NCBI GenBank assembly: GCA_028876495.1
Contig: JAGWRO010000098.1
Location: 1 to 64,000, forward strand
Direction: 5' to 3'
Length of the DNA stretch: 64,000 bases
Source of the DNA: Bacteroidota bacterium
Lineage (GTDB): Bacteria; Bacteroidota; Bacteroidia; Chitinophagales; Chitinophagaceae
A program made the position numbers and the translations under genes. The notes under the pieces are model-generated. The model ran no database searches. It saw only the letters and a program-made list of their open reading frames with translations, and was not told where the DNA came from. This document shows, in pieces, positions 1 to 64,000 of the stretch; position 1 is the first letter of the stretch; each line of letters opens with the position of its first letter.

Positions 1-55
1 AATTCTTGAGCAGATCATCTACAAAACAATAAATTGATATAATTTTATCTTCATT

Positions 56-119
56 GAGCATCGGTAAAATAATTTTAAGTGGGTAACTCAAAATTATTCT
101 TTATTCCGATGCTCTTTTT
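56..119 (+). terminator. intrinsic terminator at left edge
   Basis: GAGCATCGG (56-64) pairs with CCGATGCTC (106-114). AT-rich inner arms extend the stem and a T run (115-118) follows on the plus strand. It probably ends a plus-strand gene that lies mostly outside the window; two short open frames run in from the left edge and stop at 30-37, but I cannot tell which is real. On the minus strand no T run follows the hairpin. Confidence 0.6.
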
Positions 120-138
120 AACTGGCAACTTGAGTTAA

Positions 139-810
139 TTACATGTTCTCTTTAAAGGTTTCAATTTCCTGAAGGAAATTATTGGCTTTTATCAGAGATT
201 TCCATTCGGGAGAGTTAAATAAAACTTTGAACCATTTTTTATTCGCATTTTTTAATGAAATATTTTTATAGAGCCAAAGGGAAGCCAGCGTAAAAATCAG
301 TGCAACAGGAACAGAGATCAGCCAAAAGCGAAGCGGATCATTAACGATCATATTAGTATTCCACCAAAAAGTACAATAAAATGGGGCTTGAAGAAAAAGT
401 ATACGCGTAATATTAATAGTTGATAACTGAAGCCGCGCAATACTTTCCTGTGCTTTTATTATGCTTTCGCTGTTATTAATTTTGTTGATTTCAATAATAT
501 GATTTACATACACGATGATTGCCGCTAAATTGATTACAAATATTGCTCCTACAGAAACCGTAAAAAATATTTTTGAAGAGTGCAATGAAAAATAAAAAAG
601 GTTTCCTAAAAATAACACCCATAAAATCCCTAAAGCAATGGCCAGCAACTTGAAAGCTATCAAGGATTTTAATTTGGACGTTGCCTTTTGTTTTTGCAGA
701 TCTTCAAAACATTTAACATTCAACACCCACGATTGCAAATTGAGTACATTAGCTTGTTCCAGCTTTTGATTGTAAGATGCTAAAAGCGATTTTAATTCTA
801 AGTCTTCCAT
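139..810 (-). CDS. hypothetical membrane protein paired with ECF sigma factor
   Basis: This 223-residue protein is not recognised. Hydrophobic segments at about residues 50-75, 80-103 and 161-182, with a weaker one near 136-150, predict three or four membrane spans. A polar helical N-terminus of about 45 residues precedes them. It starts 5 nt after the stop of the sigma factor gene on the same strand, so the two are almost certainly cotranscribed. By position it could regulate or anchor that sigma factor, but no anti-sigma (zinc-binding or FecR) motif is visible, so the role is inference from context only. Confidence 0.7.
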   Translation of the reverse strand: MEDLELKSLLASYNQKLEQANVLNLQSWVLNVKCFEDLQKQKATSKLKSLIAFKLLAIALGILWVLFLGNLFYFSLHSSKIFFTVSVGAIFVINLAAIIVYVNHIIEINKINNSESIIKAQESIARLQLSTINITRILFLQAPFYCTFWWNTNMIVNDPLRFWLISVPVALIFTLASLWLYKNISLKNANKKWFKVLFNSPEWKSLIKANNFLQEIETFKENM

Positions 811-815
811 TATTA

Positions 816-1319
816 TTAATTGAGCGTTAAAAATTTTTGTTTCAGTGTTTCTTTTATCCTGCTGATTTTCGTAGCTACATTTGTTTCAGAAATACCCAAT
901 ATCTCAGCTATTTCTTTATAACTTTTTGATTCCAGGTAAAGTATCATTAATGCTTTGTCCAGTTCATTTAATTCATTTATAAATCTTGCAAGAATAGCCA
1001 GGTTATTTTCCAGTTCTGCAGTAGAATGAACATCATCTTTAAAATCCGGCAAAACAGGCTCATAAGTAACCGTATCAGCCGTTTTCTTTTTTCTATAGAA
1101 CGAAATTGCCACGTTTAAAGCCACACGATACATCCAGGTCGAAAATTTATATTCTTGCTTATAGGAGCGATACGATTTTAACAACTGGTAAATTATTTCT
1201 TGTGCAAGGTCTTCCCTGTCATTTTTATTACTACAATAAGAATTGCATATCTTATAAATAATCTTTTGATTATCGTTAATCAGTTCCATCAACTCGGCCT
1301 GTAATTCTTGTTTAGACAT
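816..1319 (-). CDS. ECF-type RNA polymerase sigma factor
   Basis: This sigma-70 family regulator directs RNA polymerase to a specific promoter set. Region 2 is visible in the segment with DREDLAQEI followed by FSTWMYRVALN, and region 4 helix-turn-helix is the SYKEIAEILGISETNVATKI segment near the C-terminus. The frame opens upstream at 1352, but the start at 1319 (MSKQELQ) is preferred because the extra 11 residues are not family-like and 167 residues is a normal ECF length. The linker between regions 2 and 4 is rather long and acidic. It lies 5 nt upstream of a membrane protein gene, the usual layout for a sigma factor with a membrane partner. The regulon is unknown. Confidence 0.9.
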   Translation of the reverse strand: MSKQELQAELMELINDNQKIIYKICNSYCSNKNDREDLAQEIIYQLLKSYRSYKQEYKFSTWMYRVALNVAISFYRKKKTADTVTYEPVLPDFKDDVHSTAELENNLAILARFINELNELDKALMILYLESKSYKEIAEILGISETNVATKISRIKETLKQKFLTLN

Positions 1320-1352
1320 TTTATTAAAAAGTTCTTTTATTATTATTCGCAA

Positions 1353-1547
1353 GCATCAATGAAAAATCACAGTCACAGTATCTTTTTTATTCCCGTGAAT
1401 AAGCAAATATTGACTATTTTTATTTTAATGCTTTATTGTTTGCATTAATCTTACCCGGCTGTATTAATTTGTATTGCAAAAATTCGTTTACTTCGTGTAA
1501 ACTTCAAATGATTTCAGTTATTCTTTCCAAATCATTTTAAAATTTTT
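1353..1547. other. divergent intergenic region
   Basis: AT-rich spacer between the minus-strand sigma factor and the plus-strand small ORF. It holds a short inverted repeat, GTTTAC (1486-1491) and GTAAAC (1497-1502). No convincing TTTG / TAnnTTTG promoter pair was seen on either strand. Confidence 0.4.
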
Positions 1548-1763
1548 ATGGAAAACTTTTTAAAAAGGGTTTTGCACACTCAACAAAGAATAAATGAACT
1601 AAGCATTGGCGCTGAAAAATATGATGTCATTTTAGAAGGTTTTTACCTGTATCGATGTTGCTGATGAGGAAAAAATATTGCAACCGCATTGGAAATTTTA
1701 GATCATTTTATGAAACAATTACTTTCATCTTCTGAAAAATCATTCAGAAAAAAAGAAAAATAA
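1548..1763 (+). pseudogene. broken small ORF upstream of uraD
   Basis: An ATG at 1548 opens a frame (MENFLKRVLHTQQRINEL...) that meets two adjacent TGA codons at about 1662-1667. It then continues open in the same frame to a TAA at 1761, only 2 nt before the uraD ATG. In the next frame the bases around the stops read as a plausible acidic stretch (DVADEEK). A +1 and a compensating -1 indel would therefore give one continuous protein of about 71 residues. The product is not recognised. This could be a decayed gene, a pair of sequence errors, or chance. Confidence 0.35.
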
Positions 1764-1765
1764 AA

Positions 1766-2269
1766 ATGACAATCGCTGACTTTGATCATTTACCAGAACC
1801 GAAAAAAAAAGAATTACTGCAAATGTGTTGCGGTTCAACAGCATGGAACAAAAAAATGTTAGGCATTCTTCCGGTGAATGACCTGGTTGATCTGCTAGAA
1901 TATGCAGAAGAAGAATGGTATGATTGCAATCCTGCCGACTGGCTGGAAGCTTTTCAAAGTCACATTAAAATAGGAGACATAGAATCACTTAAAAAAAATA
2001 CAGCCGGGAACGCAGACTGGCCTCTCCAGGAACAAGCCGGAATATTAAACAGTCCACCCGATATGCTTGACGAATTAGCCAAAGCAAACGAAATGTATGA
2101 AGAAACCTTTGGTTACAACTATATTGTAGCCGCCACAGGAAAATCCGCCCGTGAAATGGTGGATGACCTTTTAAAGCGTCTGGATAATGATCCCCACGAT
2201 GAATTGATCATTGCAGCAGCAGAACAAAATAAAATTACACAACTGCGGTTGCAGAAATTATTTTCTTAG
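1766..2269 (+). CDS. uraD: OHCU decarboxylase (uric acid degradation)
   Basis: This 167-residue protein matches 2-oxo-4-hydroxy-4-carboxy-5-ureidoimidazoline decarboxylase, which converts the product of 5-hydroxyisourate hydrolysis to S-allantoin. Family landmarks visible are CCGSTAW at about 21-27, ADWLEAFQSHIKIGD with the expected catalytic His at 66, LQEQAG with Glu89-Gln90, FGYNYIVAATGKSAREM, and the C-terminal KITQLRLQKLF. Length is typical. The usual partners (hydroxyisourate hydrolase, urate oxidase, allantoinase) are not adjacent here; only a broken small ORF precedes it, so the gene is an orphan within this window. Assignment rests on recalled family motifs. Confidence 0.8.
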   Translation: MTIADFDHLPEPKKKELLQMCCGSTAWNKKMLGILPVNDLVDLLEYAEEEWYDCNPADWLEAFQSHIKIGDIESLKKNTAGNADWPLQEQAGILNSPPDMLDELAKANEMYEETFGYNYIVAATGKSAREMVDDLLKRLDNDPHDELIIAAAEQNKITQLRLQKLFS

Positions 2270-2273
2270 CAAA

Positions 2274-2302
2274 ACAGTAAATCCTTTTATTTGTTTATTT
2301 AC
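2274..2302. repeat. CAGTAAAT motif between convergent genes
   Basis: ACAGTAAAT (2274-2282) begins 5 nt after the uraD stop on the plus strand. The complementary strand of 2287-2302 reads GTAAATAAACAAATAA, 14 nt after the bglX stop. This is a two-sided copy of the dispersed intergenic motif. Confidence 0.45.
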
Positions 2303-2315
2303 CGGGAATCTTGTT

Positions 2316-4619
2316 TTATTTCAATTTAAAATCAGCTTCTTTTACATCCTGGCTGTTGGTACCTATAAACACTTTAAAATCTCCCGTTTCATATACATAC
2401 TTCAAATCGCTATTGTAAAATTTAAGATCATTTACAGAAATAGTAAAGGAAACTTTTTGGGTTTCGCCCGGTTCTAAAGTTATTTGCTTAAAGCCTTTTA
2501 ATTCCTTTATTGGGCGCGTTATACTTCCCACCATATCCCGGATATACATTTGAACAGTTTCTTTTCCACTGCGTGTACCCGTGTTCGTTACATTTACAGA
2601 AGCGGTGATTTTGCCATTACTGCTTAAAGTATTATTGCTTAAAGAAATATCACTGTATTTAAAAGTAGTATAACTAAGTCCATAACCAAATGGATACAAA
2701 GGAGTATTAGCTACATCCAGGTAATCTGATTTGAACTTCGGTGAATCGCCGGGATGAAAAGGCCTTCCGGTATTGAACTGGTTATAGTAGATAGGAATTT
2801 GTCCAACATTCCGTGGAAAGCTGGCGGTTATTTTCCCTGATGGGTTATAATTTCCGAACAATACATCAGCAACTGCGTTACCGGCTTCTGTGCCGCCAAA
2901 CCAGGTATCGAGAATTGCCGGCACATGTTCATTTTCCCATGTTAATGTCATTGGCCTTCCGTTCATTAATACAAGCACAACAGGTTTTCCTGTTTTTACC
3001 AACGCTTTTAATAAATTTTCCTGGCTTTCCTGCAAACTAATATTGCTCATGCTGGATGATTCGCCTGTCATGTCGGCAGCTTCACCAAGTACAGCAACCA
3101 CCACATCTGCTTTATCAGCAGTTTCAACCGCTTCATTAATCATTTCTTCAGGCGAACGTTTATCAACAGAAATCTCTTCGCCAAATACATTTACATGTTT
3201 AATAAATTCAGTATCATCGCTGATATTGGCACCTTTGGCGTACAAGATATTCACACTATTGCCCACCACATTTTTAATACCCTGCATAATGGTCACACTT
3301 TTTTGAGGATCGCCTGAGACACTCCATGTGCCAAGCATATTTCTTTTATTATCTGCCAACGGGCCAATCAAGGCGATAGTCCCGGATTTTTTCAGGGGCA
3401 ATACCTGGTCATTATTCTTCAGCAACACAAAACAACGCTCAGCTACCTCGCGTGCTGCCTTTAAGTTAGCATCACTCATCAATTCGGTTTTAGCTCTTTC
3501 ATCGTTACAGTAACGGTAAGGATCTTCGAATAAACCCAGTTTATATTTTGCTTCCAAAATCCTTCTGCAGGCATCATCAATTGTTTTTTCAGATACTTTT
3601 CCTTCCTTAACCAATTGCGCTGCATGCCGTAAATATTCTTCTCCTACCATATCCATATCAACGCCTGCATTTAGAGCAAGTTCAGTAACTTTCATGTCGT
3701 CGCCCATACCATGATTTATCAATTCAGGAATAGCGGTATAATCTGTTACCACAAATCCTTTAAATCCCCATTGCTTCCTTAAAAGATCAGTCACAAGCCA
3801 TTTGTTGGCTGTGGCCGGCACCCCGTTGATATCATTAAACGAAGTCATTACACTTCCTGCTCCTGCATCAACAGCCGCCTTATATGGAGGCAGGTATTCG
3901 TTATACATTCTTACTTTACTCATATCAACGGTATTGTATTCTCTGCCAGCTTCTGCAGCACCATACAATGCATAATGTTTTACACAAGCCATTACCGTAT
4001 TATCTTTTGAAAGATTATTTTCCTGGTAACCTTCTATCATTACTTTAGCAATTTGTGAACCAAGGAAGGGATCTTCACCGGCGCCTTCTGCAATACGCCC
4101 CCAGCGAGGATCACGAGCTATATCTACCATGGGTGAAAAGACCCAGCTTAATCCATCTGCCGTTGCTTCGTTTGCAGCAATGCGCGCGGTCTTTTTAATC
4201 AGAGTAGTGTCCCAGCTACTGGATAAACCAAGCGGAATAGGAAAAATGGTTTTATGACCATGAATCACATCAAGGCCAAATATTAATGGAATATGCAACC
4301 TGAAATTATTCACAGCAATTTCCTGTGTTTTGCGGATTTTATCAGGGCCGGTAATACCAAACAAGCCACCTACTTCGCCATTACGGATTTTTGTATCCAC
4401 ATCTTTACTTACTACTGCACCGGTAACCGCGCCGCCGGGTGTTACCAAATTTAACTGACCGATCTTTTCCGCCAATGTCATTTTTTTCATTAATGTATTG
4501 ACGAAGTTGTCCATCTTGCTATTTTCTGCCCTGGATTTTGCACTACTTGAAACCTGTGCATTAACACCAAGAAAACCAAAAACCATTAAAATGATCAGTA
4601 AAGTGTGAAGCTTTTTCAT
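2316..4619 (-). CDS. bglX: GH3 beta-glucosidase, secreted
   Basis: This 767-residue family 3 glycoside hydrolase removes terminal beta-glucosyl units from oligosaccharides. Residues 1-21 form a Sec signal peptide ending in a VNAQ-type site, so it is probably periplasmic. The TIM-barrel domain shows GLDVIHG, SPMVDIARDPRWGR (162-175) and KHY (214-216), with the nucleophile in GFVVTDYT (Asp293). The alpha/beta sandwich with FGYGLSYT and a C-terminal fibronectin III-like domain follow; the length is that of BglX-type enzymes. It is the first gene downstream of an SGNH esterase and two glucanases on the same strand. It would finish hydrolysis of the oligosaccharides they release, possibly sophorose-type beta-1,2-gluco-oligosaccharides (inference from neighbours). 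Confidence 0.93.
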   Translation of the reverse strand: MKKLHTLLIILMVFGFLGVNAQVSSSAKSRAENSKMDNFVNTLMKKMTLAEKIGQLNLVTPGGAVTGAVVSKDVDTKIRNGEVGGLFGITGPDKIRKTQEIAVNNFRLHIPLIFGLDVIHGHKTIFPIPLGLSSSWDTTLIKKTARIAANEATADGLSWVFSPMVDIARDPRWGRIAEGAGEDPFLGSQIAKVMIEGYQENNLSKDNTVMACVKHYALYGAAEAGREYNTVDMSKVRMYNEYLPPYKAAVDAGAGSVMTSFNDINGVPATANKWLVTDLLRKQWGFKGFVVTDYTAIPELINHGMGDDMKVTELALNAGVDMDMVGEEYLRHAAQLVKEGKVSEKTIDDACRRILEAKYKLGLFEDPYRYCNDERAKTELMSDANLKAAREVAERCFVLLKNNDQVLPLKKSGTIALIGPLADNKRNMLGTWSVSGDPQKSVTIMQGIKNVVGNSVNILYAKGANISDDTEFIKHVNVFGEEISVDKRSPEEMINEAVETADKADVVVAVLGEAADMTGESSSMSNISLQESQENLLKALVKTGKPVVLVLMNGRPMTLTWENEHVPAILDTWFGGTEAGNAVADVLFGNYNPSGKITASFPRNVGQIPIYYNQFNTGRPFHPGDSPKFKSDYLDVANTPLYPFGYGLSYTTFKYSDISLSNNTLSSNGKITASVNVTNTGTRSGKETVQMYIRDMVGSITRPIKELKGFKQITLEPGETQKVSFTISVNDLKFYNSDLKYVYETGDFKVFIGTNSQDVKEADFKLK

Positions 4620-4630
4620 ATCGTTAAAGT

Positions 4631-5308
4631 TTATTTTTTCAGTAAATAGGGTTGAATTATTTTTTGCCAGATGGCATATCCTTTTGCGTTCATATGCAGT
4701 TCATCAGGACCAAAAATACTTTTGTCCGGAAGACCATTTTTATCAAGCATACTATGATAAACATCAATAAAGGCACTGTTCTTTTTATCCTTCAAAAATT
4801 CTTTGATGAGTGAATTTGACTTATCCATTTCAGGCATTAAGCCTTGCCGGCTCGGGCTCGGTTTAATCGAAACGAAATCGATTGTAGTTTTGGGAAGCTT
4901 TTTTCTTAGAAGAAAAAATAATTCTTTAAACCGGTTAAATACAGAGTCTGCAGTTATTTTATCAGACGAAGCCACATCATTATCTCCTTCATAAATTAAA
5001 ATTTGCCTTGGCTGATAAGGGAATACAATATCATTTAAGTACCGGATTGCATCCGGGAAAGTAGAACCTCCAAAACCGCGGTTAATAATAGGATAACCGG
5101 GAAAATAATTTTGGACATCCGTCCACTTTCTAAAAGAAGAACTACCAAGAAGAAGAATGGCATGTTTAGGCGGAAAATGAAGACTATCCTGTGTTTTAAA
5201 AGCTTTTATTTCAGAATAAAAAGGAGCATTCTGTGCTTTTACCAATCCTGACAGAACCATAAAAACCAGGATCAATTTAATTTTTTTAAAAATTGGATTG
5301 CAATACAT
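4631..5308 (-). CDS. SGNH/GDSL-family esterase, secreted
   Basis: This 225-residue SGNH hydrolase has an N-terminal hydrophobic signal (about 11-26, ending VKAQ). Block I is GSSS (55-58) with the nucleophile serine, block II is the Gly in RGFGGS (77-82), block III is GDND (108-111), and block V is DELH (Asp202, His205). Proteins like this often deacetylate carbohydrates. It sits 11 nt upstream of the GH3 gene and 21 nt downstream of a glucanase gene, so it is in a glycan-degradation operon and may remove acyl substituents from the same substrate. The exact substrate cannot be read from the sequence. Confidence 0.85.
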   Translation of the reverse strand: MYCNPIFKKIKLILVFMVLSGLVKAQNAPFYSEIKAFKTQDSLHFPPKHAILLLGSSSFRKWTDVQNYFPGYPIINRGFGGSTFPDAIRYLNDIVFPYQPRQILIYEGDNDVASSDKITADSVFNRFKELFFLLRKKLPKTTIDFVSIKPSPSRQGLMPEMDKSNSLIKEFLKDKKNSAFIDVYHSMLDKNGLPDKSIFGPDELHMNAKGYAIWQKIIQPYLLKK

Positions 5309-5329
5309 TGGTTATTGATATTTACTTTT

Positions 5330-6670
5330 TTATTTAAAATAAGGACTTGAAAATCCTAATTTATGTAAACCTTTTTGTATTTCAGGAATGTTCATAAATA
5401 ATTTCCAAAATAAACCGCTTCTGTAATTTTCTATCATCACAACTATAGGGCCTTCATCTATTGCAAGATAAGAATCAGCGACCCATTTTTCAGATTCATT
5501 AAATGCGTCTTTAAATCCATACACTCCCCATATTTTGTTTCCGAGATCGAAATAAAAGTGTTTTAATGCCTTCATCGAATATTCAGGAGTGTAAGGGAAA
5601 GAAGATAAAGCAGCTGTAGGAGAAATAGTGCCATTATCATTTGTGGGAGAATGAGCGCTATACCCGTGCGGATCGTCACTTGCTGTAAGTCCCCAGCAAT
5701 CTTCTCCATAACCTTTAAAGTGTTTTGGGTTTTCTACACAGTATGCATGGTTGATCAAAGTATGGTTTTGATTTTGTTCCCAGTAATTAGCATACTCATC
5801 TTTTAACCCATGTGGATCTAATCCTAAATATGAATAATGGGCGAAGAAAAGAGGGCCCCCATAATCAAATCCTAACGGTAAGGTGTAGCCTAAAAACTTT
5901 TTACCATTGTAAAAGAAATTACTCATTGCCCAACCACGATGATACACTTTTGCAGAAACAGGATATTGAGTAGCAGAAGCAGCAAGTATATAAGTAATCA
6001 ACGTTTCGTTATAACCATGAATCGGAAAATCCATCGCCCATCCGTTATTCGGGCTCCAATGCCAATACAAAACTTCCTGGCCATTTTTGGTAAACCAGTT
6101 CCATTCAATATCATTCCAGAGAGAAGTGATACGGGCGCGAATTTGATTTTCAACTTTATTGTTTTGGTTAAAATATTCTTTGGCGCATAAAAGCCCTTCA
6201 AAAAGATAAGAAGTTTCGACAAGATCGGCACCATCATCTTTACGGCTAAACTTAATGGTTTTACCTGTTTCGCCATTCATCCAATGTGGAAAAACACCAT
6301 GATACGAATCTGCCTTGTATAAAAACTTAAGCATTTTTAAAATCCTTTCGGCAACAGAATCTCTTGGCAACCATTTCCTTTCTACGCCTACAATTAAGGC
6401 CATCACACCAAAGCCAGTTCCACCTGTAGTTACCACTTCATTTCCATAATCAAAACTGGTGTTACTACGTTCCCGTGCCATACCGCTAACCGGGTGAGCA
6501 AAATCCCAAAAATATTTTATGGTTTGTTTTTGAACAAGATCGAGAAGTTCTGAATCAGAAAGATTTTTATTTATGCTGACACCATTTCCCTTCTGATCTA
6601 CATTTTGTGTTTGTGCATAACCACCTCCAAATGAAAATAAAAACAGGAGAAAAGAAATGAAATATCGCAT
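5330..6670 (-). CDS. GH144/glucoamylase-like glucanase, secreted
   Basis: This 446-residue enzyme belongs to the family long annotated as putative glucoamylase (COG5368). Its characterised members include GH144 endo-beta-1,2-glucanase from Chitinophaga pinensis (recalled). A signal peptide covers residues 1-20. Diagnostic blocks are KYFWDFAHPVSGMARERS, GGTGFGVMALIVGVER, DGADLVETSYLFEGLLCA, VLYWHWSPNNGW, and the C-terminal EGPIVVMIENYRSGLFW. It is a close paralogue of the next gene upstream, which indicates tandem duplication. Together with GH3 and the SGNH esterase it suggests a beta-1,2-glucan utilisation locus. No SusC/SusD pair is present nearby. Confidence 0.85.
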   Translation of the reverse strand: MRYFISFLLFLFSFGGGYAQTQNVDQKGNGVSINKNLSDSELLDLVQKQTIKYFWDFAHPVSGMARERSNTSFDYGNEVVTTGGTGFGVMALIVGVERKWLPRDSVAERILKMLKFLYKADSYHGVFPHWMNGETGKTIKFSRKDDGADLVETSYLFEGLLCAKEYFNQNNKVENQIRARITSLWNDIEWNWFTKNGQEVLYWHWSPNNGWAMDFPIHGYNETLITYILAASATQYPVSAKVYHRGWAMSNFFYNGKKFLGYTLPLGFDYGGPLFFAHYSYLGLDPHGLKDEYANYWEQNQNHTLINHAYCVENPKHFKGYGEDCWGLTASDDPHGYSAHSPTNDNGTISPTAALSSFPYTPEYSMKALKHFYFDLGNKIWGVYGFKDAFNESEKWVADSYLAIDEGPIVVMIENYRSGLFWKLFMNIPEIQKGLHKLGFSSPYFK

Positions 6671-6742
6671 TCTGTAAAAATAAGATTTATTACAATGATT
6701 TTTCTTCTGATCATCAAGTTTTCAACAGTAAAACGACTTATT

Positions 6743-8407
6743 TTACAAATTCGGACTTTGGAATCCAAGCCTTGTCATTCCTCTTTTAATTTCAGGACAA
6801 CTCATCAATAAATTCCATAACAAACCACTTCGGTAATTTTCGATCATTACCATTTCCGGCCCCTGGTCTATTGCCAGAAAAGAATCGGCGAACCAAACAT
6901 CAGATAAATTGAAGGCGTCAACAAAACCATAATCTTTAAAGAGTTTATCACCTAATTTGTAATAAAAAAATCGCAATGCATTCATTGATTGAACAGGCGT
7001 ATATGGCAAGGATGAAATAGCTGCAGTAGGCGTAATTACGCCATCATCATTGGTTGGTGAATGCGCAGAGTAATTGGTTAAGTTATCGTCGCTGGCTGTA
7101 AGCCCCCAATTATTTTCACTATAGCCGTTAAAGTGATTTGGATTAGCAATACAGTAATTATAATTGATTAATGATTGCGCAGTATTTTGGGTAAAATAAT
7201 TTGCATAAGTATCGCTAAGATCATCAGGATTGATACCAAGAAAAGAATAATGGGAAAAGAAAAGAGGACCGCCATATTCAGGACCTAGTGGCAGTTGTAC
7301 GCCATAATAGGAAGTACCGTTTTTCATTCCTCCGTTCGAAGCCCAACCATCGTCATAAACCGCTTTGGGAATAGAATCGGTATTGGAAGAAGCTGCCAGA
7401 ACATATACAACCATCGCTTCATTCCAACCTTTGATTTGCATATTCATATCAAAATTATAATCGGGGCTCCAATGCCAGTACAATACATTTTGTCCTCCGT
7501 TTCTAAACCAATTCCATTCAACACCGTTCCACAGATCATTGATATTATTTCTCAAAGTGGTTTCATTAGTGCCGGAAGAATTAAAATATTGGCGCGCACA
7601 TAAAAGCCCCTGCATCAAAAAAGAAGTTTCCACCAGGTCGGCGCCGTTATCTTTTGCACTGAAGGGTACTGTAGCACCGGTGGCGCCGTTTATCCAATGC
7701 GAAAATGCACCATGATAGCGAGTACATTTATTTTTCAAGAAATTAACGATGGTATCTATTCTTGCAAAACCTTCTGAACGAGAAATAAAATTTCTGTTAA
7801 CAGCAGCAATGATGCTCATCACGCCAAATCCTGTCCCACCGGTAGTTACTATATCTCCCGAAGTATTTCTTTCACGCGCCATTCCTGAAACAGGGTGGCC
7901 AAAATCCCAAAAATATTTAAAGGTTTGTTTTTGAACAATATCAAGTAAGGCACTATCAGAAACACGCTGAAATTTATCGGTAGTATCAATCTCTGTAATT
8001 AAATTAATCGGGTTATCAACGGTTAAACTCACTTGCTGGTTTGATTGTAACCCTTTACTTAAAGTAAAAATATATTTAGATAAATGTTGCAGTGTTGATG
8101 AAGGCTGGATTTCGACCACACTGTCTTTATTTAAATAAGAAATATTTACAGGAATACCGGCGCCACCGGTTTTTACCAAAGAAATATTTGATGCAAGAGA
8201 AGAATGATCTACCGGAGCTGTGAACGAAATTTTTATAACCGGGTTTAAATTCACATTAAAAAAATCGTTGTTCCGGTCGGGAGTACTTTCGTTTACTTTT
8301 ATGGAAGTGATCATAAAACTGCCATCAGGCGGAGGAGGTGAGGGAGTAGTTTTCTTTGAACAACTGGCAGCACAGAAAACAAGATAAATGAACAGGCACT
8401 TTTTCAT
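6743..8407 (-). CDS. GH144-like glucanase lipoprotein with Ig-like domain
   Basis: This 554-residue paralogue of the previous enzyme carries an extra N-terminus. It has a lipoprotein signal with lipobox Cys16 (CAASC), a proline-rich spacer, and a bacterial Ig-like (Big_5/SbsA-type) domain at about 35-135. The catalytic region follows from about 150 to the end, with the same blocks as the downstream copy (KYFWDFGHPVSGMARER, GGTGFGVMS, GADLVETSFLMQGLLCA, VLYWHWSPDYNFDM). The lipid anchor would hold it on a membrane, whereas its partner is soluble, so one may cut polymer and the other cut imported fragments. That division is inference. Confidence 0.85.
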   Translation of the reverse strand: MKKCLFIYLVFCAASCSKKTTPSPPPPDGSFMITSIKVNESTPDRNNDFFNVNLNPVIKISFTAPVDHSSLASNISLVKTGGAGIPVNISYLNKDSVVEIQPSSTLQHLSKYIFTLSKGLQSNQQVSLTVDNPINLITEIDTTDKFQRVSDSALLDIVQKQTFKYFWDFGHPVSGMARERNTSGDIVTTGGTGFGVMSIIAAVNRNFISRSEGFARIDTIVNFLKNKCTRYHGAFSHWINGATGATVPFSAKDNGADLVETSFLMQGLLCARQYFNSSGTNETTLRNNINDLWNGVEWNWFRNGGQNVLYWHWSPDYNFDMNMQIKGWNEAMVVYVLAASSNTDSIPKAVYDDGWASNGGMKNGTSYYGVQLPLGPEYGGPLFFSHYSFLGINPDDLSDTYANYFTQNTAQSLINYNYCIANPNHFNGYSENNWGLTASDDNLTNYSAHSPTNDDGVITPTAAISSLPYTPVQSMNALRFFYYKLGDKLFKDYGFVDAFNLSDVWFADSFLAIDQGPEMVMIENYRSGLLWNLLMSCPEIKRGMTRLGFQSPNL

Positions 8408-8488
8408 AATTGAACAAGTTACATAATAAACAAAATTTAACCGGCTTTCTTTCCAATTTTAATAAAATGAAATTCCGGTTATTTGTGG

Positions 8489-8497
8489 GTTTACTGT
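8489..8497 (-). repeat. CAGTAAAC motif downstream of tonB terminator
   Basis: On the minus strand the sequence reads ACAGTAAACCCACAAATAA, about 50 nt beyond the tonB terminator and 80 nt before the GH144 lipoprotein start. Confidence 0.5.
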
Positions 8498-8546
8498 TAT
8501 TATTAGGAACAACTTAAGTAAAATTATCATTTTAAATAAGTGGCAT

Positions 8547-8578
8547 AAAAAAACCGCCCCAATTATAAAGGCGGTTTT
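8547..8578 (-). terminator. terminator of the exbB-exbD-exbD-tonB operon
   Basis: Perfect nine-base arms AAAACCGCC (8550-8558) and GGCGGTTTT (8570-8578) flank an 11-nt loop. Read on the minus strand, the hairpin is followed by a run of T at its 3' end. It lies about 22 nt after the tonB stop. Confidence 0.85.
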
Positions 8579-8599
8579 GAATTATGTTTTAAAGTGATT

Positions 8600-9427
8600 T
8601 TACTGATCAGGATTTTGTAAGGTTACCGGTTGTAAACGGTAAGCATTTACATAACGACCGTTTTGCTGGGCAGGAGTCCAGTTTGGACCATTCCTGATCG
8701 CGTTTACAGCAATCTCTGCCAGTTTTGTTCCTTTCATGGTTGTTGCCTGTACATCACTCACCTTTCCTGTTTTATCCACAATAAACCTTACTACACAGGT
8801 TCCGTAATCAGACTCTGAAAATTCATCAATATGAGACTGAATAGCCCGGCTTACATAACGTGCCCAAGCCTGCAAACCACCAGGGAAAGACGCTTCTATT
8901 TCAACCTTAGTAAAGATCTTATCAGGGTTTTCTTTCTTCTCTACCGGAGCTGCTACTACGTTAGATCCTTTTAGATCTGACGGCGGTGCAACAATACCCA
9001 AATCTTTAGTTCCTTCCACGGTCTTCACATCCACTTTCGCTTCTTCAATCTGTTTTACTTCTGGTGGCGGTTTGATTACTTCCTCATCTTTTACCACTTT
9101 AGGCGGAGTAAATTTAATAGTTGCAACTGGTGGTGGTGGTGGTATCTTGGGTGGCGGTGGCGGCGGTGGTGGTGGTGGCTCATCCGGCTTAATTTTCTGC
9201 AAGGTAGTTTCAGTTGTTTTTAACTGAATTGCATTATCATCACTCTTTAATTTATTGGCAATTGCAGAACCAATAAGAAAGAGTAAAATCATAGCTATAG
9301 TTGCTATTAATGCAATGGTAATCCTTTTATTGTACGTTTTTCTAAGATCATACGCGCCGTAGGCCTTATTCCTTCCATCAAAAATAATATCAAGAATATC
9401 TGATTTCAGTATTTGATTACGTTCCAT
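8600..9427 (-). CDS. tonB: energy transducer TonB
   Basis: This 275-residue TonB couples the inner-membrane proton motive force to outer-membrane TonB-dependent receptors. It has a short cytoplasmic N-terminus, one membrane anchor at about 36-57, a proline-rich periplasmic stretch including a run of ten prolines (about 84-104), and a C-terminal TonB domain from about 180. That domain ends with the RFIVDKTGKVSDVQ and GPNWTPAQQNGRYV blocks typical of Bacteroidota TonB. It is last in the operon and is followed by a strong terminator. The N-terminal MERNQILKSDILDIIFDGRN segment is characteristic of Bacteroidota homologues. Confidence 0.95.
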   Translation of the reverse strand: MERNQILKSDILDIIFDGRNKAYGAYDLRKTYNKRITIALIATIAMILLFLIGSAIANKLKSDDNAIQLKTTETTLQKIKPDEPPPPPPPPPPKIPPPPPVATIKFTPPKVVKDEEVIKPPPEVKQIEEAKVDVKTVEGTKDLGIVAPPSDLKGSNVVAAPVEKKENPDKIFTKVEIEASFPGGLQAWARYVSRAIQSHIDEFSESDYGTCVVRFIVDKTGKVSDVQATTMKGTKLAEIAVNAIRNGPNWTPAQQNGRYVNAYRLQPVTLQNPDQ

Positions 9428-9469
9428 GTTTTAATTTTTAATTAGTTTCCTCAAGTACGTGTAATTAAA

Positions 9470-9997
9470 TTATTTAATGCCACTAGCCTGCTCTGTTTGC
9501 TGGATTTTACTGTATTCATCCGGCGTGGGGTCTACCATCGCATATCTTGGAATATCATTAATATCCATTTCATCCAGAATATCAACGGCATCTTTATACG
9601 TGGCATCTTTGTCAGGCTTAATGATAATAAAAAGATCATTTGCAGGAGTACTTTTCTTTTTCTTAAGAATAATATCCCTTACATTTTTATAATTGGTTGT
9701 TTGCATCGTTGCGGGATCATTACCAAAATAGTAATAGATAATATTAGCTTTTCCGAGCAACAATGTCAACGAACCGGACTCTTTTACCTTTGTGTTATCC
9801 TTGGGATCCTTAGTATCTTTCGGCATGTTTAAGTTCATCGCGGTAGGCTGAGATACTGTTGTAGTAAAAATGAAGAATGTTATCAGCAAAAAACCCAGAT
9901 CAACCATAGGAGTAAGATCCACCCGGGTAGAGTGCTTTTTACTTTTCTTGACACCCGGCCCTTTTTTACTACTCTCTTTTACTTCCATTTCTGCCAT
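9470..9997 (-). CDS. exbD: ExbD/TolR-type biopolymer transport protein
   Basis: This 175-residue ExbD has a lysine-rich cytoplasmic N-terminus, one transmembrane helix at about 33-50, and a periplasmic domain. The helix carries the conserved proton-conducting aspartate (DLTPMVDLGFLL, Asp33). It lies 42 nt upstream of tonB and 47 nt downstream of a second exbD. Two ExbD paralogues per operon are usual in Bacteroidota and may form heteromers in the ExbB ring. Confidence 0.93.
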   Translation of the reverse strand: MAEMEVKESSKKGPGVKKSKKHSTRVDLTPMVDLGFLLITFFIFTTTVSQPTAMNLNMPKDTKDPKDNTKVKESGSLTLLLGKANIIYYYFGNDPATMQTTNYKNVRDIILKKKKSTPANDLFIIIKPDKDATYKDAVDILDEMDINDIPRYAMVDPTPDEYSKIQQTEQASGIK

Positions 9998-10044
9998 AGT
10001 AATATAGTTTTAATTTTTTAAAATCTTTTTATTGCGCCTTCTAC

Positions 10045-10710
10045 TTACTGTGTAGGTTTTTTATCGCCATGCAGTTGCTCCTCAATATTCTTCTTATATA
10101 ATTCACTGCCTTCCGGTACTTGTTCCGAAGTAGTTACCAGGTCGTACTTATATTGGTCGTTCTTTTTGAAGGCATCAATAACCTGCGAAAAAGTGGAATA
10201 TTTAGAAGTAGCATCTCCTTTTATCAGAAAGTTCAGCTTCTCACCCATCTGGGCATTTACGGCCGCTGAAATCCATGACTGCAATTCATCATTAGTGCTA
10301 TCAACAGGAATACCAGGTAAATCTGTTCCTTTTATTTGTTCAGGCTTTAGCGCATCAAACTGGTTTAGCTGGCTGATTGGAACACCGATAAACTGGGCAT
10401 TGATAAAATTCTGTTTATCCTGAGCAGAAAAGGATATGTTCCTTTCTTTTGCTAATTCATCCAAAACATCTCCCTTTATAGCAGGATCCATATCGAGAAA
10501 CACTTTATTGTCTTTACTGATAGTTACCATCAGGAAGTCTTTCTGTGGAGCCACTTTGTTTGATACTGAAAGTGGCGTAACTACTTTTATTACTGCAGGT
10601 GGCTTAAATTTCGCCGCAAGTATAAAAAAGGTTAACAATAAAAATGCAACATCACACATTGGTGTCATATCTACGGTTGTACTGCCGCGTTTTATTTTTG
10701 CTCTTCCCAT
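10045..10710 (-). CDS. exbD: second ExbD/TolR-type protein, longer form
   Basis: This 221-residue ExbD paralogue has the same architecture: TM helix at about 18-33 with conserved Asp20 (VDMTPMCDVAFLLLTFF). The periplasmic part is longer than usual because of an insert of about 45 residues between about 90 and 140. It lies between exbB and the shorter exbD and is presumably cotranscribed. Its divergence from the downstream copy suggests the two have distinct positions in the motor complex (inference). Confidence 0.92.
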   Translation of the reverse strand: MGRAKIKRGSTTVDMTPMCDVAFLLLTFFILAAKFKPPAVIKVVTPLSVSNKVAPQKDFLMVTISKDNKVFLDMDPAIKGDVLDELAKERNISFSAQDKQNFINAQFIGVPISQLNQFDALKPEQIKGTDLPGIPVDSTNDELQSWISAAVNAQMGEKLNFLIKGDATSKYSTFSQVIDAFKKNDQYKYDLVTTSEQVPEGSELYKKNIEEQLHGDKKPTQ

Positions 10711-10763
10711 TAGTGATTGATTTTAATAATGATTAGATTCAATTTCTCAAAAATTCCACAAAA

Positions 10764-11627
10764 TTATTTGTATAAAGAAGCAAAACTTTGTGTTAAAGTG
10801 AACCCTGATTCGTCAATACCGTAAGTGATGGCATCAATCTTTGTTGTAAAAATATTATACGTGATGATCGCAAAAGCAGAGGTACCAATACCTAAAGCCG
10901 TATTGTACAATGCTTCAGCAATACCAATTGACAATGTACGTGCAGCATCACCACCGCCAGATTCACCTAAAGCTCCAAATGCACGAATCATACCAACAAC
11001 CGTTCCTAACAGTCCGATCAAAGTTGATACAGATGCAAGAGTAGAAAGAAACACAAGGTTCTTTTCAAGCATGGGTAATTCAAGCGCTGTAGCTTCTTCA
11101 ATTTCTTTTTGGATTGCGAGTACCTTTTGGTCAGTATCCAGTTCTGTATCAGCTATCATTTGCTTGTATTTGCGCAAACCAGCTTTCATTACATTTCCTA
11201 CCGATCCTTTTTGTTTGTCGCATTCTGCGATAGCAGCGTCAACTTTTTTATCAGCAAGAAAAAATTGTATTTTCCTGATAAATTCTGCATTAGAAGATTT
11301 GCCGGCAGCTTTAGCAACAGTCAAAGATCTTTCAATTACAAAAGTGAAAACGATTAGGAAACAGCCAATTAATATTGGTACAATAATACCACCTTCATAC
11401 ATCCTTGGAAAGCTGCCTTTAGGGCCAAGTTGGTTGGGCCAGAAACCACCATTTGGATCCGGATTGGTAAAATTGCTATCCGCTCCAATAACAAAGCGCC
11501 AGATAATATAACCGGCTACGACACAAATAATAGGTGCTAATAGGGAAATGATGTTATTTGATTTTTTAGCCTGCACCGAGGTGGTAGCGTTTACTGGTGC
11601 GTTTGCAGGAGTCTTTAAATCTGCCAT
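10764..11627 (-). CDS. exbB: ExbB/MotA/TolQ-family proton channel
   Basis: This 287-residue ExbB forms the pentameric proton channel that powers TonB. A first TM lies at about 28-48, another at about 81-97. The MotA/TolQ/ExbB signature region follows at about 190-275, with LVFLSTLASVSTLIGLLGTVVGMI and the GIAEALYNTALGIGTSAFAII helix. It is the first gene of the exbB-exbD-exbD-tonB operon. Confidence 0.95.
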   Translation of the reverse strand: MADLKTPANAPVNATTSVQAKKSNNIISLLAPIICVVAGYIIWRFVIGADSNFTNPDPNGGFWPNQLGPKGSFPRMYEGGIIVPILIGCFLIVFTFVIERSLTVAKAAGKSSNAEFIRKIQFFLADKKVDAAIAECDKQKGSVGNVMKAGLRKYKQMIADTELDTDQKVLAIQKEIEEATALELPMLEKNLVFLSTLASVSTLIGLLGTVVGMIRAFGALGESGGGDAARTLSIGIAEALYNTALGIGTSAFAIITYNIFTTKIDAITYGIDESGFTLTQSFASLYK

Positions 11628-11964
11628 GTTGGTTTAGTTTTTAAATGTTTAAGTGTATAGATTTTTGTTAAAAATTTGATTATGCAATTGTAAAGAAAAA
11701 TTAAATGATAATGTGCATTTCCGTTAAAAATATTTTGTAGTGGGGCACAAGTTAATAAAATATTTGAAAGTTAATTATCAATTATTAATATTTTGAAAAA
11801 AATAAAAACCGCTACCCCAACCCAGTACATGTTAAATTACTGAACTATAAAAATAAAAAAAAAGTGCATAAAATAAAAATTACTTACGTTGAATAGGAGT
11901 AAACAAAAAATGTATTAACGGAAAAACCAGCCCTTCTTTTTAAAACCGTGATCAAAAAAAAGGC
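11628..11964. other. intergenic region upstream of exbB
   Basis: A 337-nt AT-rich stretch between the exbB start and the 3' end of the upstream permease gene, all minus strand. It must hold the exbB promoter, but no clear TTTG / TAnnTTTG pair, hairpin or small ORF was recognised. Confidence 0.4.
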
Positions 11965-13242
11965 CTATTCATAGCGAAGCGCTACAATTGGATCAAGTTT
12001 TGCCGCCTTTATAGCAGGATACAATCCGGCAAAAAGGCCTACGAGCGAACATACTACAATACCAATAAACATCCATAGCCATGGCACCACAAAACCAGTG
12101 TGGAGTAATAATCCAACCACATTTCCAATGACCACACCCAAAATGATACCTAAAACAGCGCCTAAAAGACTTATAAAAATTGATTCAAATAAAAACTGGG
12201 CCCTGATGCTCCTACTCTTTCCGCCAATAGCTTTAATAAGGCCGATCTCGCGGGTACGTTCATTTACTGCCACCAGCATGATATTCATCAGCCCGATTGC
12301 AGCACCCAATAGTGTGATAGCCCCAATAAAAGCAGCAGCCAGCCCAATAGAACCTAAAGCACTCTTAAACACTTCAGCAATGCTATCGCTTTTATCAATA
12401 TAAAAATTATTGGCCTCGTCAATTGCCAGTTTTCTTATCGGTCTGAAAGTTCCTTTTGCTTCTGCAATGGCAGCATCCATTTCAGTGATGTCATTTACCA
12501 TAATGCCTATATTATAAGAGATGCCATCTGTGGGGAAAAGACGACGGATATTATTATAAGAAGTAAGCACTATATTGTCTGCATTAAAAAATGCACTGGA
12601 ACCTTTATCCTTCAAAACGCCTATCACCCTGTATTTGATACCATCCGCCTTGATCGTTTGATCCAAAGCCTTCAACGTATTATCGCCATACAATTTTTGA
12701 GCTACGCTGTTACCAAGTATACAAACACTTCTGCCACTTTCCACATCCAGTTTATTAATATTCCGGCCCCCGGCTAATGAATATCCATTTTGTATCAGGT
12801 AATTTTCATCCCCACCCGTCATTGAAATATTCGGATTGGTTTTTATTTCATCGGTCATTACAATAATGTTTTGAGGACCTGGTATAGAAATACTTACTCT
12901 TGCAGGAAAGTTGTATCGTTCTTTAAAAAGTCTGGCTTCCTGGTAGGTGATTATTTTTCTTTCGTTTGATTTTTTTTCTTTCAGGGCGCGTGTGTCTGTT
13001 TTTTTAACCTGGCGGCCTCCTCCTCCCATCCTTATTTGCAAATCCCTGTATTGAATGCTGAATGAATTAGCGCCCATTGTGGCAAAGTTTTCTGAAAGGC
13101 TTTGATTCATTGAAGCAATAGCTGTTATGATACCGATCAGCGCCATTATACCAAATGCAATAATAGCAACGGTAATACCTGTACGTAGTTTGTTACTCCT
13201 AACGGTACGAAAAGCCAATGAAAGTGAATCTTTTAATTGCAC
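11965..13242 (-). CDS. ABC-type permease, MacB/FtsX family
   Basis: This 425-residue protein has one N-terminal TM (about 17-45), a large periplasmic MacB-type core domain (about 45-290), and three C-terminal TMs containing the FtsX-domain block NERTREIGLIKAIGGKSRSI. This is the layout of MacB/LolC-type transporters that use mechanotransmission rather than a classical channel. It ends with the GLYPAIKAAKLDPIVALRYE motif typical of the family. No ATPase gene is adjacent, so its partner must be encoded elsewhere. Substrate is unknown. Confidence 0.9.
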   Translation of the reverse strand: MQLKDSLSLAFRTVRSNKLRTGITVAIIAFGIMALIGIITAIASMNQSLSENFATMGANSFSIQYRDLQIRMGGGGRQVKKTDTRALKEKKSNERKIITYQEARLFKERYNFPARVSISIPGPQNIIVMTDEIKTNPNISMTGGDENYLIQNGYSLAGGRNINKLDVESGRSVCILGNSVAQKLYGDNTLKALDQTIKADGIKYRVIGVLKDKGSSAFFNADNIVLTSYNNIRRLFPTDGISYNIGIMVNDITEMDAAIAEAKGTFRPIRKLAIDEANNFYIDKSDSIAEVFKSALGSIGLAAAFIGAITLLGAAIGLMNIMLVAVNERTREIGLIKAIGGKSRSIRAQFLFESIFISLLGAVLGIILGVVIGNVVGLLLHTGFVVPWLWMFIGIVVCSLVGLFAGLYPAIKAAKLDPIVALRYE

Positions 13243-13360
13243 GCCTCTTAAATATTAAAGCAGATGAAGAATAATTCGCCGTGAAGTTACAATATCAAAA
13301 CAATTTTAAATTACCATTCCTGTATAATTTTGGCAAAACAAAAATCAGTATTAATTCTTT

Positions 13361-13369
13361 GTTTACTGC
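13361..13369 (-). repeat. CAGTAAAC motif after peptidase terminator
   Basis: On the minus strand this reads GCAGTAAACAAAGAATTAA and is followed by GATTTTTGTTTT. That tail is shared with the copies at 19752 and 20431. It sits just past the M1 peptidase terminator. Confidence 0.5.
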
Positions 13370-13374
13370 AATTA

Positions 13375-13416
13375 AAAACCGGGTGGTTTAATGATCCTAT
13401 TAAACCACCCGGTTTT
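13375..13416 (-). terminator. terminator of the M1 peptidase gene
   Basis: A perfect 16-bp stem (13375-13390 with 13401-13416, core CCGGGTGGTTTA) closes a 10-nt loop. The A/T ends give T runs on both strands. It lies 15 nt after the peptidase stop. Confidence 0.88.
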
Positions 13417-13430
13417 AAAAAATTGATACT

Positions 13431-15389
13431 TTATTTTCCTTTCCAGGTATTATTTTTCCTGTTGATGTCTGGTAATTCTCCATTCGGGTCTAATACAACA
13501 GAAGTGATTTTTGAAGTAGAATTGTATTTAAATGTCCAGTCGGTATCTCTTTGCCAAACATTCACCGGTAATTTCAAAGTTTGCGATTTCCCGTTTTCTT
13601 CGGTAACTTGTACAATAACCGGTAAAGCCATTTTTTGCTCATTTTCGATGGTTATCAAAGCGCCATCTGCCGGATCATTATCTACATATTTTACACCTTT
13701 TACCGCCTGGTCAAACTTCCATGTTTTATAAAACCATTCTTTCCAAAACCAGTTCAAATCATCGCCGGCGGCATCGTTCATGGTTCGGAAAAAATCAATC
13801 GGCTGCGGATGTTTAAAAGCCCATCGATGAATATAAGTTCTGAAAGCAAAATCAAACCTGTTTGGCCCGATAACTGAATTTCGTAAAATATTTAAAGCTG
13901 CAGCAGTTTTAAAATAATATTGACCATAATCACGAAGGCTCATCGATTCCGGAGGCGTCATCAACGGATCTTTGCTTCTCATCATAGCTCTTGCCATGCC
14001 CAGGATACTTCTGTTAGTAGTATCGCCATATTCGCCATGATTAAAATAATTGGAAGCATACCCATTGATAAAGGTGTTCATTCCTTCATCCATCCACATA
14101 AAACTCCTTTCATTGGAACCTACAATCATCGGGAACCAGTTGTGACCAATCTCATGTGTTACATCATGCCATAAATTGGCTTTTCCAATCTTATAACTGC
14201 AAAAAACAATGCCGGGATATTCCATCCCCAAAGCCACGCCAGCTACAACTACTGCTGAGTTCCATGGATATTCATAATAATCTTTGGAATAAAATTCAAT
14301 GCTATGTTTTAGATATTGTGTACTCCTTCCATAGGCATCATAACCTTTACTTTCTTCAGGATAAACAGCCATAGCAATTCCTTTTCTTCCTGATGGAAAA
14401 TTAATTCTCGCCGCATCCCAGATGAAAGCTTTGGAAGCCGTCCATGATACATCACGCGAATTATGCATTTTAAAATGCCATGTCAACATTCCTTTTTCAG
14501 TCGGCCTGGTTGAAGATTTGCCTACCTCATTTTCCTTCACTATAAAGACAGTTTTATCACTTTTACGCGCTTCATCCAATCTTTTTATTTCTGTTGAAGT
14601 TAGCACCTGCGTTGGATTTTGAAGCTCACCCGAACCGGCAACGATCATATCCGCAGGAACGGTAACGTAATAATCGAAGTTGCCATACTCACAGTAAAAT
14701 TCTCCCAAACCCATATACGGCAAGGTGTTCCAGCCTTTCACTGCATCAAACACACACATGCGCGGGTACCATTGTGCCAACTGATAAACCACGCCGTTTT
14801 TGGTGTACAACCTTCCCATACGGTCAGCGCCATATTGCGGAATAGAAAACCAGTAATTTACCTTAACATCTATCTTATCGCCATTTCCCTTAACAGTGAA
14901 GGGTAAACGCAGTTGCATTCTTGTATCAGTAATTACAGGATCTATCTTATAAGTTTTGCCACCATAAATTACTGAAACTCCTTCAATATGATAGCCACCT
15001 TTGGTATAGCCTTTTACATCGAAACGATCGCCTGTAACGAGTGTGGTTGCAGCCCCGCGCGAAGAAGGATTGAACAAATTCTGGTCTAACTGAAGCCACA
15101 GGTAATTCAATTGATCAGGGCTGTTGTTAGTATAATTAATAGTAACGTTTCCTTTCAGAGTAGTATCTTTTTCATCTAATGTTGCGTGAATAGAATAGTC
15201 GGCGCTGTTTTGCCAATACTTAGGGCCTGGCGCGCCATTAGCGCTGCGAAATTCGGTTCCGCCACGTGATAAAAAATTCGGATCAAAAACCTCGTTCTTA
15301 TTGTAAATTGAAGAATCCTGCGCAACCACACTTTGAGAAAAAATAATCACAGCAAGGAAACAAAAACATAGAGATGTAAATTTTTTCAT
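13431..15389 (-). CDS. M1-family zinc metallopeptidase, secreted
   Basis: This 652-residue gluzincin aminopeptidase-like protein has a signal peptide at about 1-23. The zinc site is HEIGH (His412, Glu413, His416) with the third ligand Glu435, the HEXXH-18-E spacing of family M1. The substrate-binding GxMEN-type motif is GMEYPG (388-393). An N-terminal beta-domain spans about 60-250. It probably trims peptides in the periplasm or outside the cell. It is monocistronic, closed by its own strong terminator. Confidence 0.92.
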
Positions 15390-15721
15390 GTAATATTTTT
15401 TGAGGATAAAAGTAATGGATAAAATAATTGAATGATTAAAACCGGTTAATTATGAACGAAAAAATTAACATACTGTAAAAAGCAGCGCTTTACTATTTTA
15501 GTAACGGTAAAGTGTAACCGAAATATGGTAAGGATAAAAAATAAAATAAAAATCGTGGGAATTTGTTTGTCTGCTGTATCTCTCCTGATTTTCTACCACC
15601 AGTTTGGCTGCTCCTTAAATCATCTGCAATTTACAATGCCATTTCAGCAATAAAATTTGCTATATTAGCAACTGCAATTCTCTTCTTAATAAATCGAATT
15701 CATTCCATAAAAAAAAACAAT
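15390..15721. other. divergent intergenic region
   Basis: A 332-nt spacer between the M1 peptidase (minus) and the ATP-grasp gene (plus). It holds a small inverted repeat TTACTA/TAGTAA (15490-15504). The ATP-grasp frame stays open back to an ATG at 15563, but that stretch does not look like part of the enzyme. Confidence 0.4.
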
Positions 15722-16678
15722 ATGAAAAAAATCGGAATCCTGTTTGGCCGTGAAAGAAGCTTTCCTGAAGCTCTTATTGAAAGAGTTAATGAAAAAAATA
15801 TCGACGGCATCAGGGCCGAACCTGTTTATATCGACAAAGTAGTGCAGGGCGAACCAAGCGGCTACGATGTAATAATAGACCGCATTTCGCAGGATGTACC
15901 TTTTTACCGCGCTTATCTTAAAAACGCCGCACTTTGTGGAACCGCCGTGATAAATAACCCTTTTTGGTGGAGCGCTGATGAGAAATTTTTTAATAATTGC
16001 CTCGCCACCAAAATTGACGTTCCGGTGCCCAAAACGGTTCTCATTCCTTCAAGTTCTTTGCCTGCAGATACCACCGATCAATCTTTTTCAAACCTGGCTT
16101 ATCCGCTCGACTGGGAAAATATTTTTGACTACATCGGTTTTCCTGCTTACATGAAACCGCATGCCGGTGGTGGCTGGAAGAGTGTTTATAAAGTAACCGG
16201 CATTGATGATTTTTTTACCAAGCATGGTGAAACGGGAGAACTGGTAATGATGCTGCAGGAAGAAATCATTTTTGAAGAATATTACCGCTGCTATTGCATC
16301 GGTGGAAAAGACGTACACATCATGCCTTACGAACCACGAAATCCCCATCACCTGAGGTACATAGCCGATTTTAAGCCAGATAAAGATCGCCTGAAACAAA
16401 TGGAAGGAATTGTACTTCGGATTTGTAAATATTTAGGTTACGATTTTAATACCGTTGAACTGGCAGTTCGTGATGGAGTTCCTTATGCCATTGACTTTTG
16501 TAACCCTGCACCAGATGCTGAATTTACAAGTGTAGGAGAAGAAAATTTCAATTGGGTGGTGGAAACTGCTGCCAATTTTGCGATCCAAAAAGCACAATCC
16601 CATAAAGAAGGTAAAGACAATCTTACCTGGGGCGAATATTTGGGAAGAAGTGCGGTGGGAAAAGAGCTGATTAGCTAA
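15722..16678 (+). CDS. ATP-grasp ligase (RimK/glutathione-synthetase-like)
   Basis: This 318-residue ATP-grasp protein should ligate a carboxylate to an amine using ATP. Visible landmarks are IGILFGRERSF at the start, AYMKPHAGGGWKSVYKV (ATP-grasp loop), VMMLQEEIIFEEYYRCY, and the metal/ATP motif VELAVRDGVPYAIDFCNPAPD near residue 260. I chose the ATG at 15722 because it follows an A-rich stretch and begins a canonical beta-strand. The in-frame extension to 15563 adds 53 residues with no family resemblance. A GCS2-type ligase gene follows 126 nt downstream on the same strand, so the pair may build a small peptide or amide in two steps. Substrates are unknown. Confidence 0.85.
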   Translation: MKKIGILFGRERSFPEALIERVNEKNIDGIRAEPVYIDKVVQGEPSGYDVIIDRISQDVPFYRAYLKNAALCGTAVINNPFWWSADEKFFNNCLATKIDVPVPKTVLIPSSSLPADTTDQSFSNLAYPLDWENIFDYIGFPAYMKPHAGGGWKSVYKVTGIDDFFTKHGETGELVMMLQEEIIFEEYYRCYCIGGKDVHIMPYEPRNPHHLRYIADFKPDKDRLKQMEGIVLRICKYLGYDFNTVELAVRDGVPYAIDFCNPAPDAEFTSVGEENFNWVVETAANFAIQKAQSHKEGKDNLTWGEYLGRSAVGKELIS

Positions 16679-16740
16679 TGTGATAATTAGCCAATTAGCC
16701 AATGTGAAAACGGAACAATGCAACAATCAAACAATGAAAT

Positions 16741-16799
16741 AATTAACCAGAGGTTAACCAATTAACGAATTAACCAATTAACCAATTAACCAATTAACG
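16741..16799 (+). repeat. 8-bp tandem repeat in the 5' leader of the GCS2 ligase
   Basis: Five contiguous copies of AATTAACC/AATTAACG occupy 16760-16799, with one more copy at 16741-16748 and related AATTAGCC units near 16685. The array ends 5 nt before the ATG at 16805. Copy-number change by slippage would alter the leader length but not the reading frame. Confidence 0.85.
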
Positions 16800-16804
16800 A
16801 ATCT

Positions 16805-17917
16805 ATGGCTGCTATTTCTTACAAGCATTTTACTATCGGTATTGAAGAAGAATACATGGTGCTCGATCCTGAAACAAGAGAACTAAAAAGCCATGAACAA
16901 AAAATTGTGCAGGAAGGAGAAAAACTGATCAAGGATAAAGTAAAGGCCGAAATGCACCAGGCCGTGGTGGAAGTGGGAACGGACATTTGCCAGAACATTG
17001 ATGAAGCTTATATGGATGTGGCCAACCTCAGAAAAACCATCAGCAATATTGCCGGTGATATTGGCCTGGGAATCGGCGCTTCGGGCACACACCCTTTCAG
17101 TCATTGGGAGCGGCAACTCATCACTGATCATGTGCGCTATAGCGACATTGTAAAAGAATTGCAGGAAGCTGCAAGAAGCAATTTAATTTTTGGTTTGCAT
17201 GTACATGTAGGCATGGAAAACCGTGAAATGGCGATCCATATCGCTAACTCGGCGCGCTATTTTTTACCGCACATTTTTGCACTAAGCACCAACTCTCCTT
17301 TTTGGGAAGGACGCTCCACAGGTTATAAATCTTATCGCACCAAGATCTTCGACAAGTTTCCACGCACGGGCATTCCTGATTTTTTTGAAAGCATTGAGTC
17401 ATATGATAATTACATCAAAATTTTGGTGAAGACCAATTGCATTGATAACGCCAAAAAGATTTGGTGGGATTTGCGCGTTCACCCATTTTTTAATACGGTT
17501 GAATTCCGAATTTGTGATGTGCCGTTAACCGTGCAGGAAACCATTACAATGGCAGCTTTGTTCCAGGCGATATGCGCCAAATTGTACAAGCTGCGCATGC
17601 AAAACCTCAACTTTATTATTTATCCGCGCATGCTCATCAACGAAAACAAATGGCGCGCAAGCCGCTACGGCATCGAAGGAAGCATGATCGATTTTGGTAA
17701 AGAAAGCGAAGTGAATACACGTGTACTTATTTATGAATTGCTCGATTTTATTGATGACGTTACCGCGCCTTTGGGCATTCGCAATACAATTGGTTATGTA
17801 CATAAAATTTTGGAAGAAGGCACCGGCGCCGACAGGCAGCTAAAAGTTTTTGAAGAAACACTGAGCCTGCCGGCTGTGGTGGATTATATACAATCGCAGT
17901 TTTTGAATGGGTTGTAG
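16805..17917 (+). CDS. carboxylate-amine ligase, GCS2/YbdK family
   Basis: This 370-residue protein is a glutamate-cysteine-ligase-2-like amidoligase. Landmarks are FTIGIEEEYMVLDPETREL at the N-terminus (acidic metal/substrate loop), GASGTHPFSHW, FGLHVHVGM, and WWDLRVHPFFNTVEFRICD. The related E. coli YbdK has weak glutamate-cysteine ligase activity (recalled). Paired with the upstream ATP-grasp gene, it resembles the gshA-gshB logic of two successive ATP-dependent ligations. It is one of the amidoligase/ATP-grasp pairs proposed to make uncharacterised peptides. Confidence 0.9.
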   Translation: MAAISYKHFTIGIEEEYMVLDPETRELKSHEQKIVQEGEKLIKDKVKAEMHQAVVEVGTDICQNIDEAYMDVANLRKTISNIAGDIGLGIGASGTHPFSHWERQLITDHVRYSDIVKELQEAARSNLIFGLHVHVGMENREMAIHIANSARYFLPHIFALSTNSPFWEGRSTGYKSYRTKIFDKFPRTGIPDFFESIESYDNYIKILVKTNCIDNAKKIWWDLRVHPFFNTVEFRICDVPLTVQETITMAALFQAICAKLYKLRMQNLNFIIYPRMLINENKWRASRYGIEGSMIDFGKESEVNTRVLIYELLDFIDDVTAPLGIRNTIGYVHKILEEGTGADRQLKVFEETLSLPAVVDYIQSQFLNGL

Positions 17918-17954
17918 TGGAGGTAGAAAAAAAGGGATTTTTATTTTTGAAACC

Positions 17955-18482
17955 ATGTTGAAAATTAAACCAATACATCTTTTGAGTTTAGCTTTTTGTA
18001 TGATTTCTGTGTCGTGTAACAGAATAAAGAGAAAAGCTCATGATATTGAAGCCAAAACACAGAAAAAGATCGCAGAAAGCGAATCTGAACTTAGTGACAA
18101 AGTAATTTCGCATTTCGATCCCTACCATCCTGATACAAAATTTAATAAAAAGAGATTTTCTGAGTTCTTTATGTTTTATCCATCTCCTGATGAAAAAAAC
18201 ATTTATTGCTACGCAGATGAAATGGGTATTGACCATTCGTATCAATTTTCATTTAACTGTGATACTGCGACAATTAGTAAGATTGTATCGAATCTTAAAT
18301 TAAAAAGAGGAGTGATTGATGATAATGACGGTAGCGGTATTTGGCAAAACTTTCCGTGGTGGGATAGTTTAAAAATTGAAAATCTAAAACCCTTTTCAAA
18401 AAAAGGAGCTCATGAAAGTTATTGGTATTTGTGGTACGACACTTCTAAACAAAAGGCTTATTATTTTTCCTTTGATAGGTAA
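17955..18482 (+). CDS. hypothetical lipoprotein
   Basis: This 175-residue protein is not recognised. It starts with a lipoprotein signal (LLSLAFCMISVSC, lipobox Cys21). I prefer the ATG at 17955 to the longer frame at 17907, because the longer one overlaps the ligase gene and would bury the signal. The mature part is charged, with several Trp/Tyr near the C-terminus (YWYLWYD). It begins 37 nt after the ligase gene and could be cotranscribed, but no functional link is evident. Confidence 0.7.
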   Translation: MLKIKPIHLLSLAFCMISVSCNRIKRKAHDIEAKTQKKIAESESELSDKVISHFDPYHPDTKFNKKRFSEFFMFYPSPDEKNIYCYADEMGIDHSYQFSFNCDTATISKIVSNLKLKRGVIDDNDGSGIWQNFPWWDSLKIENLKPFSKKGAHESYWYLWYDTSKQKAYYFSFDR

Positions 18483-18642
18483 GAACTTAATAAACCATGA
18501 TTAGATTCTAACCATGCACTCTATCAAAAAAATACAAAACACAAAATAATCCTTTTAAAAACCTATTTTTCGTACTATCAAATGATACTATCAAAAAATC
18601 AAACCCTTCCCTTTTTCAATTTGAATCGTACATTGCATCAGC

Positions 18643-19758
18643 ATGAAATATTACATTATAGCAGGCGAAGCTTCAGGCGATTTGCATGGAAGTAATTTGA
18701 TAAAAGAAATCCAAAAACTGGATGCGGATGCAGATATCCGTTGTTGGGGCGGCGATAAAATGAAAGCCATCGGGGCCACGCTGGTAAAGCATTACAAAGA
18801 TTTGGCTTTTATGGGATTTGCAGAAGTGGTAAAAAACCTTCCCGCTATTTTAAAGAATTTTAAATTCTGCAAGAACGATATTTCAGCCTTCAAACCGGAT
18901 GTAATTGTTTTTATTGATTATCCCGGTTTTAACCTGCGCATGGCAAAATGGGCCAAAGAAAATCATTACAAAACTGTTTTTTATATTTCTCCACAGGTGT
19001 GGGCATGGAAAGAAAACCGTGTGAAAAATTTCAAACGGGATATTGATAAAATGATCGTCATCCTTCCGTTTGAGAAAGATTTTTATAAAAAATGGAATTA
19101 CGAAGTGGAATATGTCGGTCATCCTTTGGTGGATGTAATCGAAAGTTTTAAAAATCAGCATCCTGAAATTGAGGTTTCCGAAAATACCATTGCCTTATTG
19201 CCCGGCAGCCGCAAACAGGAAATCAATGCCAAACTTCCCATTATGCTGGAAGCCACCAAAAATTTTCCGGATTATAATTTTGTGATCGGCAAAGCGCCTT
19301 CCATTGAAGATGAATTTTACGAAAGCTTTATCAAAGAATATCAAAATGTAAATACAATAGCAAACGATACCTATTCGCTTTTAATGAAGTCTGCAGCGGC
19401 TTTGGTAACATCCGGAACCGCCACTTTAGAAACTGCGTTATTCGGTGTTCCTGAAATTATTTGTTATAAAGCCAGCAATATTTCTTACCAGATTGCAAAG
19501 CGTTTGGTGAAATTAAAATTCATTTGCCTTGTCAATTTAATAATGGATAAAGAAGTGGTAAAAGAATTAATTCAAAATGATCTTACAGCCGAAAAAATCA
19601 CAATAGAATTAAAAAAGATTTTGTTGGACGCTGACAGAAAAGAAAAAATGAAGAAAGATTATGCAGACTTAAAACAACTTCTTTCCGAAGGCGGAAACGC
19701 TTCTAAAAACGCGGCGCGCAGTATTTATGAAATTGTAAAAGTGCCGGTGGTACAGTAA
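18643..19758 (+). CDS. lpxB: lipid-A-disaccharide synthase
   Basis: This 371-residue GT19 enzyme joins UDP-2,3-diacylglucosamine and lipid X to form lipid A disaccharide at the inner membrane. Visible signatures are YYIIAGEASGDLHGSNLI, DYPGFNLRMAKWAK, YISPQVWAWKENRVK, VGHPLVDV, LLPGSRKQEI and TSGTATLETALFGVPEIICYK. Length is normal. It stands alone from other lipid A genes and is followed at 98 nt by mazEF. Confidence 0.96.
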   Translation: MKYYIIAGEASGDLHGSNLIKEIQKLDADADIRCWGGDKMKAIGATLVKHYKDLAFMGFAEVVKNLPAILKNFKFCKNDISAFKPDVIVFIDYPGFNLRMAKWAKENHYKTVFYISPQVWAWKENRVKNFKRDIDKMIVILPFEKDFYKKWNYEVEYVGHPLVDVIESFKNQHPEIEVSENTIALLPGSRKQEINAKLPIMLEATKNFPDYNFVIGKAPSIEDEFYESFIKEYQNVNTIANDTYSLLMKSAAALVTSGTATLETALFGVPEIICYKASNISYQIAKRLVKLKFICLVNLIMDKEVVKELIQNDLTAEKITIELKKILLDADRKEKMKKDYADLKQLLSEGGNASKNAARSIYEIVKVPVVQ

Positions 19759-19760
19759 AC
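19752..19760 (+). repeat. CAGTAAAC motif containing the lpxB stop
   Basis: ACAGTAAACAAAGAAATAA begins at 19752; its TAA is the lpxB stop codon. The tail GATTTTTGTTTT follows. Confidence 0.5.
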
Positions 19761-19816
19761 AAAGAAATAAAAGAGATTTTTGTTTTATTTAGCCATTTAA
19801 ATTTTGCTACTTTAAA

Positions 19817-19845
19817 ATATTGTAATTACTTTTTAAGTACAATAT
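19817..19845. promoter_or_regulatory. candidate mazEF operator
   Basis: Perfect inverted repeat ATATTGTA (19817-19824) and TACAATAT (19838-19845), centred 26 nt before the mazE ATG. AbrB-fold antitoxins usually bind such dyads to repress their own operon; binding here is inferred. Confidence 0.45.
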
Positions 19846-19856
19846 ATAAAAAAATT

Positions 19857-20102
19857 ATGGACATATCAGTAATTCCGATTGGGAACTCAAAAGGCATTCG
19901 CCTTACAAAAACATTAATTGAAAAATATAATATTCAGGATTCGGTAGAACTGATTCTTAAAAAGGAATACATCATATTAAAGCCTAAAACCGCAGCAAGA
20001 AAAGGATGGGAAAAATCATTTAAAAAAATGCATGAGAACGGTGACGACAAACTGGTATTGCCGGATGTTTTTGAAGATGAAAACCTGGAAGAATGGAGCT
20101 AA
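19857..20102 (+). CDS. mazE: MazE/AbrB-type antitoxin
   Basis: This 81-residue protein has an N-terminal SpoVT/AbrB swapped-hairpin DNA-binding domain (ISVIPIGNSKGIRLTKTLIEKYNI, ending VELILKKEYIILKP at about 39). An acidic C-terminal tail (EDENLEEWS) is the kind of segment that wraps the toxin. It overlaps the toxin gene by 10 nt, indicating translational coupling. It should neutralise MazF and repress the operon. Confidence 0.88.
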   Translation: MDISVIPIGNSKGIRLTKTLIEKYNIQDSVELILKKEYIILKPKTAARKGWEKSFKKMHENGDDKLVLPDVFEDENLEEWS

Positions 20103-20416
20103 AACAATATCAGATTGTATTAGTCAATCTTGATCCAACAATCGGAAGCGAAATGAAAAAAAAGCGTCCATGCTTAATCGTTTCACCTGATGAAATGAAT
20201 AAATACCTTCTGTCGATTGTTATTGCACCAATGACAAGTCATTCAAAGTCCTATCCAACAAGGGTTGAAGTAAGGCATAATAAAACAAAAGGATGGATAG
20301 TTCTGGATCAGATAAGAACAGTTGATCGTGCAAGAATTGTAAAGGTGCTTGATGTTTTATTAGAGAAAGAAATTTCCAAACTTAAAATGGTATTTAAAGA
20401 AACCTATGTGGATTGA
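20093..20416 (+). CDS. mazF: MazF/PemK-type endoribonuclease toxin
   Basis: This 107-residue toxin cuts mRNA at short motifs. The family pattern is clear: QIVLVNLDPTIGSEMKKKRPCLIVSPDEMN (conserved Pro-Cys strand with the catalytic Arg after KK), APMTSHSKSYPTRVEV, and GWIVLDQIRTVDRARI near residue 75. It is translated from an ATG inside the end of mazE. A chromosomal stress or stability module is the likely role; cleavage specificity cannot be predicted. Confidence 0.92.
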   Translation: MELKQYQIVLVNLDPTIGSEMKKKRPCLIVSPDEMNKYLLSIVIAPMTSHSKSYPTRVEVRHNKTKGWIVLDQIRTVDRARIVKVLDVLLEKEISKLKMVFKETYVD

Positions 20417-20430
20417 GAATATTTAGGTTT

Positions 20431-20439
20431 ACAGTAAAC
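20431..20439 (+). repeat. CAGTAAAC motif after mazF
   Basis: ACAGTAAACGAATAA, 14 nt after the mazF stop, followed by GGATTTTTGTTTT. Confidence 0.5.
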
Positions 20440-20477
20440 GAATAAAAAAAGGATTTTTGTTTTAGACTCCCTCTCCC

Positions 20478-20642
20478 CTATCTTCTTATCAATTGGATGA
20501 TCAAAATGATCATGACCAATAAAAAAAGTAAGATCGTCAAACGATTGATGAAGTGCATGGCACTCGTCATTTGTGAACGCGGCCTGTTGGGATCTTTTTT
20601 TACGATCCATAAATATTCTCCTATTTGTCTCCAGATTCCCAT
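20478..20642 (-). CDS. small single-pass membrane protein (DUF6728-like)
   Basis: This 54-residue ORF runs from an ATG at 20642 to a TAG at 20478, 17 nt after the beta-lactamase-like gene on the same strand. The protein begins MGIWRQIGEYLWIVKKDPNR, continues MHFINRLTILLFLLVMIIL as one transmembrane helix (about 35-51), and ends QLIRR. The N-terminal KKDP and the HFINRL entry to the helix resemble the small Bacteroidota proteins annotated DUF6728 (recalled, not searched). A 68-residue overlapping frame on the same strand reads through the same DNA but has no such features. Function unknown. Confidence 0.72.
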   Translation of the reverse strand: MGIWRQIGEYLWIVKKDPNRPRSQMTSAMHFINRLTILLFLLVMIILIIQLIRR

Positions 20643-20659
20643 ATCACAAAATTAAAGAA

Positions 20660-21559
20660 TTAAGGATTTTCATAATCATAAACCAGTCGCGAAACATACG
20701 CCATTGCTTTAACAGCAGCGCTGTCGTCCTCCAGGTTTTTCGAAAGCAACACCAGCACATATTTTCTACCGTCCGGTAAAATAACAATTCCTGAATCGTG
20801 ATGAACTCCGGTTATCCATCCTGTTTTATGCGCTACTTTAACATTTTTAGGAAGTTCTGCCGGAATAATATCATTATGCTCCTGCTGCGATAAAATATAG
20901 ATCATTTCATCTGAAGATTTTTTATCAACCGCTTTCCCTTCAGCAATTTTTTCATAGATCACCATGAGATCGTAAGCCGTGGTGGTATTATTAAGCCCAA
21001 GTTCATACGCTTTGTTATCTTCCACGCCACGCAACACTTTTATTTTTTTTGCGCCCAATTCGCGCATCGTTTGTGTTACCTTTTTGGCATTTACCAAATC
21101 AATCACGAGATTGGTTGATAAATTACTGCTGGCAACGATCATTTCGTACATCAAATCGTATAGGGTTCTTTTTTCCCCAATGTGTCGGTAAATTTCCGAC
21201 TCACTGTCGTCTATCGAATCAAGACTATAAAAACTGCTGTCAACAATGCTTTTAAATTGATTTTTAATAAGAAAAGAATCTTTAAGAGAAAACTTTCCTT
21301 CTTTGGCCTGTTTAAAAACTTCGATCATAACAGGCGTTTTCATCGTGCTTGCCGCATGAAACTCTTCCTGTTCGTTGATCAGCAATTGCTTCCCCGTAGA
21401 AATATCTTTAAAGGCAACTGCAAAATCTCCTTTTTCATTTGAAAAAACCTTCTCAATCTTATGCTTTATAATTTTCATAGAATTGTTTGATTGGCCGTAA
21501 GCTGCAGAAAAAATAAAAAAATTCAAGAGTAGAACTCCGATGAGGGAAAAAAACTTCAT
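20660..21559 (-). CDS. class A beta-lactamase-like serine hydrolase
   Basis: This 299-residue protein has a signal peptide (about 1-22) and the serine-active-site motifs of the penicillin-binding/beta-lactamase fold. They are STMK (Ser71, Lys74), SSN (Ser144-Asn146, replacing SDN) and KTG (245-247). The omega-loop Glu is probably Glu180 in RGVEDNKAYELGLN, but the Asn that normally follows four residues later is Ala184. Deacylation of beta-lactams is therefore uncertain, and a peptidase or weak lactamase activity is possible. A 54-aa membrane protein gene follows within 17 nt. Confidence 0.85.
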   Translation of the reverse strand: MKFFSLIGVLLLNFFIFSAAYGQSNNSMKIIKHKIEKVFSNEKGDFAVAFKDISTGKQLLINEQEEFHAASTMKTPVMIEVFKQAKEGKFSLKDSFLIKNQFKSIVDSSFYSLDSIDDSESEIYRHIGEKRTLYDLMYEMIVASSNLSTNLVIDLVNAKKVTQTMRELGAKKIKVLRGVEDNKAYELGLNNTTTAYDLMVIYEKIAEGKAVDKKSSDEMIYILSQQEHNDIIPAELPKNVKVAHKTGWITGVHHDSGIVILPDGRKYVLVLLSKNLEDDSAAVKAMAYVSRLVYDYENP

Positions 21560-21815
21560 AAACGAAAATAAATAATCTTTTGCACCTATGTTAATATTAA
21601 GATTTTGAATAAAACATTACTTATTGATTTTTTGAAAGTATTCAGCTTAATAGTAAAACTATTCTACACAGTAAAAAATATGGCACGCTATGTGAAGTTG
21701 AATTTCCAGATAACTACTCATTTCTGGTTCATCAGGAAGCTTGCAACTAACAGCAAAAATCCAAAAAATCAATAATGGTAGGACAGCAAACTATTTGTTT
21801 TTAAAACACCCTATT

Positions 21816-22187
21816 ATGAACCGTATTCTAATCGTTGATGACAATAATGATATTTTGTGGGTAGTCGAGATCATTCTTAAAAGATATGGATTTGAAGTAA
21901 TGAGCACCTTAAAAGGGGAAGAAGTATTGGCTAAAACAAAATCATTTTCTCCCCAACTAATTTTACTTGATGTTTTTCTTTCAGGAGTGGATGGTATCGA
22001 CGTGTGTAATGCTTTAAAATCCAATCCGGCAACCAAAGATATTCCTATCATTATGATCTCAGCTCATACTAATTTTAAAGAAATAAAAAAGTTTTGCAAA
22101 GCAGATGATTTTATGGCCAAACCATTTGATGCGAACGAAATGGTAAAAAAAATAAAACAGTATATAGGATCGCCCATCAAAGATTAA
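21816..22187 (+). CDS. single-domain response regulator
   Basis: This 123-residue receiver-only protein has the acidic pair Asp8-Asp9, phospho-acceptor Asp52 (LILLDVFLSG), switch Ser82 (MISAHT) and Lys102 (MAKPFD). No output domain is fused. The start at 21816 (MNRILIVDD) is preferred over the open frame from 21741. No histidine kinase lies nearby, so it is an orphan that may act by protein contact, CheY-like. Confidence 0.9.
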   Translation: MNRILIVDDNNDILWVVEIILKRYGFEVMSTLKGEEVLAKTKSFSPQLILLDVFLSGVDGIDVCNALKSNPATKDIPIIMISAHTNFKEIKKFCKADDFMAKPFDANEMVKKIKQYIGSPIKD

Positions 22188-22195
22188 AAAGCTTT

Positions 22196-23758
22196 CTAAG
22201 TCTTCTGGTAGTGAAGTTTTCTTCCTCTTAAATATTTTTCACGAATTATTTCATAAGTCTGTTTTCCACTTACCTTACTTTCGAGCCATGAAATAATATC
22301 GAGGTAAGCGAAGGCCCGGGTTTCAAATTTGCTGGTTTCAAACTGGCGGATGGTATCCAATAAATTTTCAAATTCAGGTTTTAATTTTTTGGCAGATAAG
22401 TAAAACGATTTCCGCAAAAACTTAAACATCTCTTCTTCTACCAAACTAAGGTTTTGCATTTTTGCCATAAACCGGTACACGGTTTTTACGAGGTATTCCA
22501 GTAATTGAAAATTACCCAATTCATAATGCGCTATCAAATGCAGCAGCCGCGCATAACACTGAAGATCGTTGCGAAGATTTACTTTCCAGTTGATTATTTT
22601 ATTGAGGTATTCAATTGCATTATCAAAATCACCGGCACCGAAATAAAGAGAGGCAATCTTATAGTAAAATATCAGTCTCCTGTGCTGGTCGAGAAACAAA
22701 TTATATTCATCCAGTTTCTCAACAATTTCAGGCACTATACTTAATCCTTCTTTAAAAGTTCCTTCTAAAAAATGCTGGTTAATTTTTGCGGTATACAGGT
22801 ATAAAAAAACCTGTATTTTATTATTATCATTCTTATTTACAATATCAGAATTACCAAATTCTTCCACCAAGGCAATTGTTTTTTCAAAGCCTGCATAATT
22901 TCGGAGCGTAAAATGAGCATTCAATAAATTGTGTAATCCTTTGATATAATTGCCAGTTTCAATTGGTATCATCATGGGATCGTCTAAAAAAAGATTGACC
23001 CATTTCTGCGTGTGCCTGTAGTACATTAAATAATCCTGCCGGATAAAGGCATACCAGCAATAACTCTGACTGTAGTATAATTTCTCATAAAAGCCTTCTG
23101 GATTTTTAATATCATCGGTTAAATGCAACTGAAAATAATTTTCAATTTCATATTCGTCTTCAAGGTTTCTGGCCAGCCCGTTTTTAATATACCAACTATA
23201 TAATTGCAAGGCAAGATTCGAAAGTTTCGATTGTTTAACCAGCCTGCCATTTGAAATATTTACATCACTGGCCAATTCATCTGCCCTATCCTGCATACTT
23301 CTCGTAATGTGGAGACTTTCAATTTTTTTCTCAAGAATAAGTACTTCAATATAAAAATTAATTTGGTTGCTGTTTCGGGCGGTTTCTTTAATTTTTTCAA
23401 GAATCTTCAAGCTTTGATGATAAAGAGCTTTATTATAAAGAATACGGGCATAATCCAACTGTTCATGCAGTTGCATATCAATATTATCACTGCTTTCCAG
23501 CAATCGTAAACTTCCCAGTATTTGGCGGTAGAGGTGAGCTTTTATATTAGGAAGCTGCTGTTTTTTTATGGAAGAAGTTTTGGTCATGAGCGCATTTTCA
23601 TCATACACATTCATTTTATCAATGGCATCAAATAGCTGAACTACTTTAAGATCATTGTTCGACGAATTTCGCTGAACATATAACTTAAAGTTTCTTTTCT
23701 CTGATTTCTGAAGAGAATGAATTAATTGAAACAAAGCATCGGTTGACCTGTTAGGCAT
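22196..23758 (-). CDS. hypothetical helical-repeat protein
   Basis: This 520-residue, cytoplasmic, almost wholly helical protein has no signal or TM. It contains aromatic- and leucine-rich helix pairs such as ILYNKALYHQSLKILEKIKE and YFGAGDFDNAIEYLNKII that look like TPR-type repeats. The N-terminus (LFQLIHSLQKSEKRNFKLYVQR) is strikingly basic. I recognise it only as a conserved Bacteroidota protein of unknown role. It converges with the response regulator gene (8-nt gap) and diverges from leuA. Confidence 0.8.
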   Translation of the reverse strand: MPNRSTDALFQLIHSLQKSEKRNFKLYVQRNSSNNDLKVVQLFDAIDKMNVYDENALMTKTSSIKKQQLPNIKAHLYRQILGSLRLLESSDNIDMQLHEQLDYARILYNKALYHQSLKILEKIKETARNSNQINFYIEVLILEKKIESLHITRSMQDRADELASDVNISNGRLVKQSKLSNLALQLYSWYIKNGLARNLEDEYEIENYFQLHLTDDIKNPEGFYEKLYYSQSYCWYAFIRQDYLMYYRHTQKWVNLFLDDPMMIPIETGNYIKGLHNLLNAHFTLRNYAGFEKTIALVEEFGNSDIVNKNDNNKIQVFLYLYTAKINQHFLEGTFKEGLSIVPEIVEKLDEYNLFLDQHRRLIFYYKIASLYFGAGDFDNAIEYLNKIINWKVNLRNDLQCYARLLHLIAHYELGNFQLLEYLVKTVYRFMAKMQNLSLVEEEMFKFLRKSFYLSAKKLKPEFENLLDTIRQFETSKFETRAFAYLDIISWLESKVSGKQTYEIIREKYLRGRKLHYQKT

Positions 23759-23956
23759 ATTCCTTAAATTTATCCGTCCGTTATCATTAAAAGCAAATAC
23801 ATTTCAAAATAACAGCACAAAAACTAAAATGAAATTAGCATATAATTTTATTTATACAGAATTGCGCAGAAAGTATTAAGAAAAATTTACCTCTATATTT
23901 TTTCTTCATCGTTTTTATGATTGAAAAATATTGAAGAAATAATCACTTTATAAAAC

Positions 23957-23965
23957 ACAGTAAAC
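23957..23965 (+). repeat. CAGTAAAC motif upstream of leuA
   Basis: ACAGTAAACAAACAAAAAC followed by CGCTGTTTTCTCTTTT. The flanking genes diverge, so this copy faces leuA without following a stop codon. Confidence 0.45.
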
Positions 23966-24029
23966 AAACAAAAACCGCTGTTTTCTCTTTTTTTATGTAA
24001 TAAAAGAGTTAAAACGGAAACCCGCTATA

Positions 24030-24096
24030 ATGTTGGGCATCGTAATTAATTTATAGCAAAACCCAATGCCCTAAAGGGTTTAGAAAGTTTGGCATT
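24030..24096 (+). promoter_or_regulatory. candidate leuA leader with mini-ORF and alternative stems
   Basis: ATG TTG GGC ATC GTA ATT AAT TTA TAG (24030-24056) encodes MLGIVINL, with five branched-chain residues out of seven after Met. GGGCAT inside it (24035-24040) can pair with ATGCCC (24066-24071). The same segment, as AATGCC (24065-24070), can pair with GGCATT (24091-24096). AAACCC (24059-24064) and GGGTTT (24076-24081) form a further option. No U-run terminator follows, and the only promoter-like site lies downstream, so this is a weak candidate. Confidence 0.3.
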
Positions 24097-24214
24097 CATT
24101 TCAGAAGTGTAAGTTTCTATTATATTAAGTTAGATATAAAAGTAGTAAACTTCTAATTTCGAAGGAACGTAGATGTTTTTCCTTCCGCAAATTCATCTTT
24201 CTAAATATAATACT

Positions 24215-25381
24215 ATGGAAAAGATTATCATTTTTGATACTACTTTAAGAGATGGCGAGCAAGTGCCTGGATGTAAATTAAACACAAAGGAAAAAATTGA
24301 ACTGGCATTGAAACTTGAAGAATTAGGTGTTGATGTTCTGGAAGCCGGCTTTCCTATTTCAAGCCCCGGCGATTTTAATTCTGTTGAACAGATCTCTAAA
24401 AATATAAAGAACGCAACCGTTTGTGCCTTGTCACGCGCGGTAGAAAAAGATATTGAAGTAGCGGCGCAGGCTTTAAAATATGCAAAACGCAAGCGCATCC
24501 ATACCGGTATAGGTACCTCTGATTTCCACATAAAAAGCAAATTTAATTCTAACCGTGAAGACATTTTAAAAAGAGCGGTACAATGTATAAAATGGGCGAG
24601 AAATTATACCGATGATATAGAATTTTATGCAGAAGATGCCGGAAGAACAGATAATGAATACCTGGCAAGGGTGATCGAGGCCGTAATAAAAGCAGGAGCA
24701 ACCACCGTGAATATTCCTGATACAACCGGCTATTGCCTCCCCTATCAATATGGAGAAAAAATTGCCTTCTTAAAAAATAATGTAAGCAACATTGACAAAG
24801 CTGTTATTTCATGCCATTGCCATAACGATCTTGGTTTAGCAACTGCCAACTCCATTGCAGGAGCCATGAGCGGGGCTCGCCAGATAGAATGTACTATTAA
24901 TGGTTTGGGCGAAAGAGCAGGCAATACTTCTTTGGAAGAAGTGGTGATGGTTATTAAACAACACAAATCGCTTGGCTTTTACACAGATATTGATTCTACT
25001 AAATTATACCCGATGAGCAGGTTGGTTTCTGATACGATGCGTATGCCGGTTCAACCGAATAAAGCCATTGTGGGAAGTAATGCATTTTCTCATTCTTCCG
25101 GAATTCACCAGGATGGATTTTTGAAAGATAACCTTACCTATGAAATCATTAATCCTGTGGAAGTAGGTGCCGACAGTTCCAAGATTGTACTAACGGCAAG
25201 AAGTGGACGCAGCGCACTGGCTTATCGTTTTCAAAAGTTAGGTTACCAGTTTTACAGGAATGACATTGATATTTTATACGATCGCTTTGTACAGATAGCT
25301 GATCGTAAAAAAGTGGTTGAAGATGAAGATCTTTCTGATATGGCTTCCGTTTACCAAAAATCAACCGTTGGAGTGCAATAA
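24215..25381 (+). CDS. leuA: 2-isopropylmalate synthase, short form
   Basis: This 388-residue enzyme condenses acetyl-CoA and 2-oxoisovalerate, the first step of leucine synthesis. HMGL-like barrel motifs are [12 protein letters not shown] (metal Asp), [27 protein letters not shown] (metal His pair) and [16 protein letters not shown]. It ends soon after the barrel and linker and lacks the C-terminal LeuA allosteric domain, so leucine feedback is not expected to act on it in the usual way. The start at 24215 (MEKIIIFD) is chosen over 24173. The downstream paralogue at 38617 keeps the regulatory domain. Confidence 0.9.
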
Positions 25382-25416
25382 TAATTTAGAAAAGCCCTTT
25401 TTTGAATAAATAATAA

Positions 25417-26901
25417 ATGCAAAAACCTTCAATCATAGTAAAAGACCTTGTTGTTAAAACGCAGGACAATTCTGTGCTTGATGGAATTTCATTTTCACTT
25501 CGCTCCACTGAACATCTTGCTATTTTTGGTAATTCAGGAAGTGGAAAAACAGCTTTGGCAAAGGCTTTGGCTGGAAGAATTCATTACAACGGAAAAGTGT
25601 CTTTTGATTCAGGTTCAGAAAAAACGCGCGTTGAAATGGTGGAGCAACGTTATTCTTTTAAAAATTTATGCGGCATCTCAGAATTTTACTACCAGCAGCG
25701 TTTTAATAGTTTTGATTCGGAGGATGCACCAACTGTTTATGAAGAGTTAGTAAAAGCATCTTCAAAAGATAGTAAACAAGGAAATAACATTGATAATACT
25801 TTAGCAATTCTTGGAATTGAGCAATTGAAAAATTCTCCACTTATTCAACTGTCAAGTGGCGAACACAAAAGATTTCAACTGGCAAAAGCATTGGTAAATC
25901 CACCGCAGGTATTGCTTTTAGATACGCCTTACACCGGCCTGGATGTAGCCAGTGTGCAGGAACTTAACCAAATACTGGATGCTATTTCTAAGAAAGGCAC
26001 CCAAATTATTTTAATCCCCGGAACATTTCCTGTTCCTGATTTTATTACAAGCATTGCTTTTCTTGAAAATAAAAAACTGTCCTTCTTTGGCAATAAAGAA
26101 AATTACCATGCAGATGAGTTTAATCATGCAGATGAAAACTTTATTTACAATGCAGACTTGCTGCCTGATTCAAGTGAAACTACTCAGTTTGGATCAATAG
26201 TAGAAATGAAAAACATCCATTTAAATTATGGAGCGCACACCATTTTTACAGGACTTAGCTGGGAGATAAATGAGGGTGAAAAATGGTTATTAAAGGGCCG
26301 TAACGGCTCAGGAAAATCTTCGCTGCTGAGTATGATTACAGGAGATCATCCACAGGCTTATTCCAACGAAATTTATTTGTTTGGTAAAAGAAGAGGAAGT
26401 GGTGAAAGTATCTGGGACATCAAACAAAAAACAGGATTTATCTCTCCTGAATTGCATGCCTATTTCGACAAAAATGTTACCTGTTTCCAGGCAATTGGAT
26501 CAGGCTTTTTTGACACGATTGGCTTATTCAAAAAATTAAGTACTGCACAGTACAATACAATACTTCAATGGTTGGATTTTTTACGGGTTTCTCATGTGTC
26601 AACAAAACCTTTGCATTCAATTTCTGCCAGTCTCCAGCGAATGATCTTGCTTGCGAGGGCTTTGGTAAAAAATCCGCCATTGTTAGTTTTAGACGAACCA
26701 TGCCAGGGGCTTGATCAAAAACAAAGTACACAATTTGTGTCGCTGGTCGACAGCATTTGTTCAGGAACAAATAAGACATTGATTTATGTGAGCCATGACG
26801 AAAGAAATGTTCCCGAATGTATTGAAAAAGTATTTCAATTAGAAAAGAAAGGCGATCAGTATTATTCGATTATTGAACCTGCTACGCTTGCCGTAGCATA
26901 A
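25417..26901 (+). CDS. double-ABC ATPase, ModF-like
   Basis: This 494-residue protein has two ABC nucleotide-binding domains and no membrane segment. Domain 1 has Walker A GNSGSGKTALAK (about 37-48), signature LSSGEHKRFQLAKAL and Walker B VLLLDTPYTGLD. Domain 2 has GRNGSGKSSLLS, a degenerate signature (SISASLQRMILLARAL, with SAS in place of SGG) and LLVLDEPCQGLD. This resembles E. coli ModF-type soluble tandem ABC proteins. It lies 35 nt after leuA and 50 nt before leuB, so it is transcribed with leucine genes. No permease is near, and a role in leucine metabolism is unproven. Confidence 0.85.
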   Translation: MQKPSIIVKDLVVKTQDNSVLDGISFSLRSTEHLAIFGNSGSGKTALAKALAGRIHYNGKVSFDSGSEKTRVEMVEQRYSFKNLCGISEFYYQQRFNSFDSEDAPTVYEELVKASSKDSKQGNNIDNTLAILGIEQLKNSPLIQLSSGEHKRFQLAKALVNPPQVLLLDTPYTGLDVASVQELNQILDAISKKGTQIILIPGTFPVPDFITSIAFLENKKLSFFGNKENYHADEFNHADENFIYNADLLPDSSETTQFGSIVEMKNIHLNYGAHTIFTGLSWEINEGEKWLLKGRNGSGKSSLLSMITGDHPQAYSNEIYLFGKRRGSGESIWDIKQKTGFISPELHAYFDKNVTCFQAIGSGFFDTIGLFKKLSTAQYNTILQWLDFLRVSHVSTKPLHSISASLQRMILLARALVKNPPLLVLDEPCQGLDQKQSTQFVSLVDSICSGTNKTLIYVSHDERNVPECIEKVFQLEKKGDQYYSIIEPATLAVA

Positions 26902-26951
26902 AAATATTTGTAAAAGAAAATAATAATAAATCCGCAGAGCGCAAAAAAATC

Positions 26952-28067
26952 ATGAACAAGAACATAACCGTAATTTCCGGAGATGGTGTTGGCCCGGAAG
27001 TAACTAATGAAACTTTAAAAGTACTTGGCGCAATTGCATTAAAATTTAATCACCATTTTAATTATACCCAATGTCTGATGGGAGGAATCGCAATTGAGAA
27101 AACCGGCGATCCGCTACCGCACGAAACTATAGACAGTTGTCTTAAAAGCGACGCGGTTTTATTAGGCGCTATCGGACTTCCAAAATATGATAATGATCCT
27201 TCTTTGAAAGTGAGGCCTGAACAGGGATTGTTACGATTAAGAAAAGGTTTGCAATTATTTGCCAACATTCGCCCGGTAACAACTTATAAATCACTCCACC
27301 ATCTTTCGCCTTTGAAAGCAAAGAATTTGGCTGATGTTGATTTTGTGATTTATCGTGAGCTTACAGGAGGAATTTATTTTGGAAAAAAAGAACTGAATGA
27401 AGAAGGAACTGAAGCTTCAGATCTTTGCATTTACAATAAAGATGAAATATCAAGAATAACACATTTGGCTTTTAAGGCAGCGCAAAAAAGAAAGAAAAGA
27501 TTAACGCTGGTTGATAAAGCAAATGTGTTGGAAACTTCAAGGTTGTGGAGAAAAAATGTTCAGGAAATTTCCACCACCTACCCTGATGTAAAAGTAGATT
27601 ATATGTTTGTGGATAATGCATCTATGCAGATCATTGTAAATCCGAAACAATTCGACGTAATCCTTACTGAGAATATGTTTGGAGATATTTTAAGTGACGA
27701 GGCAAGTGTGTTAAGTGGTTCATTAGGTTTATTACCTTCCTCATCAATAGGCGAAGTAAATGCCTTGTTTGAACCAATTCATGGATCATACCCGCAGGCT
27801 GCAGGAAAAGACATTGCCAATCCTGTGGGTTCCATTTTATCCGGCGCTTTAATGATGGAACATTTTGGATTACATGAAGAAGCGAAAATGATAAGAGACG
27901 CTGTCGACTGGACGTTGAGCAATGGTTTTGTGACGCAAGACATCGATCCGGTAAATTCTTATTTCACTTCTACCATTGGTGAATTAGTAAGTAATTATAT
28001 TTCAAATGATATTCCGCAAAACTCCAACATCAGCAATATGGCGCTGGGGCAAACGACTATCATTTGA
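26952..28067 (+). CDS. leuB: 3-isopropylmalate dehydrogenase, copy 1
   Basis: This 371-residue beta-decarboxylating dehydrogenase oxidises 3-isopropylmalate with NAD. Motifs are ISGDGVGPEV, the substrate loop LRLRKGLQLFANIRP, YRELTGGIYFG, DKANVLETSRLW, the metal-site DILSDEAS, and the NAD site FEPIHGSYPQAAGKDIANP. It closes the leuA-ABC-leuB group; a promoter and attenuator follow. A second copy at 40622 is clearly diverged (for example GHPKYDND against GLPKYDND), so the two may differ in substrate preference. Confidence 0.92.
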   Translation: MNKNITVISGDGVGPEVTNETLKVLGAIALKFNHHFNYTQCLMGGIAIEKTGDPLPHETIDSCLKSDAVLLGAIGLPKYDNDPSLKVRPEQGLLRLRKGLQLFANIRPVTTYKSLHHLSPLKAKNLADVDFVIYRELTGGIYFGKKELNEEGTEASDLCIYNKDEISRITHLAFKAAQKRKKRLTLVDKANVLETSRLWRKNVQEISTTYPDVKVDYMFVDNASMQIIVNPKQFDVILTENMFGDILSDEASVLSGSLGLLPSSSIGEVNALFEPIHGSYPQAAGKDIANPVGSILSGALMMEHFGLHEEAKMIRDAVDWTLSNGFVTQDIDPVNSYFTSTIGELVSNYISNDIPQNSNISNMALGQTTII

Positions 28068-28083
28068 AAGTGAAAAAAAGTTC

Positions 28084-28115
28084 TTTGTTTTTTTAAAAAG
28101 GTAATGCTAAGTTTG
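28084..28115 (+). promoter_or_regulatory. Bacteroidota-type promoter of the ilv operon
   Basis: -33 element TTTG (28084-28087), 20-nt spacer, and -7 element TAAGTTTG (28108-28115), an exact match to the TAnnTTTG consensus of the primary sigma factor of this phylum. Transcription should start about 28120-28125, shortly before the leader peptide ATG. Confidence 0.75.
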
Positions 28116-28134
28116 CTTTTCAATTCTTCACCTG

Positions 28135-28242
28135 ATGTTGAAAGGCAAAATTTATAATGGCATTAAAAATATTTCAGTGATCGTCATCGCTGTCATAGTC
28201 ATTATTATACCTTTTACCATTGGAGGAGGATCAGCTTGTTAA
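28135..28242 (+). CDS. ilvL: ilv operon leader peptide
   Basis: This 35-residue ORF is too short for routine calling. It starts MLKGKIYNGIKN and then has a block, residues 13-25, in which 11 of 13 residues are Ile or Val (ISVIVIAVIVIII), followed by PFTIGGGSAC. The core resembles the E. coli ilvGMEDA leader, which contains VVISVVVIIIP (recalled). It lies 20 nt after a consensus -7 element and is followed 20 nt later by a terminator, then by ilvE. This layout indicates a regulatory peptide whose translation senses charged tRNA-Ile and tRNA-Val. A small membrane peptide is the alternative, since the block is also hydrophobic, but position and RNA pairing favour attenuation. Confidence 0.85.
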   Translation: MLKGKIYNGIKNISVIVIAVIVIIIPFTIGGGSAC

Positions 28243-28291
28243 AACAATAAAATCAACAATAGCCCTGCCTCCAAAAGAAGCGGGGTTTTTT
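28220..28291 (+). terminator. ilv attenuator: terminator and antiterminator
   Basis: Terminator: CCCTGC (28263-28268) pairs with GCGGGG (28280-28285), extended past one mismatch by TC (28270-28271) with GA (28277-28278), loop CAAAA, then six T (28286-28291) and ATTTT. Antiterminator: TTGGAGG (28220-28226, inside leader codons 28-31) pairs perfectly with CCTCCAA (28268-28274), consuming the 5' terminator arm. A ribosome stalled in the Ile/Val block leaves TTGGAGG free, so the antiterminator can form; one that reaches the stop at 28240 covers it, so the terminator forms. Confidence 0.82.
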
Positions 28292-28315
28292 ATTTTAATC
28301 CCTTAAAAAAAATTT

Positions 28316-29215
28316 ATGTATTACAACAACGATACTTTTATCTATTGGAACGGGAAGATTATAAAGGCTTCCGAAGCAAAAATTGATTTGTACAGCGAAA
28401 CGATGCATTATGGTTATGGCGTTTTTGAAGGGATCCGTTCTTATAAAATAATAGATGGTGGAACAAAAATTTTTAAAGAAGTTGAGCATTTTGAAAGACT
28501 AAAAAATTCTGCACGTGCATTAAATCTTCCTTACGAATGGAACAGTGAAGAATTAATTGCTGCCACCTATGAAATTTTGAAGCTTAATAATATACAGGAT
28601 GCCTATATCCGGCCGTTAGTTTACGCTCCGGCAAATATGAGTTTCAGTGTGAACAACGAATCTTTTATCGTAATTGAAACCTGGCAAATGCAACCTTTTT
28701 TGGGAGAGAAATTATTAAATGTAATGACCTCTTCTTTTGAAAGGCCCAATCCGAAAGCTTTTAAAATCGAAGCAAAAGCAACCGGCCATTATGTAAATTC
28801 TATTCTCGCCAGCCAGGAAGCAAAAGCAAAAGGTTTTGATGAAGCTTTATTAAAAGACATGCAAGGATATGTAGCAGAAGCGCCGGGCGCGAATATTTTC
28901 ATGGAAAAAGATGGTGCACTTGTAACGCCTCAGTTAGGAAATATTCTTCCGGGAATTACGCGAGCAACTGTTTTTGAAATTTGCAATGAATTGAATATTC
29001 CGGTAATTGAAAAACAAATTACACTTGCTGAACTTCATGAAGCCGATAGCGCTTTCTTTTGTGGCACAGCCGCCGAAATCATTGGCATTGCTACACTTGA
29101 TAAAATTCCTTTCAAAAAAGACTGGAATGATTCACTCGGCAGCATTATTCAAAAAGAATATAAAGATCTTGTTACCGGAAAAACGAAAAAAGAACAATTA
29201 GAAGCGGCAAATTAA
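28316..29215 (+). CDS. ilvE: branched-chain amino acid aminotransferase
   Basis: This 299-residue class IV PLP aminotransferase interconverts Ile, Val and Leu with their 2-oxo acids. Visible are [14 protein letters not shown] (31-44), RPLVYAP, the PLP lysine at about 154 in [14 protein letters not shown], and the phosphate-binding turn [15 protein letters not shown]. It is the first structural gene after the ilv attenuator, 24 nt past the T run, so all transcription from that promoter is gated by the leader. Confidence 0.94.
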
Positions 29216-29219
29216 TCCA

Positions 29220-29228
29220 ACAGTAAAC
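29220..29228 (+). repeat. CAGTAAAC motif between ilvE and ilvD
   Basis: ACAGTAAACAAACAAATAA, 4 nt after the ilvE stop and 39 nt before the ilvD ATG; the tail is AAGATTTTAATTT. Confidence 0.5.
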
Positions 29229-29258
29229 AAACAAATAATTAAGATTTTAATTTCAGAC

Positions 29259-30962
29259 ATGAGCGAAACATTAGTAAATACCGAACTCAATAAATACAGT
29301 AAGACACTTACACAGGATGAAACGCTACCGGGAGCGCAGGCGATGTATTATGCTATTGGTTTTAAGGAAGAAGATTTTAAAAAAGCACAGGTTGGCATTG
29401 TAAGTATGGGCTGGGACGGAAATCCGTGTAACATGCACCTTAACGATCTTGCTACTTCGGTAAAGAAAAGCGTAAACAATGTGGAAGGATTACTGGGCCT
29501 TCGGTTTTACACCATCGGAGTAAGTGATGGAATCAGTATGGGAACAGATGGAATGCGCTTTAGTTTGGTAAGCCGCGATTTGATTGCTGACAGTATCGAG
29601 ACCAATGCAAGCTCGCAATATTATGATGCAATTGTAGCCATACCGGGGTGTGATAAAAATATGCCGGGTTCCATCATGGCAATGGGAAGGTTGAATCGTC
29701 CGGGGATTATGTTATACGGCGGCACTATTGCACCGGGGCATTATAAAGGAGAAGATTTAAATATTGTATCAGCTTTTGAAGCGTTAGGACAAAAGATCGC
29801 AGGCAACCTAGATGAAGCTGATTTTAAAGGAATTGTGCGCCATGCTTGTCCGGGGGCGGGAGCATGTGGCGGAATGTATACTGCCAACACGATGGCCAGC
29901 GCCATTGAAGCTTTGGGAATGAGTTTACCCAATTCCTCAAGCAATCCTGCGCTCAGCAAAGACAAAGAAAAGGAATGCGCGGCGATGGGAGAAGCGATAA
30001 AAAATATATTGGAAAAAGATATCAAACCAAGAGACATCATGACGCGCAAGGCATTTGAAAATGCAATTACGCTTGTGATGGTTATGGGAGGAAGTACCAA
30101 CGCTGTACTTCATTTGATAGCTATGGCAAAAAGTGTTGATGTAAAATTAACTCCGGATGATTTCCAAATGATAAGTAATAAAATACCCATGCTTGCCGAT
30201 TTTAAACCAAGTGGAAAATATCTGATGCAGGATTTGCACGATCATGGGGGTGTGCCCGCGGTAATGAAATACTTATTGGGCAAAGGTTTGTTGTATGGAG
30301 ATTGCATCACCGTAACAGGAAAAACCGTTGCTGAAAATTTGAAAAATGCTCCCGATCTTGATTTTGAAAAGCAGGATATTATTCGCCCGCTGGAAAATCC
30401 TATTAAAGCAACAGGCCATTTACAAATATTATATGGCAACCTTGCGGAAGGCGGAAGCGTTGCAAAAATTACAGGAAAAGAAGGCAACCGATTTGAAGGA
30501 ACTGCAAGAGTTTTTGACGGCGAGCATGATTTGATAAAAGGAATACAAAGCGGGAGAGTTCATGCAGGCGATGTAGTTGTAATCAGAAACATCGGGCCAA
30601 AAGGCGCGCCGGGAATGCCTGAAATGCTGAAACCGACGGGAGCTATTATCGGTGCGGGTTTGGGCAAATCTGTAGCTTTAATTACCGATGGAAGATTTAG
30701 CGGCGGCACACATGGTTTTGTCGTCGGACACATAACTCCTGAAGCTTTTGAAGGTGGCTTGTTAGGTTTGGTAAAAGATGATGATATTATTGAAATAGAT
30801 GCAGTGAAAAATACATTGAATTTAAAAGTGAGTGAAGATGAAATTGCCAAACGGAGAGAAGCATGGCAACGACCTCCATTAAAAGCAACCAACGGAGTTT
30901 TATATAAGTATGCAAAACTGGTGAAAGACGCCAGCCAGGGATGCGTGACCGATGAAAATTAA
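29259..30962 (+). CDS. ilvD: dihydroxy-acid dehydratase
   Basis: This 567-residue Fe-S dehydratase makes 2-oxoisovalerate and 2-oxo-3-methylvalerate. Cluster and active-site landmarks are [14 protein letters not shown] and [21 protein letters not shown], plus [12 protein letters not shown]-like and [21 protein letters not shown] near the C-terminus. Length is normal. It sits between ilvE and the ORF6N gene. Confidence 0.96.
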
Positions 30963-30999
30963 CCTGCAAACATTAGTACGAACTTTTAAAATTTGATAA

Positions 31000-31584
31000 A
31001 TGCAGTTGCAGTCGATACAACATAAAATATTTGAAATAAGAGGACAGAAGGTGATGCTGGACTTCGATTTGGCTGCATTGTATGAAGTGGAAACAAGGGT
31101 ATTTAATCAAGCTGTGAAGAGAAATGTTGACAGTTTCCCTGAAGACTTTATGTTTAGGCTTACAACAAAAGAATGGAACAGTATGAGGTCACAAATTGTG
31201 ACCTCATACATTCAATCGACTGACAATGAAGCTGCTAACGAATCAGAATTTGTGATCAGTTTGCAGAAGAAAAGAAGAAAAGATCTATTGCCTTATGCGT
31301 TTACGGAACACGGGGTAACAATGCTTGCAAGTGTTTTAAAAAGCCCGATTGCAAGAAAAATGAATATCGCAATTGTAAGGGCATTTATTGCACTGCGCAA
31401 ATATGCAATTCAATACAAAGATATTCTTGAACAATTGGATGAATTACGTGAAAAAATCGGAAGCCATGATGCGCAACTAAACCAAATTTATGAAGCTTTA
31501 GAAAATATGTTGGATAAAAAAGTGGAAGAAGAAAATCAACTCGCAGCCTGGAAAAACAGAAAACCAATTGGTTTTAAAAAGTGA
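31000..31584 (+). CDS. ORF6N-domain protein embedded in the ilv operon
   Basis: This 194-residue protein has an N-terminal ORF6N (KilA-N-related) DNA-binding domain, recognisable by the IFEIRGQKVMLDFDLAALYEV block, FPEDFMFRLTTKEW, MRSQIVTS and AFTEHGVTMLASVL. A charged coiled-coil-like C-terminus follows (KDILEQLDELREKIGS). Such proteins are typical of phages and mobile islands. Here it lies 37 nt after ilvD and 27 nt before ilvB, co-oriented and without its own terminator. It looks like an inserted passenger, though a regulatory role in the operon is possible. Confidence 0.88.
   Translation: MQLQSIQHKIFEIRGQKVMLDFDLAALYEVETRVFNQAVKRNVDSFPEDFMFRLTTKEWNSMRSQIVTSYIQSTDNEAANESEFVISLQKKRRKDLLPYAFTEHGVTMLASVLKSPIARKMNIAIVRAFIALRKYAIQYKDILEQLDELREKIGSHDAQLNQIYEALENMLDKKVEEENQLAAWKNRKPIGFKK
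31181..31209. repeat. perfect 29-nt palindrome inside the ORF6N gene
   Basis: GTATGAGGTCACAA (31181-31194), one central A, and TTGTGACCTCATAC (31196-31209) are exact reverse complements. The palindrome encodes the conserved MRSQIVTSY block of the ORF6N domain. Confidence 0.9.
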
Positions 31585-31611
31585 CCTTTTACAAAAATAA
31601 AAAATATTATT

Positions 31612-33357
31612 ATGAATACGCTCGAATTAGAAGAAGAAAAAAAAGCAAAAGCCACTTCTAAAAAGACAATAAACGTTTCAGGTTCTGTTGCTCTTTTGGA
31701 GATCCTGATGGCTGAAAAAGTAGATACGATTTTCGGATATCCCGGCGGTGCCATCATGCCGATTTACGATGCATTATATGATTATAATGAAAAGATTAAC
31801 CATATTTTAGTTCGTCATGAACAGGGTTCAATACACGCTGCACAGGGATATGCGAGAACATCCGGAAGGGTCGGTGTTGTATTTGCAACCAGCGGGCCGG
31901 GCGCTACCAATTTGGTAACCGGTCTTGCAGACGCGATGATTGACAGCACTCCGCTGGTTTGCATTACAGGACAGGTTTTCGCGCATCTTTTGGGAACCGA
32001 TGCTTTCCAGGAAACAGACGTAGTAAATATTACCACGCCGGTAACCAAATGGAATTATCAAATTACGGATGCAACTGAAATCCCTTCAGTTCTGGCAAAA
32101 GCTTTTTATATCGCCAAAAGCGGAAGACCCGGTCCGGTATTGATCGATATTACCAAAAACGCACAAATTCAAAAATTCGATTTTGAAGGTTACACAACGT
32201 GCAACCATATACGCAGTTACCGGCCCAAACCAATCGTTCGTGAAGAATATGTTGTCGAAGCTGCCAGGTTAATAAACGAAGCCAAAAAGCCTTTTGTAAT
32301 TTTCGGGCAGGGCGTTATTCTTGGAAGCGCCGAAAAAGAATTTCAAAACTTTATTGAAAAAGGTGGCCTGCCTGCGGCATGGACGATTCTTGGATTGAGC
32401 GCTCTTGCAACGGATCATCCGCTGAATGTTGGAATGTTGGGAATGCACGGAAATTATGGCCCCAATGTTTTGACAAACGATTGTGATGTATTGATTGCTG
32501 TAGGAATGCGTTTTGATGATCGTGTTACCGGGAGACTTGATAAATATGCTAAGCAGGCAAAAATAATTCACCTTGATATTGATCCTTCAGAGATTGATAA
32601 GAATGTAAAAACAACCGTACCCGTTTGGGGCGATTGCAAAGAAACTTTGCCGTTGCTTACGAAGTTGATCGACAAAAAATCTCATGAAAAATGGTTGCAA
32701 AAATTTGAAGAATTAAAAGAGAGAGAAACTGAAGCTTGTTTTAAAAAAGACCTCACTCCCACTTCAGATGCACTTTCTATGGGAGAAGTGATCAATCTTC
32801 TAAATGAACTCACAGATGGCAATGCGGTAATTGTTTCTGATGTAGGCCAGCACCAGATGGTAGCTTGCCGTTATGCAAAATTCAAAAAATCAAGAAGCAA
32901 TGTAACTTCCGGCGGATTGGGTACAATGGGTTTTGGCCTGCCGGCAGCAATAGGCGCTAAATTTGGAGCTCCGGAAAGAACCGTAATTGCTGTAATTGGA
33001 GATGGCGGCTTTCAAATGACCTTGCAGGAATTAGGAACTATCATGCAAAACAACGTTGATGTAAAAATTGTAATTCTCAATAACGAATTCCTGGGCATGG
33101 TGCGTCAATGGCAGGAATTATTTAATGAAAGAAGATATTCTTTTACAGACATCCAAAGTCCCGACTTTGTAGCACTGGCCGCATCTTATCATATCAATGG
33201 AAAAAGAGTTTCAAAACGCGATCAGCTAAAGAGTTCTTTAAAAGAAATGCTTGACAGTGATGGAGCTCATCTTTTGGAGGTAATAGTTGGAAAAGAACAT
33301 AACGTATTTCCAATGGTGCCGCAAGGTTGCAGCGTTTCTGAAATCCGTTTATCTTAA
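31612..33357 (+). CDS. ilvB: acetolactate synthase, large subunit
   Basis: This 581-residue TPP enzyme forms acetolactate or acetohydroxybutyrate. TPP and substrate motifs are FGYPGGAIMPIYDAL, LVRHEQGSIHAAQGYARTSG (catalytic Glu), GPGATNLVTGLADAM, and the metal-binding GDGGFQMTLQELGT...NN block. The first 22 residues (charged, EEEKKAKATSKK) are an extension before the conserved core. It is followed after 27 nt by its regulatory subunit. Confidence 0.95.
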   Translation: MNTLELEEEKKAKATSKKTINVSGSVALLEILMAEKVDTIFGYPGGAIMPIYDALYDYNEKINHILVRHEQGSIHAAQGYARTSGRVGVVFATSGPGATNLVTGLADAMIDSTPLVCITGQVFAHLLGTDAFQETDVVNITTPVTKWNYQITDATEIPSVLAKAFYIAKSGRPGPVLIDITKNAQIQKFDFEGYTTCNHIRSYRPKPIVREEYVVEAARLINEAKKPFVIFGQGVILGSAEKEFQNFIEKGGLPAAWTILGLSALATDHPLNVGMLGMHGNYGPNVLTNDCDVLIAVGMRFDDRVTGRLDKYAKQAKIIHLDIDPSEIDKNVKTTVPVWGDCKETLPLLTKLIDKKSHEKWLQKFEELKERETEACFKKDLTPTSDALSMGEVINLLNELTDGNAVIVSDVGQHQMVACRYAKFKKSRSNVTSGGLGTMGFGLPAAIGAKFGAPERTVIAVIGDGGFQMTLQELGTIMQNNVDVKIVILNNEFLGMVRQWQELFNERRYSFTDIQSPDFVALAASYHINGKRVSKRDQLKSSLKEMLDSDGAHLLEVIVGKEHNVFPMVPQGCSVSEIRLS

Positions 33358-33384
33358 TTTCTTATTGAAAAAAAATTAAAAATC

Positions 33385-34023
33385 ATGAACATCGACGAAA
33401 TAAAAAATTCCAATAATTCTTCATTTACTACACCAGGCAAACAGGAATATACAATCACCGTTTATACCGAAAACCAGATTGGGATACTAAACAGGATCTC
33501 CATTATTTTTTCCCGAAGAAAAATTAATATTCACAATCTCAATACTTCGCCTTCAGAAGTACAAGGAATACATCGTTTCAATATTGTGATTGAAGAAACT
33601 GAAGAAGTATTAAAAAAATTAGTCAGGCAAATCGAAAAACAAGTGGATGTGTTAAAAGCCTACTATAATACAAATGATGAGATCATCTGGCAGGAAATGG
33701 CTTTGTACAAAGTACCGACAGAAGCCATTATGGAAAAAGCGAAAGTAGAAAGATTACTTCACCAGTTTGGCGCAAGAGTGGTAGCCATTCGTAAAGATTA
33801 TACCGTTTTTGAGACTACCGGCCATCGTGAAGAAACTGATAAACTGATTTCGGCGCTGGAACCTTATGGATTAATAGAATTTGTAAGAAGCGCCCGCGTA
33901 GCTATTATCAAAGAAAGTATGGGCTTCCATTCCAAAGTAAAAGAATTTGAACAAAGAGAACCAGGCAGTGAAGTAATAGAAAATGAATATTTAGATAAAC
34001 AGAGTGAAGTATTTACTATGTAA
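33385..34023 (+). CDS. ilvN: acetolactate synthase, regulatory subunit
   Basis: This 212-residue small subunit has an N-terminal ACT domain (ITVYTENQIGILNRISIIF, then KINIHNLNTSP) that usually binds valine for feedback inhibition, and a C-terminal ALS-ss domain. It is longer than the roughly 160-170 residues common in proteobacteria, because of an N-terminal tail and a C-terminal extension (VKEFEQREPGSEVIENEY). It is adjacent to ilvB as expected. Confidence 0.93.
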   Translation: MNIDEIKNSNNSSFTTPGKQEYTITVYTENQIGILNRISIIFSRRKINIHNLNTSPSEVQGIHRFNIVIEETEEVLKKLVRQIEKQVDVLKAYYNTNDEIIWQEMALYKVPTEAIMEKAKVERLLHQFGARVVAIRKDYTVFETTGHREETDKLISALEPYGLIEFVRSARVAIIKESMGFHSKVKEFEQREPGSEVIENEYLDKQSEVFTM

Positions 34024-34027
34024 AATA

Positions 34028-34036
34028 GCAGTAAAC
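34028..34036 (+). repeat. CAGTAAAC motif between ilvN and ilvC
   Basis: GCAGTAAACAAACAAATAA, 4 nt after the ilvN stop and 40 nt before the ilvC ATG, almost the same geometry as the ilvE-ilvD copy. Confidence 0.5.
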
Positions 34037-34067
34037 AAACAAATAAATTAAATTTTAAAACAAAAAC

Positions 34068-35123
34068 ATGGCGACATTAAATTTTGCAGGAACAGAAGAA
34101 AAAGTAGTAACACGGGAAGAATTTCCTTTATCAAAAGCGCAGGAAATATTGAAAGATGAAGTAGTAGCAGTAATCGGCTATGGTGTTCAGGGGCCGGGAC
34201 AGGCTTTAAACCAACGCGATAATGGTATCAACGTAATTGTTGGCCAAAGAAAAAATTCAAAGAGTTGGGACAAGGCAATCCAAGACGGATTTGTAGAAGG
34301 AAAAACTTTGTTTGAAATTGAAGAAGCGTTGGAAAAAGGAACCATTATTTGCTATTTGCTAAGCGATGCAGCACAAATTGCAATGTGGCCAACCGTAAAA
34401 AAACATTTGACTCCCGGAAAAGCCTTGTACTTTTCTCATGGCTTTGGAATTACTTATAATGATCAAACCGGAATTGTTCCGCCAAAAGATGTAGATGTAT
34501 TTTTAGTGGCACCCAAAGGTTCAGGAACTTCTTTACGCAGAATGTTTTTGCAAGGCCGTGGATTAAACAGCAGCTACGCGATTTTCCAGGATGCAACAGG
34601 GAAAGCCTTTGACAGAGTGGTTGCATTGGGTATTGCAATTGGTTCAGGATATTTATTTGAAACTGATTTTAAGAAAGAAGTATTCAGCGATCTTACAGGC
34701 GAGCGCGGAACTTTAATGGGCGCAATCCAGGGAATTTTTGCTGCGCAATTTGAAGTGCTTCGCAAACATGGCCACTCCCCTTCTGAAGCGTTTAATGAAA
34801 CCGTTGAAGAACTTACACAATCATTAATGCCTTTGGTTGCTGAAAACGGAATGGATTGGATGTATGCAAATTGTTCAACAACCGCGCAACGCGGCGCTTT
34901 GGACTGGTGGAAAAAATTCCGTGATGCAACACTTCCTGTATTTAATGATCTATACGAAAGTGTGGCTTCAGGTAAGGAAGCTGAAAAATCTATCAGTTCC
35001 AATTCACAGTCCGATTACCGCGAAAAATTAAATGAAGAATTAAAAGAACTTCGTGAAAGTGAAATGTGGCGTGCAGGAAAAACCGTTAGAAGTTTGAGGC
35101 CTGAAAACCAGGAGCCGGCATAA
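34068..35123 (+). CDS. ilvC: ketol-acid reductoisomerase
   Basis: This 351-residue class I (single knotted domain) KARI carries out isomerisation and NAD(P)H reduction in the Ile/Val pathway. The Rossmann motif is VIGYGVQGPGQALN, the cofactor-specificity loop is VGQRKNSKSWDKA, and the knotted domain has SDLTGERGTLMGAIQGIFAAQFE. A strong hairpin follows the stop. Confidence 0.94.
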   Translation: MATLNFAGTEEKVVTREEFPLSKAQEILKDEVVAVIGYGVQGPGQALNQRDNGINVIVGQRKNSKSWDKAIQDGFVEGKTLFEIEEALEKGTIICYLLSDAAQIAMWPTVKKHLTPGKALYFSHGFGITYNDQTGIVPPKDVDVFLVAPKGSGTSLRRMFLQGRGLNSSYAIFQDATGKAFDRVVALGIAIGSGYLFETDFKKEVFSDLTGERGTLMGAIQGIFAAQFEVLRKHGHSPSEAFNETVEELTQSLMPLVAENGMDWMYANCSTTAQRGALDWWKKFRDATLPVFNDLYESVASGKEAEKSISSNSQSDYREKLNEELKELRESEMWRAGKTVRSLRPENQEPA

Positions 35124-35132
35124 ATTAATTTA

Positions 35133-35166
35133 GTAAGGTTGCCAGCCTTCGAGTTGGCAACCTTAC
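35133..35166 (+). terminator. strong hairpin between ilvC and ilvA
   Basis: Perfect 12-bp arms GTAAGGTTGCCA (35133-35144) and TGGCAACCTTAC (35155-35166) enclose a 10-nt loop. Only a short T run (ATTTTGG) follows. It could be a partial terminator or an mRNA processing or stabilising element setting the ilvC/ilvA ratio. Confidence 0.65.
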
Positions 35167-35194
35167 ATTTTGGTCAACAATTATTATTCAATTA

Positions 35195-36481
35195 ATGAGC
35201 AGTAATATTCATACAAAAAATCATGAATTCAGCTACCATCCGGTCTTTGACGGATTAGGAGTTGCTGATGCATCTGCTCGTTTAAAAAATGTGGTGAACA
35301 GAACACCGCTCGATCTCAATAGAAATTTGTCAACGAAATACCAATGCAATATTTTTCTAAAAAGAGAAGATTTGCAGGTAGTACGATCGTACAAACTTCG
35401 CGGTGCGTATAACATGTTGAGCACTTTGCCGGAAGAAGAATTAAAGAAGGGAGTTGTTTGTGCCAGTGCCGGAAATCACGCACAGGGCTTTGCTTACTCA
35501 TGCAAAAAATTAAATTGCCACGGCGTAGTTTTTATGCCGGTTATCACACCAAAACAAAAAGTAAAACAAACGAAAATGTTTGGTGAAGATGCGATTGAAA
35601 TTAAGTTGGTTGGTGATTCTTACGAAGAATGTGCGGAAGCTGCGATCCAATATTGTAAAGAGAACGATAAAACATTTATTCCTCCATACGACAATTATAA
35701 AGTCATTGAAGGGCAGGCTACTGTTGGATTGGAGATATTAGAAGATCTTACACACATCGATTATTTATTTGTTCCTGTCGGCGGTGGCGGACTGGCATCG
35801 GGAGTGGGTTCTTATTTCAAAACGTTTTCTCCTTCCACAAAAATAATAGGTGTAGAACCTGCCGGTGCTCCTTCCATGTCTGAAGCTTTCAAAGCGGGAC
35901 ATCCGGTTACTTTAAATCACATTGAACATTTCGTTGATGGTGCATCGGTTAACCGCGCGGGCGACATCACCTACTCCATTTGCAAAGAAGTTTTGAATGA
36001 AATGCATCTCGTGGATGAAGGGAAAGTCTGCACCACTATTTTAAAATTATATAACGAAGACGCTATTGTCGTGGAGCCTGCAGGTGCTTTATCCATAGCG
36101 GCGCTTGATGATTACAAAGAAGAGATTAAAAGTAAAAACGTGGTTTGCATCATCAGCGGCGGCAACAATGATATTGATCGTATGCAGGAAATCAAAGAAA
36201 GATCGCTGCAGTACGAAGGGTTAAAACATTATTTCCTGGTACGCTTTGCACAAAGGCCCGGAGCTTTGAAGGAATTTGTCAACGATGTTTTGGGACCAAC
36301 AGACGACATCACCCGATTTGAATACATTCAGAAAAATAACAAAGAAGCGGGACCAGCGCTTGTTGGTATTGAATTGGGATCAAAAAAAGATTACGAAAAA
36401 CTAAAAAATAATCTTAATCACCATAAAATAAATTATACAGAATTAAAGAAAGATGATGATGCCTTTGGTTATTTGGTATAG
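35195..36481 (+). CDS. ilvA: threonine ammonia-lyase, biosynthetic
   Basis: This 428-residue PLP enzyme makes 2-oxobutyrate from threonine, the entry to isoleucine synthesis. The PLP lysine lies in VRSYKLRGAYNM, the phosphate loop in VPVGGGGLASG, with CASAGNHAQG and GGNNDID also present. A single C-terminal ACT-like regulatory domain follows (HYFLVRFAQRPGALKEFVNDVLG), the short allosteric form. Its presence means isoleucine synthesis does not have to rely on a citramalate route. Confidence 0.94.
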   Translation: MSSNIHTKNHEFSYHPVFDGLGVADASARLKNVVNRTPLDLNRNLSTKYQCNIFLKREDLQVVRSYKLRGAYNMLSTLPEEELKKGVVCASAGNHAQGFAYSCKKLNCHGVVFMPVITPKQKVKQTKMFGEDAIEIKLVGDSYEECAEAAIQYCKENDKTFIPPYDNYKVIEGQATVGLEILEDLTHIDYLFVPVGGGGLASGVGSYFKTFSPSTKIIGVEPAGAPSMSEAFKAGHPVTLNHIEHFVDGASVNRAGDITYSICKEVLNEMHLVDEGKVCTTILKLYNEDAIVVEPAGALSIAALDDYKEEIKSKNVVCIISGGNNDIDRMQEIKERSLQYEGLKHYFLVRFAQRPGALKEFVNDVLGPTDDITRFEYIQKNNKEAGPALVGIELGSKKDYEKLKNNLNHHKINYTELKKDDDAFGYLV

Positions 36482-36546
36482 TTAATTAAACAAAATTTTT
36501 TAATAGTTTTTGAGGAAATTTGCGCCTCTAATCAAAAAAAATAATT

Positions 36547-37950
36547 ATGAATAATACTTCCAGTACGCTGTTTGACAAAGTTTGGGATTCGCATGTGGTA
36601 CGTAAAATTGAAGATGGCCCTGATGTTTTTTTTATTGACAGGCATTTTATCCATGAAGTTACAAGTCCTGTTGCTTTTGGCGGCCTGGAAAACAGGGGCT
36701 TGAAAGTAATGTTCGCCGACAAAACATTTGCTACGGCCGATCATAATACGCCTACCATTAATCAGCATTTACCCGTGCAGGATCCTCTTTCAGCCAACCA
36801 GTTGAAAGCCTTGGAAACGAATTCCGCAAAATATGGCATTTCACATTGGGGACTAAATAATCCAAAGAATGGAATTGTGCATGTTGTTGGCCCCGAGAAC
36901 GGAATTACCCTTCCCGGAATGACGATCGTTTGCGGCGACTCTCATACTTCCACTCATGGTGCTTTCGGCGCTATTGCCTTTGGAATCGGCACTTCGGAAG
37001 TCGAAATGGTACTTGCCTCACAATGTATCATGCAGCCCAAACCTAAGAAAATGCGCATCAACGTAAACGGCAAATTGGCTAAAGGAGTAACAGCAAAAGA
37101 TGTAGCGCTTTATATTATATCCAGGTTAACCGCAGCAGGTGCGACCGGTTATTTTGTAGAATATGCCGGTGAAGTTTTTGAAAACCTGAGCATGGAAGGA
37201 AGAATGACCGTTTGCAATATGAGCATAGAAATGGGCGCGCGTGGAGGAATGATAGCTCCTGACGAAACAACTTTTGCTTATTTAAAAGGAAAAGATAAAG
37301 CGCCAAAAGGTGAAGCATGGGATAAGTCACTTGCTTATTGGAAAACTTTAAAAACGGACAGTGAAGCAACATTTGATAAGGAATTTAATTTTGATGCTGC
37401 CGATATTGAACCGATGATCACTTTTGGCACCAATCCCGGGATGGGCATGGGAATCAGCAAACATATTCCGGTTTCGCAAGATACTGCCAGCGGAAATGCG
37501 AGCTACGAAAAATCCCTTAATTATATGGGATTTCATGAGGACGAAGCGATGCTGGGAAAGAAGGTAGATTACGTATTTATAGGCAGTTGTACCAACGGAA
37601 GAATTGAAGATTTTCGCGCATTTGCTTCGATCATAAAAGGAAGAAAAAAAGCCGAACATGTCACTGCATGGATCGTTCCGGGCTCGCATGTAGTAGAGCA
37701 ACAAATAAAGGAAGAAGGTATCCTGGATATTTTAACGGAAGCGGGGTTTCAATTACGTCAACCCGGTTGTTCCGCATGTTTGGCCATGAATGATGATAAA
37801 ATTCCCGCAGGTAAATATGCAGTGAGTACCAGCAACAGGAATTTTGAAGGAAGACAAGGCCCGGGAGCGAGAACGATGCTGGCAAGCCCGCTGGTAGCGG
37901 CAGCAGCGGCAGTTACCGGAGTTGTTACCGATCCACGCGAACTGCTTTAA
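36547..37950 (+). CDS. leuC: 3-isopropylmalate dehydratase, large subunit
   Basis: This 467-residue aconitase-superfamily subunit binds the 4Fe-4S cluster. Cluster cysteines lie in [13 protein letters not shown] and in [11 protein letters not shown]. Other landmarks are [15 protein letters not shown] and the C-terminal [19 protein letters not shown]. It isomerises 2- to 3-isopropylmalate together with LeuD, encoded 48 nt downstream. Confidence 0.96.
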
Positions 37951-37998
37951 TGTATCATGTAATTACAACTTTAAACTAAAAACTACGAACTAAATAAC

Positions 37999-38595
37999 AT
38001 GGCTTACGATAAATTTACAGTGCTTACAAGCACCGCGGTTCCAATGCCCATTGAGAATGTGGATACAGATCAAATTATTCCTGCGCGCTTTTTAAAAGCT
38101 ACTGAACGCAAAGGTTTTGGTGATAATCTTTTTCGCGATTGGAGATACAATGCAGATGAAACACCTAAAAAAGATTTTGTTCTCAACAATCCTGTTTATT
38201 CAGGAAAAATTTTGGTAGGTGGCAAAAATTTTGGAAGCGGCAGTAGCCGCGAACATGCAGCATGGGCCATTTATGACTATGGTTTTCGCGCAGTAGTTTC
38301 CAGTTTCTTTGCTGATATTTTTAAGAACAATTCAATAAATGTTGGTATTCTTCCTGTGCAGGTAAGTGAAGAATTTTTGATAAAAATTTTTAGTGCTATT
38401 GAAGTAGACCCTAAGGCGCAATTTGAAATAAACCTCCCGGATCAAACTATTACCATCCTTTCAACTGGTGAACAAGAATCGTTCGATATTAACGGCTATA
38501 AAAAACACAACCTGATGAATGGCTTTGATGATATAGATTATTTGCAGGCCATGAAAGAAGACATCCAATCATTTGCTGAAAAGAGTTTATATTAA
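37999..38595 (+). CDS. leuD: 3-isopropylmalate dehydratase, small subunit
   Basis: This 198-residue swivelling-domain subunit pairs with LeuC. It shows NVDTDQIIPARFL near the start and the LeuD signature GGKNFGSGSSREHAAWA at about 74-90. It ends 21 nt before the leuA2/cimA start codon chosen here. Confidence 0.95.
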   Translation: MAYDKFTVLTSTAVPMPIENVDTDQIIPARFLKATERKGFGDNLFRDWRYNADETPKKDFVLNNPVYSGKILVGGKNFGSGSSREHAAWAIYDYGFRAVVSSFFADIFKNNSINVGILPVQVSEEFLIKIFSAIEVDPKAQFEINLPDQTITILSTGEQESFDINGYKKHNLMNGFDDIDYLQAMKEDIQSFAEKSLY

Positions 38596-38616
38596 TTGAG
38601 ATCACAACAAACAAAA

Positions 38617-40140
38617 ATGCCAAAAAAACAGCGATACATTGAGATAATGGATACTACACTTCGTGATGGTGAACAAACGAGTGGAGTTTCATTTTCTGCT
38701 TTGGAAAAATTAACTATTGCCAAGCTATTATTGACAGAATTAAAAGTGGATCGGATTGAAATTGCTTCGGCCCGGGTGTCGGAAGGTGAGTTTGATGCTG
38801 TGAAAAAAATTACGAAGTGGGCAAAAGCAAACGGTTTACTGGATAGAGTGGAAGTATTGACTTTTGTTGATGGAACTGTTTCTGTAGAATGGATGATAAA
38901 AGCAGGCGCTAAAGTGATGAACCTTCTTACCAAAGGCTCTCTCAATCATTTAACCCATCAACTTAAGAAAAAACCGGAACAGCATTTTACTGAAATCGCA
39001 GAAGTGATACAACTCGGAAGGAAAAAAGGTATTGACTGCAATGTCTATCTGGAAGACTGGAGTAACGGTATGCGCAATTCAAAAGATTATGTGATTCAGT
39101 ATCTTGATTTTCTTTCTACGCAGCCGGTGAAACGTATCATGCTTCCGGATACATTGGGCGTTTTGACTCCTTCTGAATCTTTTGAATTTGTTTCTGAAAT
39201 TGTACAACGTTATCCCAAAAAACATTTCGATTTCCATGCTCATAACGATTACGATTTGGCAACAGGAAATGTTTTTGAAGCCTTGAAAGCCGGTGCTTCC
39301 GGAATTCATCTGACAGTGAATGGAATGGGAGAACGTGCAGGAAATGCAGCCTTGGCAAGCACTATAGCGGTCATTAACGATTTTATGCCGGAATTAAAAA
39401 CATCGGTTTCAGAAAAATCTTTGTACCGGGTAAGTAAATTGGTAGAAACTTTTTCCGGCTTTCGCATTCCGGTGAATAAGCCGGTAGTGGGCGAAAATGT
39501 ATTCACTCAAACGGCCGGAATACACGCAGATGGTGATAAAAAAAATAATCTTTATTTCAGCGATCTGATGCCGGAACGCTTTGGCCGGCAGCGGAGGTAC
39601 GCACTTGGAAAGACCAGTGGAAAAGCAAATATTGAAAACAATCTTTCGCAATTAGGCATTCACCTTTCCGACCAGGATCTCAAAAAGGTAACGCAACGAA
39701 TTATTGAATTGGGCGATCGCAAAGAAATAGTTACCCAGGCAGATCTTCCTTACATTATTTCAGATGTACTGGATAGTGTGGCCATTGAGCAAAAAGTGCA
39801 GATAGAAAATTATGTATTGACACATTCCAAGGGTTTAAATCCTTCCGTAACATTAAGAATTTGTATTGAAGGTGAGTCGTTTGAAGAACATGCCCAGGGA
39901 GATGGACAATATGATGCTTTTATGAATGCGCTAAAGAAGATATATAAACAAAAGAAAATAGCACTTCCTCTGTTAACTGATTATGCAGTAACTATTCCAC
40001 CCGGTGGAAAAAGCGATGCCTTTTGCGAAACTATTATTACCTGGAGGCATAATGGCAGAGAGTTTAAAACACGCGGGCTCGACAGCGATCAAACGGTTGC
40101 AGCTATTAAGGCAACATGGAAAATGTTGAATAGTATTTAG
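38617..40140 (+). CDS. 2-isopropylmalate/citramalate synthase with regulatory domain
   Basis: This 507-residue Claisen-type synthase has the barrel ([49 protein letters not shown]) and a full C-terminal LeuA dimer/allosteric domain from about 380. It is clearly diverged from the short LeuA at 24215. Bacteroidota commonly carry both forms, and the longer one may make citramalate, giving 2-oxobutyrate from pyruvate, rather than isopropylmalate. The sequence alone does not decide this, so no symbol is assigned. The start at 38617 (MPKKQRYIEI) is preferred to the frame opening at 38596. Confidence 0.85.
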   Translation: MPKKQRYIEIMDTTLRDGEQTSGVSFSALEKLTIAKLLLTELKVDRIEIASARVSEGEFDAVKKITKWAKANGLLDRVEVLTFVDGTVSVEWMIKAGAKVMNLLTKGSLNHLTHQLKKKPEQHFTEIAEVIQLGRKKGIDCNVYLEDWSNGMRNSKDYVIQYLDFLSTQPVKRIMLPDTLGVLTPSESFEFVSEIVQRYPKKHFDFHAHNDYDLATGNVFEALKAGASGIHLTVNGMGERAGNAALASTIAVINDFMPELKTSVSEKSLYRVSKLVETFSGFRIPVNKPVVGENVFTQTAGIHADGDKKNNLYFSDLMPERFGRQRRYALGKTSGKANIENNLSQLGIHLSDQDLKKVTQRIIELGDRKEIVTQADLPYIISDVLDSVAIEQKVQIENYVLTHSKGLNPSVTLRICIEGESFEEHAQGDGQYDAFMNALKKIYKQKKIALPLLTDYAVTIPPGGKSDAFCETIITWRHNGREFKTRGLDSDQTVAAIKATWKMLNSI

Positions 40141-40149
40141 AGGAAGAAA

Positions 40150-40164
40150 GGCAAGAGGCAAGAG
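40150..40164. repeat. left inverted repeat flanking the four-helix gene
   Basis: GGCAAGAGGCAAGAG, followed by another GGCAAGGAGAG unit to 40181, immediately upstream of the small gene at 40194. It matches the right repeat in reverse orientation. Confidence 0.7.
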
Positions 40165-40193
40165 ATGAAAGGCAAGGAGAGAAAACATAAAAA

Positions 40194-40550
40194 ATGAGTA
40201 TCAAATCATATAGAGATCTTTTTATTTGGCAAAAGTCAATGGTTTTAGTAACAGAAATTTATTCAATCACCGGAATTTTCCCTGTTTCTGAAATATATGG
40301 TTTGACAAATCAGTTGAGAAGAAGCGCAGTTTCAATTCCAAGTAATATTGCCGAAGGGTATGTTAGAAATTCAACAAATGATTATAAACGATTTTTACAA
40401 ATAGCAGTTGGATCTTTATATGAATTACAAACACAAGTAGAAATTGCTTGTAACCTTAAATATATTGAAGTCGAAAAGATTAGAGAAGTTTCCAATTTAA
40501 GTATTGAGATCGATAAAATGTTATATTCAATTATTCAAAAAATAAAATAA
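40194..40550 (+). CDS. four-helix bundle protein (S23/IVS, Avd-like)
   Basis: This 118-residue protein belongs to the four-helix-bundle family first seen in 23S rRNA intervening sequences and shared with Avd proteins of diversity-generating retroelements. Hallmarks are SYRDLFIWQKSM at the N-terminus, the central LTNQLRRSAVSIPSNIAEGY, and FLQIAVGSLYELQTQVEIA. No reverse transcriptase or variable repeat is nearby. It sits between leuA2 and leuB2, flanked by inverted GGCAAGAGGCAA / TTGCCTCTTGCC repeats, which suggests insertion as a small cassette. Molecular function of stand-alone members is unknown. Confidence 0.9.
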   Translation: MSIKSYRDLFIWQKSMVLVTEIYSITGIFPVSEIYGLTNQLRRSAVSIPSNIAEGYVRNSTNDYKRFLQIAVGSLYELQTQVEIACNLKYIEVEKIREVSNLSIEIDKMLYSIIQKIK

Positions 40551-40578
40551 GCAATTGTGATCAGGAAAAACGGCGGTT

Positions 40579-40610
40579 CTCTTTGCCTCTTGCCTCATAA
40601 CTTTTGCCTC
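40579..40610. repeat. right inverted repeat flanking the four-helix gene
   Basis: CTCTTTGCCTCTTGCCTC (40579-40596) plus a further TTGCCTC to 40610, ending 11 nt before the leuB2 ATG. TTGCCTCTTGCC is the exact reverse complement of the left repeat core. Confidence 0.7.
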
Positions 40611-40621
40611 AAAAATCAAGA

Positions 40622-41695
40622 ATGGCAAACAAGAATATTTTAATTGTTCCCGGAGATGGAATAGGACAGGAAGTAACAGCAGTTGGAAAAAAAGTGTTGG
40701 ATAAAATAGCAGAAAAATTCGGACATACGTTCGCGTATGATGAAGCAATGATCGGGCATGTAGCGATTGAAGCAACAGGAAATCCTTTACCTGATGAATC
40801 ACTCGAGAAAATGCGCAACTCAGATGCAGTGTTGTTTGGTGCCGTTGGTCATCCCAAATACGACAACGATCCTTCTGCAAAAGTACGACCTGAACAAGGT
40901 TTGCTAAAGATGAGAAAAGAATTAGGCTTGTATGCAAATATTCGCCCTATTAAATTGTTTGATGAATTACTCGGTGCTTCCAGCATCAAACCCGAAATAC
41001 TAAAGGGTGCAGATATTTTATTTTTCCGGGAATTAACAGGAGATATTTATTTTGGTGATAAAGGAAGAAAAAATAATGGCGACACAGCTTATGATATAGC
41101 AGAATACAGCCGTTACGAGGTTGAACGTATTGCCCGCAGAGCCTTTGATGCAGCGCGTACGAGGCGAAAAAAATTATGTTCAGTTGACAAAGCGAACGTT
41201 CTTGAAACCTCCCGCCTGTGGCGGGCAGTAGTGCAGGAAGTTGCAAAAACTTATCCTGATGTCGAAGTAGAACATCAGTTCGTAGATGCAACAGCGATGC
41301 TGTTGATAAAAGATCCACGCAGATTTGATGTAGTCGTGACAGCCAATCTTTTTGGAGACATTCTAACCGATGAGGCTTCGCAAATTGCCGGCTCAATGGG
41401 CATGCTGGCAAGCGCATCTGTTGGTGATGGCACAGGCGTGTATGAACCCATTCATGGTTCGGCCCATGATATCACCGGAAAAGGATTAGCTAATCCTTTG
41501 GCATCCATTTTATCTGCCGCATTATTATTGGATATTTCTTTTAATATGAAAGCCGAATCAGAAGCGGTTATTAACGCTGTTGATGTGGTATTGAAAGCCG
41601 GATGGCGAACAAGAGATATTGCGGATGCCCAAACTCCTGCCGATAAAATATTAGGAACGGAAGCAATGGGAGCAGCGGTTCTGAAGGAGTTATAA
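40622..41695 (+). CDS. leuB: 3-isopropylmalate dehydrogenase, copy 2
   Basis: This 357-residue paralogue of the enzyme at 26952 keeps all catalytic motifs: VPGDGIGQEV, LKMRKELGLYANIRP, FRELTGDIYFG, DKANVLETSRLW, DILTDEAS and YEPIHGSAHDITGKGLANP. The start at 40622 (MANKNILIV) is preferred; the upstream in-frame ATG at 40604 lies within the inverted-repeat region. It is the last gene of the cluster. Of the two copies this one looks nearer to classical LeuB (RPIKLFDELLGASSIKPE), but substrate division is untested. Confidence 0.92.
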   Translation: MANKNILIVPGDGIGQEVTAVGKKVLDKIAEKFGHTFAYDEAMIGHVAIEATGNPLPDESLEKMRNSDAVLFGAVGHPKYDNDPSAKVRPEQGLLKMRKELGLYANIRPIKLFDELLGASSIKPEILKGADILFFRELTGDIYFGDKGRKNNGDTAYDIAEYSRYEVERIARRAFDAARTRRKKLCSVDKANVLETSRLWRAVVQEVAKTYPDVEVEHQFVDATAMLLIKDPRRFDVVVTANLFGDILTDEASQIAGSMGMLASASVGDGTGVYEPIHGSAHDITGKGLANPLASILSAALLLDISFNMKAESEAVINAVDVVLKAGWRTRDIADAQTPADKILGTEAMGAAVLKEL

Positions 41696-41742
41696 TTTAT
41701 TGAAAATTCAAATTAGCAACTAAAAATTCCGGGAATTGGTTA

Positions 41743-41751
41743 GTTTACTGT
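41743..41751 (-). repeat. CAGTAAAC motif downstream of the T9SS protein gene
   Basis: On the minus strand this reads ACAGTAAACTAACCAATTC, 44 nt after the stop of the 1484-residue gene. Confidence 0.45.
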
Positions 41752-41795
41752 AAGCATACTTTTTCATATCTGCATACACGTTACCAATAAACCAA

Positions 41796-44700
41796 TTACA
41801 GACTTTTTATTTTTAACGTAGCTCTTTCCCCATTTGGTTTTATTATTTCTAATTCATAAATACCGACACTTAAATTCTTTAGAGTTTTTAGAGACAACAA
41901 ATCTTCGCCTTTATAATTAACTACCTCAGAAAGTTCACTTTGCCCTAGAATGTTATACAGATTAAAGCAATAATTTCCCAAGGGCTGTTTTACGAATTGA
42001 AGATTTATTACTCCTTGCCGGATCGGGTTTGGATAAACATGAATACATTGAATAAAATCAGGAATAAAAACCCTCACGACTTTCTTATATTCTGATTCAC
42101 CATTTATCTTATTTATTTTAATTCTGTAATAAGCAATTCCCGTCCCTGGCTTTTGGTGTAGAAAATAATATTGGCCTGCAGGATTTCCGTTAGAAACAAC
42201 TCCTATATTCGAAAAATGTGTTCCATCAGTTGAATATTCCACTTCATAATTCTTAACATCATGTTCGTTTTCCACTTTCCATTCAATGGAAACATTTCCA
42301 TTCTCAGAAAAAGCATTCATTGAAATCAAGGACAAACCTAACGGCGCGGCTACAGCGCGAAAAACCAAATAAAATCTGTCAGGGTTTGAAGAAGCCTTAT
42401 CATCTGTAACTGTAAAATTGAAAAAGGAAGTATCTGTAAAACTGATCTGAGTTTGTGTTTTCAAAAATTGATCTACCAGGTAACCATCTAACTGTGAATG
42501 TAATTGACGAGGAACAAAAATTATTTTATAATCCTGTCTTGTCAAGTTTTTAAAAGTATAAAAAACCGTATCAGTTGGATTTATTTCTTGGCGAGCTTCA
42601 ACTGTCAATATCTTACCTGCCCTTCTTACAGCAAAGTTTTCCGCAGGAGCACTAATTTTCAACGCATCATCGCCATCAATCTTATTTGAAAAATTACTGG
42701 AAAATGAAACCGCATTGCCATCAAGTATAGTTCCGTTTTTAGTAGCTAAATTTGCAAATAATATTCCATTATCATTTTCAGATTGCCGGTTTACCATATG
42801 ATAATTTCCGGATGTTTTACAGTCTTCAGAAAAGGTAACCGAACCTTCAGAGGTTGTATAATTAAATACAAAAAATGCCTGCCCTGATTGAATATACCTG
42901 TAATCGTCAGAAGAATTATAATTGCCCGTATTGCCCGGGACAGCCGTATAACCGGTTGCAGCAGAAATTGTTTGATAGCCTCCCAAACCGTACGCCCCTC
43001 CCAGTGTTGGATCCCAAGCGATATAAGAAGATTGAATATTTGAAGAAGCGATTTTTGAAAAATCAATTACCGAGGCATAAGGATTTCCAACAGATTGAAA
43101 TTTTCCTGCAGGAACTGCACTTGTGGGCGGGGGAAATTGCGGGCTATATAGTTTTCCTCGTGTTCGTAAAATAGTTGGTGTGGCCGCTGAATTTACATTA
43201 TTTGCGAGTCGGTCGCCCCTCACAAAAATCATATAGCCTTTTTCATTTTCCAACATGATATCTGTTCCTGAAATACCAGCCCAACTATTAGAACCAGCAT
43301 CATAATTTTTCATTGATGGAGCGATCGAAAAAGCATCAAAACCATTTGCCGTACCTGAATTATCTGTTATCCAGGTTCCATAGCCCGAAATAGTTTTACT
43401 TCCTTTTTCCTGCCATGTGTTAAAAATAGTTTCTCCAAAAGCCGTTGTAGAAATAAGTTGCCATGATTTTTGATGGCCGCCATCCTTAGTGTTTGTATTG
43501 ATATAACGCTCTACAATAAATCGGCCGGCATTGTAATTAATATTTACGTTTGCACCTAACCGCCCTATACCCGCAGTTTGATCTTTGCTGCTTAGTAAGG
43601 TAATATCTGCCTTAAGATTTATTACAGAATTATCTTCTAACGAAAATTTATTATAGACTGATAAACTGTCATCGACGTTAAGGCCAACCGTGTTTTCATT
43701 CGTAAGATTGTTAAAAACCATTTGAGGGGAAATACAGGAATAAGTTTGTTCACTACTTCCGTTTAATGTAACAGTGCCATTATTATGAATAAAACTGACC
43801 GAACTTGTTTTTGATAAATTTCCCTGGATAGTTAAGTTATCTGAAGGTGCTGTTTTATTTCCACTTCCGGAAATCATAAGATTTTGATAAATCAATCCTC
43901 CAGCATTGGTAATTGGTTGATCGCCTGTTCTGGAATAGTCTACAGTACTATTTGCTTCAAGAATAATATTTTCAATATCCGCATTTATAGCAGAACTTTT
44001 TATAGGTATAGAAGTAATAGTAGCGCCATTAAAACCCATATTAGTGCCACATTTGAAATAACCACCGCTCTTTACAGTAACTGTTTGAATACCGCCTGTG
44101 GTTCCATTAATCGTGTTATCATTTATTGTAAATACGCCACCGCTTTTTACGGTAAAGGTTCCATTGTTATTCAAAATAATATTTCCATCAGACATACCAA
44201 CATTGGTTCCGGTTACTTCAATATTCTGGTAGTTTTTACTTCTTATCGTTTCGGCAGTTCCATTAGATCCTTTAAATTCAATTACACCGCCGGAAAGATT
44301 GTAAGTGCCGGCCATTTTGGGATTCGGCCCGTAAGTATCTACAATCAATCGACTGTTTCCACTCATGGTCAAATTGGTTGCTGTTGGTCCGGATTCTGTT
44401 TCGTCACCGATATTCCTACCACTACAATCAAAAACTGCGTTATCTTTAATAGTAACGGTTCCTGCCGGACTAAATGAACCAGTTGGCTTTTTTGTTCCGT
44501 TGCCTGAAAAAATTAAATTTTTGAAATCAGTTCTGGCATTTAATAATTGATCGCCGTTTGCATATAGTTCGATTGTTGATCCGGCATTAAGACTTGTACC
44601 AGTAGCAGTTGGAATTGAAGAATTGGTACCTGAGAAACCTCCAGAATTTGCCGTTCTGTAAGTTCCATTTATAATAATCACCCCACCTGAGGAATTGCTT

Positions 44701-46250
44701 ATCGTACTTGTCGTCATATCTAATGTTCCATTGACTGTCAAATTTCCGGATGTATTGCTCATGTTCGATCCTGAAATCGTTACAAATGCACCTGCCGGAA
44801 CAGTAGTATTGCTGCCTAAATCAATTGGATAACTTAAAACTAAATTTAATGAAGCACCGTCCAAAACGGCGTTTGGATTATTCAAATAAAATTTACCTGC
44901 ATTCAACTGCGTAAGGGTTGCAGTTCCTTTAATGCCGTTCCTAAAATATTTTTTGCCTGCGCCTGAAAAAGCTACATCTGTTGATATTTTTAATAATCCA
45001 TTCAAATAAAAATCTTTTCCCGAACCTGCTGCAGCATTTCCATTTACTTTTATAACACTAAAAACAGGTGTTATTGTGGATGAAGCATTCGGAAAATAGG
45101 TTAAAGCGGCAATTTGGAAAACTCCATTATTGTTATATTCAAAAACAGCTCCATCATTCCAAACATTTGTTGAAGAAGTAGCAAAAGCTTCATAACTATT
45201 ACCAGTAGACGAAGTTCCATCGCCAATTGCTATTTTACCGCTTGAAGCAATATTAATATTTGCAGTAACAGATTGTTGTACTGATGTTGCATAATCTGAA
45301 GTGCTTGTAATTTTTAAAACACCATTGGATGGAATTATAATATCCTCTCCTGCCCCATCATTAATGTTTAAAACACCACCGGTTTGTAATTCTAAAATTC
45401 CGGCTACGGTTGTTTGATCTAAAGAAACAGGAGTGGCTACATTTACAGTATGGCCTGGTTGAATTAAAATACTTTCCGCATCTTTTGAGGGTACTTTTGA
45501 AGAAATATTCCAATTCGTGTTGTCAGTAGAATATTCCCATGTTGAAGGAGTAGACCAATAACCACTTTGGCGGCTTCTGTAATATGTTTGAACAGAAGAA
45601 ACTGTAACATCAAGATTTAGATCGTCGATTCGCCAAACAGCGACATTCATACTGGAACCGGAACCGTTATATCCGTAAATTCTAAAAGTAATCGGTGACG
45701 TAGACGAAACGGCAAGGCTGGTATTCTGATAAAGATACCATTTCGAATCTGCAGGTAAAGATTTTGCGACAATATCCGAATTATAAGAATCAATTGAAGA
45801 CCTTATCGAATACGCCTGTGGCCCTGTGCCTGTAGATCTTGAACCAAAGTTAACTGCAGTTACAGCTACCGAATATCCCTGAGCCGGAGTTAAAGTAAAT
45901 TCAAAATAGCTACTCGTTAACTGGTTAAAAATATCCGGTACTGCAGCAGCCTGGGCGTTATAATATCCTGAGGAAGATGTATAGCCAGTTGAGGAGGATG
46001 TCGTAGTAATTAAGGTCGTGCTTCCGTTATTATTTCCCAGAGACAAAGCGGATGTTGCTACATTAGGCGTTGTAACTAAGGGCATATCCGTTCCGCTTCC
46101 ACTGTCGAAATCCCATTTAATAACCTGAGCTTTTGTTTCAACACTGCTGACTGAAAAGAAAAATGTACTTAAATAAATCAGCTGGTGACTAATTATCTTT
46201 TTCAAAAAAGTTCTTCCTAATAGTCCCTGAAATCCGAATAAATTTCCCAT
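41796..46250 (-). CDS. large secreted protein with T9SS sorting domain
   Basis: This 1484-residue extracellular protein has an N-terminal signal-like hydrophobic segment at about 18-40. A Ser/Thr/Gly/Asn-rich region of about 900 residues follows, full of short NGT, GGV and NLTxSG-type strands typical of a beta-helix or beta-solenoid adhesin. After about residue 1290 come a fibronectin III-like module (SIEWKVENEHDVKNYEVEYSTDG) and a C-terminal type IX sorting domain (VYPNPIRQGVINLQF, LYNILGQ, GIYELEI). It should cross the outer membrane by T9SS and be attached or released. Ligand unknown. Confidence 0.88.
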   Translation of the reverse strand: MGNLFGFQGLLGRTFLKKIISHQLIYLSTFFFSVSSVETKAQVIKWDFDSGSGTDMPLVTTPNVATSALSLGNNNGSTTLITTTSSSTGYTSSSGYYNAQAAAVPDIFNQLTSSYFEFTLTPAQGYSVAVTAVNFGSRSTGTGPQAYSIRSSIDSYNSDIVAKSLPADSKWYLYQNTSLAVSSTSPITFRIYGYNGSGSSMNVAVWRIDDLNLDVTVSSVQTYYRSRQSGYWSTPSTWEYSTDNTNWNISSKVPSKDAESILIQPGHTVNVATPVSLDQTTVAGILELQTGGVLNINDGAGEDIIIPSNGVLKITSTSDYATSVQQSVTANINIASSGKIAIGDGTSSTGNSYEAFATSSTNVWNDGAVFEYNNNGVFQIAALTYFPNASSTITPVFSVIKVNGNAAAGSGKDFYLNGLLKISTDVAFSGAGKKYFRNGIKGTATLTQLNAGKFYLNNPNAVLDGASLNLVLSYPIDLGSNTTVPAGAFVTISGSNMSNTSGNLTVNGTLDMTTSTISNSSGGVIIINGTYRTANSGGFSGTNSSIPTATGTSLNAGSTIELYANGDQLLNARTDFKNLIFSGNGTKKPTGSFSPAGTVTIKDNAVFDCSGRNIGDETESGPTATNLTMSGNSRLIVDTYGPNPKMAGTYNLSGGVIEFKGSNGTAETIRSKNYQNIEVTGTNVGMSDGNIILNNNGTFTVKSGGVFTINDNTINGTTGGIQTVTVKSGGYFKCGTNMGFNGATITSIPIKSSAINADIENIILEANSTVDYSRTGDQPITNAGGLIYQNLMISGSGNKTAPSDNLTIQGNLSKTSSVSFIHNNGTVTLNGSSEQTYSCISPQMVFNNLTNENTVGLNVDDSLSVYNKFSLEDNSVINLKADITLLSSKDQTAGIGRLGANVNINYNAGRFIVERYINTNTKDGGHQKSWQLISTTAFGETIFNTWQEKGSKTISGYGTWITDNSGTANGFDAFSIAPSMKNYDAGSNSWAGISGTDIMLENEKGYMIFVRGDRLANNVNSAATPTILRTRGKLYSPQFPPPTSAVPAGKFQSVGNPYASVIDFSKIASSNIQSSYIAWDPTLGGAYGLGGYQTISAATGYTAVPGNTGNYNSSDDYRYIQSGQAFFVFNYTTSEGSVTFSEDCKTSGNYHMVNRQSENDNGILFANLATKNGTILDGNAVSFSSNFSNKIDGDDALKISAPAENFAVRRAGKILTVEARQEINPTDTVFYTFKNLTRQDYKIIFVPRQLHSQLDGYLVDQFLKTQTQISFTDTSFFNFTVTDDKASSNPDRFYLVFRAVAAPLGLSLISMNAFSENGNVSIEWKVENEHDVKNYEVEYSTDGTHFSNIGVVSNGNPAGQYYFLHQKPGTGIAYYRIKINKINGESEYKKVVRVFIPDFIQCIHVYPNPIRQGVINLQFVKQPLGNYCFNLYNILGQSELSEVVNYKGEDLLSLKTLKNLSVGIYELEIIKPNGERATLKIKSL

Positions 46251-46531
46251 AACAATAGTTTTAGTTATTAAATAATAATTAGGATATTATTTACAAGCTT
46301 TCGAAAGGGGATGGAATCATAGACATTTAAGAAACAAATGCCATATAATTATTTACAAGTATACATTTAATATTTTATATAAAATCATTTGAATAAATAA
46401 TTTTATTTGTTGCAATACAATTATTTCAAAACAAGTAAAGAAATACAAAGCCTAAATAGCGGTATTCATTTTTAAAATATCAAGCCATATTTTTTTAAAA
46501 ATTACTTGTACCTTAACCCGCAAAAAAGATA
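46251..46531. other. divergent AT-rich promoter region
   Basis: Spacer between the T9SS gene (minus) and the DUF2130 gene (plus). It holds a perfect 14-nt AT palindrome ATTTTATATAAAAT (46372-46385) and no other recognisable structure. Confidence 0.4.
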
Positions 46532-47803
46532 ATGGCTACCTTAATTACCTGCCCTAATTGTCATCATGAATTTGCACCCGAAGACGCGATCGCAAAGTCG
46601 CTGGAAAAAGAATACCAGGAAAAATTTAACCAGAATCGCCAAAAATTATTAGCGCAATTTTCTACCCAACAAAAGCTACTGGAAGAACAGCAACAAGCGT
46701 TTGAGAAAAAGAAAGAAAAAGAAAATGAATTGTTTGCAGAAAGAATGGAGAAAGAAAAGCTTAAAATGCAAAATGAGTTGCAGGAAAAACTAAGAAAATC
46801 CATCAGCAACGATTTTGAAAACCAGTTGAAACTTTTGCAGGAAGCCAATAGTGATAACGAAGAAAAATTAAAATCGGCAAGACAAAAAGAACTTGAATTT
46901 TTGAAAAAAGAAAAAGAGTTGAAAATTCAGGCTGAGGAAATGGAAATTCAATTGGAAAAAAAGCTTGCGGCAGAAAGACAATTTTTAATTGAACAGATCA
47001 GAAAACAGGAAAAAGAAAAAAACGAAATAAAAGAAACAGAGCATTCTTTAAAAATAAAAGAACTTGAAAAGCAATTGAATGACAATAAGAAACTGGTGGA
47101 AGAAATGAAACGAAAGCAGGACCAGGTTTCTATGCAATTGCAGGGAGAAGTACAGGAACTGGCGCTTGAAGAAATATTGGGAAACACCTTTCCGTTTGAT
47201 GTGATTTCTGAAGTTGGAAAAGGAATCAGGGGTGCTGATTGTATTCAACTGGTAAGAAATAATTTTGGCCAGGAATGTGGCAAAATTATTTATGAAAGCA
47301 AGCGCACCAAAGATTTTGTTGGCGACTGGATTGAAAAACTAAAAGCGGATATGCGAAGCACCGGAGCAGATATTGCAGTGCTGGTGACCAAAACCATGCC
47401 CAAAGACCTTGAATATTTTGATTTGAAAGATGGCGTTTGGGTCTGTACTTTTTCTGACGTAAAGCCGCTTGCCACTGTACTGCGCGACGGAATTATGAGG
47501 CTACATATCTCCTCAAAAAATCACGAAAACAAAGGAGACAAAATGCACCTGCTGTACGATTACCTTACCAGCAACGAATTCAGTGAACAATGGAAAGCAA
47601 TAAGAGAAGGATTTGCAGCAATGAAAATGAGCATTATTAATGAAAGAAATGCTATGGAAAAATTATGGAAAGCACGCGAAAAGCAATTGGAAAAAGTTTT
47701 ACTAAATGCTGCACATGTAAAGGGTTCCATCGAAGGAATATCAGGGATGGATGCAATAGATCTCAACTTGTTGGATGAGCAAAACTTGTTGGAAAACGAT
47801 TAG
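46532..47803 (+). CDS. DUF2130 coiled-coil protein
   Basis: This 423-residue cytoplasmic protein has a CPNC-H zinc-knuckle-like start (Cys7, Cys10) and a long charged coiled coil rich in Lys, Glu and Gln (about 20-205). The C-terminal DUF2130 domain (about 205-400) carries GNTFPFDVISEVGKGIRGADCIQ and CGKIIYESKRTKDFVGDWIEKLK. The latter block resembles PD-(D/E)xK nuclease-like cores (ESKRT), similar in plan to RmuC. A role in DNA metabolism is plausible but unproven. Confidence 0.85.
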   Translation: MATLITCPNCHHEFAPEDAIAKSLEKEYQEKFNQNRQKLLAQFSTQQKLLEEQQQAFEKKKEKENELFAERMEKEKLKMQNELQEKLRKSISNDFENQLKLLQEANSDNEEKLKSARQKELEFLKKEKELKIQAEEMEIQLEKKLAAERQFLIEQIRKQEKEKNEIKETEHSLKIKELEKQLNDNKKLVEEMKRKQDQVSMQLQGEVQELALEEILGNTFPFDVISEVGKGIRGADCIQLVRNNFGQECGKIIYESKRTKDFVGDWIEKLKADMRSTGADIAVLVTKTMPKDLEYFDLKDGVWVCTFSDVKPLATVLRDGIMRLHISSKNHENKGDKMHLLYDYLTSNEFSEQWKAIREGFAAMKMSIINERNAMEKLWKAREKQLEKVLLNAAHVKGSIEGISGMDAIDLNLLDEQNLLEND

Positions 47804-47807
47804 GTTA

Positions 47808-47816
47808 ACAGTAAAC
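47808..47816 (+). repeat. CAGTAAAC motif after the DUF2130 gene
   Basis: ACAGTAAACCAACAAATAA, 4 nt after the stop, followed by ACCTGGTTTTTATTTT, which can form a short AACC/GGTT hairpin with a T-rich tail. Confidence 0.5.
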
Positions 47817-47843
47817 CAACAAATAAACCTGGTTTTTATTTTA

Positions 47844-48611
47844 TCAAAAATACCTTTTAATGATACGCAGTTTATGAGTACGCTGTTTGGTTTCAAGATT
47901 TAAAATTCCTTGTGTATCTATTTTATCAATCCGCACTTTTCCTGCAGAATGAATGATTTCATGATCGTTCAATAAAATACCTACATGAACAATTCTCCCT
48001 TCTTCATTATCAAAAAAAGCAAGATCCCCGCAATGCGCTTCCTGCAAAAAATTAACAGTGGTTCCTTGTTCTGCCTGTTGCCATGCATCTCTCGGAATAT
48101 AAGTGTTCAGGAATTTATAAGTCATCTGTGCATAGCCGCTGCAATCAATTCCAAAAACAGATTTTCCTCCCCACAAATAAGAAGTGTTTAAAAATTTAAA
48201 TGCCACTTGTTTAATTAGTTTTGGGCTGATCTTTATTTCTTCAGGATTCCAAACTTTTCCTTTAAAATGAACAGAATTTCTACGCCAGAAGGCCATTCCG
48301 TTTTTGAAAGCACTCAGCGCACTTCCCATTGGCACATACATCAAATGTCCGTTATAATCTACTTCATTCAGTAATTCAGCGGTAAGATCTTTATCGGACT
48401 TCAGATAAATCTCTTCATCAATTTCAACCAAATGGCTTTGTTGTACCCAACCCTGGTAACCATCATATCGCAATTGTATTTTTATCCAATCCGCAGTTCG
48501 TTCAAGTATGAATGACTTTTCGCCAAACAATTGTTGGGACACCATTTCAGATTTATGCGACGCCTCAGCTCTCATGGGGCTTACCGGCACACAACACACC
48601 ATATATTCCAT
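47844..48611 (-). CDS. NlpC/P60 cysteine peptidase with SH3 domains
   Basis: This 255-residue C40-family peptidase probably cuts the D-Glu-DAP bond of murein peptides. Two bacterial SH3-like domains cover about 1-125. The catalytic domain has Cys157 in FGIDCSGY, His209 in VHVGILL and a third polar residue, His221. There is no signal peptide, so it resembles the cytoplasmic dipeptidyl-peptidase VI type used in muropeptide recycling. It fits with the murein genes (L,D-transpeptidase, VanX-like, mpl) in this part of the window. Confidence 0.9.
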   Translation of the reverse strand: MEYMVCCVPVSPMRAEASHKSEMVSQQLFGEKSFILERTADWIKIQLRYDGYQGWVQQSHLVEIDEEIYLKSDKDLTAELLNEVDYNGHLMYVPMGSALSAFKNGMAFWRRNSVHFKGKVWNPEEIKISPKLIKQVAFKFLNTSYLWGGKSVFGIDCSGYAQMTYKFLNTYIPRDAWQQAEQGTTVNFLQEAHCGDLAFFDNEEGRIVHVGILLNDHEIIHSAGKVRIDKIDTQGILNLETKQRTHKLRIIKRYF

Positions 48612-48689
48612 AAAATCTACCAGGTTTTTTGCAAATGTAACTTATGGAAATTTATTAAGTTTACATCTTACTAAAAAAGGAAAACATTT

Positions 48690-49250
48690 TTGCAACCTGG
48701 AAAGTACGACCATATTACCGATGCAGAACTGCTGCAAAATTTTTACCAAGATCATGATAACAAATGGCTGGGTATTTTGCTGCCCCGATATACACTATTG
48801 CTGTTGGGGGTTTGCATGAAATATTTAAAAAATGAAGAAGATGCCCGTGATTGTGTACAGCAGATATTTTTGAAAGTTATCAATGAATTACGCAAATACA
48901 AAGTAGATTATTTTAAAAGCTGGATTTATATGATTGCAAGAAATCATTGCCTGGTGAAATTGCGCGACCACAAAAAGACAACACTAGAATTGAACGAACA
49001 TTTGGCATCGGCAACAAATGCAGAGTCAGATAAAAAAAAGCTGCTTGAAAAAGATGCACTTTTACAAAGAATGGAATCAGCATTAAATAAATTAAATCCT
49101 GACCAAAAAGTATGTGTGAAATTATTCTACCTTCAGAAAAAATCTTATTCAGAAGTTGCAGAAATTACAGGTTTTACATTGATGCAGGTTAAAAGTTATC
49201 TCCAAAATGGGAAAAGAAATTTAAAATTATTAATAGAAAATAATCCATAA
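48690..49250 (+). CDS. sigma-70 family RNA polymerase sigma factor, TTG start
   Basis: This 186-residue ECF-type factor has region 2 in EEDARDCVQQIFLKV with WIYMIARNHCLVKLRD, and a region 4 helix-turn-helix in SYSEVAEITGFTLMQVKSYLQNGKRNLK. The conserved N-terminal DHITDAELLQNF begins before any in-frame ATG. The frame must therefore open at TTG 48690, which has an AAGGAA sequence 7 nt upstream; the first in-frame ATG would remove about 43 residues. A small membrane protein gene follows after 13 nt. Confidence 0.88.
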   Translation: MQPGKYDHITDAELLQNFYQDHDNKWLGILLPRYTLLLLGVCMKYLKNEEDARDCVQQIFLKVINELRKYKVDYFKSWIYMIARNHCLVKLRDHKKTTLELNEHLASATNAESDKKKLLEKDALLQRMESALNKLNPDQKVCVKLFYLQKKSYSEVAEITGFTLMQVKSYLQNGKRNLKLLIENNP

Positions 49251-49263
49251 TGGAAATTAGAGA

Positions 49264-49623
49264 ATGAATGATGATTTATTAAACATATTATCAAACAGCA
49301 ATAAAGATATCGACAATCAAAAGTTGATGGATTATCTCAGCGATAAATTATCCGCTGAAGAAAAACATGAATTTGAAAAGACCCTCTTGGATTCGGAGCT
49401 TGAAAGTGATGCCGTTGAAGGACTTCAGCAATTCAAAAACAAAAAAGATCCCCTTGATTTTGCGGAAGAGTTGAATCGGAAACTACAAAAGCAATTGCAA
49501 AAAAAGAAAGTTGCAAAAGCCAGGCGTCGCCTGAAAGAGATGCGATGGATGTATGTGGCAATTACATTAATTATCATTTTTATCCTGATTGCATTTATTA
49601 TAATCTCAAAATTTTTACGATAA
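49264..49623 (+). CDS. putative membrane partner of the sigma factor
   Basis: This 119-residue protein has a soluble acidic-basic N-terminal part and one C-terminal transmembrane helix (about 97-116). LMDYLSDKLSAEEKHEFEKTLLDSELESDAVEGL resembles the N-terminal helices of anti-sigma factors (split here by its two acidic clusters). It lies 13 nt after the sigma factor. An anti-sigma role is inferred from gene order and topology; there is no zinc motif. Confidence 0.75.
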   Translation: MNDDLLNILSNSNKDIDNQKLMDYLSDKLSAEEKHEFEKTLLDSELESDAVEGLQQFKNKKDPLDFAEELNRKLQKQLQKKKVAKARRRLKEMRWMYVAITLIIIFILIAFIIISKFLR

Positions 49624-49634
49624 ATCTATTCACA

Positions 49635-50135
49635 TTAGCCCGTAATTAAGCTGGCTCCTTCAATTTCATTATTACTGGTTTCTACAATTATTTTTTCTGT
49701 AAGAGCAGTAGAAACAGAAAGTCCCACATAATCCGTAGCAACCGGAAATTCTTTATAACTTCTTTCAACCAGCACAAGTGTTTGTATTTTCTTCGGATAA
49801 AAATGAAGGAAAGGTTTTAACGCATACAACAAGGTTCTTCCACTATTAGCTACATCGTCCACAACAATAATCACTTTTTCATCAAAATTAATTTCTTCTG
49901 AAAGCGATATATTTTTAGGATTTTTTTTATCAATCGTGATCTCAATAATTGAAATTTTTCCTTTAAAAATATCCTTCAAAAAAGAATAAAGAATTTTAGA
50001 AATAATCGTACCATTCTCTTTAATACCCGCAAGAATTATTTGCTCTTCATTTATGTTTCGCTCCGCAATTTCATAAGCCATTCGTTGAAGTTTTCTGTAA
50101 GCAATTTCCCTGGTTAATATAAGATGAGCAGCCAT
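49635..50135 (-). CDS. PRPP-binding phosphoribosyltransferase (PyrR-like)
   Basis: This 166-residue type I phosphoribosyltransferase has the PRPP loop VIIVVDDVANSGRTLLYAL at about 89-107. It ends after a VERSYKEFPVATDYVGLSVS block, as in PyrR-type and hypoxanthine-type enzymes. The N-terminal part (LTREIAYRKLQRMAYEIAER) is typical of the PyrR group, which can be a uracil phosphoribosyltransferase or a pyrimidine regulator. No pyr gene is adjacent, so the substrate remains open. Confidence 0.82.
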   Translation of the reverse strand: MAAHLILTREIAYRKLQRMAYEIAERNINEEQIILAGIKENGTIISKILYSFLKDIFKGKISIIEITIDKKNPKNISLSEEINFDEKVIIVVDDVANSGRTLLYALKPFLHFYPKKIQTLVLVERSYKEFPVATDYVGLSVSTALTEKIIVETSNNEIEGASLITG

Positions 50136-50284
50136 AATAAAAGATTTTTTAGAAAAAGCAATTTACAATTTTTAAAGCTTAAAAGGTATCCCATCTGTAA
50201 AAGTGTTACTTACCTGTCGGTAGATTTCATTTCCTCCTAATTGGTGGTTCACATATTTGTTTATCTTAGCAATAATCTTTTTTT

Positions 50285-51610
50285 ATGCAACTTGTACAGC
50301 AAATATTATTTATTAGCCTTGTTGGCTTTGCTGTATTTCTTTTTTGGCGAAAAGTAAAAGAGATAAGAGCGAATATCAATTTAGGTCAGGATGAAAACCT
50401 TTCTGACCATAAAAGTGAACGCTGGAGAAATGTAATGCTGCTGGCTTTGGGGCAAAAAAAAATGTTTCGATATCCTTTGGTAGGTATCATGCATTTCGTA
50501 ATCTATGCTGGCTTTATTATTATCAATATAGAAATTTTAGAAATCATTCTTGATGGCATTTTAGGTACGCACAGGTTGTTTGCCAATCTACTTGGTGGTT
50601 TTTACACTTTTGTAATCGACTTTTTTGAAGTACTTGCTCTTGGGGTATTATTAGCTTGTGTGATCTTCCTGGTAAGAAGAAACATTTTAAAACTCAGAAG
50701 GTTTATTAGCCACGAACTCGACGGCTGGCCACGCACAGATGCCAATTTGATCCTTATTACTGAAATCATATTAATGAGTTTGTTTCTTACAATGAATTCA
50801 GCAGATCGTGCTCTGCAATTGCAAGGAAATCCGCATTATGCAGATCATGGAAGTTATATTTTTTCAGGATGGCTTGCGCAATCACTTCAACATCTGAAAC
50901 CAGCAACCCTTATTGCAATTGAACGGGCTTGTTGGTGGCTGCACATCACAGGCATCTTTGCTTTTTTAAATTATGTGCCTTACAGTAAGCACTTTCATAT
51001 TTTATTGGCGTTTCCCAACACTTATTATAAGCGGATCATTCCGAAAGGCGAAATGAGAAATATGAAAAATGTGGAACAGGAAGTTCAATACATGTTCAAA
51101 CCCGAACTTGCACCTGCTAACGGGGCAGAGCAAACGCAAAATAAAATGTCTTTCGGCGCTAAAGATATTTTTGATCTTAAATGGAAAAATTTACTGGACG
51201 CTTATACCTGCACAGAATGCGGAAGATGCACAGCAGCATGCCCGGCAAATATTACCGGCAAATTATTAAGCCCGCGAAAAATAATGATGGACACACGTGA
51301 CCGGATGCACGAGGTTCGAAATAATATTAAAGCCAATGGAAGTTTTAAGGACGATGGTAAAACTTTAGTACATAATTATATTACCGTTGAAGAATTGCGC
51401 GCCTGCACTTCCTGTAATGCCTGCGTTGAAGAATGCCCTGTTAGTATTAATCCTTTGGATATAATTTTTTCTCTACGCCGGGCTTTGATCATGGAAGAAA
51501 GTAATGCCCCTGCTGAATGGAATGCCATGTTCAGCAATGTTGAGAACAATTTTGCGCCCTGGAAATTTAGCCCTGATGAAAGAGACAAATGGGCACAGGA
51601 AATGGAATAA
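50285..51610 (+). CDS. membrane-bound Fe-S oxidoreductase, HdrC/NarI-like fusion
   Basis: This 441-residue protein has about six membrane spans in its first 260 residues (nitrate-reductase-gamma-like, with several His that could bind haem). Its cytoplasmic C-terminus has two 4Fe-4S clusters: CTECGRCTAACP at about 309-320 and CTSCNACVEECP at about 374-385. Related proteins in the phylum are normally followed by a cysteine-rich HdrB-type (Fe-S)-binding protein (recalled). Here the next gene is an opposite-strand VOC protein, so the partner is missing from this locus. Probably an electron carrier between quinone and a soluble acceptor. Confidence 0.85.
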   Translation: MQLVQQILFISLVGFAVFLFWRKVKEIRANINLGQDENLSDHKSERWRNVMLLALGQKKMFRYPLVGIMHFVIYAGFIIINIEILEIILDGILGTHRLFANLLGGFYTFVIDFFEVLALGVLLACVIFLVRRNILKLRRFISHELDGWPRTDANLILITEIILMSLFLTMNSADRALQLQGNPHYADHGSYIFSGWLAQSLQHLKPATLIAIERACWWLHITGIFAFLNYVPYSKHFHILLAFPNTYYKRIIPKGEMRNMKNVEQEVQYMFKPELAPANGAEQTQNKMSFGAKDIFDLKWKNLLDAYTCTECGRCTAACPANITGKLLSPRKIMMDTRDRMHEVRNNIKANGSFKDDGKTLVHNYITVEELRACTSCNACVEECPVSINPLDIIFSLRRALIMEESNAPAEWNAMFSNVENNFAPWKFSPDERDKWAQEME

Positions 51611-51623
51611 AAATCTTTATTTG

Positions 51624-51986
51624 TTATTTGTTCACCAGCAATTCAATGCGGTTTCCAAAAGGGTCAAAAAAAGAAAAGCGTTCCTGTCCCGGAATCTGAA
51701 TTTCCTCTTTAATTTTTACATCATTTCTTTCCAGAATTTCTCTTGCCTCAGTCAAATTTCCAATTTCAAATGCAGGGTGGCGTTTAGATTTATTAATTTC
51801 ATTTTCTGTTCCAATATGAAATTGAATATCGGCAACCTGGTACCAAAGACCTCCGTTAGGGATTAATTCTTTAGGTTTCGGAATTTCCTTAAGCCCGAGA
51901 ATATCCGTATAAAATCTTCTTGCTTCCATTTCTTTTCCAACGGGAATGCAGATCTGTATATGGTTTAAGCGTTTAAAATTGATCAT
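51624..51986 (-). CDS. VOC-family (glyoxalase-like) protein
   Basis: This 120-residue vicinal-oxygen-chelate fold protein shows LNHIQICIPVGKEMEARRFYTDILGLKE, then HIGTENEINKSKRHPAFEI and FFDPFGNRIELLV, the usual C-terminal metal-ligand Glu. Members include lyases, dioxygenases and resistance proteins; nothing in the sequence fixes the substrate. It converges with the Fe-S oxidoreductase gene and is 63 nt downstream of adenine deaminase. Confidence 0.85.
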   Translation of the reverse strand: MINFKRLNHIQICIPVGKEMEARRFYTDILGLKEIPKPKELIPNGGLWYQVADIQFHIGTENEINKSKRHPAFEIGNLTEAREILERNDVKIKEEIQIPGQERFSFFDPFGNRIELLVNK

Positions 51987-52049
51987 CCAATTTATATATT
52001 AAGCGGGTGTAATATCTTTAAATAAAAATCCTAACTATTTGTTCGATTA

Positions 52050-53690
52050 CTATGATAAAGTGTTCAATAATTTAAAAGAATCACCATCAAATAATCCCTT
52101 GTCACTCAATTTTAAATGAGGAATTACCAGCAACGCCATAAAAGATAAAGTCATAAAAGGTGCCGATAATTGAGAGCCGAGTTCTTTTGCTGCAGCATCA
52201 ATATTTGTGTACATCTCAGCCACTTTGTAACCATCTTCATCACTCATTAATCCTGCAACGGGCAAAGGCAAAATTTGATTAAAAGAAGGATTGGAAAAAT
52301 CAGCAACACTCACTCCACCTTTCTTTTCAATAATTAAATTTACTGCTTCGCAAATACTTTCATCATCTACACCCACAGTAATAATATTATGACTGTCGTG
52401 GGCGACTGATGAAGCAATAGCGCCATTTTTTAAGCCAAAGTTTTTTATGAAAGCTATAGAAACAAGCGCATCATGATAACGGTTGATTACAGCCATTTTT
52501 AAAATATCCTTTTCAATATCACTTTCATAAAAACCGTTCACAGATTTAGGAGAAACAGAAAGCTTATTCGTAATTAACTGCCCATCCAATGCCTCTATTA
52601 CATCCCCGCTAAAATCAGTATTTGAAATCTTAAAATCTTTCGGCTTTTTCTTCGAACAGTTAAAATTATTAATTACTGAAGCAGGTTTGGTTTTTATTTT
52701 TGACACTCCGTTTTCCGCAACCAACTCACCATTTATATATGTAGCTTTTACTTTAAAATCTTTTAAGTTTTCTACCACAATAATATCAGCAGGATCACCT
52801 TCTTTTAATAAACCAACATTCATTCTGTAATGTTCAACAGGATTTATACAAGACGCTTTCAGCACTTTGAAAACATCAATTCCTTTTGCAACCGCTCTCC
52901 TGCAAAGTTCATTGATATGGCTTTTCACCAAATTATCCGGATGTTTATCATCACTACAAAACATGATTTCATCTTCATGATCGTTCAGCAAATCAATTAA
53001 GGCTTCAAAATTTTTTGCCGCACTTCCTTCCCGAATCAGGATTTTCATTCCATACTTTAATTTACCCAAGGCTTCTTCTGCAGTGAAACATTCATGATCA
53101 GTACTGATGCCGGCTTCAATATATTTTTTAGCATCTTCACCCATTAATCCCGGCGCATGTCCATCAACAGGCTTATTATATTTTTTGGCTGAATCAATTT
53201 TAGAAAAAACTTCTTCGTCATTATTTAACACTCCCGGAAAATTCATCATTTCACTTAAATAAAGAATTTCATTTTTAGCTAAAAGCTTATCTACTGCAGC
53301 AGCAGCAAGCATAGCTCCGGCAGTTTCAAAAACAGTTGCCGGCACACAACTTGGCGCGCCAAAATTGAATTTAAAAGGAACTGTCTTGCCATTTTCGATC
53401 ATATATTCAACGCCTTCTATTCCACAAACATTGGCAATTTCATGAGGATCACTAATCGTTGCCACGGTACCATGAACGACCGCCAGTTTTGCAAATTCTG
53501 ACGGAATAAGCATTGAACTTTCTATGTGTACATGGGCATCAATAAAGCCGGGCATTATAAAAGGACCATCTTTCGGGGTATCACCCAGTTTTTCGACAGA
53601 TTGAATTTTCCCCTGTGCAACAGTTACTTCACCATAAAATATTTCTTTCGATTTTAAATCAACAATATTTCCTTTAACCTTTACGCTCAT
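52050..53690 (-). CDS. ade: adenine deaminase
   Basis: This 546-residue amidohydrolase converts adenine to hypoxanthine. The metal site starts with [16 protein letters not shown], followed by [28 protein letters not shown] and STDHECFT, and the C-terminal adenine-deaminase domain has [15 protein letters not shown]. Length agrees with Bacillus-type Ade. It may overlap functionally with other purine genes but is not linked to uraD. Its start lies 6 nt after the L,D-transpeptidase stop, indicating cotranscription. Confidence 0.95.
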
Positions 53691-53696
53691 GGTAAT

Positions 53697-55391
53697 TTAA
53701 AATGATTTATCCGCAAAAAATTTCTCTTCTAAAAATTGGTCTTTATTATAAATATCATCGTAAAAAACAATTTTATTATTTGTTGCATCACAGGTAAAAT
53801 ATTCTATATAAAGCGGCAATCGTTTTTTTACTATAATTGTCTTTCTATCTTCATTGGCAACCCAGGTTTTAATGGAATCAGCATTGTAAGAAACACGCTG
53901 ACCTTTTTTGGTGGCAAGGCTATCGTTTTTAGCAATGTAAAAAGCCACTGCCTCCCAATTTTGGACCCGCACACAGCCGTGACTTAAAGCGCGATATGTA
54001 TTCGAGAATAAATAACGTTGGTTGGTATCGTGCAGATACACAAAGTATGGATTACTAAAATTAAATTTAAAAATGCCTAGCGCATTTTCATACCCACTTA
54101 GCTGAACAATTTTCCATGGAATACCGTTTGTGTATTTTGCCCATTTCACTTTGTAAGGGTCAACCTGATTTCCGTGATAATCTACCAATACAAACCCTTT
54201 GGCAGCAAGATATCCAGGGTTCACTTTTAAAGCAGGCAGAATATCCTTTTTAATAATACTTTCAGGTATTGTCCAATTGGGATATGTAACCATGTTAGAA
54301 ATGGCTGATGTAAGAAGAGGCGTAGGAGTTGTCGGTTTTCCCACAATCACTTTTGATTCTACCACTACACTATCATTATCCCAGACCCTTAACCCAAAAG
54401 CCGGGATATTCACCATCAGGTATTTTTCAGGAAGTTGAGGAAGTTCTTTGTAACGGTCAAGCGTAACCGCAATTCTCCTGAATTTTTCATAATCATAAGA
54501 ATTTAAAGAACTAACTGTTTGCTCACCAACCTTACCATCTGCAGTAAGTTTATGTTTTTTCTGGTATTTTTTTATTTCTTTACTCAGGGTGACAGAATCG
54601 GGCAATTCTGTTGAATCGCTTCCAATGCCGGATTGCAACAAACGCTTATGAAGATCTTTATAAAATTGCAAAGTATCGATGTATGGAAAATTTATATAAG
54701 CATATTTTTGAGTATCCATATTATCAACAAAATCCGGCAGCATTTCTTTTAAAGAAGCATAATAAATATTCTTAGGTTCAACGCTGTCAAAAGTTGCAGT
54801 AAGATTACCTGATGCAAGAGCTTCATTAAATTTTGGAATAAAAAAAGAGTCTGCTGCATTTTCCTTCGAAACAATTGAAACACTATCATCCAGTAATCTT
54901 CCTTCTTTTAAGTCTTTCAACGTTTTCATAAAAGCATCTGTCAGCATCAGGTCTGCCCTTGTCCATACTACAGCATCCATTCTTGTCAATGAATCAGTTT
55001 CAATTTTTGATCTCAATTTTTTCAATTCGTTGAAATGATAATCTTCAGGATACAAACCGTAATACTTTGATTTTTTTATAAACTGAAACATTGAGTCAGC
55101 TATGGGATTCCAGGTTTCAGTTTTACTCCAAACTCCTTTAAAATCATTTTTACTGTAAAATGCATTTACAAATTTGAATTGTGCAAGTTGTATAGAGTCA
55201 CCGATACTTCCATTGGAGGTGCTTGCAAAATCGAGAACAGATTTGATATTATCAGAAATCTGGTCATCCATTTTTTCCGGAACCTTCACAATTTCTTTTT
55301 GCTTTATCGTCTTGTGATTATTACATGCCACAAAGAAGCAAAGCGTTATCAGAATTAAAAGTATTTTTATAGAATTCAATTTATGAAGCAT
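53697..55391 (-). CDS. L,D-transpeptidase (YcbB/LdtD-like) lipoprotein
   Basis: This 564-residue enzyme forms 3-3 cross-links in peptidoglycan. It has a lipoprotein signal (LILITLCFFVACNN, Cys near 23), a long N-terminal region, a peptidoglycan-binding domain at about 265-300 (KEIKKYQKKHKLTADGKVG), and the YkuD catalytic domain with HDTNQRYLFSNTYRALSHGCVRVQN (split: catalytic Cys in SHGCVR). It diverges from a VanX-like dipeptidase gene (31-nt gap), so the pair may share a promoter region and act on the same murein stem peptides. Confidence 0.92.
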   Translation of the reverse strand: MLHKLNSIKILLILITLCFFVACNNHKTIKQKEIVKVPEKMDDQISDNIKSVLDFASTSNGSIGDSIQLAQFKFVNAFYSKNDFKGVWSKTETWNPIADSMFQFIKKSKYYGLYPEDYHFNELKKLRSKIETDSLTRMDAVVWTRADLMLTDAFMKTLKDLKEGRLLDDSVSIVSKENAADSFFIPKFNEALASGNLTATFDSVEPKNIYYASLKEMLPDFVDNMDTQKYAYINFPYIDTLQFYKDLHKRLLQSGIGSDSTELPDSVTLSKEIKKYQKKHKLTADGKVGEQTVSSLNSYDYEKFRRIAVTLDRYKELPQLPEKYLMVNIPAFGLRVWDNDSVVVESKVIVGKPTTPTPLLTSAISNMVTYPNWTIPESIIKKDILPALKVNPGYLAAKGFVLVDYHGNQVDPYKVKWAKYTNGIPWKIVQLSGYENALGIFKFNFSNPYFVYLHDTNQRYLFSNTYRALSHGCVRVQNWEAVAFYIAKNDSLATKKGQRVSYNADSIKTWVANEDRKTIIVKKRLPLYIEYFTCDATNNKIVFYDDIYNKDQFLEEKFFADKSF

Positions 55392-55422
55392 AGATAGCTT
55401 TAGCTTTTAAACTTATAAAAGG

Positions 55423-56166
55423 ATGAACAGGATTTATAAAATAAAATATTGTATTAAAATAGCTGTAATAGTTTTCTTTATCAATTTTACAGGGTTCAAC
55501 ATTGTTTCAGCTCAATCAAAAATAGGTAATAAGTATGGATTGCATATAATAAACAACACCAAAATTTTGCAAAAAGAAATTGAAGAAGATCCTGCAAATG
55601 ATATGGTAAACCTACAAAATTTTATTCCTTCAATCAAGTTGGATTTAAAATATGCTACTATTCAAAACTTTATGCACCAGAAATTGTACCCTCCGATAAA
55701 AACCACCTTTTTGCGTAAACCAGCAGCGGTGAATTTAAAGAAGGTGGTTGAAGAACTTAAGAAACAAAATTTATCAGTGAAGATTTTTGATGCCTACAGG
55801 CCTTATTCAATAACAGAGAAAATGTGGGAAAAAGTAAAAGACGACCGATATGCTGCAGATCCGGCAAAAGGAAGTGGTCATAATCGCGGGGCTGCTGTTG
55901 ATTTAACTTTGATTGATTTGAAAACAGGCAAAGAGTTACCCATGGGAACCGGATTCGATAACTTTAGTGACACGGCTCATCCCGATTTTACAGGTCTTCA
56001 GGCAGAAGTACTTAAGCACAGAAATTTACTAAAGAGAGTAATGGAAGAAAATGGCTTTAAGCAGTTGAGTACAGAATGGTGGCACTTTTATCTTCCCAAT
56101 TCTTCCTCGTTTGAATTATTGGATATTTCCTTCGGGGAACTTAAAAAAATGGATAAGAGGAATTAA
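55423..56166 (+). CDS. D-alanyl-D-alanine dipeptidase, VanX/DdpX-like
   Basis: This 247-residue M15D peptidase hydrolyses D-Ala-D-Ala. It has a signal-like hydrophobic segment at about 10-30. Zinc and catalytic residues are His153 and Asp160 in SGHNRGAAVDL, Glu218 in STEWWHF and His221, with Arg126 (DAYRP). The signal suggests periplasmic recycling of D-Ala-D-Ala rather than glycopeptide resistance; no vanHA genes are near. It overlaps the convergent YkgJ gene by 4 nt. Confidence 0.92.
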   Translation: MNRIYKIKYCIKIAVIVFFINFTGFNIVSAQSKIGNKYGLHIINNTKILQKEIEEDPANDMVNLQNFIPSIKLDLKYATIQNFMHQKLYPPIKTTFLRKPAAVNLKKVVEELKKQNLSVKIFDAYRPYSITEKMWEKVKDDRYAADPAKGSGHNRGAAVDLTLIDLKTGKELPMGTGFDNFSDTAHPDFTGLQAEVLKHRNLLKRVMEENGFKQLSTEWWHFYLPNSSSFELLDISFGELKKMDKRN

Positions 56167-56666
56167 GCCTTTAATTTTTCTTTCATTTTTTCAACCATCA
56201 ACATGGTGGCAGGACAATATTCAATATTCTGGCTGTGAATATAAAAATAATCAGTAGCCGGGCGTTTGTGGAAGTGAGGGAAATCAGCACAATCTGCCGG
56301 CCGTATTTCATAAATCGTACACATGTTGGTTTTCATATCGAGGAACTGGCAAGGTTGCGAACGGTTCATCCAGTCGTTGTCTTTTTTTTCACGATACAAC
56401 CATTTTTCTTTAAAATCTTTTGGCCGCATTCCCAGGTGTGCCGATATTCTTTTTATATCCGCATTTGTATAGGTAGGGCTCATTACCTTGCAACAATTAG
56501 CGCAACTTAAACAGCTCACTTCTTTCCAAACCTTTTTTTCGATATCTTCCATCAACACATCCAGATTTTTAGGCGGATTATTTTCAGTGCGTGTGATGAA
56601 ATATCTCAATGATCTTCGGTTAAGGTCGAATTTCTTTTTTAGTTTTTTTAAGTTAATAGTTTCCAT
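56163..56666 (-). CDS. YkgJ-family cysteine cluster protein
   Basis: This 167-residue zinc/iron-chelating-type protein has a cysteine cluster: CLSCANCCKVMSP at about 54-66, CQFLDMKTNMCTIYEIRPADCADFPH (split by spacing, Cys near 106, 116 and 126), and a late Cys near 154 (EYCPATML). Proteins of this family are thought to coordinate Fe-S or zinc, but the function is unknown. The 3' end overlaps vanX-like by 4 nt on the opposite strand. Confidence 0.88.
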   Translation of the reverse strand: METINLKKLKKKFDLNRRSLRYFITRTENNPPKNLDVLMEDIEKKVWKEVSCLSCANCCKVMSPTYTNADIKRISAHLGMRPKDFKEKWLYREKKDNDWMNRSQPCQFLDMKTNMCTIYEIRPADCADFPHFHKRPATDYFYIHSQNIEYCPATMLMVEKMKEKLKA

Positions 56667-56771
56667 GAAATAAAAGGTAGAAAGCGAATGGCGGATTTTT
56701 AAGGCAGTAAAAGTAGTGCTATTTTAATTTAATTTCACAGAAACAATTCGTCTTAATCAACTTTATTTTAT

Positions 56772-56780
56772 ACAGTAAAT
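56772..56780 (+). repeat. CAGTAAAT motif upstream of xerD
   Basis: ACAGTAAATCAACAAATAA, 44 nt before the xerD ATG. Unlike most copies it does not follow a same-strand stop codon. Confidence 0.5.
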
Positions 56781-56815
56781 CAACAAATAATTCAATTTCT
56801 TAAAAAGCAGCTTTA

Positions 56816-57721
56816 ATGTGGGAAGCATATAAAAAAGGGTTCAAAGCTTATTTACAACTGGAAAAATCTTTATCAGAAAATTCCGTGGAAGCTTATGTAC
56901 ATGATATTGAAAAATTCACTCAATTTCTTGTAATAAGTAAAGGAGAAAAAAGCCCGAAAGAAATTGAACTAATTGATTTTGAAAGTTTTTTAAAATGGAT
57001 CAACGAATTAGGAATGACACCCGCATCGCAGGCGCGAATAATTTCCGGATTGCGCAGTTTTTATAAGTTTTGTATACAGGAACAAATTTCCCAAACCGAT
57101 CCCACGGCATTATTGGAAGCGCCCAAACTTGCCAGGCATCTTCCTGACACATTAAGTTATAATGAGATAGAAAAAATAATTTCAGCCATCGATTTAAGTA
57201 CCCAGGAAGGAATGAGAAATAAAGCGATCATTGAAACCCTTTATAGTTGTGGCTTACGGGTTTCTGAACTGGTGAATTTAAAGTTATCTTGTCTTTATTT
57301 TGATGTTGGATATGTGCGCATTACAGGCAAAGGAGATAAAGAAAGGCTGGTTCCAATTGGCAGTTCGGCTATTAAATATATAATGATCTACCTCGAAAAT
57401 ATTCGGGTACACATGGAAGTTATACCAGGAAATGAAGATGCTGTTTTTTTAAACAGAAGAGGAAGAAAGCTTTCGCGTGTTATGATATTTATGATCATAA
57501 AAGAAGCAGCGAAAAAAGCGGGAATTTCCAAAAGCATTTCACCACATACCTTTCGGCACTCTTTTGCTACTCATCTTGTAGAAGGAGGTGCAGATCTTAG
57601 GGCGGTGCAGGAAATGCTGGGTCATGAAAGCATTACTACTACTGAAATTTATACGCATCTTGACCGGGAATATTTAAGAGATACTTTGCAACAATATCAT
57701 CCGGCTTTTAAGGGAAAGTAA
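56816..57721 (+). CDS. xerD: tyrosine recombinase XerD
   Basis: This 301-residue recombinase should resolve chromosome dimers at dif together with a XerC partner, activated by FtsK. It has an N-terminal SAM-like core-binding domain (1-105) and a catalytic domain with Arg148 (CGLRVSEL), Lys172, His244-Arg247 (HTFRHSF), His270 (MLGHES) and nucleophile Tyr279. Length and motifs fit XerD rather than an integrase. The FtsK gene lies 4 kb away in the same window; no dif site was recognised. Confidence 0.93.
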   Translation: MWEAYKKGFKAYLQLEKSLSENSVEAYVHDIEKFTQFLVISKGEKSPKEIELIDFESFLKWINELGMTPASQARIISGLRSFYKFCIQEQISQTDPTALLEAPKLARHLPDTLSYNEIEKIISAIDLSTQEGMRNKAIIETLYSCGLRVSELVNLKLSCLYFDVGYVRITGKGDKERLVPIGSSAIKYIMIYLENIRVHMEVIPGNEDAVFLNRRGRKLSRVMIFMIIKEAAKKAGISKSISPHTFRHSFATHLVEGGADLRAVQEMLGHESITTTEIYTHLDREYLRDTLQQYHPAFKGK

Positions 57722-57737
57722 ATTATTTAAAAAGGAA

Positions 57738-58541
57738 TTAGCCGGAGGTGCCGTTTTCTTCAACAATTGTTAACTGAGGTTCCTTTTTAAAAAGAGTATC
57801 ATAATTCTTTACCCGCCTGCGATAGTTTTTAAACATGCTCATCCACTTCAACTTCAATACGCCAAATATTCCTTCTTTAACTATCCCTTTATTCATTTTT
57901 GAAACACCATATTGGCGGTCTATAAAAGTGATCGGAACTTCTTTTATTTTAAAACCAAGTTTCCATGTAGCAAATTTCATTTCTATCTGGAAAGCATATC
58001 CCACAAAACTGATTTTATCGAAATTTATGGCTTCTAAAACGTAATTTCTGTAACATACAAAACCGGCTGTAGGATCTTTTATCGGCATAAAAGTTATCAG
58101 CCTTGTATAAATGGACGCACCCTTAGAAATACCTATCCTCAGGGCCGGCCAGTTTTCTACTTTACCACCTCTCACATAACGGGAACCAACAGCTACATCA
58201 GCACCCTCATATTTACAGGCCCGGTATAATTTATCTAAATCTTTTGGGTTATGCGAAAAATCACAATCCATTTCAAAAATAAAACGATACCCTCTGTCCA
58301 TAGCCCATTTAAATCCATGAATATAAGCGGTACCAAGGCCCAATTTCCCTCTTCTTTCTTCCAAAAATAATTTTCCCGGATAATTAGCAAAAAGGGTTTT
58401 TACAATTTCAGCAGTCCCATCAGGCGAACTGTCATCAATAATAAGAATGTGGAAATCTTGCTGTAGATCAAATACGGTTTTCAGTAAGAGACGAACATTT
58501 TCCCTTTCATTATAAGTAGGTACAATTAGAAGTTTTTCCAA
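57738..58541 (-). CDS. polyprenol-monophosphate mannose synthase-like GT2
   Basis: This 267-residue family 2 glycosyltransferase resembles dolichol/polyprenol-phosphate mannosyltransferases. Visible are LLIVPTYNERENVRLLL, IIDDSSPDGTAEIV (nucleotide-binding Asp), FEMDCDFSHNPKDL (the DxD-like site), and KDPTAGFVCYRNYVLEAI. There is no C-terminal membrane domain. It would load a sugar on undecaprenyl phosphate for protein or polysaccharide glycosylation. Confidence 0.92.
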   Translation of the reverse strand: MEKLLIVPTYNERENVRLLLKTVFDLQQDFHILIIDDSSPDGTAEIVKTLFANYPGKLFLEERRGKLGLGTAYIHGFKWAMDRGYRFIFEMDCDFSHNPKDLDKLYRACKYEGADVAVGSRYVRGGKVENWPALRIGISKGASIYTRLITFMPIKDPTAGFVCYRNYVLEAINFDKISFVGYAFQIEMKFATWKLGFKIKEVPITFIDRQYGVSKMNKGIVKEGIFGVLKLKWMSMFKNYRRRVKNYDTLFKKEPQLTIVEENGTSG

Positions 58542-58611
58542 ATATGGCTCTGTATTTGAAATGAAATTACTATTTTATTTGTTATCGTTTTTCAAAAACG
58601 GTTTAAGCGGT

Positions 58612-59379
58612 TTATTTCTTTAGGAGGGTACGATTGAAAATTTCCGTTAATTTTTGTTTCGTATGTAACGGAAAATCTCCCTTCATCATCCAATCATAGT
58701 ATTGAGGTTCAGCCTTCAAAACCTGCGCAACACTACGGCCTTTATGTTTGCCAAAATTAAATACTTCCACGTCATTTTCGATTACAAATCTACGTGCAAA
58801 ATCAACATATTTTTCTTCTCCTGTAAATTGAAGTACTGTATCAAGTGTCTCTCCCAAATGCTCGTATCTTTCCAACTGGGCTTCCAGAATTTCCCAGGTT
58901 GCGGTGGCATCAACTTCGGCTGAGTGTGCATCTATCAATTCCTTCTCACAATAAAACTTATAAGCCGCTGCCAGTGTCCTTTTTTCCATCATGTGAAAAA
59001 TTGTTTGTACATCCAACATTCTTCTGTCTGTCATATCCAAAGAAATACCAGCCCTTAAAAATTCTTCCATTAATAATGGAATATCAAACCTGTTGGAATT
59101 ATAACCTGAAAGATCCGCATTATCAATAAACTGTTTCAGTTCATTTGCTATTTCTTTAAAAGTAGGCGCATCTTTTACTTTATCATCTGTAATTCCATGA
59201 ATATCACTGCTAACTTGGGGGATGGGCATTTGCGGATTTATCAATTTGTGCTTTACCACTTTTGTCTTATCCGGTAAAATTTTAATAATCGCAATCTCAA
59301 CGATCCGGTCAATTGCAATGTTCATCCCGGTAGTTTCAAGGTCAATAAATACGATTGGTCGCGATAATTGTAATGCCAT
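58612..59379 (-). CDS. DnaQ-like 3'-5' exonuclease
   Basis: This 255-residue DEDDh exonuclease has FIDLETTGMN (Asp13, Glu15), HGITDDKV, YNSNRFDIPLL and HSAEVDA, the four acidic/His motifs of the polymerase III epsilon family. After about residue 190 it has a C-terminal module, FNFGKHKGRSVAQVLKAEP, that resembles the DUF3820-type add-on. It is probably a stand-alone repair or RNA/DNA trimming enzyme. It starts 20 nt after mpl on the same strand. Confidence 0.9.
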   Translation of the reverse strand: MALQLSRPIVFIDLETTGMNIAIDRIVEIAIIKILPDKTKVVKHKLINPQMPIPQVSSDIHGITDDKVKDAPTFKEIANELKQFIDNADLSGYNSNRFDIPLLMEEFLRAGISLDMTDRRMLDVQTIFHMMEKRTLAAAYKFYCEKELIDAHSAEVDATATWEILEAQLERYEHLGETLDTVLQFTGEEKYVDFARRFVIENDVEVFNFGKHKGRSVAQVLKAEPQYYDWMMKGDFPLHTKQKLTEIFNRTLLKK

Positions 59380-59399
59380 ATTGGATTAAAAGTTTAAGA

Positions 59400-60749
59400 T
59401 TATATGTTTAAAGTGGTCAAAATATTCATTCCATCATAGTTGCCACTGCTCATAAATAGAAAGTTCGTATTATTAAAACTATAACTTTTTAATTTTTCTT
59501 CTAAATTTTTTCTTTCCGTTATTACTTCCAGGTTTTCTTTTTGAAAACCATTTTTCACTACCTCAGGTTCTAAAAAATTCATTCTTTTCAATTCAAGCGC
59601 GTGTTTACTGTAAAAAATAATAGCTTCATCCGCCTTATCCATCGCTCCTTTATACTCTGACATAAAATTTTTATCGAGGCTGCTAAATGTATGCAATTCC
59701 AATACGGCAATTAATTTTTTATCAGGAAATTGCTCTTTTACCGCGTTAATACTCGCTTTCACTTTGCTTGGCGCATGCGCAAAATCCCTGTAAATATTAC
59801 AATTATTTTTTTGCGCAACTAATTCAAGCCTTTTTGCCGCTCCCTCAAAGGTTGCAATTGCCTTTGCAAATGCTTCGTCTTCCATTCCCAATTCTTTACA
59901 TACCAGATAAGCGGCCTGCAAATTTAAAAGATTATGGTTACCAAAAACTTTTAAATCTGTTTTTGAATTTCCTACATCTACTGTTGTAATTCCATTTACG
60001 ATCGTATGCTGCGGAAGTGAGTAAGGAATATAATTCAGGTCTTTCCTTGCATTCTTTTCAACAAGGTCTTTCAATACCTCATCGGTTTCATTATAGATTA
60101 AAAAGCCATTTTTTTTAAATTTATTAATGAAAATAACAAACTGTTCCAGGTAAAAATCAAAAGTGGGGAACACATTGATATGATCCCATGCAATACCGGT
60201 TAATACAGCAATATGAGGAAAGAGAAAATGAAATTTAGGCCTTCTTTCTATCGTACTAGCCGGATATTCATCAGCCTCGCAAACGATAACCGGCGCATCG
60301 GTTATTTTTACACTTTGATCAAACCCGTACAATGAAGCACCTACTAAGTAATCAAAATCAAAATTCATATTTTTTAATGCATGCATGATCATAGCGGTAG
60401 TGGTAGTTTTACCATGGCTTCCTCCCACGGCTATTCTCTTTTTATGAAGGCTTTCATGAAAAATATATTCGGGGAACGAATAAATTTTTAAACCCAGCTC
60501 TTTCGCTTTTGCAAGTTCAGGATTGTCTTGTTTTGCATGCATACCTAATATAACAGCATTAATATCTTTTGTAACCAACCCGGGAAACCAGCCATTCCTT
60601 GCGGGCAACAGTCCTTCTTTTTTAAGATTACCGGCTGCCGGTTCAAATATCTCATCATCACTACCTGTTACCTCATAACCTTTGCGCTTTAAGGCAATAG
60701 CCAACTGGTGCATTACACTTCCTCCTATGGAAATAAAATGGATACGCAT
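59400..60749 (-). CDS. mpl: UDP-N-acetylmuramate:tripeptide ligase (Mpl)
   Basis: This 449-residue Mur-ligase recycles the murein tripeptide by joining it to UDP-MurNAc. The N-terminus MRIHFISIGGSVMHQLAIAL is typical. The ATP P-loop is GGSHGKTTTTAM (about 108-119), and CEADEYPAS and HAPSKVKASI follow. Its presence, with the NlpC/P60 and VanX-like genes, points to active peptidoglycan recycling. Confidence 0.93.
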   Translation of the reverse strand: MRIHFISIGGSVMHQLAIALKRKGYEVTGSDDEIFEPAAGNLKKEGLLPARNGWFPGLVTKDINAVILGMHAKQDNPELAKAKELGLKIYSFPEYIFHESLHKKRIAVGGSHGKTTTTAMIMHALKNMNFDFDYLVGASLYGFDQSVKITDAPVIVCEADEYPASTIERRPKFHFLFPHIAVLTGIAWDHINVFPTFDFYLEQFVIFINKFKKNGFLIYNETDEVLKDLVEKNARKDLNYIPYSLPQHTIVNGITTVDVGNSKTDLKVFGNHNLLNLQAAYLVCKELGMEDEAFAKAIATFEGAAKRLELVAQKNNCNIYRDFAHAPSKVKASINAVKEQFPDKKLIAVLELHTFSSLDKNFMSEYKGAMDKADEAIIFYSKHALELKRMNFLEPEVVKNGFQKENLEVITERKNLEEKLKSYSFNNTNFLFMSSGNYDGMNILTTLNI

Positions 60750-60869
60750 AATTTTTAAATCTATTTTACGTTAATTAATGCTAAAGTTCGAAATATAATT
60801 GGTTTTTACTTATTTACATTAAAATCGTTGTTTTAAATTTGCAAAATAATATCCATTAAACCATTATCT

Positions 60870-60983
60870 ATGAAAAAATTGTTTCTTCTGCTGGTATTTA
60901 TTTGCCTTTTGGTTTTTACCATGTCTTCCTGCAGCAGTTCTCGCAAAACCGGATGTCCGATGACTGAAGGTATTATTCATTAA
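60870..60983 (+). CDS. 37-residue mini-lipoprotein
   Basis: A short ORF beginning MKKLFLLLVFICLLVF with lipobox TMSSC (Cys21) and a tiny mature part (SSSRKTGCPMTEGIIH) that contains one further Cys. It is preceded by an AT-rich leader and lies 20 nt before the bacilliredoxin-like gene on the same strand. The clean signal, start context and strand make it a probable gene; its function is unknown. Confidence 0.7.
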   Translation: MKKLFLLLVFICLLVFTMSSCSSSRKTGCPMTEGIIH

Positions 60984-61003
60984 TATTCTTTTTTTGAAAA
61001 AGT

Positions 61004-61339
61004 ATGAACTGGATTCCATTGCAAGATGAAAAGCAACTTGACGAAATCGTTGCAAATTCAAATACTATTCCACAAGTAATCTTTAAACACAGCACCCGTT
61101 GTGCGGTAAGCAGTATGGCTAAGAATCGACTTGATAGAAAGGAAGCTCCTGAGGGAGTTAATTTCTATATTCTTGATTTGATAAGGCATAGAAATATATC
61201 TAATAGAATTGCCAGTGACTTTGGTGTTTCCCATCAATCCCCGCAGGTGCTGGTAATAAATAACGGCGAATGTATTTATAATGAAAGCCACAGCGGAATT
61301 ATATTTGATGAGATTGAAGCAGCAGCCATGCAAAAATAG
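61004..61339 (+). CDS. ytxJ: YtxJ-type monothiol bacilliredoxin
   Basis: This 111-residue thioredoxin-fold protein has a single conserved Cys33 in STRCAVSSMAKNRL, the YtxJ/BrxC pattern. It also shows VNFYILDLIRHRNISNRIA and SPQVLVINNGECIYNESHSGI. It reverses mixed disulphides formed with bacillithiol. This implies that the organism makes a low-molecular-weight thiol of that kind. The upstream mini-lipoprotein may be cotranscribed. Confidence 0.88.
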   Translation: MNWIPLQDEKQLDEIVANSNTIPQVIFKHSTRCAVSSMAKNRLDRKEAPEGVNFYILDLIRHRNISNRIASDFGVSHQSPQVLVINNGECIYNESHSGIIFDEIEAAAMQK

Positions 61340-61358
61340 AAATTCAGTCTTTTTCCTC

Positions 61359-61367
61359 GTTTACTGT
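61359..61367 (-). repeat. CAGTAAAC motif directly after ftsK
   Basis: On the minus strand ACAGTAAACGAGGAAAAAG begins at the base after the ftsK TAA stop. Confidence 0.5.
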
Positions 61368-63839
61368 TTATTGTTCATTAAAAAACTGCTGAAGTTCAGC
61401 ATCCGTCTTTACCATTACATCACGCACTTTACTTCCCTGGTTCGGGCCTACTATTCCCGCTGCTTCCAATTGATCCATCAACCGGCCTGCACGATTGTAT
61501 CCCAGTTTCATTCTTCGCTGTAATAACGAGGTACTTCCGCTTTGGCTTTGAACAATGAGTTTTGCTGCATCTTCAAAAAGCGGATCGCGATCCATAGCGT
61601 CGAAAGATTTGTTTTCAAATTCTTTTTCATCTACATATTCCGGCAACATAAATGCTTCGGTATAACCTTGTTGCTCACCAATAAAATCCGTAATCTTATC
61701 CACTTCAGGCGTATCTACAAATGCACATTGAAGCCTTGTAAGATCCCCATTATAGCTGATTAACATATCTCCCTTCCCAATCAATTGTTCTGCACCGCCA
61801 ATATCCAGAATAGTGCGGCTGTCAATTTTACTGCTCACCTTAAACGCAATACGTGCAGGGAAATTTGCTTTGATGGTACCGGTAATAATATTCACTGACG
61901 GGCGCTGTGTGGCAATGATAAGGTGGATGCCGACAGCTCTTGCAAGCTGAGCCAAACGAGCAATTGGCATTTCCACTTCCTTTCCTGCCGTCATTATCAA
62001 GTCAGCAAACTCATCTATAACCAAAACAATAAATGGCAAAAACTGGTGTCCTTTTTCAGGATTTAATTTTCTGCTTACAAATTTTTGATTGTATTCTTTT
62101 ATATTCCTTGTTCCTGCTTCTTTTAAGAGATCATAACGGTTGTCCATTTCGATACAAAGCGCATTTAAAGTATGAATCACTTTTTTGGTATCTGTAATTA
62201 TCGCGTCTTCCTCGCCCGGTAATTTTGCAAGGAAATGTTTTTCAATACTTTTATAAATACTCAATTCAACTTTCTTGGGATCTATTAAAACAAGCTTTAA
62301 TTGGGAAGGATGTTTTTTATATAAGAGAGAGACAAGAATCGCATTTAAACCAACCGATTTACCCTGGCCGGTAGCCCCCGCCATCAGCAAATGCGGCATG
62401 GAAGTAAGATCTACGATAAAGTTTTCATTATCGATCTTTTTGCCAATTGCAATGGGTAAGGTGTATTTGCTGTTAATAAATTTGTCAGAATTCAATAGTG
62501 TTTTCATACTCACCACCGTCTTCTTAAAATTAGGTACTTCTATACCAATAGTTCCTTTACCAGGAATGGGCGCAATAATACGAATGCCAAGCGCAGCAAG
62601 GCTTAAGGCAATATCATCTTCCAGGTTTTTAATACGTGAAATCCTGACTCCCGGTGCGGGTATAATTTCATAAAGCGTAACTGTAGGACCAACGGTTGCA
62701 AATATTTTTTGAATTTCTATATCATAATTCCTCAGTGTATGAATGATCTGGTTTTTATTTTCTTCCAGTTCAGAAACATCCTGAACAATTTTATCACTCC
62801 CATGATTTTCTAACAAATCAAGAGTTGGATATTTGTAATTTCTAAGATCAAGGATCGGATCGTAGGGCTGCTGTTGAACTTTAGGATTTATCTGAGCGCT
62901 TTCTACTACTCCTCCAACAAGTGCTTCAGCATTCTTTACTTCCAATGTCAAATCGCTTTCAGGAGCACTATCTCTTACAATCGATTTTTTTACTTCTTTT
63001 TGAAAATTATTTGTAACACCCGGTCCTTCATTTTTTTCAACAACGCCAAACTCATGGTCAAATGCAGGTTCTTCCTTTATCGGATTGGAAGTTAAAGGTG
63101 CAATTGGATAAGTTTTAACTTCTTCAGTGTTGTCGGTCAAATAATCTTCTGCTTTTACAGTAAACAAAGAATCTTTCAGGTTTTTTACTTTATGAAAATT
63201 GAAAGAAGGATTAAAACGCCAAATGATATAACTAAGTAACCCGACAAACAAAAGGGCTGCCGTGCCTAAATAACCAATCTCCTGTTGCAACCATTCATTG
63301 ATCATATCACCCACTTTCCCTCCCCAGAAAAACTCAGCGCTGGTAGCATCTATTGCCCGCGGATGAGGCGTATGGAATAAGAAAGACGCGCAAACACTTA
63401 TTACCAAAAGGCCGGCGATTACATAACGGATATTTCTTTTTACAGAAAATATTTTCCTTGGCGCAAAGAGATTTACACCTACCACAAAAAAGAAAAGGCA
63501 AAATAAATAGGAAGCAATTCCAAAACCGGAACGAAAAAACAAATCAGAAAAATAAGCGCCGGCAGTTCCCAACGCATTCGCCATTGGCTTCTCATGACTG
63601 GGCAATAAGATGCTTGCTCCCTGCAGGACTTTTGATTGATCCTGCTGCCAGGTAAATAAATAAGAAGTAAACGCAACAAACAACAAAAAGGCGATAAGAA
63701 TCAGGACGGCACCGGCAATTTTATGCGAACGCTCGTCATGAATCAATTTTTTTACTTCTATTTTTTCCACTTTATCGGGATTCATTTTAGAAGGATCTGC
63801 AGCTTTTGTTTTTTTAGTCTTTTTTTGGGTAGTTGCCAT
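61368..63839 (-). CDS. ftsK: DNA translocase FtsK
   Basis: This 823-residue translocase pumps chromosomal DNA at the septum and activates XerCD. Four to five N-terminal membrane spans (about 45-200) are followed by a linker of about 130 residues. The alpha-beta motor domain has Walker A GATGQGKSVGLN and Walker B VLVIDEFADLIM, with RPSVNIITGTIKANFPARIAF also present. The C-terminal gamma winged helix recognises KOPS-like sites (SLLQRRMKLGYNRAGRLMDQLE). The linker is short, as is common in this phylum. The start at 63839 (MATTQKKTKK) is chosen over an in-frame ATG three codons upstream. Confidence 0.95.
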   Translation of the reverse strand: MATTQKKTKKTKAADPSKMNPDKVEKIEVKKLIHDERSHKIAGAVLILIAFLLFVAFTSYLFTWQQDQSKVLQGASILLPSHEKPMANALGTAGAYFSDLFFRSGFGIASYLFCLFFFVVGVNLFAPRKIFSVKRNIRYVIAGLLVISVCASFLFHTPHPRAIDATSAEFFWGGKVGDMINEWLQQEIGYLGTAALLFVGLLSYIIWRFNPSFNFHKVKNLKDSLFTVKAEDYLTDNTEEVKTYPIAPLTSNPIKEEPAFDHEFGVVEKNEGPGVTNNFQKEVKKSIVRDSAPESDLTLEVKNAEALVGGVVESAQINPKVQQQPYDPILDLRNYKYPTLDLLENHGSDKIVQDVSELEENKNQIIHTLRNYDIEIQKIFATVGPTVTLYEIIPAPGVRISRIKNLEDDIALSLAALGIRIIAPIPGKGTIGIEVPNFKKTVVSMKTLLNSDKFINSKYTLPIAIGKKIDNENFIVDLTSMPHLLMAGATGQGKSVGLNAILVSLLYKKHPSQLKLVLIDPKKVELSIYKSIEKHFLAKLPGEEDAIITDTKKVIHTLNALCIEMDNRYDLLKEAGTRNIKEYNQKFVSRKLNPEKGHQFLPFIVLVIDEFADLIMTAGKEVEMPIARLAQLARAVGIHLIIATQRPSVNIITGTIKANFPARIAFKVSSKIDSRTILDIGGAEQLIGKGDMLISYNGDLTRLQCAFVDTPEVDKITDFIGEQQGYTEAFMLPEYVDEKEFENKSFDAMDRDPLFEDAAKLIVQSQSGSTSLLQRRMKLGYNRAGRLMDQLEAAGIVGPNQGSKVRDVMVKTDAELQQFFNEQ

Positions 63840-63877
63840 GAATAACAAAGATAGGAAATGGAATATTGTTTTTTTAT

Positions 63878-64000
63878 CTAAACAAAACCGATTGGTTGTA
63901 TAAATCTTTGTTTAACAAAATTGTCAAACAATTTTTCTGAACTATTTTCTTTTGCAGCCGGTAAAAAGAAAAATCCAGCCAAGAATAAAGCATAGGCCAC
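63878..64000 (-). CDS. partial CDS running off the right edge
   Basis: The minus strand is open for 40 codons from the window edge to a TAG at 63878, 38 nt before ftsK. The C-terminal fragment reads VAYALFLAGFFFLPAAKENS, a likely membrane helix, then a short charged tail ending FIQPIGFV. It is too short to identify, and chance openness cannot be excluded. Confidence 0.4.
   Translation of the reverse strand: MAYALFLAGFFFLPAAKENSSEKLFDNFVKQRFIQPIGFV

Follow-up and report, generated by a model that had tools for sequence, protein, structure and literature searches.

The window, a 64,000-nucleotide stretch of DNA from a member of the Chitinophagaceae, carries an ilv/leu cluster in which NCBIfam matches give the order leuA, ABC gene, leuB, ilvE, ilvD, an unmatched gene, ilvB, ilvN, ilvC, ilvA, leuC, leuD, a citramalate-synthase-like gene, and leuB2. 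Between leuB (26952 to 28067) and ilvE (28316 to 29215, + strand), which encodes a branched-chain aminotransferase above cut-off with NCBIfam PRK06606 and ilvE_I, lies a leader region with all of its features on the + strand. It begins with a promoter-like site of the Bacteroidota type, TTTG-20-TAAGTTTG (28084 to 28115; TTTG at 28084 to 28087 and TAAGTTTG at 28108 to 28115), which is followed by an open reading frame (ORF) of 35 codons, MLKGKIYNGIKNISVIVIAVIVIIIPFTIGGGSAC (28135 to 28242, stop codon TAA at 28240 to 28242), whose product has no Pfam match. Residues 13 to 25, read from the putative control codons (28171 to 28209), are Ile or Val at 11 of 13 positions, the last Ile codon being ATA (28207 to 28209); the ORF is short and carries a run of codons for the products of the genes downstream. 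A first-pass annotation of this DNA had described the promoter, the ORF, and its Ile/Val run in front of ilvE, and direct reading confirmed all of them.

The same annotation placed TTGGAGG in the ORF from codon 28 onward and its complement, CCTCCAA, in the 5' arm of an intrinsic terminator. TTGGAGG is present, although it begins in codon 29; terminator and CCTCCAA both exist, but CCTCCAA (28268 to 28274) falls mostly in the upper stem and loop, not in the main 5' arm. The predicted terminator lies between the leader and the first gene at 28261 to 28291 (stem, 28261 to 28268/28280 to 28287; T-run, 28286 to 28291), as indicated by sequence, fold, and covariation. An automated terminator scan called none at the leader region, probably owing to a limit of 8 nt on the loops it accepts. 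The antiterminator 5' arm (region 2) is TTGGAGGAGG (28220 to 28229), and its 3' arm (region 3) is CCTGCCTCCAA (28264 to 28274), which overlaps the terminator 5' arm; TTGGAGGAGG pairs with CCT-G-CCTCCAA over 10 bp with one bulged G (G28267), giving a duplex of −14.6 kcal/mol. Because this pairing is longer than that of TTGGAGG with CCTCCAA, the antiterminator and terminator folds are mutually exclusive. In the predicted attenuator, ilvE is the first controlled gene.

Among 5,000 dinucleotide-shuffled versions of the 420-nt region preceding ilvE, none contained an ORF with an equal Ile/Val run, and when the arm segment was shuffled 500 times, one shuffle gave an arm/terminator duplex at least as strong. 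Across the window, the strict promoter pattern is no rarer than chance (4 matches versus 6.9 expected). Before the leaders of related loci (see below), a slightly relaxed form was found in 25 of 52 leader-bearing loci, the window's own included, versus 15 of 2,600 mononucleotide shuffles, and the strict form was found in 15 of the 52 versus 4 of 2,600. In the window's own genome, GGAGGNGG-N15-45-GCCTCC matched twice, as did a reversed control; among the matches inspected, the one in the window alone shows leader anatomy.

Leaders in related genomes

A search for ilvE over the genus and family matched 67 distinct genomes, the window's own included, and the upstream DNA was read for 63. Outside these 63 loci are G022, in which the module was found before ilvE later, and G062, G065, and G067, which were left unread. 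An Ile/Val-rich leader with arm and terminator precedes ilvE in 52 of the 63 loci; an ORF with an Ile/Val run was found in 21 of 2,520 shuffles of the same upstream regions and in 1 of 30 control regions upstream of pheA in the same family.

The first-pass annotation had suggested that related genomes should carry the same module and had named relatives that keep ilvE without it as the opposing observation. Both were found. Leader, antiterminator, and terminator recur at the 52 loci with compensatory re-pairing and conserved ribosome geometry (see below), and the leader is absent from the other 11: L005, L010, L011, L012, L014, L018, and L019, which make up 7 of the 15 same-genus relatives read, and L040, L054, L057, and L063. 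The upstream sequence of L010 comprises only 226 nt. Since leuB, ilvE, and ilvD stand in a row in 8 of 8 leaderless loci with downstream DNA, the 11 loci read as lineage-specific losses rather than as a sign that the signal is false. A displaced attenuator was sought with model R1. For 10 of the 11 leaderless loci, the upstream DNA (0.9 to 18.8 kb, with several stretches ending at contig ends) gave two weak matches (E values of 0.23 and 0.26), and the 8 leaderless loci that include sequence downstream of ilvE gave no match up to an E value of 1. No convincing leader was seen in the 700 nt preceding leuA, a stretch read for 8 of the 11; ORFs with 7 Ile/Leu/Val residues in 9 precede leuA in L143 and L145. 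In G023, this search returned a strong R1 match, but far from ilvE. There, an apparent ilv attenuator (L084/L153, 96.7 bits) stands before a lone 98-amino-acid ACT-domain gene, in a 14-kb stretch with no protein match to the window's ilv/leu cluster at an E value of 1e−10.

Among 12 named relatives, 8 have the leader and 4 have none, with 4 of the 12 apparently duplicating G-numbered contigs already read. In the ilvD-led operons of other family members, the module is found before ilvD (L117, L119, L120, L121, L122, L129, L136, L138, and L139), this gene having been named by eye through its likeness to the L088 protein (Pfam ILVD_EDD_N). From these comparisons, the ilv attenuator appears to be a real, family-wide element that was lost in some lineages. 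A Pro codon follows the final Ile/Val/Leu in 37 of the 52 loci, as it does in Escherichia coli ilvL.

Alternative pairing and compensatory change

The leader consensus reads ATTATTATTCCTGCnnnnnnnGGAGGTGG, a stop codon, 16 to 39 nt to the stem, ACCCGCCTCC-loop-GAGGCGGGT, and a T-run. Within it, GGAGGTGG and CCGCCTCC form an 8-bp pairing, and the antiterminator arm is similar in sequence to the terminator 3' strand. The terminator columns are 92.6% paired, with both sides changed in 5 of 9 pairs, and 0 of 500 shuffles were as good. Antiterminator cells are 90.4% paired in fixed columns versus 47 to 62% when slid; just 2 pairs are changed on both sides in these columns, a number that 101 of 500 shuffles reach. 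Mean energies of the arm/terminator duplex are −16.7 kcal/mol with own partners, −15.2 kcal/mol with foreign partners, and −8.2 kcal/mol with a shuffled arm, and 0 of 10,000 permutations were as good as the own-partner sum in a test that ignores the tree. No foreign partner beat the own terminator in L016, L017, L052, L062, and L065. The leaders thus have an alternative antiterminator that excludes the terminator and is kept by covariation, with the own terminator out-paired by more than half of the foreign ones in 12 of 52 loci.

Several arms have re-paired: AGAGGAGC with GCTTCTCT in L052, TGGAGGA with TCCTCCA in L062 and L065, GCAGGAGG with CCTCCTGC in L013, L015, L016, and L017, and GGCGGG with CCCGCC in L041. 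L051 keeps the arm, though in a different reading frame, and the arm of L027 begins in the stop codon. Re-pairing in a new register is stronger evidence than the antiterminator covariation in fixed columns. Because compensatory changes preserve the pairing of the arm, including where its frame differs or where it lies at the stop codon, selection acts on the RNA and not on the peptide tail.

These observations bear on a quite different reading, in which the product of the ORF is a genuine membrane peptide, small and hydrophobic, and the hairpin serves only to end the upstream leuB transcript. In its favor are the hydrophobic composition and conserved core of the peptide and the position of leuB, immediately upstream in 43 of 43 loci examined. 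Nevertheless, the RNA arm persists where the C-terminal residues are frameshifted (L051) or where it starts in the stop codon (L027), it re-pairs with the terminator across loci, and a promoter-like site precedes the ORF in 25 of 52 loci, all of which makes this reading highly improbable.

A predicted ribosome-mediated switch

We consider the leader before ilvE very probably a classical transcription attenuator of the ilv/thr type that works through the ribosome. Transcription would start just upstream, and a ribosome would translate the 35-codon leader. If charged tRNA-Ile or tRNA-Val were scarce, the ribosome would stall within codons 13 to 25; a ribosome whose A site holds the last Ile codon would reach forward to about 28219 and leave free TTGGAGGAGG, which could capture the terminator 5' side once transcribed, so that polymerase would continue into ilvE. 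If amino acids were plentiful, the ribosome would go on to the stop codon, which lies 10 nt past the arm, and cover TTGGAGGAGG; the terminator would then form, and transcription would end prematurely near 28291. The first-pass annotation had arrived at this logic for ilvE, and the comparison among the 63 loci lends it support.

Its further claim, that a stall frees the arm and the stop codon covers it, agrees with both sequence geometry and folding calculations. In 36 of 52 loci, a GGAGG-type core lies exactly 15 nt past the first base of the last Ile/Val/Leu codon. The ribosome footprint, known from E. coli, extends about 12 to 13 nt beyond the A-site codon. By this geometry, the arm is just free when the last Ile/Val/Leu codon is in the A site and covered when the ribosome is at the stop codon. 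In the early state, when the terminator 3' arm has yet to be transcribed, the 5' arm is held upstream with a probability of at least 0.8 in 51 of 52 loci when the ribosome is stalled and of at most 0.2 in 44 of 52 when it is at the stop. The same kind of calculation gives the same early-state picture for E. coli ilvL, thrL, and trpL; ilvL with another stem definition gives just 0.51 when stalled, and E. coli hisL fails (0.83 stalled and 0.96 at the stop).

With the full hairpin and a stalled ribosome, equilibrium folding favors the terminator in 49 of 52 loci, the window being among the 3 exceptions, and for this reason any switch must be kinetic. The trp attenuator is taught as a kinetic decision. 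Many ribosome-mediated attenuators, though not all, have a protector or pause hairpin (1:2). The window sequence itself can form one; over the 52 sequences, the mean for this hairpin (−4.30) is no better than that in shuffled spacers (−4.25).

Control might instead be translational, with the hairpin hiding the ilvE start or GGAGG serving as a Shine-Dalgarno site. GGAGG matches the Shine-Dalgarno core perfectly, and 6 nt past the arm there is a TTG (28236). However, the frame of this TTG is only 4 codons long, the distance from the terminator stem to the ilvE match ranges from 19 to 143 nt, and a T-run follows the stem; moreover, Shine-Dalgarno sites are not recognized by Bacteroidia ribosomes, as stated in passages of PMC9976891 and PMC6847099. 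We give translational control almost no credence. The same property of Bacteroidia ribosomes may be the reason why a GGAGG arm is tolerated in these leaders.

Candidate leaders upstream of other amino acid operons

Inspection of the DNA upstream of further genes in the window's own genome revealed a His leader, MKQNSHIHHHHILPHG, before hisG; a Phe/Tyr leader, MTITKANTGFFYFSSYFRNSPGSAC, before pheA; and a Trp-Trp leader, MKVNNTYNSWWHTI, before trpE, each with a terminator and a complementary arm. R1 missed them, since its matches in this genome beyond the ilv leader do not rise above chance (next best, 29.7 bits and an E value of 0.14). Their arm duplexes were reached by 10 of 500 shuffles for his, 58 of 500 for phe, and 0 of 500 for trp, and the phe arm alone is therefore not significant. 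The at-stop value of the trp leader is 0.45, not near 0. Among 30 pheA loci of the family, 27 or 28, depending on the exact stretch taken, contain an ORF in which Phe/Tyr make up at least 6 of 8 residues; the phe leader arm of G033 is GGAGGCGGGA/TCCCGCCTCC, and most others have, by eye, CCGGGA/TCCCGG or part of it.

A T-box, a riboswitch, or a protein antiterminator could also operate the ilv terminator and leave the Ile/Val run incidental, as a terminator before an amino acid operon is common to all of these. Yet the window matches no Rfam family at the gathering score, its best sub-threshold leader-type match being Thr_leader with 20.4 bits versus 55, and codon runs match the genes elsewhere as well (His before hisG, Phe/Tyr before pheA, and Trp-Trp before trpE). 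Such a device is hardly believable here, and we retain ribosome-mediated attenuation.

A class-level search with R1 matched 36 of 295 genomes, among them G000 and G088, which belong to the model's own alignment. This count is probably low, because stricter filters were used at the class level (12 candidates scored per genome). From 40 places, 28 loci were inspected, and 18 were judged by eye to be credible leaders: 9 Ile/Val, 3 His (hisG), 4 Thr (aspartokinase), 1 Phe (pheA), and 1 possible Tyr. The remaining 10 resemble ordinary terminators or chance matches. Nine downstream proteins were checked with Pfam and the rest named by eye; 7 were above the gathering score, or just so, and the ACT protein of L086, the aminotransferase of L089, and the hydroxylase of L100 were below it. 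In L100, the possible Tyr leader, MISTVNNYYYYHTPQAER, and a terminator precede a gene whose product resembles aromatic amino acid hydroxylases (20.5 bits over the first 90 residues; cut-off, 22.7).

We tentatively propose, with less than even confidence, that the Bacteroidota possess a general network of ribosome-mediated attenuators, comprising ilv, his, phe, and trp here and thr, possibly tyr, and tandem ilv in relatives, and that it is independent of the enterobacterial one. If so, stop codons, frames, and arm sequences would have been freely exchanged while the pairing logic was kept, and the ilv arm of one family would be a near-perfect Shine-Dalgarno sequence, GGAGGNGG.

In four named Chryseobacterium genomes (L166, L167, L168, and L170), two R1 matches stand in tandem upstream of ilvE; those of L167 are MNFTNQKNIIVISIAAVVIYNSQETAF and MYSLFAVIIIVIIIPLCV. 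In L167, the sole Chryseobacterium locus tested, none of 500 shuffles reached the duplex of the first leader arm; that of the second, with the stall codon set to the Pro after the run, is not significant (187 of 500). In the window's own genome, a Thr-rich ORF, MKRPISYITLSAFATLSIPAITITTTR, precedes an aspartokinase-like gene with a homoserine dehydrogenase domain (L176; G000:C61). It has no clear terminator and is perhaps a decayed thr leader.

Comparison with described attenuators

In anatomy, the ilv leader agrees with the attenuators of E. coli ilv and thr, and a response to amino acids is predicted from this agreement. Like the leader of the window, E. coli ilvL (ilvXGMEDA) is rich in Ile/Val with a VVVIIIP core, has a terminator before the operon, and carries its complementary arm directly after the codon block (MTALLRVISLVVISVVVIIIPPCGAALGRGKA). 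Unlike it, ilvL has its own arm and terminator sequence, read by eye as GTGCGGGG/CCCCGCAC, and scores just 26.9 bits (E value of 0.0077) with R1, a comparison that yields no evidence of common descent. E. coli thrL is alike in having its arm in the last leader codons, at the stop, perfectly complementary by eye to the terminator 5' arm; it differs in its Thr/Ile codons and arm sequence and scores 22.1 bits with R1 (E value of 0.052). The leader falls outside the curated enterobacterial ilv leader family, with no Pfam match and no Rfam match at the gathering score. We take the Bacteroid-trp motif RF01692 to be a trp attenuator; in contrast to it, the window matches no Rfam family at the gathering score. 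This motif is presented, in the relevant part of PMC2864571, as a predicted cis-regulatory RNA of Bacteroidetes.

Closest by phylum are the candidates of Flavobacterium psychrophilum, for which passages of PMC9723704 report strong clues for leader-peptide attenuation before amino acid operons; the likeness is one of description, without sequences or ilv anatomy. Small ORFs reminiscent of leader peptides are mentioned in a passage of PMC7366714. In 2010, PMC2965389 stated, in the section concerned, that none was known outside the Proteobacteria and Actinobacteria before its own Firmicutes case. In Corynebacterium, a different phylum, an ilvB-II upstream ORF or an ilvBNC attenuator controls the ilv operon according to excerpts of PMC10272879 and PMC11857589; the ilv operon there is likewise under upstream-ORF or attenuator control, a likeness drawn from description. 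Among the open PMC articles that the searches listed, no title or opening of an abstract describes this ilv leader in Chitinophagaceae; some of the ground may already have been treated by Lopatovskaya 2010 and Vitreschak 2004.

The loci collected here provide a concrete, alignable attenuator set and a covariance model in a phylum for which the literature, to judge from the passages of PMC9723704 and PMC7366714, only hints at such control. They also raise the question of how attenuation, which needs coupling of translation to transcription, would work if ribosomes ignore Shine-Dalgarno sites. Such switches are scarcely described for the Bacteroidota in the parts of the literature cited, and the ilv leaders would be good material for a phylum-wide survey.

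Extent of the operon

All genes downstream of ilvE discussed here are on the + strand. NCBIfam identifies ilvD (29259 to 30962) and ilvB, ilvN, ilvC, and ilvA (31612 to 36481), of which the last four are presumed to share the ilvE transcript. Operon membership is uncertain for leuC, leuD, the citramalate-synthase-like gene, a 23S_rRNA_IVP gene, and leuB2 (36547 to 41695). A 14-bp hairpin between ilvC and ilvA (35133 to 35166, + strand) is a possible internal terminator or processing site; because of it, and of the 23S_rRNA_IVP gene inserted before leuB2, attenuator control may not extend unbroken over the 13 kb to leuB2, as the first-pass annotation had proposed it would.

The cluster also contains genes of other kinds. 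The 23S_rRNA_IVP (four-helix) gene (40194 to 40550) lies between the citramalate-synthase-like gene and leuB2 and is flanked by a perfect 13-nt inverted repeat (40149 to 40161/40583 to 40595; span, 40149 to 40604); gene and repeat together look like a small mobile cassette. Between ilvD and ilvB lies a gene with an ORF6N domain of the phage-regulator type (31000 to 31584; Pfam, 113 bits), inside which is a perfect 14-bp inverted repeat (31181 to 31209). Between leuA and leuB lies a two-domain ABC ATPase gene (25417 to 26901, + strand), ModF-like but below the NCBIfam cut-off; a ModF-like ABC ATPase is also present in the relative L145.
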